Shown: positions 1 through 42,146 of the stretch, in pieces
Position numbering within the stretch: the stretch's first letter is position 1
Layout of the letters: every line of letters begins with the position of its first letter
Origin: Sedimenticola thiotaurini
Lineage (GTDB): Bacteria > Pseudomonadota > Gammaproteobacteria > Chromatiales > Chromatiaceae
Assembly (NCBI GenBank): GCA_011051715.1
Contig: DRKP01000021.1
Coordinates: 1-42,146, forward strand
Direction: 5' to 3'
Length of the DNA stretch: 42,146 nt
Program-made: the position numbers and the translations under genes
Notes under the pieces: model-generated
Seen by the model: only the letters and a program-made list of their open reading frames with translations
Told to the model about the DNA's origin: nothing
Database searches by the model: none

Positions 1-102
1 CGCGATGATCGCGCCGGGATCGGCGTTCAGGTGCGGATTTGCGATTGAATCAACAGCCGAAGCTATTGATGATTGAGCAAATACCGCAGATGGACGGCGA
101 GA

Positions 103-226
103 CCGGTGCGCGGGCGCGTTCAGCGATGCCCGTTAAAATATTGTACTCCGCTACTATTCAAGGATTTCGCGTGAAATACAGTATGTTGAAACATAATTTC
201 AGCGATCGGGTAAAATATTCGGGCTA
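103..226 (-). repeat. MITE-like repeat, copy 1 (truncated)
   Basis: This segment is the reverse complement, with few mismatches, of the repeat at 3832-3989. Its right end (207-226) is a slightly diverged form of the 20-bp terminal repeat of copy 2. The outer part of the other end (about 30 bp) is not recognisable, so this copy looks truncated. It contains short internal palindromes such as CTGAAA/TTTCAG. It has no coding capacity of its own. The first 102 bases of the window hold no gene that I can support. Confidence 0.8.
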
Positions 227-267
227 GGTGAGCGGCCGCAGCGCGGATACGCAGATACAGGGCACAG

Positions 268-1239
268 ATGCAGATGACCACCACCGACTCTCCCCTCGCC
301 GTCGACTTCTGCGGTCTCCGCTTCGACACGCCGCTGGTACTGCTCTCGGGGTGTGTCGGCTTCGGCGAAGAGTATACCCGGGTGAAGGGCTTTTCCAATC
401 GCGATGCCGGTGCGGTCTGCCTCAAGGGGACCACCCTGGAACCGCGCCCGGGCAATCCACCGCACCGGGTCTGCGAGACGCCGGATGGCATGCTCAACGC
501 CATCGGCCTGCAGAACCCCGGCGTCGACCGGGTGGTGGACGACATCCTGCCCACCCTGGACTTCTCCGAGACCCGCTTCATCGCCAACGTCTCGGGGTCG
601 ACGGTGGAGGAGTACGAGCAGGTGACCCGCCGCTTCGACGACTCCCCCATCGACGCCATCGAGATCAACATCTCCTGTCCCAACGTGAAGCAGGGCGGCG
701 TCGCCTTCGGCAACGACCCGGAGATGTCGGCGCGGGTGGTCGAGGCGTGCCGCCGGGCCACCGGCAAGCCCTTGATCACCAAGCTGTCGCCGAACCAGAC
801 CGATATCGCCGACAACGCCCGCCGCTGCATCGAAGCCGGCAGCGATGCCTTCTCCGTGATCAACACCCTGATGGGCATGGCGGTCGACATCGAGAGCCGC
901 ACCCCGGTGATCGGCAACAACCAGGGTGGCCTGTCGGGGCCGGCGATCAAGCCGGTGGCCCTGCTCAAGGTCCACCAGGTCTACCAGGTCTGCCGCGATC
1001 ACGGCATCCCGATCATCGGCCAGGGCGGGGTCGCCAGCGCCGAGGATGTGCTGGAGTTCATCATCGCCGGCGCCAGCGCCGTCGGGGTGGGAACCGCCCT
1101 GTTCTACGACCCCCTCATCTGCCGCCGCATCAACCGGGGGATCGGGGAGTATCTGCAGCGCCACGACCTGGCGTCGGTGATGCAGCTCACCGGGACCCTG
1201 ACCCTGAACACGCCACCCGCCAGCCGCTGCGGTTGCTGA
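268..1239 (+). CDS. pyrD: Dihydroorotate dehydrogenase, class 1B-like
   Basis: Oxidises dihydroorotate to orotate in pyrimidine synthesis, using FMN in a TIM barrel. The 323 residues show the class 1 pattern: an SGCVGFGEEY-type N-terminus, the ISCPNVKQGG segment carrying the catalytic cysteine of class 1 enzymes, the KLSPN lysine, a GNNQGGLSGPAIKP stretch and a C-terminal GQGGVAS...GVGTALF phosphate-binding region. The length fits the family. It is not the membrane-bound quinone-linked class 2 enzyme typical of gammaproteobacteria. Class 1B enzymes normally pair with an iron-sulfur/flavin subunit (PyrK), and none is nearby. The first ATG of two close in-frame ATGs is used; the Shine-Dalgarno is weak. 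It heads a four-gene rightward cluster between two inverted repeats. Confidence 0.85.
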   Translation: MQMTTTDSPLAVDFCGLRFDTPLVLLSGCVGFGEEYTRVKGFSNRDAGAVCLKGTTLEPRPGNPPHRVCETPDGMLNAIGLQNPGVDRVVDDILPTLDFSETRFIANVSGSTVEEYEQVTRRFDDSPIDAIEINISCPNVKQGGVAFGNDPEMSARVVEACRRATGKPLITKLSPNQTDIADNARRCIEAGSDAFSVINTLMGMAVDIESRTPVIGNNQGGLSGPAIKPVALLKVHQVYQVCRDHGIPIIGQGGVASAEDVLEFIIAGASAVGVGTALFYDPLICRRINRGIGEYLQRHDLASVMQLTGTLTLNTPPASRCGC

Positions 1240-1242
1240 CCC

Positions 1243-1266
1243 GTCCGGCCGGACCGATGGCCGGAC
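1243..1266 (+). terminator. GC-rich hairpin after pyrD
   Basis: Arms GTCCGGCC (1243-1250) and GGCCGGAC (1259-1266) form a perfect 8-bp stem just after the pyrD stop. No T-run follows, so intrinsic termination is doubtful. It may be a pausing or mRNA-protecting hairpin. The rest of the 1240-1400 spacer shows nothing clear. Confidence 0.35.
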
Positions 1267-1400
1267 CGGGGTGAATGAATGGGAATAAAGATTCTAGCGC
1301 CGGGGTCGCTATGGGATGGGGGGCCGGGGATCGTCCGCCAGGGTTTTCCCGGCCCCGCAGACCGGACCACACCGTGAGATCCTGAGACAATATACTGAAG

Positions 1401-2666
1401 ATGCACAGCGCCTCATCACATCCCGATGCCGAGACCCTGAGGAGATTCCTCCCGTTCCAGGGTCTCGACCGGGCCGACCTGGAACGTATCGCCGCGACGG
1501 TGGAGGTCGAGACCGCCGCCCCCGGCCAGCTGCTGATCCAGCGGGGCAGCAACGACGACACCAGCTTCTTTCTGCTCGATGGACGGCTGCGTCTGCGCGC
1601 CGAGGATGGCCGGGTCAGCGAGATCACCGACGATTCGGCCTCCGCCCGCAACCCCATCGCACAGCTGCGACCGCGCCACTACGACGTGATGGCCGTGACC
1701 CCGACCCGTTATCTGCGCATCGACAACCGGCTGCTGCAGGGCAGCACCCCGGCTCCCGGTGGTGGAGAGAGCAGTTTCGGCGCCTACCAGGTGAGCGGTG
1801 AACAGGTGGAGGAGGTATCGGAGTTCGAGGACCGCATCTCCTACCAGTTCCTGCAGGACCTGGAGCACGACAAGCTGGTCCTGCCGAGCCTCCCCGACGT
1901 CGCCGCCCGCATCGGCCGCGCCATTCGGGACGACGTCAGCGATGCCCACACCATCGCCGAGATGATCCAGACCGATCCGGTCATCACCGCCAAGGTGATC
2001 AAGGCGGCCAACAGCGCCCTGTACGGTGGCCGCAATCCGGTGGAGACCTGCGCCGCCGCCGTGGTCCGCCTCGGCACCGAGGTGACCCACCAGCTGGTGC
2101 TCTCCTTCGCCATGCGGGAACTGTTCCGGTCCGACTCCGGTCTGTTACAGCAGCGGATGCAGGATCTGTGGCAGCACAGCACCCAGGTGGCGGCAATCTG
2201 TTACGTGCTGGCCCGGCACGACGACCGCTTCGATCCGGAGCACGCGATGCTGGTGGGCCTGCTGCACGACATCGGCGTGGTGGCAGTGCTCAACTACACC
2301 CGGGAGTTCCCGATGGAGGCGCGCCAGCCCGAGGTGGTGGATCAGGCGATCCGCTGCCTGCGTGCCCAGACCGGCAGCCTGATCCTGCGCAAATGGGGCT
2401 TTTCCACCGACTTCATCGTCGCCGCCCTGGAAGCCGAGGAGTGGATGCGCAACCACGACCTGAAACCCGACTACTGCGATCTGGTCATCATCGCCCAGCT
2501 GCACAGCTTCGTCGGCACCGAACGGGCCCTGTCGGTACCGGCCATCAACGAGGTACCGGCCCACTCCCGCCTCGCCCTGGGTGAGCTGACGCCACGCATG
2601 AGCCTGAAGATCCTGGACGAGGCCAAGGATCAGATCGACCATGCCCAGTCGCTGTTGAACCTCTGA
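1401..2666 (+). CDS. Cyclic-nucleotide-binding-like + HDOD domain protein
   Basis: Predicted cytoplasmic signalling protein of 421 residues. Residues about 12-115 resemble a cNMP-binding (CAP_ED) beta-roll (PFQGLDRADLERIAA, then LLIQRGSNDDTSFFLLDGRLRLRAEDG). Residues about 160-360 form an HDOD domain (LPSLPDVAARIGRAI, DPVITAKVIKAANSALYGG, AVVRLGTEVTHQLVLSFAMRELF, GLLHDIGVVAVLNY). HDOD domains are non-catalytic relatives of HD phosphohydrolases found in bacterial regulators. Ligand and partner cannot be read from the sequence. It starts 161 bp after pyrD and ends 9 bp before the tlpA-like gene, so cotranscription with the latter is likely. Confidence 0.85.
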   Translation: MHSASSHPDAETLRRFLPFQGLDRADLERIAATVEVETAAPGQLLIQRGSNDDTSFFLLDGRLRLRAEDGRVSEITDDSASARNPIAQLRPRHYDVMAVTPTRYLRIDNRLLQGSTPAPGGGESSFGAYQVSGEQVEEVSEFEDRISYQFLQDLEHDKLVLPSLPDVAARIGRAIRDDVSDAHTIAEMIQTDPVITAKVIKAANSALYGGRNPVETCAAAVVRLGTEVTHQLVLSFAMRELFRSDSGLLQQRMQDLWQHSTQVAAICYVLARHDDRFDPEHAMLVGLLHDIGVVAVLNYTREFPMEARQPEVVDQAIRCLRAQTGSLILRKWGFSTDFIVAALEAEEWMRNHDLKPDYCDLVIIAQLHSFVGTERALSVPAINEVPAHSRLALGELTPRMSLKILDEAKDQIDHAQSLLNL

Positions 2667-2675
2667 GCCCGGACC

Positions 2676-3185
2676 ATGATCAGATCACTCTTCCTCTGCG
2701 CCGCACTGCTCCTGGGCAGCGGCCCGGCCCTGGCAGCCACCACCCTCACTCCGGTCTACGATCGCCCGCCGGCCCCCGATTTCACCCTCACCGACCTGGA
2801 CGGCAACCAGGTCACCCTGAAGCAGTTCCGCGGCCAGGTGCTGGTGGTCAATTTCTGGGCCACCTGGTGTCCGCCCTGCCGCAAGGAGATGCCCGCCCTG
2901 GAACGGGGTGCCCGCTGGCTGGAGCGCTTCAACGGCCGCGTCGTCGCCATCAACATGGGTGAAAAGCCGGAGGCGGTGCGCCGTTACCTGGAGCAGCAGC
3001 CGTTGCAGCTGCAGATCCTGCTCGACCCCGGTGGCCGCACCGCCGGCGACTGGGGGGTACAGGGACTGCCGGTCACCTTCGTGGTGGACCCGGAGGGACG
3101 CATCGCCTACAAGGCCATCGGCGCCCGCGAGTGGGACGATCCGCTGCTGCTGGTGCCGATCCGTGCCCTCGGTCCAGACCAGTGA
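2676..3185 (+). CDS. TlpA/ResA-like periplasmic thioredoxin
   Basis: Exported thiol-disulfide oxidoreductase of 169 residues. An N-terminal signal peptide ([20 protein letters not shown]) is followed by a peroxiredoxin/thioredoxin fold with the [16 protein letters not shown] entry motif and the WCPPC active site in [22 protein letters not shown] cis-proline motif lies near the C-terminus. Such proteins act as periplasmic reductants, for example in cytochrome c maturation or metal-site assembly. No cytochrome biogenesis gene is nearby, so the client is unknown. The ATG lies 9 bp after the HDOD gene, and its 3' end overlaps the proposed start of nfi. Confidence 0.85.
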
Positions 3186-3834
3186 CCTGATCCACCCCTG
3201 GGACGTCACCCCGGCCGAGGCCCGGGAGATCCAGCAGCGGCTGCGCGAGCGGGTGGAGTGCCACGACCGCCTCGATCCGGTGCGGCTGGTCGCCGGCGTC
3301 GACGTGGGGTTCGAGGACGGGGGCCGGACCACGCGGGCGGCGGTGGCGCTGCTCCACTTTCCCTCCCTGGAACCGGCCGGCGAGGCCATCGCCCGCCAGC
3401 CGACCCGCTTCCCCTATATCCCGGGGCTGCTCTCGTTCCGGGAGATCCCGGCGGTGCTGGCGGCGCTGGAGCAGCTGCGGCAGCGCCCCGATCTGCTGCT
3501 CTGTGACGGCCAGGGGATCGCCCATCCACGGCGCCTCGGCATCGCCTCCCATCTGGGCCTGCTCACCGACACCCCCTCCATCGGCGTGGCCAAGACCCGG
3601 CTCATCGGCAGCCACGACGAACCATCCATGGAGAAGGGGGCGTGGGTGCCGTTGCTGGACAGGGGCGAGCGCATCGGTGCCGTGCTGCGCACCCGCACCG
3701 GGGTCAAGCCGCTCTTCATCTCCTGTGGTCACCGGGTCGGCCTGGAGACGGCGATCCATTTTGTGCTCGCCTGCACCACCCGCTACCGGCTGCCGGAGAC
3801 CACGCGGCGGGCGCACCGGCTGGCGTCGGGTTAA
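3163..3834 (+). CDS. nfi: Endonuclease V (deoxyinosine 3' endonuclease)
   Basis: Repair nuclease that nicks DNA near deaminated adenine (hypoxanthine). The motifs match the family: [12 protein letters not shown] (catalytic Asp), [12 protein letters not shown] (catalytic Glu) and [24 protein letters not shown] (catalytic Asp), then [11 protein letters not shown] and [12 protein letters not shown]. No ATG suits the N-terminus. I chose GTG 3163, which overlaps the tlpA-like gene by 23 bp and gives 223 residues, the same length as the E. coli enzyme. A CTG at 3187 is an alternative. The TAA stop (3832-3834) is the first three bases of the adjacent inverted-repeat element, so its insertion probably set the present C-terminus ([16 protein letters not shown]). 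Confidence 0.9.
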
Positions 3835-3989
3835 CCCGAATATTTCACCCGATCGCTGAAATTATGTTTCAGCATACTGTATTTCACGCGAAATCCTGGA
3901 ATATTGGCGGAGTACAAGATGTTACCGGGCATCGCTGAACGCGCCCTCGCGCCGGGATCAGCGCATTCCCGGGTGAAATATTCGGGTTA
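3832..3989 (+). repeat. MITE-like element, copy 2 (complete)
   Basis: A 158-bp non-coding element bounded by perfect 20-bp terminal inverted repeats: TAACCCGAATATTTCACCCG at 3832-3851 and its exact complement at 3970-3989. Inside are smaller palindromes (CTGAAA/TTTCAG and ATTTC/GAAAT). The inner part is repeated in inverted orientation at 103-226. There is no obvious target duplication. It supplies the nfi stop codon and ends 16 bp before the next gene's stop codon. Confidence 0.85.
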
Positions 3990-4005
3990 CCGAGGCCGCC
4001 CGGGG

Positions 4006-4404
4006 CTATGCCGGGCGGATGTGCTCGATGTAGTGGGGGCGGTCCTCCATCTTCAGCTCGACGCCCCCGGCCTCGACCCGCAGGTGGCGGTCGCTGCCCT
4101 CGAAGCGCAGATCACAATGGGCCCGGCCCTGGCCCTGCAGCGGGATCGGGATCATGTCACGGTAGGTGTAGACGTTCTCGCCCACGTCGCCGCCGGCACA
4201 GACGCAGGGGCAGCCGGGCGGCTCGCCCTCCACCTCCGCCTGGTGGAAGATCAGCTCTCCCGCCTGCCACCAGCGGGTGCGCTCCCGCGAGCCGCTCATG
4301 GTCTTGATCAGGTAGGCGCGGGAGAAGCGGACGACGACACGCCCCTCCCCGACACGGATGGATTCCACCTCGGAACCCGGGAGATCAATGCTGGTACTGT
4401 CCAT
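4006..4404 (-). CDS. Conserved hypothetical protein
   Basis: I do not recognise a named domain in this 132-residue protein. It is predicted to be cytoplasmic, with no signal peptide or membrane segment. It has a VRFSRAYLIKTMSGSRERTRWWQAGELIF stretch, a CPCVCAGG cysteine pair (a possible metal or redox site, inference) and a beta-rich C-terminus. Codon use resembles the neighbours and the start ATG is clear. It is isolated between two repeat elements, with its stop 16 bp from the MITE at 3832-3989. Confidence 0.65.
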   Translation of the reverse strand: MDSTSIDLPGSEVESIRVGEGRVVVRFSRAYLIKTMSGSRERTRWWQAGELIFHQAEVEGEPPGCPCVCAGGDVGENVYTYRDMIPIPLQGQGRAHCDLRFEGSDRHLRVEAGGVELKMEDRPHYIEHIRPA

Positions 4405-4471
4405 TGCGTGGTCCCGTCCTGCTCTGGTGAGTCGGCATTATATTAACCCGGCAACCTAATATATCGTGTTC

Positions 4472-4572
4472 AGCCGTGCTGTGCGCGTTCGCGGCAAGGC
4501 GTCGAAACGCCGCTGTAGCACCTCTACAGCCAGTTTCGACAACGCAGTCCACGGGCGCGCACAGCACGGCCT
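4472..4572. repeat. Nested palindromic repeat, about 100 bp
   Basis: The outer arms are CCGTGCTGTGCGCG (4474-4487) and its exact complement (4556-4569). The middle arms are GTCGAAAC (4501-4508) and GTTTCGAC (4533-4540). The inner arms are GCTGTAG (4512-4518) and CTACAGC (4524-4530), with a 5-nt loop. The three nested stems share one axis, so a single large hairpin can form. It looks like a MITE or REP-type unit without coding capacity, and lies between the hypothetical gene's start and the end of ntrC. Confidence 0.75.
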
Positions 4573-4599
4573 GTCATTTGATTTCAATAGGTTAGGAGC

Positions 4600-6027
4600 C
4601 TATTCCCCGGCGGGCCCGCTGCGGTCACCCTCCAGCCCCAGCTCGCGGATCTTCCGGGTCAGGGTGTTGCGCCCCCAGCCGAGCAGGCGCGCCGCATCCT
4701 GGCGACGGCCGCCGGTCTGCTCCAGGGCGGCGCCGATCATGATCCGCTCGAACTCCGGCATCGCCTCGTCCAGCAGCCCCTCCTGGCCCTGCTGCAGCCG
4801 GCGCCGGGCCCAGCCGCGCAGGCTGCTGCGCCAGTCCCCTTCGCCACTGTCGGGGCTGCCGCTGGAGCGCAGCTCCGGCGGCAGGTCCTCCACGTGGATC
4901 TCGTGGCTCGAGGCCATCACCGTCAGCCAGCGGGCGGTGTTCTCCAGCTGGCGCACGTTGCCCGGCCACTCCAGGCGCTCCAGCTCGGCCAGGGTCTCGG
5001 GCAGCAGCACCTTCGTCTCCACCCCCAGCTCCGCCGCCGCCATGGCGAGAAAGTGTTTCATCAGCAGGCCGATGTCCTCGCGCCGCTGGCGCAGCGACGG
5101 GACATGGACCCTGATCACATTGAGACGATGGAACAGGTCCTCACGGAAACGCCCCTCCTTGACCAGCTGTTCCAGGTTCTGGTGGGTGGCGGCGATGATG
5201 CGCACGTCGACGGTGACCGGTTCGTGGCCGCCGACCCGGTAGAACTCACCGTCCGCCAGCACCCGCAGCAGGCGGGTCTGCAGCTCCGCCGGCATGTCGC
5301 CGATCTCGTCCAGGAACAGGGTGCCTCCGTCCGCCTGCTCGAAGCGCCCGATGCGCCGGGTCTGGGCACCGGTAAAGGCGCCGCGCTCGTGCCCGAACAG
5401 CTCCGACTCCATCAGATCACGCGGAATGGCCGCCATGTTGAGGGCGATGAAGGGGCGTTCGGATCGGGGGCTGTGACGGTGCAGGGCCTGGGCGACCAGC
5501 TCCTTGCCGGTACCCGATTCGCCGTTGATCAAAACCGTGATGTTGGACCGGGCCAGCCGGCCGATGGCCCGGAACACCTCCTGCATGGCGGGGGCCTCAC
5601 CGATGATCTCCGGATGGCTGTTCTCCCCTGCCTGCTCCGACTCCGGACGCAGGCTGCGGCTCTTGCGGCAGGCACGGGTCACCTGCTCCACCGCCTCGTC
5701 CACGTCGAACGGCTTGGGCAGATACTCGAAGGCACCGCTGTGGAACGCCGCCACGGCGCTGTCGAGATCGGAGTGGGCGGTCATGATGATCACCGGAAGA
5801 TCGGGACAGGCCTCGTGGATATGCTCCAGCAGGGCCAGTCCGTCCATCCCCGGCATGCGCACGTCGGAGACGATGGCGTCCGGCTGCTGCCCCGACAGGG
5901 CCTCCATGACGCCATCGGCGCTGGCAAAGGACTTCACCTCCATTCCCGCCTTCTGCAGCGCCTTCTCCAGCACCCAGCGGATGGAACGGTCGTCGTCGAT
6001 GACCCAGATTCGATTACTTCTTGCCAT
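4600..6027 (-). CDS. ntrC: Nitrogen regulation response regulator NtrC
   Basis: Sigma-54-dependent activator of nitrogen-assimilation genes, 475 residues. The receiver domain (1-120) has the DDD acidic cluster at 11-13 and phospho-acceptor Asp55 in SDVRMPG. The AAA+ domain (about 140-370) has Walker A GESGTGKE, the GAFTGA loop that contacts sigma-54, and a Walker B in GGTLFLDEIGD. A Fis-type helix-turn-helix ends the protein (RRQDAARLLGWGRNTLTRKIRELGL). The open frame runs further upstream, but ATG 6027 begins MARSNRIWVIDDD, the normal family N-terminus, and overlaps the ntrB end by 14 bp. It is cotranscribed with ntrB. Confidence 0.96.
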   Translation of the reverse strand: MARSNRIWVIDDDRSIRWVLEKALQKAGMEVKSFASADGVMEALSGQQPDAIVSDVRMPGMDGLALLEHIHEACPDLPVIIMTAHSDLDSAVAAFHSGAFEYLPKPFDVDEAVEQVTRACRKSRSLRPESEQAGENSHPEIIGEAPAMQEVFRAIGRLARSNITVLINGESGTGKELVAQALHRHSPRSERPFIALNMAAIPRDLMESELFGHERGAFTGAQTRRIGRFEQADGGTLFLDEIGDMPAELQTRLLRVLADGEFYRVGGHEPVTVDVRIIAATHQNLEQLVKEGRFREDLFHRLNVIRVHVPSLRQRREDIGLLMKHFLAMAAAELGVETKVLLPETLAELERLEWPGNVRQLENTARWLTVMASSHEIHVEDLPPELRSSGSPDSGEGDWRSSLRGWARRRLQQGQEGLLDEAMPEFERIMIGAALEQTGGRRQDAARLLGWGRNTLTRKIRELGLEGDRSGPAGE

Positions 6028-7108
6028 TGGGATTCTCCACCGGCAGCAACACATGGAAACGGGTGCATCCCGGCCTGCTGTCACACTCCACCAGCCCGCC
6101 GTGCTGATTGACCAGGGCCTGGGAGATGGAGAGGCCCAGTCCCATGCCACCCTCGCTGGCGGTCACCATGGGGTAGAACAGCTTTTCCCGGATCGCCTCC
6201 GGGATGCCGGGGCCGTTGTCCTCGATGGTGATCTGCACCACCAGCCGGTGGCGCCGGCTGCCGATGGTGAACTGGCGCAGGATACGTGTCTTCAGCCGGA
6301 TCCTGCCCCCGTCCTGGCCTTCCAGGGCCCGGGCGGCGTTGCGCAGGATATTGAGCAGGGCCTGGATGATGCGGCCGCTGTCCACGTACAGATCCGGGAT
6401 ACTGGGGTCGTAGTCGCGCTCGATCTGCAGCCTGGAGCCGTACTCCGCCTGCACCAGGCCCCGCACCCGCTCGAGAACGGTGTGAACATTCACTTCGCTC
6501 ATCACCGGCAGCTGGTTGGGCCCGAGCATCTGGTCGACCAGGGACTGCAGGCGATCCGCCTCGTCGATGATGATACGGGTGTACTCCTCCAGCGCCGGGT
6601 CCGGCAACTCCCGCTCCAGCAGCTGGGCAGCGCCGCGCAGGCCACCGAGCGGGTTCTTGATCTCGTGCGCCAGGCCCCGGATCAGATCCCGTGCGGCCTG
6701 GTGCTGACTCAGCAGGTGTTCTTCCCGGCTGATGCGCAACTGGCGGTCGATCTGCTGCAACTCCACCAGCAGGCCACCCTCCCCATCCTCGTCGCTGAGA
6801 GGAATGACGGTGCAGTCCACACTCACCGAACGACCCTCCCCCAGCGGCAGGGTCATCTCCCGTTCGGTGAAGGGCCGGCCACTCTCCAGGGATCGGGAGA
6901 GCCGGGCCCTGGCCACATCGGCCGGACAATGGATCAGGGCGCCCGCCTCCATCCCCACCATGTGGCGGGCAGAGACGGCGAACAGCATCTCGGCGGCCGG
7001 ATTCATGTAGCGGAGGCGGAGATCCCTGCCGAACAGCAGCACCACCGTGTTCAGATTTTCCAGGATCCGGGTGGCATGGGGAGCGGCAGAGGGGGCGGTT
7101 CTCTTCAT
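6014..7108 (-). CDS. ntrB: Nitrogen regulation sensor kinase NtrB
   Basis: Cytoplasmic histidine kinase/phosphatase controlling NtrC, normally governed by PII. The 364 residues comprise a PAS-like region (about 12-120), the phospho-acceptor His148 in LAHEIKNPLGG, and an HATPase domain with NILRNAARAL (N box), EDNGPGIP (G1) and GGMGLGLSIS (G2). Its 3' end overlaps ntrC. Upstream sits a consensus sigma-54 promoter at 7123-7138 and an NtrC palindrome at 7211-7227, so the operon should be autoregulated. The promoter predicts an RNA start only about 4 nt before this ATG. No other start fits the PAS domain. Confidence 0.95.
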   Translation of the reverse strand: MKRTAPSAAPHATRILENLNTVVLLFGRDLRLRYMNPAAEMLFAVSARHMVGMEAGALIHCPADVARARLSRSLESGRPFTEREMTLPLGEGRSVSVDCTVIPLSDEDGEGGLLVELQQIDRQLRISREEHLLSQHQAARDLIRGLAHEIKNPLGGLRGAAQLLERELPDPALEEYTRIIIDEADRLQSLVDQMLGPNQLPVMSEVNVHTVLERVRGLVQAEYGSRLQIERDYDPSIPDLYVDSGRIIQALLNILRNAARALEGQDGGRIRLKTRILRQFTIGSRRHRLVVQITIEDNGPGIPEAIREKLFYPMVTASEGGMGLGLSISQALVNQHGGLVECDSRPGCTRFHVLLPVENPNGKK

Positions 7109-7122
7109 CGAACTTAGGAATT

Positions 7123-7138
7123 AGCAAATAGCGTGCCA
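7123..7138 (-). promoter_or_regulatory. Sigma-54 promoter of ntrBC
   Basis: The minus strand reads TGGCACGCTATTTGCT, an exact match to the sigma-54 consensus TGGCACG-N4-TTGCW with GG and GC ten bases apart. The predicted RNA start is near 7112, four bases before the ntrB ATG. Confidence 0.85.
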
Positions 7139-7210
7139 TGCCGGCGGGGCGATGGACCGGGTGTTTTCAGGCGAATACAGGGGACAGGTTACCGCCGACC
7201 GGGGGTATTG

Positions 7211-7227
7211 TGCACCAAGAGAGTGCA
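7211..7227. promoter_or_regulatory. NtrC binding site upstream of ntrB
   Basis: TGCACCAAGAGAGTGCA has perfect TGCAC/GTGCA arms with 7-bp spacing, as in known NtrC sites. Its centre lies about 107 bp upstream of the predicted sigma-54 RNA start, a usual enhancer distance. Confidence 0.8.
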
Positions 7228-7286
7228 GCAACAGGGAAAAGGACGATGGTGGGCCGGTGAGAGGCCGGCCCGGGGCGGTACGTGGA

Positions 7287-7820
7287 TCAGCCGGCCCGTG
7301 GGGCCTTGCGGGGCGCACTCACCCGCAGCAGGTGGAAGGTGACCGAGGGGGAGCGAATGACTTCGTTGCCCTGGGCATCGATGACGCTGGCCTGCAGGGT
7401 GTGGGTGCCCCGGTCCACGTTCTGCAGCGTGATCTGGGTGGTGTTCAGCTCCCCCGAGGCGGGCTGGCCATCCAGGTAGATGCGGATCCGGTGCCCCTTC
7501 ATCAGCGCCGGCTGCAGCGTCAGGCTGACGTCCACCAGGCCCTGGTTGGAGCGGATCGCCTCGTCGTTGGCCGGCGCGGCGATACTCATGCTCTTGTAGT
7601 CGGGGGTCTCATCCGCCTTACCCTGGCCGGTGGATGCCGGGGTGGTATCACCAACCGGTGCCGGCGTGTAGACGGTGGCCTCGCGCAGTTTCACCTCTTC
7701 GGCGCCGGGACCCGGCTGGTCGGAATAGTGGACCTCACCGTTGGGATCCACCCAGCGGTAGACCGCCGCGACGGCCGGAAGCATGGTGCCGAACAGTGCC
7801 AGGAGAAGGAGGATACGCAT
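7287..7820 (-). CDS. DUF4124-domain exported protein
   Basis: Protein of 177 residues with unknown function. A signal peptide (MRILLLLALFGTMLPAVAA) leads into a DUF4124 motif, VYRWVDPNGEVHYSDQPGPGAEEV, then a low-complexity linker and a C-terminal beta-rich region (VDVSLTLQPALMKGHRIRIYLDG...VDRGTHTLQASVIDAQG) that resembles an Ig-like fold. The frame is open further upstream, but ATG 7820 gives the only proper signal peptide. It lies between glnA and ntrB on the same strand. The glnA terminator upstream and the NtrC site downstream suggest separate transcription. Confidence 0.8.
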   Translation of the reverse strand: MRILLLLALFGTMLPAVAAVYRWVDPNGEVHYSDQPGPGAEEVKLREATVYTPAPVGDTTPASTGQGKADETPDYKSMSIAAPANDEAIRSNQGLVDVSLTLQPALMKGHRIRIYLDGQPASGELNTTQITLQNVDRGTHTLQASVIDAQGNEVIRSPSVTFHLLRVSAPRKAPRAG

Positions 7821-7899
7821 GGGCAGAAGAATAGCCCACTGGCGCGGGAGCAACAACAGGAAACGGCACGAACCGTGGCATTTTGGCGACGAACGCAAG

Positions 7900-7925
7900 A
7901 AAAACGCCCCTTGCGGGGCGTTCTT
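7900..7925 (-). terminator. Intrinsic terminator of glnA
   Basis: On the minus strand an 8-bp stem, AACGCCCC (7915-7922 read in reverse) with GGGGCGTT, has a 4-nt loop and runs into TTTTTCTT. This is a textbook Rho-independent terminator about 30 bp after the glnA stop. Confidence 0.88.
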
Positions 7926-7952
7926 CGGGAACCGGCTTCCGTTGGCGCCGGC

Positions 7953-9359
7953 CTACAGCGAATAGTACATGTCGAATTCCACCGGATGGGTGGTCATGCG
8001 CAGACGGGTGACCTCCTCCATCTTGAGATCGATGTAACCGTCGATCAGGTCGTCGGTGAAGACGCCACCGGCGGTGAGGAAGTCGCGGTCCGCGTCCAGC
8101 GCCTCCAGCGCCTGATCCAGGCTGTGGCAGACGGTGGGGATGTTGGCCGCCTCTTCCGCCGGCAGATCGTACAGGTCCTTGTCCATCGCCTCGCCCGGGT
8201 GGATCTTGTTCTGGATGCCGTCGAGGCCGGCCATCATCATGGCGGAGAAGGCCAGGTAGGGATTGGCCGTGGGATCGGGGAAGCGCACCTCGATGCGGCG
8301 GGCCTTGGGGCTGGAGACCCACGGAATGCGGATCGAGGCGGAGCGGTTGCGGGCCGAATAGGCCAGCATCACCGGCGCCTCGAAGCCGGGCACCAGGCGC
8401 TTGTAGGAGTTGGTGGAGGCGTTGGTGAAGGCGTTCAGGGCACGGGCGTGCTTGATGATGCCGCCGATGTAGTAGAGGGCGGTCTCGGACAGGCCACCGT
8501 ACTGGTTGCCGGCGAAGATGTTCTCGCCGTCCTTCGCCAGGGACTGGTGCACGTGCATGCCGGAGCCGTTGTCACCAACCAGCGGCTTGGGCATGAAGGT
8601 GACGGTCTTGCCATAGGCGTGGCCGACGTTGTGGATCACGTACTTCATGATCTGGTTCTGGTCGGCACGCTTGACCAGGGTGTCGAACATGGTGCCGATC
8701 TCGCACTGGCCGCCGGTGGCCACCTCGTGGTGGTGCACCTCGACCTTGACACCCATCTCCTCCAGGGCCAGGCACATGGCGGCACGGATGTCGTTGAGGG
8801 AGTCGACCGGGGGAACCGGGAAGTAGCCGCCCTTCAGCCCCGGGCGGTGACCGATGTTGCCGTCCTCGTAGACCTTCTCGGAGTTCCACTCGGCCTCTTC
8901 GGAATCCACCTTGTAGAAGGCACCGGACATGTCGGCGCCGTAGCGCACGTCGTCCAGGATGAAGAACTCGGGCTCCGGGCCGAAGTAGGCGGTGTCACCG
9001 ATGCCGGTCGACTGCAGGTAGGCCTCGGCCCGCTTGGCCACCGAGCGGGGATCGCGCTCGTAGCCTTCCATGGTGGAGGGCTCGAGGATGTCGCAGCGGA
9101 TGTTCAGGGTCACCTCGTCGGTGAAGGGGTCGAGCACCGCGGTGTCCGCGTCCGGCATCAGGATCATGTCGGACTCGTTGATGCCCTTCCAGCCGGCGAT
9201 GGAGGAGCCGTCGAACATCTTGCCGTCGGTGAAGAGATCCTCGTCGATGACGGAAGCCGGCATGCTGACGTGCTGCTCCTTGCCGCGGGTATCGGTGAAG
9301 CGCAGGTCGACGAACTTCACTTCTTTGTCTTTGATCATCTTCAGGACTTTCGAGGCCAT
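7953..9359 (-). CDS. glnA: Glutamine synthetase type I
   Basis: Makes glutamine from glutamate, ammonia and ATP; cytoplasmic dodecamer. The 468 residues match the E. coli-type GSI-beta enzyme. Visible signatures are [22 protein letters not shown] (metal-binding glutamates), [17 protein letters not shown], the [11 protein letters not shown] histidine motif, the ATP loop around [11 protein letters not shown], and KDLYDLP with the adenylylation Tyr at residue 397. Regulation by GlnE is therefore expected. A sigma-54 promoter lies at 9488-9503 and a probable NtrC enhancer at 9702-9718; a strong terminator follows. It is transcribed toward ntrBC, as in enteric bacteria, but with a DUF4124 gene and a terminator in between. 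Confidence 0.97.
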
Positions 9360-9487
9360 GATGTTCTCCAGCAGATTAGTATTTGGATTGAAACGGTGCG
9401 GCCGCCGGAAGACGGCCGCACCGGTCTGGTTTCGCCCGCCGCCCCCCGGATCCGGGGCCCGGCACGAAAAAGTCTGGGCAACAGAAT

Positions 9488-9503
9488 AGCAGAAACCATG
9501 CCA
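9488..9503 (-). promoter_or_regulatory. Sigma-54 promoter of glnA
   Basis: The minus strand reads TGGCATGGTTTCTGCT, close to TGGCACG-N4-TTGCT with correct 10-bp GG-GC spacing. The predicted RNA start is near 9477, leaving a leader of about 118 nt. The rest of the 9360-9705 gap shows no gene. Confidence 0.7.
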
Positions 9504-9701
9504 TCCGCCGGAGAGCCCCCTCCGGTCGATCCCCTGTCACCCTTTGGTCGGGCGTCGATCGCCCGTCCAGTCAGGCGTTTACCGGGCAGGGTACGGCGGA
9601 TCGGACAATGGCCCGGTATTGTAGCACCAAGTTCCGGAAAAACATTCCCCCACCGGTCATCGGGGAACCCTGCACAACTATGGATCGAACCGGGGCCAGC
9701 A

Positions 9702-9718
9702 TGCCCTATTTTGGTGCA
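9702..9718. promoter_or_regulatory. Probable NtrC enhancer site for glnA
   Basis: The minus strand reads TGCACCAAAATAGGGCA, one mismatch from the TGCAC-N7-GTGCA dyad. It overlaps the 3' end of the upstream CDF gene, with its centre about 233 bp from the predicted glnA RNA start. This is farther than usual but tolerable for a looping enhancer. Confidence 0.6.
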
Positions 9719-10875
9719 AGGGCGTAGTACAACCGGAGCCGGCCGAACCCCCCCAGTTCGTCCAGGCACTGCTGCAGCGACTGTTCCAGCCGCCTCGACT
9801 CCTCCTGGCTGCGGAAGTCGTCCAGCGGCAACACCAGATCGACGTGTACCCGTCCGTCCAGGTAGTGCAGCAGCATCCTCTGCTGCCGCCGGGCCTCCGG
9901 ATGACGCTCCCAGCAATGGGAGAGGGCGCGTTCCACCTGCTGTCGCAGCGGCAGCCCGCGGCTGGGTGCGGCCACCTCGTCGTCTTCCGGGTCGATGTGG
10001 ACGGTGACGTCCATCACCTCCTCCACCTCCTCCAGCAGCCGGTCCATCACCCGCTGGCTGATCATGTGCCCCTCCGACACGCTGACCCAGGGATCCACCA
10101 GCACGTGCACGTCCACCGATGCCTGCCCGCCCATGCGCCGGGTGCGCAGCATGTGGATCGCCTGCACCCCGTCCACCGCCAGGATCAGACCGCGTATCTT
10201 CTCCAGCCGCTCCTGCTCCAGACCGGCGTCCGCCAGCTCCTGCACCGCCGGCCAGCCCAGTTCCCAGGCGATGCGCAGGATCATCAGGCCCACCAGCACC
10301 GCGGCGATGGAGTCCAGATAGGTCAGGCCGGCCATGGTGCCGGCGACACCCACCAGGACCACGATGGAGGAGATGGCGTCGGAGCGGTGGTGCCAGGCGT
10401 TGGCCCGCAGCATCTCCGATTTCAGCCGGCGCGAGACGACGATGGTGTAGTGGTACAGCCACTCCTTCGACAGGATCGAGATGCCGGCCACCACCAGCGC
10501 CAGGTAGCCGGGCCGCAGCAGCTCCTCCGGGTGGAACAGGCGCTCCACCGCGTCCCAGACGATGCCCACCGCCACCAGCGCCAGCAGCAGCCCCAGCCCC
10601 AGGGTCGCCAGGGTCTCGAAGCGGCCGTGGCCGTAGGGATGGTCGTGATCCGGCTCCTGGGCGGCGTGGTGGGAGGCGAACCAGACCAGGCCGTCGGAGA
10701 GCAGGTCGGAGAGGGAGTGGATGCCGTCGGCGACCAGCGCCTGGGACTGGGCCAGCCAGCCGACCACCACCTTGGCCGCCGCCAGCAGCAGGTTGATCAC
10801 CGCGCCGATCAGGGTGACGCGCTGGGTCTGGTCGCGCCGCTGCTCGGCCGCGTTGCGCCCGCTCTCCACAGTCAT
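9706..10875 (-). CDS. Cation diffusion facilitator family transporter
   Basis: Inner-membrane divalent metal/proton antiporter of the CDF (FieF/ZitB) family, 389 residues. Transmembrane segments start near residue 20 (VTLIGAVINLLLAAAKVVVGWLA). Metal-site motifs HSLSDLLSD and HHRSDAISS match the HxxxD/DxxxD pattern of the family, and the C-terminal cytoplasmic domain is present (SVDVHVLVDPWVSVSEGH). The C-terminus extends about 80 residues beyond a minimal FieF, with a second ferredoxin-like stretch (RVHVDLVLPLDD). Metal specificity cannot be decided. ATG 10875 overlaps the tusA-like stop by 4 bp, so it is the last gene of a coupled three-gene operon. Confidence 0.88.
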   Translation of the reverse strand: MTVESGRNAAEQRRDQTQRVTLIGAVINLLLAAAKVVVGWLAQSQALVADGIHSLSDLLSDGLVWFASHHAAQEPDHDHPYGHGRFETLATLGLGLLLALVAVGIVWDAVERLFHPEELLRPGYLALVVAGISILSKEWLYHYTIVVSRRLKSEMLRANAWHHRSDAISSIVVLVGVAGTMAGLTYLDSIAAVLVGLMILRIAWELGWPAVQELADAGLEQERLEKIRGLILAVDGVQAIHMLRTRRMGGQASVDVHVLVDPWVSVSEGHMISQRVMDRLLEEVEEVMDVTVHIDPEDDEVAAPSRGLPLRQQVERALSHCWERHPEARRQQRMLLHYLDGRVHVDLVLPLDDFRSQEESRRLEQSLQQCLDELGGFGRLRLYYALAPK

Positions 10876-11105
10876 TCCCTCCCTCCCACTTCCAGCACCA
10901 CCCGGTACTCGTCCTCTTCGCTGCTGGTCTCCAGCACGCGGTGGCCGTTGATGCGGCACCAGGCCGGAATGTCGTTGAGCGCCCCCGGATCGGTGCAGAC
11001 CGCCTCCACGATGGTGCCTGGATCGAGCTGCGCAACCCGGTCCTGGACCCGGATCACCGGCATCGGGCAGAGCAGCCGGCGCGCATCCACCACCACCCGG
11101 TTCAC
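10872..11105 (-). CDS. TusA/SirA-like sulfur carrier protein
   Basis: Small cytoplasmic sulfur-transfer protein of 77 residues. It has the family's LLCPMPVIRV motif with the persulfide cysteine at residue 13 and the beta-alpha-beta layout of TusA. TusA proteins carry sulfane sulfur to tRNA thiolases, molybdenum cofactor enzymes or oxidative sulfur pathways. It sits between a PP-loop thiolase-like gene and a CDF transporter, with ATGA overlaps on both sides. This suggests that it feeds the PP-loop enzyme (inference). Confidence 0.85.
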   Translation of the reverse strand: MNRVVVDARRLLCPMPVIRVQDRVAQLDPGTIVEAVCTDPGALNDIPAWCRINGHRVLETSSEEDEYRVVLEVGGRE

Positions 11106-12145
11106 AGGTGCCAGGCCTCGGGGATCTGGTCGGGGCGCAGCGGCGTCACCACCAGTTCCCGGGTGGCACCGTCCCGGTCCCGGTACTCCAGCGTCACCCG
11201 CTCCTGGTCCCGCCCCTTGCTGTAGCGCGCCACCAGGCGGGCGGCCAGCTCCAGGTCACCCTCCTCCACCACCCCGTCGATCAGGGCCAGTGGTCCGGGA
11301 TGGCTGACGCAGCGGATGCTGGGATACTGGTTGCGGTATCCCTGCAGGAAATTGCCCTCTCCCTCCTCCCGGGAGACGATCACCTTGTAGTGGGGTGCCG
11401 GCCGCAGATGCCGGCCCACCTTCAGCAGCATGATGTCATCCAGCTCGTACTGCTTGTCACCGCGGGCCCGCCACAGGTCCGCCAGCTTGGCCGAGTACTG
11501 GGCATCGGTGAGAAAACAGCAGCCACCTGCCGGCTGGGCGTAGTCCTCGAAGCCGAAACGGCGGGCCAGGGCCATCTGCGGCTTGCGACTGCGGCCGGAG
11601 AAGTCGTACAGCGCCTCCCGGTCGACCCAGCCCTCGCGCTCGGGCCTGGTGGGGGGCAGGTTCTTGGCGCACAGCGGCCGCAGCAGCAGGTCGTCGGCGC
11701 CCGATTCCCGGGACACCACCGGCATGGTGTCCCGACGCTGGGACATGGGCCGCTGGCCGATCACCTCGCCGGTGACGATGAAGTCGAAGCCGTGCTGCCC
11801 GATCCACTCGTGGGCCTTCCTCACCATGAAGATCTTGCAGTCGAGGCAGGGGTTGAGGTTGGCGCCGTAGCCGTGGCGCGGATTGAACACCACCTGCTTG
11901 TACTCCTCGATGATGTCGACGATGTGCAGCTTGATACCGAGCTGCTCGGCCACCCACAGGGCGTTGTTGCGCTTGGGCCGGTCACGGTCACGCCGGCGGA
12001 TGGCGTGGGTGTGGCCCTCGACGCAGAATCCGGTGAAGAAGTTGATCCCCTCGACGTGGATGCCCTGCTCCTGCATCACCCGGGCGGCGAGCAGTGAGTC
12101 GAGTCCGCCGGAGATCAGGGCTACGGCCTTGCGTGGTTCGGTCAT
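11102..12145 (-). CDS. PP-loop ATPase, ThiI/MnmA-related tRNA thiolase-like
   Basis: Protein of 347 residues with an N-terminal N-type ATP pyrophosphatase loop, ISGGLDSLL (11-19), and a GEVIGQRPMSQRRDT segment typical of ThiI/MnmA-type tRNA sulfurtransferases. Cys100 and Cys103 (NPCLDCK) plus Cys209/Cys210 (GGCCFL) form a CxxC-plus-C pattern like that of [4Fe-4S]-dependent thiolases. Residues after about 220 form a separate domain (ELDDIMLLKVGRHLRPAPHYKVIVSREEGEGNFL), possibly NFACT-R-like. The exact product (s4U8, s2U34 or another) cannot be decided. It is the first gene of the operon with TusA-like and CDF genes. Confidence 0.75.
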   Translation of the reverse strand: MTEPRKAVALISGGLDSLLAARVMQEQGIHVEGINFFTGFCVEGHTHAIRRRDRDRPKRNNALWVAEQLGIKLHIVDIIEEYKQVVFNPRHGYGANLNPCLDCKIFMVRKAHEWIGQHGFDFIVTGEVIGQRPMSQRRDTMPVVSRESGADDLLLRPLCAKNLPPTRPEREGWVDREALYDFSGRSRKPQMALARRFGFEDYAQPAGGCCFLTDAQYSAKLADLWRARGDKQYELDDIMLLKVGRHLRPAPHYKVIVSREEGEGNFLQGYRNQYPSIRCVSHPGPLALIDGVVEEGDLELAARLVARYSKGRDQERVTLEYRDRDGATRELVVTPLRPDQIPEAWHL

Positions 12146-12229
12146 GACGACGGGAGTGGAATGGGGCCGGGGAACGGGGCGGTCATTCTAATACAGATCG
12201 GCCGCCATGGGCCAAACGGCGGCCGCCGG

Positions 12230-15115
12230 TCACCGCTCCAGGAACAGGGATCCGGGCAGGGGGCCGGGGCGGCCGACGAAGTAGCCCTGGGCGAAGTCCA
12301 CCTGCAGTTCGCCCAGCATGCGCAGGGTCGTCTCGTCCTCGACGAACTCGGCCACGGTCTTCTTGCCCAGGCCTCTGGCCACCTCCGCCATCGCCTTGAC
12401 GAAGATGCGGTCGTCGCTGCTGTGTGCCAGATGCCGGATGAAGGAGCCGTCGATCTTGACCACGTCCACCGGCAGCTCCTTCAGATAGAAGAAGGAGGAG
12501 AAGCCGACACCGAAGTCGTCCAGCGCGGTACGGCAGCCCAGCTGCCGGATGGTGCCCATCAGCCGCTCGGCCGACTGGATGTCGGCCAGGGCGGCGGTCT
12601 CGGTGATCTCGACCAGCAGCCGGGCCGGGTCCACCCCGCTCTCCTGCAGCAGGGTCCGCAGCAGCGGCAGCAGTTCCGGGTCCCCCACCACCCGGCCGGA
12701 GAGGTTTAGGGAGAGAGAGACCCGGGCCGGGTCGGTCGCCTGCAGCGTGGCGATGGCGTGGCGCAGGACGTAGCGGTCGATGCGGTGGATCAGGCCGCTG
12801 CGCTCGGCCACCGGTATGAAGCTGCCCGGCATCGAGACCGAGTCGTCCCCGTTGCGCATCCGCAACAGGCACTCGTAGTGACTGACCCGGCTGTCGGTGA
12901 TCGCCATGATCGGCTGAAACTCCAGGAACAGGCGCTCCTGCTGCAGCGCCTGCTCGATGCGCTGCTTCCAGCGCACCTCCTCGTTCAGCTGCTCCCGTCG
13001 TTGCTCACCCCAGGAGAACAGGTGCCAGCGGCCCCGCCCCACGTCCTTCGCCTGGTACATCGCCAGGTCGGCGTTGGCCATCAGGTCCTGGATGTTGCCG
13101 CCATGATCGGGGAACAGGGCGATACCGATACTGGCCGAGATGCGATGACTGCGGCCATGTACCGGCAGTTCGATCTCCGCCAGGGTCTCCAGGATCCGGT
13201 TGGCCAGCCAGATGGCGCCATCGGCATCGGTCTCCGGCACTACCAGGGCGAACTCGTCTCCCCCCAGGCGCGCCAGGATGTCGCTGTCCCGGATCACCTG
13301 CCGCAGGGCATTGGCCACCACCCGCAGCATGGCGTCCCCGGCCTGGTGTCCGCTGGTGTCGTTGATGTACTTGAACTGATCCAGATCGAAGAAGAACAGC
13401 GCCCCCTGGCGCCGGTAGCGCTGGTTCAGAGTGAGGATCTGCTGAAAGTCGAGCTGAAACCGGCGCCGGTTGATCAGCTCGGTCAGGGGATCGTGATCGG
13501 CCAGCCAGGCGAGATTGCGCTCCGCCTCCTCCCGGTCGGTGATATCGAGGCCGACCGAGAGCACCCGCACCGCATCGGTACCGTCCGGGCCGATCAAGCG
13601 GGAATGGACCCAGGAGACACTGCGCCGCCGCCCGTCGGGGACCAGCACATGGCTCTCATGGTGATAGGACTCGATGCTCCCCTGCCGCAGCAGGGCCAGA
13701 TTGCGGTTCAGCTCTTCGCTGCGGGATGCCGGGTCCAGCATGTCGATGAAACGTTCCCGGCCGATGGCTGCGGTGTCCCGGCCGGTGACCCGCTGCCCCT
13801 CCAGATTGAGGCTGCGGAGGAACCCGTCGGCATCCTGGGTCAGGATCACCACCTGAGCGCTGTTCAGCAGCCCGGCGACGAAATCACGCTCTCTGGCCAG
13901 CGCCCTGCTGCGCTGGAGCAGGTTCTCGGTGCGGCTCTGTACCTTCCGGTCCAGTGCCTCCAGCCGGCTGGCCAGGGACATGGCCGCATCCAGGGCAACG
14001 TCGATCTCGTCCTCCAGCCACTGCTTCGTGCCGCTGCCCAGTTCCGACCGCACCTGCACCGTCTCTCCCCCGGCCAGCCGGGGGAGGGCGGATGCGAGGC
14101 GTTTCAGCCGGTTCATCGGCGCCCACAGCAGAAACAGCAGCAGCAGTTCCGACAGCAGCAGACCGGCCAGGCCGATGCCGATGCTCTGGTGGCGGGCCTT
14201 GTCGATATATGCGATCTCCGCCGTGATATCACCGATCAGCAGGAGATCGTTGTCGTCGTTCCAGGGCCGCCGGCCGGCTGGAACCCTCACTACCTCCAGG
14301 CTGCTCTCCTCGAAATCGAACCGGTAGGGCCGGCCGGCCGCGATCCGGGACAGCACGATCCGTTCCGAGATGGACCGCAGCGCCGGGATCAGCCGCTGCG
14401 GGGACGAGGCAAGGGCCAGCCGGCGCCCCCATCGGGGCAGCCATCTCGCGTCTTCTTCCAGTCCGCTGGCGGGGCGGTCGCCGGTGACGATCGCCAGGTC
14501 GGAACCACTGATGCTGCGAAAGGTGGAGACCGTATCCGCCACGGTCCGTCCCAGCAGCAGCACCCCGGTGACCTGGCCCTGCAGCAGCAGGGGCACTGCG
14601 ACCAGCTGGTGGCACTCCGTTGTACAGTGCAACAACTTGCCCACTGTCTCCGTCCGCAGGGCCTTCCGCATCATCTCCCGCACCACCTGATCGTCGCCGG
14701 TGCCGCCCTGGGAATAGCGCACCTTCCCCCCGGCATCCATGAACAGGAGGGTGGTGATGTCCCAGTCGACCTCCAGCGCGGCCGCCCGGCCGGTCAGCTG
14801 GCGTACCAGCCGGTCCTCCAGGGAGAGCATGGGGAACCATCCTTCGCTGCCCTCCATGACCAGGGGCCCGATCCGCTCCAGGCTGGAGAAACTCCGTTCG
14901 ACCAGGGCACTGAATTCACGAATACGGCGCTCTGCACTGAGTGCGCGCTGGCGCTGGAACTGCCCCTCCAGGCGCATCACGCCGAGGGTGACCAGGGATA
15001 CGTTGACCGCCAGCAGGATCAGGCTCAGCAGCAGCACCGCCTTCCACTTGAGGCTGAAGAAGAGCGGGGGACGACCGGTCGGCGCAGGCCGGTGAATGGC
15101 GGCGAGCCGGGACAT
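12230..15115 (-). CDS. Membrane PAS-GGDEF-EAL cyclic-di-GMP protein with periplasmic sensor
   Basis: Protein of 961 residues. A membrane helix at about 25-46 and another at about 310-333 flank a periplasmic sensor of about 265 residues. A coiled coil (about 375-410), a PAS domain (about 412-525), GGDEF (about 538-700) and EAL (about 715-955) follow. The GGDEF motif is intact (RLGGDEF, 616-622) with an RxxD inhibitory site at 609-612. The EAL motif reads ECL (748-750), but the other catalytic elements (LNLSG, EITET, DDFG, KIDGSF, AEFVE, AQGY) are present, so both activities are possible. The periplasmic part has CTTECH (164-169), a CX3CH pattern that could bind heme c. It starts 3 bp after the barrel gene. 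Confidence 0.92.
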   Translation of the reverse strand: MSRLAAIHRPAPTGRPPLFFSLKWKAVLLLSLILLAVNVSLVTLGVMRLEGQFQRQRALSAERRIREFSALVERSFSSLERIGPLVMEGSEGWFPMLSLEDRLVRQLTGRAAALEVDWDITTLLFMDAGGKVRYSQGGTGDDQVVREMMRKALRTETVGKLLHCTTECHQLVAVPLLLQGQVTGVLLLGRTVADTVSTFRSISGSDLAIVTGDRPASGLEEDARWLPRWGRRLALASSPQRLIPALRSISERIVLSRIAAGRPYRFDFEESSLEVVRVPAGRRPWNDDNDLLLIGDITAEIAYIDKARHQSIGIGLAGLLLSELLLLFLLWAPMNRLKRLASALPRLAGGETVQVRSELGSGTKQWLEDEIDVALDAAMSLASRLEALDRKVQSRTENLLQRSRALARERDFVAGLLNSAQVVILTQDADGFLRSLNLEGQRVTGRDTAAIGRERFIDMLDPASRSEELNRNLALLRQGSIESYHHESHVLVPDGRRRSVSWVHSRLIGPDGTDAVRVLSVGLDITDREEAERNLAWLADHDPLTELINRRRFQLDFQQILTLNQRYRRQGALFFFDLDQFKYINDTSGHQAGDAMLRVVANALRQVIRDSDILARLGGDEFALVVPETDADGAIWLANRILETLAEIELPVHGRSHRISASIGIALFPDHGGNIQDLMANADLAMYQAKDVGRGRWHLFSWGEQRREQLNEEVRWKQRIEQALQQERLFLEFQPIMAITDSRVSHYECLLRMRNGDDSVSMPGSFIPVAERSGLIHRIDRYVLRHAIATLQATDPARVSLSLNLSGRVVGDPELLPLLRTLLQESGVDPARLLVEITETAALADIQSAERLMGTIRQLGCRTALDDFGVGFSSFFYLKELPVDVVKIDGSFIRHLAHSSDDRIFVKAMAEVARGLGKKTVAEFVEDETTLRMLGELQVDFAQGYFVGRPGPLPGSLFLER

Positions 15116-15118
15116 GGT

Positions 15119-16333
15119 TCAGAACCCGACGGACAACAACAACGAGAACATGTACCAGTTGCGCACGGTGGCGAATGGGTTGGGGTTCTCCTCGTTGGAG
15201 AGAAAGGCGGTGCCATCGACACGGTCATACTGGCCGCGCAGCATGATGTGCTCGTTCGGGCTCCAGGTCAGGCCGAAGGTCCAGGTATGGCTGTAGAAGA
15301 GATGGGCTGGCAGGCCCTTCTCGTCGCCCTGCCTCTCGCCATCGCGATCCGTTTTGTCGTGGAAGGCGGCGTCGTAGCGCAGCAGCAGCTCCCAGTCGGG
15401 CAGGGGCCGGTAGGTACCCTGCAGGTAGGCGCCATCGGCGGTGTTCCTCCTGTCGCGCACGACATCTTCGAACCCGCTCCAGCGCACCGGCTCCTGCATG
15501 TACTCCGCGGTCAGGCTCCAGTTCTCACCGTTGTACTGAAACGAGCCGACGAAGTAGTCGATGTCGATGGATCCGGCAACCAGCGGATCGACTTCCGCCG
15601 GCCGGTATGCCATGGTAGTGGTGATGCCGCTCAGGGCCAGGCGCAGACGGCCGTCGTCCAGCTCGTAGAGGGCCCGGCCCACGAAGCCCGGGGAGTCGCT
15701 CTCCACCGATCCCGGCCAGTCGTAGCCGAGATAGGCCCACTCCAGGTTATCGTCGATCGGCGGATTGCCGACACCGAGCTGGAGCGACAAACCGTGCCGG
15801 CCGCGATAGAACTCGCCGTACAGCTGGGCGCCATCGTTGGAGAGCATGATGTCCCGCAGCTTGTCCCAGTAGACCGACTGGGGCAGGAACACGCTGGGCC
15901 GGGTGAAGGGAACGTCGCGGGTGTCGTTGTAGAGGCCGATTGGATTCTTGAACCGTCCCGCGACCAGTCCGACGCGCCGGTACTCGTCGGAGAGGACGGT
16001 GAGATCCACCAGTCCATAGTCCAGGTTGAGGCCACCTTCGCTCATCTCGCCCGCCTTGCGCGACAGCAGCTGGGCCGAGACCAGCCAGCGCGGGCTGAAC
16101 CGGAACGAGGCGTTCAGACCGATCTCGCGGAAATCGAAACTGCCCTGTTCCGAATCGCCGTAGAAACTGTTGTCGCTGCTGTCGACGTAGCCCTGGGAAA
16201 GGAAACCGTGGATCTGAAGGTCGTTCCACCACTCCGGCTCCTGTGCCGCCACGGTCGCGGCCGGCAGCAGCAGGAACAGGACACACAGCCAGTGAGACCG
16301 GCTAGTGCAGGTCGATTTTTCGAACGCTGTCAT
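15119..16333 (-). CDS. Outer-membrane beta-barrel (porin-like) protein
   Basis: Predicted outer-membrane protein of 404 residues. A signal peptide (SHWLCVLFLLLPAATVAAQ) is followed by alternating amphipathic strands, with short segments such as IHGFLSQGYV, FSPRWLVSAQLLSR and WTFGLTWSPNEHIMLRGQYDRV, and a C-terminal strand ending in phenylalanine (YMFSLLLSVGF), the usual assembly signal. No substrate can be assigned. ATG 16333 is chosen because it gives the signal peptide; the frame is open upstream. It overlaps the 3' end of the phosphate-binding-like gene by 32 bp and lies 3 bp before the GGDEF/EAL gene. Confidence 0.8.
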   Translation of the reverse strand: MTAFEKSTCTSRSHWLCVLFLLLPAATVAAQEPEWWNDLQIHGFLSQGYVDSSDNSFYGDSEQGSFDFREIGLNASFRFSPRWLVSAQLLSRKAGEMSEGGLNLDYGLVDLTVLSDEYRRVGLVAGRFKNPIGLYNDTRDVPFTRPSVFLPQSVYWDKLRDIMLSNDGAQLYGEFYRGRHGLSLQLGVGNPPIDDNLEWAYLGYDWPGSVESDSPGFVGRALYELDDGRLRLALSGITTTMAYRPAEVDPLVAGSIDIDYFVGSFQYNGENWSLTAEYMQEPVRWSGFEDVVRDRRNTADGAYLQGTYRPLPDWELLLRYDAAFHDKTDRDGERQGDEKGLPAHLFYSHTWTFGLTWSPNEHIMLRGQYDRVDGTAFLSNEENPNPFATVRNWYMFSLLLSVGF

Positions 16334-16724
16334 CAATTCGATCCTCGGGTAGATAGCCGATTGCACCTGGCGTACCGGCGACGCGCCGTCGCATCTCATC
16401 GACGCTGTCCACCTGCTGGGGTGCCTGGCCGACACCGGAATAGACGCGCCGGTCCCAGGAGCGGCGCAACTGGTGGGGAAACACCTGGAGTACCCGCTTG
16501 CTGAACTCCCGGTGTAGCGGATCCCGGTCCTTCAGTACGAAGACCCGGACCGGAGTCCCGTCGGGCCACGACAGCAGACGCATGTTGAAGATGGCCCGGA
16601 CCTTGTCTTGTGTCAGGGAGGTTTCAGTGACCGCGGGATTGACCACCAGTTCCACCGCGACGGCAGGCAGCGTCAGCCACAGCGCGCTGATCAGGATCAG
16701 GCTGTTGATGAACCACCTTCCCAC
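16302..16724 (-). CDS. PstS-like periplasmic substrate-binding protein (short)
   Basis: Periplasmic protein of about 140 residues resembling the short PBP-like family annotated as phosphate ABC transporter substrate-binding. Features are an N-terminal hydrophobic segment (FINSLILISALWLTLPAVA), TETSLTQDKVRAIFNMRLLSWPDGTPVRVFVLKDRDPLHREFS split over the first half, and the TPGAIGYL motif near the end. It is too short for a full two-lobed PstS, and no Pst permease is nearby. I chose GTG 16724 because it places the signal peptide at the N-terminus; an ATG at 16838 would add 38 residues. It is first in an operon with the barrel and GGDEF/EAL genes, so a sensing role is plausible (inference). The 315-bp gap to glyQ shows no gene. 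Confidence 0.72.
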   Translation of the reverse strand: MGRWFINSLILISALWLTLPAVAVELVVNPAVTETSLTQDKVRAIFNMRLLSWPDGTPVRVFVLKDRDPLHREFSKRVLQVFPHQLRRSWDRRVYSGVGQAPQQVDSVDEMRRRVAGTPGAIGYLPEDRIDDSVRKIDLH

Positions 16725-17039
16725 CCTTCGATTCCCCGCCTCCGATGTTGCGCGCCGTGTTCTGACGGAGAGCCCCGGCACTGCGGCGCCTACGGCACCG
16801 GGCCCTGTTCCCTTCGATTCACCCTTGGTCCTTCCCATAGCGGCCCGGAGCTGACCCCCTTTACCCCCGTCGGCGAACTTTTTTTCCCGTGTCCGGCAGG
16901 GGGTGGACGGTCCTTACCGGCACATCCGCCAACCCCCGGGGACGTCGACGTACCCGACCGGATCGATGCCAAATGAAAATTAACGGCGGCGAAGATATAC
17001 TACAAGATCGTTATTCCTCACTACCACCGGACCATTGAA

Positions 17040-17978
17040 TTGAGCAAGGAAATCGTTGTCGGCAAGCCGGATCTGACCACTTTTCAGGGGTTGATCTTCG
17101 CCCTCGAGCAGTACTGGGCACAGCAGGGTTGCGTCGTCCTGCAACCCTATGACATGGAGATGGGTGCCGGCACCTTCCACACCGCCACCTTCCTCCGGTC
17201 CATCGGACCGGAGCCATGGAACGCCGCCTATGTACAGCCGTCCCGCCGCCCCACCGACGGGCGCTACGGCGAGAACCCCAACCGGCTGCAGCACTACTAC
17301 CAGTTCCAGGTGGTGATGAAGCCCTCACCCCTCGATATCCAGGAGCGCTACCTGGCGTCGCTGAAACTGCTCGGCATCGATCCCGGCGTTCACGACATCC
17401 GCTTCGTGGAGGACAACTGGGAATCCCCCACCCTCGGCGCCTGGGGCCTGGGTTGGGAGGTCTGGCTCAATGGCATGGAGGTGACCCAGTTCACCTACTT
17501 CCAGCAGGTGGGGGGCCTCGACTGCCGCCCGGTGACGGGTGAGATCACCTACGGGCTGGAACGGATCGCCATGTACATCCAGGGGGCGGAGAGCGTGTTC
17601 GACCTGGTCTGGACCCACGGTCCCCAGGGCGACGTCACCTACGGCGACGTGTTCCATCAGAACGAGGTGGAACAGTCGGCCTACAACTTTGATCACGCCG
17701 ACGTCGCCTTCCACTTCACCCTGTTCGACCAGTGCGAGGCCACCTGCAACCGGCTGATCGGGCTGGGGCTGCCCCTGCCGGCCTACGAACAGGTGCTGAA
17801 GGCCTCCCACGCCTTCAACCTGCTGGATGCCCGCCACGCCATCTCGGTCACCGAGCGCCAGCGCTACATCCTGCGCGTGCGCACCCTGGCCCGGGCGGTG
17901 GCCCAGGCCTACTACGAGGCCCGGGAGAAGCTGGGCTTTCCGATGCTGACCCGGGAGCCGGAGGTGACCCATGGCTGA
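17040..17978 (+). CDS. glyQ: Glycyl-tRNA synthetase alpha subunit
   Basis: Class II synthetase catalytic subunit of the bacterial alpha2beta2 enzyme, 312 residues. Strong family segments are [47 protein letters not shown] (given in part), [18 protein letters not shown] and [15 protein letters not shown]. No ATG fits; TTG 17040 gives the expected N-terminus ([15 protein letters not shown]). No clear Shine-Dalgarno is seen. A TATACT-like -10 lies near 16995. The 3' end overlaps glyS by 8 bp. Confidence 0.95.
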
Positions 17979-20040
17979 GCGTGCCGACCTGCTGTTCGAA
18001 CTGGGCACCGAGGAGCTGCCGCCCACCGCCCTGAAGAGCCTGTCCGGGGCCCTGCAGAGGGAATTCGCCGCGGGCCTGGAGAAGGCCGGGCTCGACCATG
18101 GGGAGATCACCCCCTTCGCCACACCCCGACGGCTGGCCCTGCGGATCGAGGCGCTGGCCCTGGCCCAGCCCGACCGGGAGATGGAACGCCGTGGCCCGGC
18201 CCTGCAGGCGGCCTTCGATGCCGACGGCCGGCCCACCAGGGCAGCCGAGGGATTCGCCCGCTCCTGCGGCACCACGGTGGAGCAGCTGCAGCGCATCCGT
18301 ACCGACAAGGGAGAGTGGCTGGCCTACCGCATCCACGAGAAGGGCCGGCGCGCCGCCGAACTGCTGCCCGCCATCGCCGAGACCGCCCTCGGACGGCTGC
18401 CGATCCCCAAGCGCATGCGCTGGGGCGATTCCGATGCCCAGTTCGTGCGCCCGGTCCACTGGCTGCTGTTCCTCCACGGTGACCAGGTGATCCCCTGCAC
18501 CCTGCTCGATGCCCGCGCCGGCCGGGAGACCCGGGGGCACCGCTTCCACCACCCCGGTCCCATCCCGATCGACGACATCGGACGCTATGAACAGGTGCTG
18601 GAGGAACAGGGAAAAGTAATCGCTCACTTCGACCGGAGGGCACGGCATATCGAAGATCAGGTACAGCGCACGGCGGAGACCATCGGCGCCGTCGCGCAGA
18701 TCGACCCGAACCTTCTGGAAGAGGTGACCGCGCTGGTGGAGTGGCCCCAGCCCATCGCCGCCGGCTTCGAGGAGCGGTTCCTGGAGGTGCCCCACGAGGC
18801 GCTGATCCTGACCATGAAGAAGAACCAGAAGTACTTCCACCTGCTGGACGGGGAGGGACGGCTGGTCAACCACTTCATCACCATCGCCAATATCGAGAGC
18901 CCGACGCCGGAGGTGATCAAGGAGGGCAACGAACGGGTGATCCGCCCGCGCCTCGCCGACGCCATGTTCTTCTGGGAACAGGATGGCAAACGGCGCCTGG
19001 AGGATCACGTCGACTCCCTCAAGGAGGTGGTGTTCCAGCAGCAGCTCGGCAGCATGTACGAGAAGTCGGAACGGGTGGCCACGCTGGCGGCCTGGATCGC
19101 CGGGCTGATCGACGGTGACCCGGCCATGGCCCGGCGGGCCGCCATGCTCAGCCGCTGCGACCTGATGACGGAGATGGTCTACGAGTTCCCCGAGATGCAG
19201 GGGATCATGGGCCGTTACCAGGCCCGGCGCGACGGCGAGCCGGAGGAGATCGCCACCGCCATGGACGAGTTCTACATGCCCCGCTTCTCCGGCGACCGCC
19301 TGCCGACCACCCGCACCGGCATCGCCATCGCCCTGGCCGAGCGCATCGACACCCTGACCGGCATCATCGGCATCGGCCAGCGCCCCAGTGGCGACAAGGA
19401 CCCCTTCGCCCTGCGCCGCGCCGCCCTCGGTGCCCTGCGCATCATGAAGGAGCACGCCCTGCCGATACCGCTGCAGGCCCTGCTGGAACAGGCGGCGTCC
19501 GCCCTCGCCGGGCGGATCACCGGGGCGGACACCCTGTCCCAGGTGCGGTCGTTCATGCTCGACCGGCTCAAGGGGATCTACCTGGAGCAGGGTATTCCCG
19601 CCACCCTGTTCGAGGCGGTGGCAGCGGTCCATCCCGACAGCGTGGCCGACTTCGACCGGCGCATCCAGGGCCTGGTCACCTTCGAGCGGCAACCGGAGGC
19701 TGAGGCCCTGGCAGCGGCCAACAAGCGCATTCGCAACATTCTGCGCAAGGCCGGAGAGGAGCCGCCGGAAACGGTGGACGAGACCCTGTTCGGGGATGAC
19801 GCCGAGCGCAACCTGCACCGGCGGCTGACGGAGAAGGCGGGCGAGATCACCCCCCTGCTGGAACGCTACGACTACGAGGCCGTGCTGCTGACGCTGGCCG
19901 CCCTGCGCCAGCCGGTGGACGAATTCTTCGACCGGGTGATGGTGATGGCGGACGATCCGGCGGTGCGCCGCAACCGGCTGGCGCTGTTGAACCAGTTGAG
20001 CCGGCTGTTCCTCCAGGTGGCCGACATCTCCCATCTGTGA
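17971..20040 (+). CDS. glyS: Glycyl-tRNA synthetase beta subunit
   Basis: Beta subunit of the tetrameric glycyl-tRNA synthetase, 689 residues, the same size as in E. coli. It begins [18 protein letters not shown], the usual N-terminus, and contains [34 protein letters not shown] and RVLRPRLADA-type segments (here [17 protein letters not shown]). The C-terminus carries a tRNA-binding DALR-like region with [20 protein letters not shown]. It overlaps glyQ, implying translational coupling. Confidence 0.96.
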
Positions 20041-20066
20041 GGCAACGACCGAGGGAGGACAACGGG

Positions 20067-20414
20067 ATGGGCACCAGGGCAGACAGGAACGACTGGAAGG
20101 CCATGATGGACGCCGTCCAGGCATTCCACGACAAACACCGGTTCCGGGAGACGGGGGGGGAAGAGATGACCTACCGCGTCGCCCTGATGGCCGAGGAGCT
20201 GGGCGAGATCTCCGCCTGTGTCACCAAGGGCAAGCCGGCCGGGGAGCTGGCGGAGGAGGTGGCCGACCTGCTGATCCTGGTGATGGGCACTGCCATCGCC
20301 CGCGGATTCGACCTGAACCAGGCATTCTGGGACAAGATGGACCGGCTGATGCAACGGCAGTCCCGCATGGTGGACGGCAGGATCCGGGTATCCGAATTCG
20401 ATGGGATGGATTGA
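20067..20414 (+). CDS. MazG-like nucleotide pyrophosphohydrolase
   Basis: All-alpha NTP pyrophosphatase family protein of 115 residues. The metal-binding pattern is visible as MAEELGEISAC followed by EEVADLLILVMG (E-x2-E ... E-x2-D). Members hydrolyse (d)NTPs or related nucleotides, often for pool cleaning. ATG 20067 has a good GGGAGG Shine-Dalgarno about 10 bases upstream; an earlier in-frame start overlapping glyS is less likely. It lies 26 bp after glyS, so it is probably in the same operon. Confidence 0.82.
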   Translation: MGTRADRNDWKAMMDAVQAFHDKHRFRETGGEEMTYRVALMAEELGEISACVTKGKPAGELAEEVADLLILVMGTAIARGFDLNQAFWDKMDRLMQRQSRMVDGRIRVSEFDGMD

Positions 20415-20436
20415 TGTAAGTATGTATTTACTTACA
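20415..20436. repeat. Short palindrome between mazG-like and gmhB-like genes
   Basis: Perfect 8-bp arms TGTAAGTA and TACTTACA flank a 6-bp loop directly after the mazG-like stop. The sequence is AT-rich in a GC-rich setting. A second small hairpin (GTGGC/GCCAC) follows at about 20443-20455. No T-run makes a clear terminator. Confidence 0.6.
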
Positions 20437-20504
20437 CTATCTGTGGCAGAGCCACCAGGCATTTGCAGCACACTGCCGAACAGCAAGCAGCCAGCGAAGC
20501 GGCG

Positions 20505-21080
20505 ATGACGGCGACCTGCGCAAAGGCGGTGATCCTCAGTCGCGACGGGGTCATCAACGAGGAGGCCGATGGCTTCATCAAGTCACCCCAGGAGTGGCGG
20601 CCCATCGCCGGCAGCCTGGAGGCCATCGCCCGCCTCAACCAGGCCGGCTGCCAGGTGATCGTCACCACCAACCAGCCGGGGCTGGCCCGGGGGCTGTTCG
20701 ACATCGATACCCTGAACGCGATCCACAAGCGACTCTACCGCCAGCTCGACCGGCTCGGTGGCCACCTGGACGGCATCTTCTTCTGCCCGCACCGACCCAG
20801 CGACAACTGCCCCTGCCGCAAGCCGAGGCCGGGAATGATCGAACAGGCCCGGGAGCGCTTCCATCTGGACCTGGCCGACACCGTCATGATCGGGCATCAG
20901 TCGCGGGACCTGGAGGCGGCCAGAGCAGCCGCCGTCCGCCCGATCCTGGTCATGACCGGCCAGGGCCGCAGGACCCTGGAACAACTCCCCCAACCGCCCG
21001 GGATCCCCTGTTTCGAGAACCTGGCCGATGCGGCACAATTCGTTCTCTCCGGTACCACCCAGGTGCCGTCGGAACACTGA
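20505..21080 (+). CDS. GmhB-like HAD protein lacking key catalytic aspartates
   Basis: 191-residue homolog of D-glycero-D-manno-heptose-1,7-bisphosphate 7-phosphatase. The fold signatures are clear: VINEEADGFIKSP, TTNQPGLARG, the zinc ligands C94, H96, C102 and C104 (CPH...CPC), and KPRPGM with the motif III lysine at 106. But motif I reads LSRDG, with Ser12 where the nucleophilic Asp should be, and motif IV reads IGHQSRD, with His131 in place of the metal-binding Asp. Phosphatase activity by the usual HAD mechanism is therefore unlikely. It may be a pseudoenzyme or a decaying gene. A TTG start at 20463 is possible; ATG 20505 is preferred. plsC follows. Confidence 0.8.
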   Translation: MTATCAKAVILSRDGVINEEADGFIKSPQEWRPIAGSLEAIARLNQAGCQVIVTTNQPGLARGLFDIDTLNAIHKRLYRQLDRLGGHLDGIFFCPHRPSDNCPCRKPRPGMIEQARERFHLDLADTVMIGHQSRDLEAARAAAVRPILVMTGQGRRTLEQLPQPPGIPCFENLADAAQFVLSGTTQVPSEH

Positions 21081-21133
21081 CCTGACGGGCCGTTTCCCGG
21101 CCCCGCCTTTCTGCAGTCGAGGTAACGACGACG

Positions 21134-21853
21134 ATGCTGGTTCTGCGATCTCTCCTCTATTTCCTGTCGATGATCGTGACCACCCTGGTGTTCAGCCTGT
21201 TGATCATCCTCTTCGGCCCGTTTCTGCCCTTTCGCCAGGTATCGTGGTTCGCCAACAGCTGGGGACTGGTCAACCTGAAACTGCTGAAATGGATCTGCGG
21301 TCTCGACTATCGTCTCCACGGCACCGAGCACATCCCCGACCGGCCCTGCATCATCCTGTCCAAGCACCAGTCCGCCTGGGAGACCATCGCCTTCCGCCAT
21401 CTCCTGCCGCCGCTGCAGACCTGGGTACTGAAACGGGAACTGATGTGGATCCCCGTGTTCGGCTGGGCCCTGGCCCTGTGCCAACCGATCGCCATCGACC
21501 GCAAGGCGGGCAAGCAGGCGGCGAAACAGATCATCGACAAGGGTACCGAGGCCCTCGACAAGGGGCGCAACGTCATCATTTTTCCGGAGGGTACCCGAGT
21601 CGCCCCGGGGACACACAAGAAATACGGGATCGGAGGTGCCCTGCTGGCGAAGAAATCCGGCTACCCGGTCCTGCCTGTCGCTCACAACGCCGGCGTATTC
21701 TGGCGCCGGCGGGCGCTGGAGAAGCGCCCCGGCACCATCCAGGTCGTGTTCGGTCCGCTGATCGAGACCGACGGCCTCTCCGCCGCCGCCATCAACCGCA
21801 AGGTGGAGGAGTGGATCGAATCGACGGTGCAGCAGCTGCCGGGGGAGGGGTGA
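21134..21853 (+). CDS. 1-acylglycerol-3-phosphate acyltransferase-like (PlsC family)
   Basis: Membrane-associated acyltransferase of 239 residues, probably converting lysophosphatidate to phosphatidate. An N-terminal membrane helix (LLYFLSMIVTTLVFSLLIILFGPF) precedes the catalytic motif, here KHQSAWE with His78 and Glu83 (H-x4-E rather than the common H-x4-D), and the glycerol-phosphate-binding motif FPEGTR (150-155). The LPVAHNAG and GTIQVVFGPLI elements follow. It lies 53 bp after the gmhB-like gene in the glyQS cluster. The 162-bp convergent gap after it contains only a short dispersed repeat. Confidence 0.88.
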   Translation: MLVLRSLLYFLSMIVTTLVFSLLIILFGPFLPFRQVSWFANSWGLVNLKLLKWICGLDYRLHGTEHIPDRPCIILSKHQSAWETIAFRHLLPPLQTWVLKRELMWIPVFGWALALCQPIAIDRKAGKQAAKQIIDKGTEALDKGRNVIIFPEGTRVAPGTHKKYGIGGALLAKKSGYPVLPVAHNAGVFWRRRALEKRPGTIQVVFGPLIETDGLSAAAINRKVEEWIESTVQQLPGEG

Positions 21854-21920
21854 CCGGAAGCCCGGAGTTCGTTATCCGATCTCCATCGGCAACCCGGCTG
21901 CCACCAGGCAGGGCATTCTC

Positions 21921-21946
21921 GTCGATTCGCGTTTATTCGCGGCCAG
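21921..21946 (-). repeat. Short dispersed repeat (shared with 33643-33668)
   Basis: The minus strand reads ctggccgcgaataaacgcga followed by atcgac. It matches 33643-33668 at 20 of the first 22 positions, in inverted orientation. Similar CGCGAATAAACGCGAAT strings recur in many bacterial genomes (from memory). Confidence 0.5.
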
Positions 21947-22015
21947 GAGATCCTGTCCGCACGGGCCTCGCCAAACCGGGCCGTGGATTCCGCTCCCGCT
22001 GGGACGGATTCGGTC

Positions 22016-22726
22016 TCAGTCGTCGAAGACGACCGTGATCCGCCGGTTTCGCCTGCCCTTCTTTTCGATCTTCCTGATCCGCACCGGGCCGATCTCCGCG
22101 GTCGAGGCGACGTGGGTGCCGCCACAGGGCTGCAGGTCCACGTCCCCGAAGCGGACCAGGCGCACGCGACCGGATCCGGTGGGCGGTTTCACCGACATGG
22201 TCCGGACCAGTTCCGGCTGCTGCTCCAGCTCCTGATCGGTGATCCAGCGGATCTCCATGGGATGATCCTCCTGGATCAGGCGGTTCAGCTCGCGGCCGAT
22301 GGCCTCCTTGTCCGGTGGTTCCGGCAGGTCGAAATCGAGCCGGGCGCTGCCATCGTCACGCACCGATCCCCCGGTGACGCCCGCCGGCACCACCGCGCAC
22401 AGCAGGTGCATGCAACTGTGCATGCGCATCAGGCGGTGACGGCGCTCCCAGTCGATCTCCAGCGTCACCGTCTCCCCCACCCCGGGGCACTGGGATCCCT
22501 CGGCCAGCAGGTGGAGCAGCTCGCCGCTCTCCCTCTCCTTGCGCGTGTCCACCACCTGCAGCTCGCTGCCGTCGGCGCGGATCATGCGCCCGGTATCGCC
22601 GGGCTGGCCGCCGCCGGTGGGATAGAAGATGGTCCGGTCGAGGCGGACGCCGCGTTCATCGCACGCCTCCACCCGGGCCTCTATCCTCTTCAGGTAGCCA
22701 TCCTCCCGAAACAGTTCGTCGGTCAT
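22016..22726 (-). CDS. Alanyl-tRNA editing hydrolase, AlaX-like
   Basis: Free-standing editing protein related to the AlaRS editing domain; it deacylates Ser-tRNA(Ala) and related mischarged tRNAs. The 236 residues contain FYPTGGGQPGDTG, zinc ligands His103 and His107 (MHSCMHLL), and Cys201 and His205 (QPCGGTHV). ATG 22726 has a GGAG about 9 bases upstream. An in-frame ATG 9 bp earlier would overlap this site. It faces the plsC gene convergently. The AT-rich sequence at 22770-22815 may carry its promoter. Confidence 0.88.
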   Translation of the reverse strand: MTDELFREDGYLKRIEARVEACDERGVRLDRTIFYPTGGGQPGDTGRMIRADGSELQVVDTRKERESGELLHLLAEGSQCPGVGETVTLEIDWERRHRLMRMHSCMHLLCAVVPAGVTGGSVRDDGSARLDFDLPEPPDKEAIGRELNRLIQEDHPMEIRWITDQELEQQPELVRTMSVKPPTGSGRVRLVRFGDVDLQPCGGTHVASTAEIGPVRIRKIEKKGRRNRRITVVFDD

Positions 22727-22783
22727 CGATCCCATCTCCAGTTACCGGGACATCGCCGGATTGAACCCGGAAAAATAATATAA

Positions 22784-22799
22784 CTTATTGATTAATAAG
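22784..22799. promoter_or_regulatory. AT-rich palindrome between gyrB and alaX
   Basis: CTTATT (22784-22789) and AATAAG (22794-22799) form a 6-bp dyad inside a very AT-rich stretch (about 22770-22815). On the minus strand it offers several TATATT/TATTAT-like -10 elements for the alaX gene. It could also act in gyrB 3' end formation, though no clear terminator is seen. Confidence 0.35.
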
Positions 22800-22874
22800 A
22801 TAATTAACGAGATTTTCAGAGCCAGATCGCAAGCGAACGGGAGGTCCCCCGGGGCCGGCATGCCGGGCCTAGGA

Positions 22875-25283
<2,409 letters not shown>

Positions 25284-25308
25284 TCAACTCCATAGATGAA
25301 CCGAACCA

Positions 25309-26376
25309 TTATACACCGTCCGGCACCATCGCCCCATGTTCCACGTGGAACATGACATCGGAGACCCTATTGCTGAAGATTCCCGCATCTGTCGCCGTAA
25401 TGAAGACCTGGGAGTCGTTCACCCTCAGCCTGTCGAGCATTCTCTCCCGGTGCTCCCGATCCAGTTCGGCGGCCAGGTCATCCATCAGAATGACCGGCCG
25501 CTTTCCAGTCCGTTCCCGGATCAGGCGGGTCTGGGCCAGGAACAGCCCACATACGATCAGTTTCTGCTGTCCCCTGGAGGCCCACTGTCTCGACAGCTCC
25601 CCCTCGAGCCTTACTACCAGGTCGGCGCGGTGGGGACCTGCGTGGGTGAATCCCCGACTCAGATCGGCAGAGCGGTTTCTGTCCAGGGACTCACCGAGGT
25701 CCTGTTCCGCGTCCCACCCCCTTCTCCATTCCAGGCGCACCTGCTGACCATCCAGAAGATGCTGCATCTCCTCTTCCAGATATCGGGAGAGTTCCTCGAC
25801 ATACCCCCTCCGAATCCGGTCTATCGATCCGGCGAGTTCGATGATCTCCTCATCCCAGAGGGCATGGATGTCCTGCTGGTTCTTCAGGGCGGCATTCCGC
25901 TGCGTCAGGGCACGGTGATACCTGGAGGAGAGTCTCTGGTATCCATGTTCCACGTGGAACACTCCCCATTCGATGAACCGTCTTCGAACACCTGCACCCG
26001 CTTCGAGAAGCTCATGGGATCGAGGGGTGATGATGTGAATCGGCAACTGTTTCGCCAGGGTGGAGAGCTTCCGTACGCTGGTACCGTTCATGCGAACAGT
26101 GATCTCCCTGGCAGAGCGTCGTATACCGATCCGGGTGGAGATCCCGCTGTCCCTTATCTGTCCCGTCACCTCATACCAGGGTTTCCCCTTCATGATGACC
26201 GCACGGCTCTTCGACTCCCGGAACGATCGACCTCTTCCCAGGATATAGATCGCCTCCAACAGGGAGGTCTTGCCGGAACCATTGGTTCCGACGATCAGGT
26301 TGATTCCCTGCTGGGGCCGCAGGTGGATCTCAACGAGATTGCGGAGGTTTCTGATGCTGATCGACTCCAGGGCCAT
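25309..26376 (-). CDS. recF: DNA replication and repair protein RecF
   Basis: SMC-like ATPase that helps load RecA at gaps, 355 residues. Walker A is VGTNGSGKTSLLEAI; the signature region THAGPHRADL and the Walker B ILMDDLAAELD are present. Two perfect 16-bp parS palindromes lie inside the coding sequence and encode nearly the same peptide twice (VFHVEHG at about 138-144 and MFHVEHG at the C-terminus). The first falls within the family-conserved core; the second is in the variable tail. It is separated from dnaN by an unusual 462-bp gap. Confidence 0.97.
   Translation of the reverse strand: MALESISIRNLRNLVEIHLRPQQGINLIVGTNGSGKTSLLEAIYILGRGRSFRESKSRAVIMKGKPWYEVTGQIRDSGISTRIGIRRSAREITVRMNGTSVRKLSTLAKQLPIHIITPRSHELLEAGAGVRRRFIEWGVFHVEHGYQRLSSRYHRALTQRNAALKNQQDIHALWDEEIIELAGSIDRIRRGYVEELSRYLEEEMQHLLDGQQVRLEWRRGWDAEQDLGESLDRNRSADLSRGFTHAGPHRADLVVRLEGELSRQWASRGQQKLIVCGLFLAQTRLIRERTGKRPVILMDDLAAELDREHRERMLDRLRVNDSQVFITATDAGIFSNRVSDVMFHVEHGAMVPDGV
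25337..25352. promoter_or_regulatory. parS: parS site (ParB binding), within recF 3' end
   Basis: TGTTCCACGTGGAACA is a perfect 16-bp palindrome equal to the Pseudomonas-type parS sequence, lying in the chromosomal origin region where parS sites cluster. ParB should load here for origin segregation. Confidence 0.9.
25946..25961. promoter_or_regulatory. parS: parS site (ParB binding), within recF
   Basis: A second exact TGTTCCACGTGGAACA palindrome, 609 bp from the first. Two identical 16-mers of this kind so close together are very unlikely by chance. Confidence 0.9.
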
Positions 26377-26454
26377 TGCACTTCCTGATTACCCCCAATC
26401 TCCAGCCATCCTACAACAGCACTGGGCAATTCGGTCTCTTGAAAATTGAGATTC

Positions 26455-26521
26455 ACCACAAAGCCACGGAGATTGGAAGAATGTTTCGTTCCTTACCACG
26501 ATATCTCTGTGGCTCTGTGGT
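26455..26521. repeat. Dispersed inverted repeat in recF-dnaN gap
   Basis: ACCACAAAGCCACGGAGAT (26455-26473) is nearly the reverse complement of ATCTCTGTGGCTCTGTGGT (26503-26521); 17 of 19 positions pair. It resembles the widespread ACCACAGAGACACAGAGA-type repeat of many bacterial genomes (recalled, not searched). The 26522-26700 stretch shows nothing else clear. Confidence 0.65.
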
Positions 26522-26703
26522 CGATCACTGTGACAGAAGGACTCTGCACCGCCGTCGCGGAATCGGGTTCAGAAATAACCAGGTTTCGCTTATTCGTGCA
26601 GATCGGCAACGTGGGATTGGGTGGAGGTATGGTGCTTGGGCCGACTCTGGTCTACCGCCTCCCCTGGCTCAGACCAACCGTTCGCCGACTTGTCCAGTGA
26701 TAG

Positions 26704-26838
26704 TGAACCCCCGGGATCTGATCCCGGAAGCCCGGGAAAGAGCCCCGGGATCGTCATCCCGGCGCAGGTCGGAATCCATTCCTTTCGACCGCCTGCTTCC
26801 AGGCCGGCGCCGGCCTGGCGGGTTCATGTTGACGGGCC
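26704..26838. repeat. CCCGGG-rich and ATTCCC-type repeat cluster
   Basis: This stretch contains the dyad CCGGGATC-t-GATCCCGG, several further CCCGGG strings, and cgtcatcccggcgcaggtcg followed by gaatccattc, which resembles the common GTCATTCCCGCG...GGGAATCC repeat. It ends directly at the dnaN stop codon. No open reading frame is convincing here. Confidence 0.5.
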
Positions 26839-27939
26839 TTAGAGCCGCATGGGCATGATCACGTAGCGGCTGTCCGCGTTGCTGTCGTCCTCGATCAGGC
26901 AGCTGCTGTTTGGATCACTCAGGGAGAGACGGACCCGGTCCGAATCGATCACATTGAGGACCTCGAGCAGATAGCCCACGTTGAAGCCGATCACCAGATC
27001 CTCCCCATCGTAATCGACTTCCAACTCCTCCTGGGCCTCCTCCTGTTCCGGGTTGTGGGCCAACAGCTCCAGCATCCCGCGGGAGAACTGGAACCGGATC
27101 CCCCGGTATTTCTCGTTGGAGAGGATCGAGGTCCGCTGCAGGGCCTGCCGCAGGGTCTCCTTGTCGGCCACGACGCGCTTGCTCGAGTCCATCGGAATCA
27201 CCCGCTGGTAATCCGGGAACTTGCCGTCGATCAGCTTCGAGGTGAAGACGGTATCGTTGAAACTGATCCTGATGTGGTTGCTCGAGATATCGACTGCGAC
27301 CTCTTTCTCATCCTCGGACAGCAGTCGTCCCAGCTCCAGTACCGCCTTGCGTGGAATGATCACCTGGACGCTGACATCACTGCCGGCACTACAGTCCGCC
27401 TCACTCAGGGCGAGACGATGGCCGTCTGTCGCAACACTGCGGATCCTGCCATCGTCCAGCTCCAGCAGCATGCCGTTCAGGTAGTAGCGCACATCCTGCT
27501 GTGCCATCGCGAAATGGGTCTTGTCGATCAGACGCTTCAGGAGCTTTTCGTCGATCGAGAACCGGTGACTGCTCGCCATCGGTTCGATCACCGGATAGTC
27601 CTGGGCCGGCAGGATCCCGAGTGTGAACCGGCTGCGGCCGGAGAGGACCTTCGCCTTCTCCCCTTCCACCTCGATGGTGATCTCCGCACCATCCGGCAGG
27701 GCACGACAGATATCGATCAGTTTCCTGGCCGGCAGGGTGAAGTCCATTTCGCCATCACACTGCACCGCTACCCGGGTCTTCATCTCTACCTCCAGGTCGG
27801 TGGCGGTGATCGTCAGCTGCCCCTTCTCCGCATTGACCAGGATATTGGCCAGAATCGGCAGGGTCTGTCTTCGTTCCACCACGCCTCCCACCTGTTGCAG
27901 GGGGGGGAGAAAGGTATCCTTGTTGGTAACGATCTTCAT
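26839..27939 (-). CDS. dnaN: DNA polymerase III sliding clamp (beta subunit)
   Basis: Ring-shaped processivity clamp of the replicase, 366 residues as in E. coli. It starts MKIVTNKDTFLPPLQQVGGVVERRQ (in part) and ends with the typical YVIMPMRL. Three clamp-fold repeats are evident (for example ITATDLEVEM, VATDGHRLALSEAD, FNVGYLLEVLNVI). ATG 27939 matches the family start; an in-frame ATG 27 bp earlier is unlikely. It is the first gene after the putative oriC spacer, transcribed away from dnaA in the same direction. Confidence 0.98.
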   Translation of the reverse strand: MKIVTNKDTFLPPLQQVGGVVERRQTLPILANILVNAEKGQLTITATDLEVEMKTRVAVQCDGEMDFTLPARKLIDICRALPDGAEITIEVEGEKAKVLSGRSRFTLGILPAQDYPVIEPMASSHRFSIDEKLLKRLIDKTHFAMAQQDVRYYLNGMLLELDDGRIRSVATDGHRLALSEADCSAGSDVSVQVIIPRKAVLELGRLLSEDEKEVAVDISSNHIRISFNDTVFTSKLIDGKFPDYQRVIPMDSSKRVVADKETLRQALQRTSILSNEKYRGIRFQFSRGMLELLAHNPEQEEAQEELEVDYDGEDLVIGFNVGYLLEVLNVIDSDRVRLSLSDPNSSCLIEDDSNADSRYVIMPMRL

Positions 27940-28113
27940 GGCGAAGTTCTCTTTATCAATAATCAATATAAAGAATATTTATTATCTATTGTTGTTGTTA
28001 AGGGCCGGCCAGGCTGTGGATATACTTCAATTAATGCTTATTTTTCAATAGGTTATCCATTGAACTCCTTGTTGAAAAGGTCTGTATGCGAAGACCCGGG
28101 GCTGTCCATGTCT

Positions 28114-28122
28114 TGTGGATAA
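28114..28122 (-). promoter_or_regulatory. DnaA box
   Basis: Exact consensus TTATCCACA read on the minus strand. Confidence 0.8.
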
Positions 28123-28159
28123 CTTCGACGATCGCCCATTCTGTACAAATACGGACAAG

Positions 28160-28168
28160 TTATCCACA
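28160..28168 (+). promoter_or_regulatory. DnaA box
   Basis: Exact consensus TTATCCACA directly abutting the dnaA stop codon. Confidence 0.8.
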
Positions 28169-29530
28169 TCAATTGGTCAGGGTTCTCAACAGGTTTCCAT
28201 AGTCCTCTTTCACCCGCATGTCCCCTTCCTTCAGCTCGGCGATCTTGCGCGTGGCATAGAGTACCGTGGTGTGGTCGCGGCCCCCGAACGCCTCACCGAT
28301 CTCGGGCAGGCTGTGGCTGGTCAGTTCCTTGGCCAGGGTCATGGCCACCTGCCGGGGACGGGCGATGGTGCGGCTGCGCTTGTTGGAGAGCAGGTCGGAG
28401 GTCCGGATCTTGTAGTATTCGGCCACCGTCTTCTGGATGTTCTCGATGGTCACCTGCTTGTCCTGGGCGGCCAGCATGTCGCGCAGCGAGTCCTTGGCGA
28501 ATTCCTGGGTGATGGGGCCACCGGTGAAGTGGGCATTGGCGATGATGCGGCGCAGCGCCCCCTCCAGTTCCCGGATGTTGGAGCGGACCCGCTTGCCGAT
28601 GAAGAAGGCCACCTCGTTCGGCAGGTCCACGTTGAACAGCTGACTCGCCTTGGTCTTGATGATGGCGACCCGGGTTTCGAGGTCGGGCGGCTCGATGGCG
28701 ACGGTGAGACCCCAGCCGAAACGGGACTTCAGGCGCTCCTCCAGCCCGGTCACCTCCTTGGGGAAGCGGTCGCTGGTGAGGATGATCTGCTGCCGGGACT
28801 CGAACAGGGCGTTGAAGGTGTGGAAGAACTCCTCCTGGGAACGCTCCTTGCCACCGAAGAACTGGACGTCGTCGATCAGCAGCGCATTGACGGAACGGTA
28901 GCGTCGCTTGAACTGGTCGATGGTGTTGTGCTGCAGTGCCTTGACCATTTCGGCGACGAAACCCTCGGAGTGCAGGTAGATCACCCGGGCCCGGGGATTG
29001 TTCTGCAGGATCATGTTGCCGACGGCGTGCATCAGATGGGTCTTGCCGAGGCCGACACCGCCATATATGAAGAGGGGATTGTAGACCGTGCCGGGATTCT
29101 CGGCGATCTGGATGGAGGCGGCCCGGGCCAGCTGGTTGGACTTCCCCTCGACGAAGGTGTCGAAGGTGAAGTCCGGATTGAGGTTGTTGGGAAGCGGTTC
29201 CTCCGGCGTGCCGTCCGATGATGCCCCCGTTCCCCGACGTGGCGAAGGGGATACCAATGGCTCGGGCCGGCCCTGCTGTTCGGATTTCGCCTCCAGGCTG
29301 CCGATCTCGAGCAGTACCGGTGGCGCGCCGTCGCCGGCGATGGTTCGCAGCATCGCCTCGATCTGCTCCAGATGATGGTTCCTGACCCAGTCGAGTACGA
29401 ACTGATTCGGCGCCAGGAGACGCAGTCGACCCTCATCCTCAACCGGCTGCAGCGGCCGTATCCAGGTATTGAACTGCTGGGAATTCAATTCGTTTTCGAG
29501 CAGATCGAGACACTTGTTCCAGAGATTCAC
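28169..29530 (-). CDS. dnaA: Chromosomal replication initiator DnaA
   Basis: AAA+ initiator that binds DnaA boxes and opens oriC, 453 residues. Domain I (1-80, [20 protein letters not shown] in front), a variable linker (about 85-120), the AAA+ domain with Walker [10 protein letters not shown] and Walker [11 protein letters not shown], and the DNA-binding domain IV with the signature [15 protein letters not shown] are all present. A single DnaA box lies upstream (29743-29751) and may mediate autoregulation. Confidence 0.98.
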
Positions 29531-29742
29531 GCTTTTTTCGTCTGCCTTGTAGTGACTGATCGCTTCGAACGCCGACCATGGGTGGGAAGGCCCGCCGGAC
29601 CGGCGTCACCATCGTGTGGATCCGGTCGGTGTCCGGGAAGCGCAGAAGGTTGCTGACATCGAGGGGTTCGATCCGGGGCTGGCCTGGATCCGTGTTTCAT
29701 CCGCCTCTGTGAGGAGTGAAAGTCTACCCCTGTTCCGGCCAG

Positions 29743-29751
29743 TTATCCACA
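29743..29751 (+). promoter_or_regulatory. DnaA box upstream of dnaA
   Basis: Exact TTATCCACA in the divergent dnaA/rpmH spacer, 213 bp from the dnaA start. The rest of the spacer (29531-29949) contains promoters but no gene that I can support. Confidence 0.75.
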
Positions 29752-29829
29752 GAGTTGTGGGTCCGTTCCCGCGCCGCCCCGAAGCGATTCCCGCGGCTCC
29801 CGCCGGTCTGTCGGAGCGACCGCCGGCTG

Positions 29830-29859
29830 TTGACACCGGTACCTGCGGCAACGTAAGCT
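29830..29859 (+). promoter_or_regulatory. Likely sigma-70 promoter of rpmH
   Basis: TTGACA (29830-29835) is followed after 18 bp by TAAGCT (29854-29859), about 90 bp before the rpmH start. The -35 is perfect and the -10 moderate. Confidence 0.55.
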
Positions 29860-29949
29860 AGGCGCCTTTTTTTCCAGGACTTTTTACCCCGTGACAGGGA
29901 GTGGAAGGTCGCCGGACAGACCACAGATAGACAGGCAGGGTCCAGAGTC

Positions 29950-30084
29950 ATGAAGAGAACGTTCAAACCAAGCAATCTGAAGCGCGCCCGCACCCACGGT
30001 TTTCGCGCCAGGATGGCCACCCGCAATGGCCGCAAGGTGATCAACGCCCGCCGGGCCAAGGGTCGCGCCCGCCTGACCCCCTGA
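29950..30084 (+). CDS. rpmH: 50S ribosomal protein L34
   Basis: Ribosomal protein of 44 residues: [18 protein letters not shown], then [20 protein letters not shown] and a short basic tail, the usual L34 sequence and length. It heads the rightward rpmH-rnpA-yidC-mnmE group; its stop lies 10 bp before the rnpA start. Confidence 0.97.
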
Positions 30085-30094
30085 CCGGCGGATC

Positions 30095-30469
30095 TTGGGA
30101 TCCAGACCATTCGGGTTCCCGCGGTCGGCGCGGTTGCTGACCGCCTCGGAGTACGCCCGGGTATTCGAACGGCCGCAGCGTGCCAGCGACCGCTGGTTCA
30201 CCCTGCTGTGGCGTGCCAACGGGCGGGGGAAGAGCCGACTGGGGCTGGCCATCTCCAAGAAGAACTGCCGTCGGGCGGTGGACAGAAACCTGATCAAGCG
30301 CATGGTGAGGGAGAGCTTCCGCCGTCACCGTGGCAGGCTTCCGGCAGTGGACGTGGTGGTGCTGACCCGCCGTGGTATCGATGTCGCCGACCGGACCATC
30401 ATCAGGGAATCGCTCCAGCGCCACTGGCAGCGACTGTCCTTATTAAATGTGGAACCCGCCGGAGAGTGA
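30095..30469 (+). CDS. rnpA: Ribonuclease P protein component
   Basis: Basic protein subunit of RNase P, which matures tRNA 5' ends; 124 residues. The family signature is SKKNCRRAVDRNLIKRMVRESFR. The N-terminus PRSARLLTASEYARVFE is also typical. No ATG fits and the start is TTG 30095. In many relatives yidD follows directly; here it does not. Confidence 0.93.
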   Translation: MGSRPFGFPRSARLLTASEYARVFERPQRASDRWFTLLWRANGRGKSRLGLAISKKNCRRAVDRNLIKRMVRESFRRHRGRLPAVDVVVLTRRGIDVADRTIIRESLQRHWQRLSLLNVEPAGE

Positions 30470-30572
30470 GGGAGCGGCACCGGTTTACGGCAGCGCCCAT
30501 CCGGTGGACAATCCCTGACCGTGCCCTGGCCCAGCCGCCGGCGATCGTGCTTCACCCTAGCTGAGACCCTTC

Positions 30573-32237
30573 ATGGACAATCTTCGTCTTCTGCTCTTCT
30601 TCACCCTCGCCTTCATCCTCCTGCTGCTGTGGCAGGCCTGGGAGAAGGACTATGGTCAGCCACCGGAGCAGACCGTGTCGGCCGAGGCGCCGGCAGGGAC
30701 ATCGACGCCGGCCGCGGAGGTGCCCGGCACCCCGGCGAAGCAGACCACCCCGGCCGGAGTGCAGCCGGTTCCAGCGGCGGCGCCGGTAAAAGCCGCCTCC
30801 GGAGGCAGCCCCCGGATCGAGGTGGTGACCGATCTCTATACCCTGCAGATCGATACCCGCGGCGGCAACGTGGTCAATCTGCTGCTCAACCAGTACCCGG
30901 TCTCGCTGGAGGAGAAGGAGAAGAAGTTCCAGCTGTTGCGCCCCGAGCCCCCCAACCTGTTCATCTCCCAGTCGGGACTGATCGGCAGTGACAAGGGGGA
31001 TGCGCCGACCCACGAGTCCCAGTATCGTGCCAAACAGACCTCCTACCGGATGCAGGAGGGCAAGGACCGGCTGGTGGTGGAACTGGAGTGGAGCAACGAA
31101 GCCGGCGTGCAGGTGACCAAGCGCTTCACCTTCCGGCGCGGTACCTATCTGGTCACCGTCAGTCACGAGGTGAAGAACGGTTCCGGTGCCGCCTGGTCCG
31201 GCCGCGAATACCGCCAGCTGCTGCGCGGCAAGCCGAGCAAGCGCGAGGGTGACGCCAAGTTCATCTACACTTATACCGGCGGCGCCATCTACAGCCCGGA
31301 GGAGAAGTACGAGAAGATCAAGTTCGACGACATGGAAGAGACCCCGCTCAGCCGCGACGTCAAGGGCGGCTGGATCGCCATGCTGCAGCACTATTTCCTC
31401 GGCGCCTGGATCCCGCCGGCGGACGAGACCGATCACTTCTACAGCAACGTGCTTCCGGGCGAGCGCTATGTGCTCGGCGCCTATACACCGGCGGTCACCG
31501 TGCCGGCCGGGGGCAGTCACACCTTCAGCAGCGGTTTCCTCGCCGGTCCCAAGCTGCAGGACGAGCTGGAGAAGATCGCACCCGGGCTCGAACTGACGGT
31601 GGACTACGGCTGGCTGACGGTGATCGCCAAGCCCATCTTCTGGCTGATGAAGCAGATCCACAACGTGGTCGGCAACTGGGGCTGGAGCATCATCCTGCTG
31701 ACCCTGATCATCAAGCTGGCGTTCTTCAAGCTGTCCGAGACCAGCTACCGGTCGATGGCCAACATGCGCAAGATGACGCCGCGTATCCAGGCCCTGAAGG
31801 ACCGCTACGGCGACGACAAGCAGCGCCTCAACCAGGCGATGATGGAGCTGTACAAGAAGGAGAAGATCAATCCCCTCGGCGGCTGCCTGCCGATCGTGGT
31901 GCAGATCCCGGTGTTCATCGCCCTCTACTGGGTGCTGCTGGAGGCGGTGGAGCTGCGCCAGGCGCCGTTCATCTTCTGGATCCAGGACCTGTCGATCAAG
32001 GACCCCTACTTCGTGCTGCCGGTGATCATGGGTGTCTCCATGTTCATCCAGCAGAAGCTCAATCCGGCGCCGCCGGACCCGATGCAGGCCAAGCTGATGA
32101 TGGCCCTCCCCTTCGTGTTCACCATCTTCTTCGCCTTCTTCCCGGCGGGACTGGTACTCTACTGGGTGACCAACAACATCCTCTCCATCTCCCAGCAGTG
32201 GTATATCACCCGCCAGATCGAGAAGGCCTCCTCCTGA
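30573..32237 (+). CDS. yidC: Membrane protein insertase YidC
   Basis: Inner-membrane insertase, 554 residues. TM1 ([20 protein letters not shown]) is followed by a Pro/Ala-rich linker, the large periplasmic domain (about 80-335) and the conserved five-helix core ([57 protein letters not shown]). The preceding 103 bp hold no gene. Confidence 0.97.
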
Positions 32238-32265
32238 TCCGGCCGGTGCCGTCTCCATCCCTTCC

Positions 32266-33606
32266 GTGAGTGGGGAGACCATCGCCGCCGTCGCCACCCC
32301 TCCCGGTACCGGGGGGGTGGGGATCGTGCGTATCTCCGGCCCGCGCGCGGCGGCGATCTGCCGGCAGCTGACCGGGATCCTGCCGGCCCCCCGGCAGGCC
32401 CGCTTCAGCCGTTTCCTGGATGCCGGCGGCGACGTCATCGACGAGGGCATCGTGCTCTATTTCCCCGCCCCCCGCTCCTTCACCGGCGAGGAGGTGGTGG
32501 AGCTGCAGGGGCACGGCGGCCCGGTGGTGATGGACCTGCTGCTGCAGCGGGTGCTCGCCTGCGGCGCCCGCCTGGCCGGGCCCGGCGAGTTCAGCCAGCG
32601 CGCCTTTCTCAATGGCCGCCTCGACCTGGCCCAGGCCGAGGCCGTCGCCGACCTGATCGAGAGCGAGACCGCGGAAGCGGCCCGGCTGGCGGTGCGCTCC
32701 CTGGAGGGGGCCTTCTCCCGCCGCATCCATGCCCTGGTCGGGCGCCTGATCGAGCTGCGGCTCTACGTCGAGGCCGCGATCGATTTTCCGGAGGAGGAGA
32801 TCGACTTCCTCAGCGATGGAAAAGTAAGCACTGACTTACGTTCCGTGATCGAAGAACTGGAGGCCGTTCGAAGCAGTGCCCGTCAGGGGCGGCTGTTGCG
32901 CGATGGCCTCACCCTGGTCATCGCCGGCCCCCCGAACGCCGGCAAGTCGAGCCTGATGAACGCCCTGGCGGGGCGCGAATCGGCCATCGTCACGGCGATC
33001 CCGGGCACCACCCGGGACCTGCTGCGGGAGCGGGTGCAGATCGACGGCGTGCCGCTGCACCTGGTCGACACCGCCGGCCTGCGCCCCAGCGACGACCCGG
33101 TGGAGCAGGAGGGGATCCGCCGTGCCCGGCAGGCACTGGCGGGTGCCGACCGCATCCTCTGGGTGGAGGACGACCGGGAGCCCGCCGCCGCCGATCTGGT
33201 GGTCCATGGCGTCCCGGCTGGCACCCCGGTGACCAGGATCCGCAACAAGATCGATCTGACCGGCCGCACCCCGGCGCTGAACGAAGGGGAGACGGGCACC
33301 GAGGTGGCACTGTCGGTCCGGGCCGGCGACGGCATGGATCTGCTGCGCGCCCACCTGCTGGCCGCTGCCGGTTACCGGGGCAGCGGCGAGGGCGAATTCA
33401 TCGCCAGGCGCCGGCACCTGGACGCGATCGAACGTGCAGGTAAGCACTTACTCACGGGACAGGAGGCCCTGCAGAGGGATGGATCCGGTGAGTTGCTGGC
33501 GGAAGACCTGCGCCAGGCCCAGAACTGTCTGTCCGAGATCACCGGCGAGTTCACCCCCGACGACCTGCTGGGGCGGATCTTCTCCAGCTTCTGCATCGGA
33601 AAGTAG
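32266..33606 (+). CDS. mnmE: tRNA uridine-5-carboxymethylaminomethyl GTPase MnmE
   Basis: GTPase that with MnmG modifies U34 of tRNA; 446 residues. The N-terminal folate-binding domain starts [20 protein letters not shown]; the G domain has GPPNAGKSS (G1), TTRD (G2), DTAG (G3) and NKID (G4); the C-terminus ends FCIGK with the catalytic cysteine. The start is GTG 32266, 28 bp after yidC. Two short palindromes with GTAAGCACT cores occur in the coding sequence (32824-32839 and 33440-33455). Confidence 0.97.
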
Positions 33607-33642
33607 GGACCGGGACAGATCGTGTGAACGGGGTGGGGTGTG

Positions 33643-33668
33643 CTGGCCGCGAATGAACGCCAATAGAG
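33643..33668 (+). repeat. Short dispersed repeat (shared with 21921-21946)
   Basis: It reads ctggccgcgaatgaacgcca plus atagag, matching the complement of 21921-21946 at 20 of the first 22 positions. The rest of 33607-33879 shows no supported gene. Confidence 0.5.
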
Positions 33669-33879
33669 GCGAACCGGATAGCCCCCCAAAGCCCAGGCGG
33701 GGTGTGCCGGCAATGTCATCGATGTGAAATCCGGGCCAGGGTATCGATCCATCTGATCATTCTTTATAAGACAGTTGCGTCGATCCACGTCCACTGGCGG
33801 CAGGAACATCCCGGCCGGGTGGCCATCCGGGGATTCCCGGGGTTACCCTGATCCGTTTCTCGGATACTGCATCCATTTA

Positions 33880-34041
33880 AGAGCCTGTCGGACTTGATGC
33901 TGTTTGGCTGCAAATCCCTGGATGGCGATCAACTCAGCTTATCGAACTCGTTAAATAGCCCTGCTATTCGCCTCATTCGATAAACTGATTTGATTCGCCC
34001 CCAGTGATTTTCGCTTCAAACGATCAAGTCCGACAGGCTCT
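33880..34041. repeat. MITE-like element with 19-bp perfect terminal repeats
   Basis: The 162-bp element is bounded by AGAGCCTGTCGGACTTGAT (33880-33898) and its exact complement (34023-34041). Inside are nested dyads: CTTATCGAA with TTCGATAA, and AATAGC-CCT-GCTATT at 33954-33968 near the centre. No target duplication is visible and there is no coding capacity. It ends 24 bp before the next start codon, just ahead of its Shine-Dalgarno. Confidence 0.85.
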
Positions 34042-34065
34042 CAACCCAACAGGAAGAACCGAACC

Positions 34066-35178
34066 ATGCTGAAACTGGTCTATGTAGGCGGCCTTGGAAT
34101 GATGGCGGGCCCGGCGGCAATCCACCTCACCCCGGCGGAGACGGCCCGGGTGCTGCGGGTCCACGACCGGGGCTCCCCGGGGGAACAGAAGGTGAGCTTC
34201 CGCCTCGCCTGGAAGGAGCATGGTGCCGAGCTGGTGCCGGACTTCGACCGGCTGATCGGTGACGGCGATCTCGACGGCGTGGTGGTGTGCGCCGGCAAGA
34301 ACGGCGATGATCTGCCCATCATCGCCGAGCTCACCCGGCTGCTGCGGGCGCGCTGCCGCCGGCCGGTGTTCATTCTCCATCTCTCCACCGTCAGCCCCCC
34401 GTTCGTGGAGGCCGCGGTCCGCTTCTGTCGCCAGGCAGGCATTGACTATGCCAACTATCCCCTCACCGGCGGTCCCCTGGGGGCGATGCTGGGGGGAGGC
34501 GATCCCAGGGGTATGCTGATCCTGGCCAGCGGCGAACGCCCCCTGTACGAACGGCTGCTGCCGACCCTGAAGCGGCTCGGCCATCCCCGCTTCTTTGGCG
34601 GGGAGCCGGCGGCCGGCGCGGTGACCAAGCTGATCGGTCAGCACCTGGTGTTCAACGGCCTGGCCGGTATCAGCAGCGCCACCGCCCTGCACGGCGTCCA
34701 CTTCAACCAGCACCGGCTGGGTGGCCCGGAACAGGCCGACTACCTGGGCTTCCTCAACGGCGGCGCCGGCGGCACCCGGCAGTGGGAGGTGGCCATGAAG
34801 AAGGGGGTGGAGGAACAGGACTGGGCGCAGGGCTTCAGCATCCGCCACGCGGTGGTGGATGCCATCTACGCCGCCCGCCTCGCCATCGACTCCGGGCTGC
34901 CCCGGTTCAACGTGCAGCCGATGATCGACGCCGCCTTCGCCTTCTCCTGGCTGCTCGAGAGTTACCCGGGACAGAACCTGGCGACCCACGCCATCGTGCG
35001 CGAGATGGTGGGTCCCGGTGCCGCCGGACTGGACCGGTTCATGGCGCAGCACGGGGCCTGGGGTGCCACCGTGGAGGAGAGCCTGGATGCCTGTATCGGT
35101 TCCCTCCCGGGGCCGGTGCAGGGGACGGTCTGGATCTCCCCCACGGTGGAGGAGTTCGAACGGGCCGCCGCCGGCTGA
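34066..35178 (+). CDS. Beta-hydroxyacid dehydrogenase-like NAD(P) oxidoreductase
   Basis: Protein of 370 residues resembling 3-hydroxyisobutyrate dehydrogenase-like enzymes. The N-terminal Rossmann motif is VGGLGMMAGPAAIHL. A substrate-loop-like HLSTVSP (105-111), YPLTGGPLGAM (131-141) and a putative catalytic Lys188 in VTKLIGQ follow. It is longer than classic family members (about 290-300) and the Asn usually found near the catalytic Lys is not in its normal place, so substrate and activity are uncertain. AGGAAG lies 9 bases before the ATG. The gene sits alone, between a MITE and the convergent tgpA-like gene. Confidence 0.65.
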   Translation: MLKLVYVGGLGMMAGPAAIHLTPAETARVLRVHDRGSPGEQKVSFRLAWKEHGAELVPDFDRLIGDGDLDGVVVCAGKNGDDLPIIAELTRLLRARCRRPVFILHLSTVSPPFVEAAVRFCRQAGIDYANYPLTGGPLGAMLGGGDPRGMLILASGERPLYERLLPTLKRLGHPRFFGGEPAAGAVTKLIGQHLVFNGLAGISSATALHGVHFNQHRLGGPEQADYLGFLNGGAGGTRQWEVAMKKGVEEQDWAQGFSIRHAVVDAIYAARLAIDSGLPRFNVQPMIDAAFAFSWLLESYPGQNLATHAIVREMVGPGAAGLDRFMAQHGAWGATVEESLDACIGSLPGPVQGTVWISPTVEEFERAAAG

Positions 35179-35184
35179 ATCGTC

Positions 35185-37179
35185 TCAGGTACGCGGTGGA
35201 CGGAGCCGTGGCCGAAAGGCCCGCACCAGCCGCCGGAACCGCCTCAGGCCGTCACGGTCGCCGGCGCCGCGACCATAGCGGAGTGCGATGTAGAGTCGGG
35301 CGATGGCCCCGCTCCGGCCGGCCAGGTCGGGGCGTGCCGTCGCCACCCGCCGGGCATAGTCGCGCGGCCCCTCGTGGGGCCGGCGCGGCAGGCCGATTCG
35401 TGCCAGCCGGTCGCAGTAGCGGCGGTAGCCGCGGGCCAGGGCGTCGTCGCCGGAACGGTGTCGCAGCAACGCCAGGCTCAACGCCGCGACCAGCAGGGAG
35501 GCCGCCGCCACCATGCCGAGGGCGAGGTTGAATCCGCGCAGGAAATCGAGACCCAGCATCCGCATCAGCTCGCCCTGACGCTGCTGTGAATAGCCCAGTA
35601 CCCAGCGCCGCCAGCCGGTGTCGATCGCATCCAGGCCGAGCTCGATGCGGTGCAGCCACCGCCCCAGGGGGCCCGGCTGCTGGCGTACGAAGTCGATCGG
35701 GGCGCCGGCACTGGCCTGGATCAGGTCCGGGTTCAGTGGCCGCTCGATCCGTTGCGGGGCGACGGCGGCGGTGGGATCCACCCGGGTCCAGCCGGATCCC
35801 TCCAGCCACACCTCCACCCAGGCGTGGGCATCGGACTGGCGCACGATCAGGTAGTCCCCCAGCGGATTGACCTCGCCCCCCTGGTAGCCGACCACGATAC
35901 GTGCCGGTATTTGCGCCAGCCGCATCAGCAGGGCGAAGGCGGTGGCGAAGTGACCGCAGAAGCCGCGCCGGGTCTCGAACAGGAAGCGGTCCACCGGGTT
36001 GTCCCCCAGCAGCGGTGGATAGAGGGTGTAGTGGAAGGGCTGGTCCCGGAAATGGCCCAGTGCGCGCGCGACCAGCCGACGGGGGTCGGACTCCTGCCTG
36101 CGCCACCCGGCCACCAGCCGGCGCATGCGCGGGGTGACGTTGTCCGGCAGCTGCAGTCCCCGCCGCCGCTCCCCGGGGGTGAGCTGCCGTGGTGCCGGTT
36201 CCGGTGCGGATCGCAGCCGGTACGCCGTGCGCCGTTTCACCGGCCCCGGGCGCAGCAGCTGCAGGTCCGCGGTCAGCCGGGCACCGTCCGGGGCCGCCAG
36301 GGGCAGGTCCAGGGAGTAGAGCCAGGCGCCGGGAAAGGGCTCCAGGGTGACCCGGTAGGCGATGGCGGTGCCGCCGGCGGGCGCCGGCTTCACCGGATCC
36401 GGCCCGTCGGCGCCCGGCCGCCACTCCACCCCGTCGGTATGCCACAGGACCCGGCCGCGCCAGTAGCGTCGTGACGGCGACGGGAGCGCTCCCCCGAACT
36501 CCACCCGGAAGGCGACCGCCCGCGACAGCGCCAGGCGGCCGATGCTGCCGGGCCAGAGACGGTCGCTGACGCCGCTCACTGCAGCACCCTGCTGCGGACC
36601 CAGGTTCCACAACGGTGACGAGAAACGGGGAAACAGCAGGAACATCACCAGCATCAGGGGTGCCGCCTGCAACAGCAGCAGGGCGGCCCGGCGCAGCGAG
36701 GTCCAGGGGAGTGGTGCCGGGGCCGCGCGGCTCGCCTCCAGCAGCAGGGTGGTCAGTCCGAGGGTGACCGCCAGGGCGTGCAGCAGGATCGGGATCCCCT
36801 GAAAGAAGAGGAACTGGGTCACCAGGATGAAAAAGGCCATGTAGACCAGCACGTAGAGATCGCGCCGGCGGCGGATCTCCAGCAGCTTGAGGCCGGCCAT
36901 CACCGTCAGCAGGGCGGAGCCCGCGGCCCTGCCGAACAGCAGCGGATACCAGGCCAGCACCATACCGGCGCCGGTGAGGGTGAGCAGCAGCAGGGGCAGG
37001 CGCCCCGGCGCCAGGGAGGGGCGTCTCCGGGCCAGCAGGGCCAGCCCCCACAACAGCCCGAAGAAGAGGCCGATGACCGGTTCCAGGTGCAGCAGGTGCG
37101 GCAGCGCGGCCAGCCCCACCAGCAGCGTCAGGGCGAGCCGCTCACCGCCGGATACCGGTTGCCTGTCGCGACTGCTCAC
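35185..37179 (-). CDS. TgpA-like transglutaminase (DUF3488) membrane protein
   Basis: Inner-membrane protein of 664 residues with several N-terminal helices (about 15-185), a periplasmic transglutaminase-like domain and a C-terminal helix (about 555-580). The triad is visible: Cys408 (RRGFCGHFATAF), His452 (SDAHAWVEVW) and Asp468 (TRVDPTA). TgpA of Pseudomonas is the best-known relative. GTG 37179 overlaps the DUF58 stop as GTGA, so translation is probably coupled. It is the last gene of the MoxR-DUF58-TgpA operon. Confidence 0.9.
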   Translation of the reverse strand: MSSRDRQPVSGGERLALTLLVGLAALPHLLHLEPVIGLFFGLLWGLALLARRRPSLAPGRLPLLLLTLTGAGMVLAWYPLLFGRAAGSALLTVMAGLKLLEIRRRRDLYVLVYMAFFILVTQFLFFQGIPILLHALAVTLGLTTLLLEASRAAPAPLPWTSLRRAALLLLQAAPLMLVMFLLFPRFSSPLWNLGPQQGAAVSGVSDRLWPGSIGRLALSRAVAFRVEFGGALPSPSRRYWRGRVLWHTDGVEWRPGADGPDPVKPAPAGGTAIAYRVTLEPFPGAWLYSLDLPLAAPDGARLTADLQLLRPGPVKRRTAYRLRSAPEPAPRQLTPGERRRGLQLPDNVTPRMRRLVAGWRRQESDPRRLVARALGHFRDQPFHYTLYPPLLGDNPVDRFLFETRRGFCGHFATAFALLMRLAQIPARIVVGYQGGEVNPLGDYLIVRQSDAHAWVEVWLEGSGWTRVDPTAAVAPQRIERPLNPDLIQASAGAPIDFVRQQPGPLGRWLHRIELGLDAIDTGWRRWVLGYSQQRQGELMRMLGLDFLRGFNLALGMVAAASLLVAALSLALLRHRSGDDALARGYRRYCDRLARIGLPRRPHEGPRDYARRVATARPDLAGRSGAIARLYIALRYGRGAGDRDGLRRFRRLVRAFRPRLRPPRT

Positions 37180-38114
37180 GCCTTCTCCCCGTACAGGGCC
37201 AGCCGCTCCAGGCAGCGGCGGCGCTGGGCCGGTCCCCGGGCGGGAGGGATCTCCTCTCCCGGCAGGCGCAGGCCGAACTCCAGCTGGCCGTCGCTGGCAT
37301 CCAGCACGGCCCGGCAGAGCAGGCTCAGTCGTGTCTCGCTGTCTCCCGGAGTGAGTGCCCACTCCAACCAGAGACGATCGGCCCGGTCGCCACCGAACTG
37401 CTTGGTCTGCAGGCCCTGTTCCCGGGCCAGGCTCTTCCAGTGCAGGTGACGTGGAGAGTCCCCGGGCCGGTAGTGGCGCAGGGCGACGAAATCGTCCGCC
37501 CCCACCCCCCTGTCGCCGCGGGTGCTGGGGCGGTATTCGGCGGCCTGCGGCGGCGGGATCGGGGGGCCGGGACGGGGATAGACCAGCAGCTCGTGGCCGG
37601 CCTCGACGAACGCCCAGGCCCGCAGCAGCCCCAGGGGCCAGGTGGTATCGATACTGAACCGTGGCAGTCGCAGCCGGCCGCGCCGCCCGGCACCGAGGGC
37701 GAGTTCGACCACCTTCTCCCCGGCGGCCGGCAGGTCGACCGCAACCGTCTGGTCGTCCAGACGCAGCCGGATGCCGGGGTGCTCCCCCCCGTCGCCGTGC
37801 CGCAGCCGGATCGGGAAGCGCGCCCGGTCGCCGGCGAACACCGGCCGCGGGCGCCCGGCCAGGATCTCGATGCCGTTGAGGTTGCGCCAGCTGTGGAGCA
37901 TGGCCACCACGCCCAGGCCGGCCAGCAGGAAGGTGAGCAGGAAGCCCAGGTTGTTGGCGTAGTTGATGGAGCCGAGCAGCATCAGCAGCAGCAGCAGGCC
38001 GAAACCGAGGCCGGCACGGGTGGGCAGGATGTAGATCTGGCGCCGCCCCACCCGGGCCCTGCCCCCGGCATCGGGCCGGACCAGGCGCAGGAAGCGGGAG
38101 GGGGGCGTGAACAT
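37176..38114 (-). CDS. DUF58 domain protein (MoxR-associated)
   Basis: 312-residue protein with two membrane helices (about 35-80: GLGFGLLLLLMLLGSINYANN, then GFLLTFLLAGLGVVAMLH) and a C-terminal DUF58 region, VGADDFVALRHYRPGDSPRHLHWKSLAR. DUF58 proteins accompany MoxR ATPases and are thought to be their substrates or adaptors. The ATG at 38114 fits the N-terminal pattern (MFTPPSRFLRL). It lies 7 bp after the MoxR gene. Confidence 0.87.
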   Translation of the reverse strand: MFTPPSRFLRLVRPDAGGRARVGRRQIYILPTRAGLGFGLLLLLMLLGSINYANNLGFLLTFLLAGLGVVAMLHSWRNLNGIEILAGRPRPVFAGDRARFPIRLRHGDGGEHPGIRLRLDDQTVAVDLPAAGEKVVELALGAGRRGRLRLPRFSIDTTWPLGLLRAWAFVEAGHELLVYPRPGPPIPPPQAAEYRPSTRGDRGVGADDFVALRHYRPGDSPRHLHWKSLAREQGLQTKQFGGDRADRLWLEWALTPGDSETRLSLLCRAVLDASDGQLEFGLRLPGEEIPPARGPAQRRRCLERLALYGEKA

Positions 38115-38121
38115 GGCCGGA

Positions 38122-39039
38122 TCAGTCGACCGGTACCGACTCCAGCAGCTCGCGCACCAGGGTCTCGCCCTCCTCCACCCCGGTGTCACCGCTGCGCTGC
38201 AGCCGGTGCCCGGCCACCGCCGGCAGCACCGCCTGCACATCCTCCGGCAGCAGCTGGAAGCGGTCCTCCAGCAGGGCCCAGGCGCGGGCGCTGCGCAGCA
38301 GGCCGAGGCCGGCACGGGGAGAGAGACCGTGGTGGAAGCGGTCGCTGTCGCGACTGCGGGCCAGCAGCGCCTGGCAATAGTCGAGAATGGCGTCGGAGAC
38401 GTGCACCCGCTCCACTTCGTGCTGCCACTGCAGCAGCCGCTCCGGGGTGGTGGCGGGGTCGAGGGCCTCGATCAGGAGGCGGCGGTCCTCCCCCGCCAGC
38501 AGCCGCCGTTCCGAGGCGGGGTCCGGATAGCCGAGGCGGATCCGCATCAGGAAGCGGTCGAGCTGGGATTCCGGCAGCGGGAAGGTGCCGATCTGGTGGG
38601 CCGGGTTCTGGGTGGCGATGACGAAGAAGGGCTCGGGCAGGGCCCGGGTCTCCCCCTCGGCCGTCACCTGGCGCTCCTCCATCGCCTCCAGCAGGGCGCT
38701 CTGGGCCTTGGGCGTGGCGCGGTTGATCTCGTCCGCCAGCACCAGCTGGGAGAAGATCGGCCCCGGGTGGAAATGGAAACCGGAACGGTTGCGGTCGTAC
38801 ACCGCCACCCCGAGGATATCCGCCGGCAGCAGGTCGGAGGTGAACTGGATGCGCTGGTACTGAAGTCCGGTGAGCCGTGCCAGCAGATGGGCCAGGGTGG
38901 TCTTGCCGACGCCGGGAAGGTCCTCGATCAACAGGTGACCGCGGGCCAGCAGGCAGGTGAGGGCCAGCCGCAGGGTCCGCTCCTTGCCGAGGATGATACG
39001 GCCGGCCTGCTCCAGCAGTCGCGCGGGGGAGTCGTCCAT
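38122..39039 (-). CDS. MoxR family AAA+ ATPase
   Basis: Chaperone-like AAA+ ATPase of 305 residues. Walker A is [12 protein letters not shown], Walker [25 protein letters not shown] (in part LADEINRA), sensor 1 FFVIATQNP and sensor 2 [10 protein letters not shown]. The ATG 39039 begins [13 protein letters not shown], the usual start. First gene of a three-gene operon with DUF58 and TgpA, divergent from mnmG. Confidence 0.92.
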
Positions 39040-39152
39040 CGGCCTATTGTAGCGGCATCGGCGCCGGGATCTGTACGCCGCGACAAGGCCGCCGGACCCT
39101 CCCTGTGAAAAGGCCGGCCGTCGTCGCGACCGGCCCCGGTCCGGCTCCGGTA

Positions 39153-39158
39153 TATAAT
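39153..39158 (+). promoter_or_regulatory. Candidate -10 box of mnmG promoter
   Basis: A perfect TATAAT lies 31 bp before the mnmG start in the 149-bp divergent spacer. No good -35 is seen at 16-18 bp upstream. Confidence 0.5.
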
Positions 39159-39188
39159 GGACCATTTCCTGAACGGTCCGGTCATCCC

Positions 39189-41063
39189 ATGTTCTGCACC
39201 GAAAGCTACGACGTCATCGTGGTGGGCGGCGGCCACGCCGGCACCGAGGCGGCCCTGGCCGCGGCGCGCATGGGCGCCCGCACCCTGCTGCTCAGCCACA
39301 ACATCGAGACCCTGGGCCAGATGAGCTGCAATCCGGCCATCGGTGGTATCGGCAAGGGGCACCTGGTGAAGGAGGTGGATGCCCTCGGCGGAGCGATGGC
39401 GCTGGCGGCGGACGTGGCCGGGATCCAGTTCCGCATCCTCAATGCACGCAAGGGACCGGCGGTGCGCGCCACCCGCGCCCAGGCCGACCGCCAGCTCTAC
39501 CGGATGGCGATCCGCCGGGCACTGGAGAACCAGCCGGACCTGCAGCTGTTCCAGCAGGCGGTGGACGACCTGATGGTGGAACAGGGGCGGGTGACCGGGG
39601 GGGTCACCGCCATGGGACTGCGCTTTCGCGCCGGTGCCGTGGTGCTGGCCACCGGCACCTTTCTCGGCGGGCGCATCCACATCGGCCTGAGCAACCACCC
39701 GGGCGGCCGGGCCGGGGATCCGCCGGCAAATGCCCTGGCGGCGCGGCTGCGGGAGCTGCCGCTGCGGGTGGAACGGTTGAAGACGGGTACCCCGCCACGC
39801 ATCGACCGGCGCAGCATCGACTACTCCCGTCTGCAGGAGCAGCCGGGAGACGTGCCAACGCCGGTGTTCTCGTTCCTCGGCTCGCGCGAGCAGCATCCGC
39901 CCCAGCTCAGCTGCCACATCACCCATACCAATGCCCGCACCCACGACATCATCCGTGGCGGCATGTCCCGCTCGCCGCTCTACACCGGCATGATCGAGGG
40001 CGTCGGGCCGCGCTACTGCCCCTCCATCGAGGACAAGGTGGTGCGTTTCGCCGATCGTGAATCGCACCAGATCTTCATCGAACCGGAGGGGCTGGAGAGC
40101 AACGAGGTCTATCCCAACGGCATCTCCACCTCCCTCCCCTTCGACGTCCAGCTGGAGCTGGTCCGTTCGATGGAGGGATTCGAGCGTGCCCGGATCACCC
40201 GTCCCGGCTACGCCATCGAATACGACTTCTTCGATCCCCGCGACCTGCGCCCCGGCCTGGAGTGCCGTTCCATCGAGGGGCTCTTCTTCGCCGGCCAGAT
40301 CAACGGCACCACCGGCTACGAGGAGGCGGCGGCCCAGGGCCTGCTGGCCGGTGCCAACGCGGTGCTGAAGGTACGTGGCCGGGAGCCCTGGAGCCCGCGC
40401 CGGGACCAGGCCTACCTGGGGGTGATGGTGGACGACCTGGTCACCCGCGGTACCCGGGAGCCCTATCGCATGTTCACCAGCCGCGCCGAGTTCCGCCTGC
40501 TGCTGCGGGAGGACAACGCCGACCTGCGCCTGACGGAACAGGGCCGGGCGCTGGGACTGGTGGACGACCGGCGCTGGCGCGCCTTCTGCGACAAGCGCGA
40601 GGCGATCGAACGGGAGCAGGAGCGGCTGCGGGGGATCCTGGTGCGGCCCGGCACCGACCTCGGCGAGCGGGTGGCGGCCGCGCTGGACAGCCCGATCTCC
40701 AAGGAGGTGCGGGCACTGGAGCTGCTGGCGCGGCCGGAGGTGGGATACGGGGCGCTGACCCGGATCGCCGGGCTGGGACCACCGGTGGCGGACCCGCAGG
40801 TGGCCGATCAGCTGGAGATCCAGGCCCGCTACGCCGGCTACATCGGGCGCCAGCAGGAGGAGATCGAACGCCTGCGCAGCCGCGAGGCCCAGCCGCTGCC
40901 GGCGGATCTGGACTACGACCGGGTGCGCGGTCTCTCCAGCGAGGTGCGGGAGAAGCTGAAGCAGGCCCGCCCCGCCACCATCGGCCAGGCCGGGCGCCTG
41001 CCCGGGGTCACGCCGGCGGCGGTCTCCCTGCTGCTGATCCACCTGAAGAGACGGGCCGGCTGA
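39189..41063 (+). CDS. mnmG: tRNA uridine-5-carboxymethylaminomethyl modification enzyme MnmG
   Basis: FAD-dependent partner of MnmE in U34 modification, 624 residues. The FAD fold begins [23 protein letters not shown], followed by [29 protein letters not shown] and a [21 protein letters not shown] motif. ATG 39189 is the family start; the frame is open further upstream. It overlaps rsmG by one base (TGATG). Confidence 0.97.
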
Positions 41064-41707
41064 TGGCCGCCGCGGATCACCATCCCGCCTGGGCCGGCCA
41101 GCTCGCCTCGGGCCTGGCGGCAATGGGCCTCGGCCTGGAACCGCCACAGCGGGACGTCCTGCTCGACTACCTGGCCCTGCTGCGGAAGTGGAACCGGGCC
41201 TACAATCTCACCGCCGTCCGCGACCCCCTGGAGATGGTGCCGCGGCAACTGCTCGACTCCCTCTCCATCCGCCACCTGCTGCAGGGGGAACGGCTGCTGG
41301 ACGTGGGCACCGGCCCGGGCCTGCCCGGCATCCCGCTGGCGATCGCCGAACCGGAGCGCCGTTTCGTCCTGCTCGATGCCAACGGCAAGAAGACCCGTTT
41401 CGTGCAGCAGGCGATCTTCGAACTGGGGCTGGCCAATGCGGCCACGGTGCAGGGGCGGGTCGAGACCTTCCGGCCCGAGGCCCCGTTCGACACCATCGTC
41501 TCCCGCGCCTTCGCCCCGCTGCCGCGGATGGTGGCGCTGACCGGGCAGCTGCTGGCGGCCGGTGGCCTGCTGCTGGCGATGAAGGGGGTGCTGCCGGCGG
41601 CGGAGATGGCACAGCTGCGCCGGCAGGGGTTCAGGGTCGAAAGCGAACGGCTGCAGGTCCCGGGCAGCGACGGCGAGCGCCACGCCATCCTCTGTCGGCG
41701 GGCCTGA
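41063..41707 (+). CDS. rsmG: 16S rRNA m7G527 methyltransferase RsmG
   Basis: SAM-dependent methyltransferase modifying G527 of 16S rRNA; 214 residues. The family features are LLRKWNRAYNLTAVRDP, the SAM motif LLDVGTGPGLPGIPLAI, LLDANGKKTRFVQQAI, and VSRAFAPLPRMV. It follows mnmG with a one-base overlap. Usually parA-parB come next, but here the downstream gene is different. Confidence 0.96.
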   Translation: MAAADHHPAWAGQLASGLAAMGLGLEPPQRDVLLDYLALLRKWNRAYNLTAVRDPLEMVPRQLLDSLSIRHLLQGERLLDVGTGPGLPGIPLAIAEPERRFVLLDANGKKTRFVQQAIFELGLANAATVQGRVETFRPEAPFDTIVSRAFAPLPRMVALTGQLLAAGGLLLAMKGVLPAAEMAQLRRQGFRVESERLQVPGSDGERHAILCRRA

Positions 41708-41740
41708 TTCCGCGTCGGCTGGCGGCCCGGAGTGGCCGCG

Positions 41741-41760
41741 GGCGGCAAAGGGTTGCCGCC
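41741..41760 (+). terminator. Hairpin after rsmG
   Basis: GGCGGCAA (41741-41748) and TTGCCGCC (41753-41760) form a perfect 8-bp stem with a 4-nt loop, 34 bp after the rsmG stop. There is no T-run, so termination is only suggested. Confidence 0.4.
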
Positions 41761-41881
41761 GGCGGATGGGTCTGTCCCCCGTTCCCGCCCCAACCCGTTG
41801 ATCGGCCGACTCATCCGCCGGCTGGCCCGGCTCTTGCTACCTGTTTCGCAGATCCACTGGCCAGTCATCCAGGAGCCGTCC

Positions 41882-42146
41882 ATGAAACGGGTACGCCCCA
41901 CCGTCCTGATCGCCATCGTCGTCGCCCTCTCCGCCGCCATCCTGCTGTACGGCGCCGCCCCTGGCTGGCTCATCGTCCTGGCCGGGCTCCTGTTCGTGGC
42001 CGGCGGCACCCTGCTGGGAACCCTGATCAGCGAGGGGATGGAGCAGACCCGCAACGTGCTGACCTCGATACCGGCCCTGTTCCGCCACTCCCTGGCCCCG
42101 CTCGCCATCGATCCGACACCCTTCCTCGAGGTCTCGGAGGCGCACC
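41882..42146 (+). CDS. MotA/TolQ-like membrane protein (5' part only)
   Basis: The first 88 residues of a gene cut by the window edge. Two membrane helices are predicted (VLIAIVVALSAAILLYGA and LIVLAGLLFVAGGTLLGTLIS). The GGTLLGTLIS-EGMEQTRNVLTSI pattern resembles the N-terminus of MotA/PomA-type stator proteins (IVxGGTxxATLI). The rest of the protein would be needed to confirm this. An AGGAG lies about 8 bases before the ATG. The gene is separated from rsmG by about 170 bp. Confidence 0.5.
   Translation, partial: MKRVRPTVLIAIVVALSAAILLYGAAPGWLIVLAGLLFVAGGTLLGTLISEGMEQTRNVLTSIPALFRHSLAPLAIDPTPFLEVSEAH

Follow-up and report, generated by a model that had tools for sequence, protein, structure and literature searches.

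A conserved three-gene cassette of Sedimenticola thiotaurini combining a single-lobe PstS-like protein, an outer-membrane barrel and a dCache_3-GGDEF-EAL protein: a probable trans-envelope signalling system

Organization of the locus

The three-gene set described here spans positions 12230-16724, on the minus strand, of the window, by which we mean the whole 42,146-nt stretch of Sedimenticola thiotaurini DNA that was analysed. Its features are as follows:

16302..16724, minus strand: gene for a single-lobe PstS-like periplasmic protein (140 aa, GTG start, signal-peptide-like N-terminus as judged by eye)
15119..16333, minus strand: gene for a predicted outer-membrane beta-barrel (404 aa; weakly Porin_O_P/Porin_4-like at the family level, C-terminal Phe)
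12230..15115, minus strand: gene for an inner-membrane dCache_3-PAS-GGDEF-EAL protein (961 aa)
14201..14983, minus strand: periplasmic double Cache domain, residues ~45-305 (AlphaFold mean pLDDT 90.2; double-Cache matches with Z ~10-12)
14612..14626, minus strand: C-x3-C pair, residues 164-168, in the turn joining strands 159-164 and 168-178
13529..13867, minus strand: PAS_4 domain, residues 417-529 (domain match)
13031..13501, minus strand: GGDEF domain, residues 539-695 (RxxD and GGDEF motifs)
12266..12964, minus strand: EAL domain, residues 718-950 (ECLLR, NLS, EITE, DDFG and KID motifs present)
12199..12225, minus strand: terminator-like stem-loop directly 3' of the third gene (consensus scan only)

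The tight packing of the genes claimed in a first-pass annotation is borne out by the ORF coordinates: all three lie on the minus strand, the barrel gene starts inside the small-protein gene with an overlap of 32 bp, and a gap of 3 bp separates it from the GGDEF/EAL gene. The start codon of the small-protein gene is uncertain because its frame extends without a stop as far as an ATG at 16838. A scan of the window with Rfam returned zero matches at the gathering threshold, and hence gave no sign of a c-di-GMP riboswitch belonging to any described family. As had also been claimed, inspection of flanking genes revealed no Pst permease; the genome encodes PstC and a PBP_like_2 protein on a different contig (C2).

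The small protein corresponds to one lobe of PstS

The small protein has no match in Pfam or NCBIfam at E 1e-3, and the comparison of predicted structures indicates that its original label, "PstS-like", is right at the level of the fold. The model of the 140-aa protein superposes on the second lobe of PstS only (4lat residues 108-215, Z 16.8, rmsd 1.2, 104 aligned). The fold of this lobe is thus common to both proteins, whereas in the model the first lobe, and the two-lobe cleft architecture of PstS, is absent; the small protein further differs in its replaced phosphate-loop residues and in having no neighbouring permease in view. The phosphate loop of PstS is formed by an Arg and a Ser-Gly-Thr segment. 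Neither the alignment with 1twy, in which the "SSGT" segment of PstS lies opposite "PLHR", nor the conservation counts recovered this combination in the small protein. Its near-invariant residues are His71, Trp90, Gly97, Pro102 and Tyr124, and the near-invariant His sits in the phosphate loop. His71 is kept in 115 of the 117 small proteins of this group, while among distant small proteins the position is occupied by Arg or Lys in 43/54 and by His in 4.

The single lobe, taken together with the near-invariant His in this loop, makes phosphate an unlikely ligand. The hint of phosphate in the first-pass annotation thereby lost its support, and phosphate sensing was set aside. For similar reasons it appears highly improbable that the barrel and the binding protein serve the uptake of phosphate or another nutrient by feeding a transporter encoded elsewhere, with the c-di-GMP gene as a mere passenger. 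Such a role would fit the PstS fold and the weak similarity of the barrel family to phosphate-selective porins (matches in 20/65); however, the missing lobe, the loop with its conserved His71, the presence of PstC and a PBP_like_2 protein elsewhere in the genome, and the strict association with a signalling protein all argue against it.

The barrel and the c-di-GMP protein

The second gene product is a predicted outer-membrane beta-barrel, and its weak assignment to the porins derives from family-level matches (Pfam, E 0.01), namely Porin_O_P in 20/65, Porin_4 in 16/65 and OMP_b-brl in 15/65 family members. The window protein itself matches only TonB_dep_Rec_b-barrel, below the cut-off. The C-terminal Phe is invariant in the family alignment (A5). 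A sequence search with the barrel profile against solved structures gave nothing useful (best E 0.22).

The third product had been described as an inner-membrane c-di-GMP protein with a periplasmic sensor of 265 residues, and the model and its structural matches agree in placing a double Cache domain at residues ~45-305. The dCache_3 family (Pfam PF14827) is matched with 42.6 bits against a cut-off of 25.7; the sensor profile gave nothing useful in a sequence search against solved structures (best E 0.12). As the protein carries the catalytic motifs of both the GGDEF and the EAL domain, it is predicted to be a bifunctional enzyme. Among 103 sensor homologues the GGDEF pattern is seen in 95, RxxD in 65 and all three EAL patterns in 76; that not all homologues keep the full motifs counts against the view of the cassette as one device.

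A distinctive feature of this sensor family is the C-x3-C pair, which is present in 110/110 homologues covering the region, with variable residues between the cysteines; this count derives from 131 distinct sensor rows, 21 of which were left out because their locus ends before the region. The pair was found in 0/21 other dCache_3 loci among the matches listed, a comparison that is confined to one class, comprises 30 loci (9 of this sensor family and the 21 others), and favours strong dCache_3 matches. This pattern raises the prospect of a redox or thiol sensor, in which the hairpin would form a reversible disulphide and the barrel and small protein would supply an oxidant, a metal or a sulphur compound. 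Many named hosts of the cassette belong to groups of sulphur or ammonia oxidisers, which would be in keeping with such a function. We nevertheless regard it as quite doubtful, since the disulphide of an invariant periplasmic Cys pair can serve structure alone and this reading accounts for no other part of the module.

Conservation and co-occurrence of the cassette

In 370 genomes of the class, the small protein was detected in 31, the barrel in 33, the sensor in 32 and all three in 28, at thresholds of 1e-19, 1e-40 and 1e-15 respectively, which were chosen after viewing the tables. Independent distribution of the genes, which the first-pass annotation had named beforehand as a refuting outcome, was not seen: the barrel occurs in 31/31 small-protein genomes, and in the two barrel genomes without the small protein (G341 and G171) the barrel is cut by a contig end. 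Of the remaining exceptions, the sensor is missing from three genomes with the barrel (G023, G172 and G066, with a contig end at this place in G066), two genomes have a distant sensor and no barrel (G054 and G137), and in G267 the sensor is located on another contig. The three-gene association is far beyond chance, as judged by Fisher tests that ignore relatedness in a sample spread over many families, and a chance neighbourhood was accordingly set aside.

A second collection, started from the barrel, comprises the best 80 of at least 569 candidate loci and is therefore biased towards close relatives. Within these 80 the small protein is present in 79, and all three genes occur in the same order and on the same strand in 67. 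The small protein and barrel stand without the sensor in 8, two of which stop early: L141 within the barrel gene, and L108 less than 200 bases past it. These sensor-less loci of the best 80, together with G267, suggest that the small protein and barrel may also exist as a pair alone.

In some lineages the sensing parts are kept and the output has changed. In L133 the dCache_3 domain of the cassette is borne by a hybrid histidine kinase, and L160 has a gene for a histidine kinase directly 3' of the small protein/barrel pair. Among distant pairs, 23/45 loci encode a chemoreceptor, a c-di-GMP enzyme or a kinase on the same strand within two genes to either side, versus 8/221 of the farther genes, a contrast that sets loci, each offering up to four neighbours, against single genes. 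This count comes from ORFs called crudely in 46 loci (40 stretches of genome surrounding weaker places and 6 plasmid records), with L197 left out because no small-protein ORF passed. These observations suggest that the porin and half-PstS form a general front end for c-di-GMP enzymes, histidine kinases and chemoreceptors.

Relationship to known systems

In systems of the NspS-MbaA type a periplasmic binding protein is paired with a GGDEF/EAL receptor. Published accounts, as far as available, describe the binding protein of this and other such pairs as acting on the inner-membrane c-di-GMP enzyme; the present cassette differs in that its binding protein is one PstS lobe and that the set almost always includes an outer-membrane barrel as well.

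The closest parallel is VpvABC of Vibrio cholerae, for which the same three-part sensing layout is already in print as a prediction, with ligand passage through the porin and hand-over by the binding protein called likely in the available text (PMC12456836). Both are three-gene units in which a porin (here with the barrel assigned by family-level matches only), a periplasmic binding protein and a c-di-GMP enzyme are encoded together, and the same mechanism is predicted for both (available text of PMC12456836 and PMC8754643). The gene order of VpvABC is described there as porin, binding protein and cyclase, with a diguanylate cyclase as output, whereas here the order is binding protein, porin and GGDEF/EAL protein, and the output is a GGDEF and EAL hybrid with dCache_3 and PAS domains. 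The operon is hence a VpvABC variant with a different gene order and output. This likeness is drawn from the published description; sequences were compared only with barrel-first pairs of other bacteria, which are distant homologues of both the small protein and the barrel. A contribution to c-di-GMP and rugosity, smaller than that of VpvC, is attributed to VpvA and VpvB (available text of PMC12456836). In strain E7946 the accessible part of a second study reports no effect of vpvABC deletion on c-di-GMP, which counts against a trans-envelope device, and a 40% decrease in c-di-GMP upon a vpvABC promoter mutation (PMC8754643).

A literature search for the cassette gave no evident description among the matches listed. 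In the literature searched, the half-PstS with its His loop, the C-x3-C pair of the sensor and the linkage to TIGR03694 discussed below are not described.

Linkage to a TIGR03694 acyltransferase in relatives

An acyltransferase resembling acyl-homoserine lactone (AHL) synthases, of the TIGR03694 family, which has been linked to N-acyl amino acid synthases, lies beside or near the cassette in 12/31 operon genomes of the class sample (one G074 fragment row was left out; in the family sample, the five linked genomes were compared visually). In 9 of these no more than 1 kb separates it from the small-protein gene and in 3 it is ~4.1 kb away, adjoining the sensor gene in G219 and lying beyond it in G317 and G241. 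It was likewise found near the cassette in 32/80 loci of the second collection (best 80 of at least 569 candidates; profile built from four of the 32, E at most 9.3e-33), and in 0/110 weaker small-protein places within 20 kb. At the genome level it is present in 21/31 operon genomes versus 34/339 others. Several arrangements of acyltransferase and cassette exist, and the linked state has changed at least 7 times on the tree, with at least 3 changes forced by well-supported branches. All 19 linked copies scanned (of 32; NCBIfam) match TIGR03694, with the score relative to the cut-off known for four. In a search of solved structures the acyltransferase profile recovers LasI and further AHL synthases, and the FeeM structure is absent from its 8 matches at E up to 1.

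This adjacency makes a self-made acyl signal a testable hypothesis: the product of the enzyme would be an acyl compound able to diffuse, either an N-acyl amino acid or an AHL-like molecule, and the cassette would sense it. The recurrent linkage, the genome co-occurrence and the similarity to AHL synthases speak for it; however, we consider it rather unlikely. The three copies in the window's own genome are all on another contig (C137) and none is beside the operon, the locus examined in the nearest relative (L062) is unlinked, 48/80 loci (best 80 of at least 569) have no such neighbour, and 10/31 operon genomes have no acyltransferase at E 1e-20. Weak matches to ornithine acyltransferase families in 6/19 scanned copies would point to membrane lipids instead, and the combination of a double Cache domain and a PstS lobe does not obviously suggest lipid binding.

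The acyltransferase might alternatively be an output, with c-di-GMP controlling its envelope lipid or exopolysaccharide and the genes colocated through a shared biofilm programme. This is a somewhat unlikely but reasonable possibility, as the TIGR03694 family is tied in the available literature to PEP-CTERM/exosortase, an exopolysaccharide-associated system. Against it, the 19 copies scanned gave no match to a PilZ family, and linked copies of 245-318 aa (longest ORF; one exception is cut by a contig end) leave little room for a PilZ domain. The literature search found no paper tying the TIGR03694 family to a c-di-GMP receptor operon.

Proposed mechanism and implications

The small protein, the barrel and the inner-membrane switch very probably work together to sense an outside signal, and we judge it probable that their products constitute one trans-envelope signalling device. 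The sensing unit of three layers put forward in the first-pass annotation is supported by the co-occurrence of its genes, though without its hint of phosphate. In the scheme that we infer, which extends to physical interaction, signal entry, enzymatic activity, the direction of the c-di-GMP response and the chemistry of the signal, the barrel, located in the outer membrane, would admit or bind a small signal, and the single-lobe PstS-like protein would serve as an adaptor or carrier in the periplasm. Either the complex or the signal itself would then act on the double Cache domain, with the C-x3-C hairpin as a disulphide-closed contact or thiol switch, and this input would shift the balance between the making of c-di-GMP by GGDEF and its breaking by EAL.

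Many c-di-GMP receptors have no known signal, and this cassette brings its own presumptive outer-membrane gate and periplasmic partner. The candidate signal-making enzyme next door in many relatives offers a concrete ligand class to test. At its broadest, and we regard this as unlikely, the cassette would act as receptor in an undescribed system of signalling between cells that is widespread in Chromatiales, ammonia-oxidising and related bacteria, and in which TIGR03694 enzymes make an acyl signal that the barrel and half-PstS bring to a C-x3-C double-Cache receptor, setting c-di-GMP or, in at least one lineage, driving a histidine kinase. If true, this would assign a physiological role to those N-acyl amino acid synthases that are associated with PEP-CTERM/exosortase loci.

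Organization and phyletic distribution of the operon

Strand and positions of the three genes on the minus strand agree exactly with the layout proposed in the first-pass annotation, and the features of the locus are as follows:

16302-16724, minus strand: small protein (140 aa)
15119-16333, minus strand: putative barrel protein (404 aa)
12230-15115, minus strand: sensor protein (961 aa) with dCache_3, PAS_4, GGDEF and EAL domains (Pfam/NCBIfam)
3' of the sensor gene: terminator-like stem (consensus scan)
upstream of the operon, divergent: glyQ and glyS (Pfam/NCBIfam)

Neither the small protein nor the barrel gave a Pfam or NCBIfam match at E 1e-3. Since glyQ, glyS, gyrB and dnaN share the window (17040-27966), the operon is probably located near the replication origin. 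The region 11102-12145 encodes a PP-loop (ThiI/MnmA-like) protein fused to an NFACT-R_2 RNA-binding domain.

A sample of 370 genomes spread evenly over the class gave strong matches (E cut-offs of 1e-19, 1e-40 and 1e-15, respectively, chosen after inspection of the table) to the small protein in 31, the barrel in 33 and the sensor in 32. The small protein and barrel occur together in 31 genomes (Fisher p 4e-43, in a test that ignores relatedness), and all three in 28. Three class genomes possess the barrel without the sensor (G023, G066 and G172): in G066 the barrel lies at 119-1255 of a contig that ends at the expected sensor position, and in G172 it is followed by a hybrid histidine kinase gene. 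A barrel search, evaluated over the best 80 of at least 569 candidate loci, recovered the order small protein-barrel-sensor in 67, the small protein and barrel only in 8, barrel-small protein in 3, sensor-small protein-barrel in 1 and the barrel alone in 1, with hosts including Sedimenticola, Thiodiazotropha, Chromatiaceae and Nitrosomonadaceae. Two loci (L128, 7407-13084; L152, 4032-9956) show a tandem duplication of the small-protein/barrel pair followed by a single sensor gene.

Porin-family profiles match part of the barrel family at E 0.01 (Porin_O_P 20/65, Porin_4 16/65, OMP_b-brl 15/65), and the 65-sequence alignment shows complete conservation of the charged residues E70, D105, R139, R160 and E277 and of the C-terminal Phe. 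The nearest barrel among the matches listed is from a Sedimenticola MAG (58% identity), which makes a gammaproteobacterium related to it the probable source of the window.

The small protein as half a PstS

AlphaFold modeling of the small protein on a 41-sequence alignment gave a mean pLDDT of 92.9, and the top structural matches of the model are PstS proteins. As these align over their second lobe only (e.g. residues 108-215 of 4lat: Z 16.8, rmsd 1.2, 104 aligned), the small protein amounts to half a PstS. In PstS an Arg and a Ser-Gly-Thr stretch bind phosphate. Alignment places 'REASSGT' of the V. cholerae phosphate receptor (PDB: 1twy) opposite the family consensus 'DKDPLHR', and 'SSGT' is therefore replaced by 'PLHR' in this family. 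The histidine, His71, is retained in 115 of 117 distinct close homologues; in 54 distant small proteins its column holds Arg 38 times, Lys 5 times and His 4 times, and Trp90, Gly97 and Pro102 are conserved in all 54. On contig C2 the window's genome encodes a PstC and, not far from it, a PBP_like_2 protein.

The sensor family and its exchangeable outputs

The sensor domain was modeled as a double-Cache fold (mean pLDDT 90.2), with numerous chemoreceptor and kinase domains as structural matches (Z about 10-12). A Cys occupies both position 164 and position 168 in every one of the 110 distinct homologues covering the region, the residues between them being variable; in the model this C-x3-C pair sits at an inter-strand turn. 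As a control we took 30 same-class dCache_3 loci from the matches listed, which favour strong dCache_3 matches: the pair was present in the 9 belonging to this sensor family, and the 21 others contain no C-x3-C at all. The pair is thus a mark of this receptor family rather than of dCache_3 domains generally.

By sequence, the GGDEF, RxxD and EAL motifs are all kept in the window's sensor protein. A pattern search over 103 distinct homologues, each 700 aa or longer, found GGDEF in 95, RxxD in 65 and the three EAL patterns jointly in 76. Sensor-family proteins at three loci (L231, L232, L138) show no pattern-recognizable GGDEF motif. At another locus (L133) a hybrid histidine kinase carries the same sensor domain.

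Distant pairs of half-PstS and barrel often have the barrel first and the small protein second. A chemoreceptor, c-di-GMP enzyme or kinase lies near the pair in 23 of 45 loci and none of these in 22, as against 8 of 221 genes of the same kinds farther away. Annotated examples include Massilia putida (a chemoreceptor, then a diguanylate cyclase), Ideonella and Caballeronia (an EAL protein); in a Pseudoalteromonas shioyasakiensis record the chemoreceptor is encoded on the other strand. An Alteromonas plasmid (L002, 5968-11503) bears a small-protein gene and a following 387-aa ORF beside type IV CRISPR csf1-csf5, and at locus L167 (3538-5964) an 809-aa ORF with zero Pfam matches lies directly 3' of a barrel/small-protein pair.

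Linkage to a TIGR03694-type acyltransferase

A gene for a PEP-CTERM/exosortase-associated acyltransferase (TIGR03694-type) is present in 32 of the best 80 of at least 569 candidate loci, and in 27 of the 68 three-gene loci within this set. There, 28 of the 32 adjoin the small-protein gene, 19 in the same direction and 9 divergently, with gaps of at most 615 bp, and 4 lie downstream; all 19 linked copies scanned match TIGR03694. The exosortase link reportedly originates with Craig 2011. The acyltransferase profile matches AHL synthases (LasI, E 3.9e-5), and ornithine acyltransferases are weak matches of some linked copies.

Linkage in the class sample was seen in 12 of 31 operon genomes, as against 0 of 110 weaker small-protein places within 20 kb; among the 12, nine have the acyltransferase at most 1 kb from the small-protein gene and the remaining three at about 4.1 kb. 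Of these three, G219 has it adjoining the sensor gene, and G317 and G241 have it beyond the sensor gene. In a Halomonas plasmid record (L001) it is immediately 3' of the sensor gene. A family sample added five linked cases (G389, G398, G390, G410 and G399). At genome level the acyltransferase occurs in 21/31 operon genomes vs 34/339 others (p 1.5e-12); the association was not significant in genomes with weaker small proteins only (10/61, p 0.42). When 46 linked and 20 unlinked copies are placed on a tree, at least seven label changes are needed, three of them forced by well-supported branches.

The window's genome has three TIGR03694 copies, all on contig C137 and not beside the operon, in a stretch with two ORFs bearing PEP-CTERM-like ends by pattern. 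A ThiF-like ORF (L280, 5042-5920) lies near these copies. It is comparable to a ThiF/E1-like ORF, assigned by eye, that together with a TIGR03694-type acyltransferase lies downstream of a barrel-then-small-protein pair lacking a sensor in Lamprocystis and a Chromatiaceae MAG (L113, L117, L122; 7947-12492); L117 has an extra protein weakly similar to the cyc_nuc_ocin and encapsulin families.

Relationship to VpvABC and functional implications

The operon appears to work like VpvABC, the porin/binding-protein/diguanylate-cyclase unit of V. cholerae, and the most fitting description is a variant of the VpvABC kind. Membership is not claimed because gene order and output differ and the sequences compared were those of distant barrel-first pairs from other bacteria. 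Excerpts of PMC12456836 report vpvAB pairs without vpvC in many Gamma- and Betaproteobacteria, and its main text contains no word starting with 'exosortase' or 'acyl'. In excerpts of PMC8754643, deletion of vpvABC leaves c-di-GMP unaffected and mutation of its VpsT site lowers c-di-GMP by 40%. Our literature search found no paper combining 'N-acyl amino acid synthase' with 'diguanylate cyclase'.

What is new here is the phosphate-loop histidine, the C-x3-C pair of the receptor and the neighboring acyltransferase gene. With the caution that the window itself lacks the acyltransferase linkage, the boldest reading that the data allow is that the cassette is a candidate system for an acyl signal.
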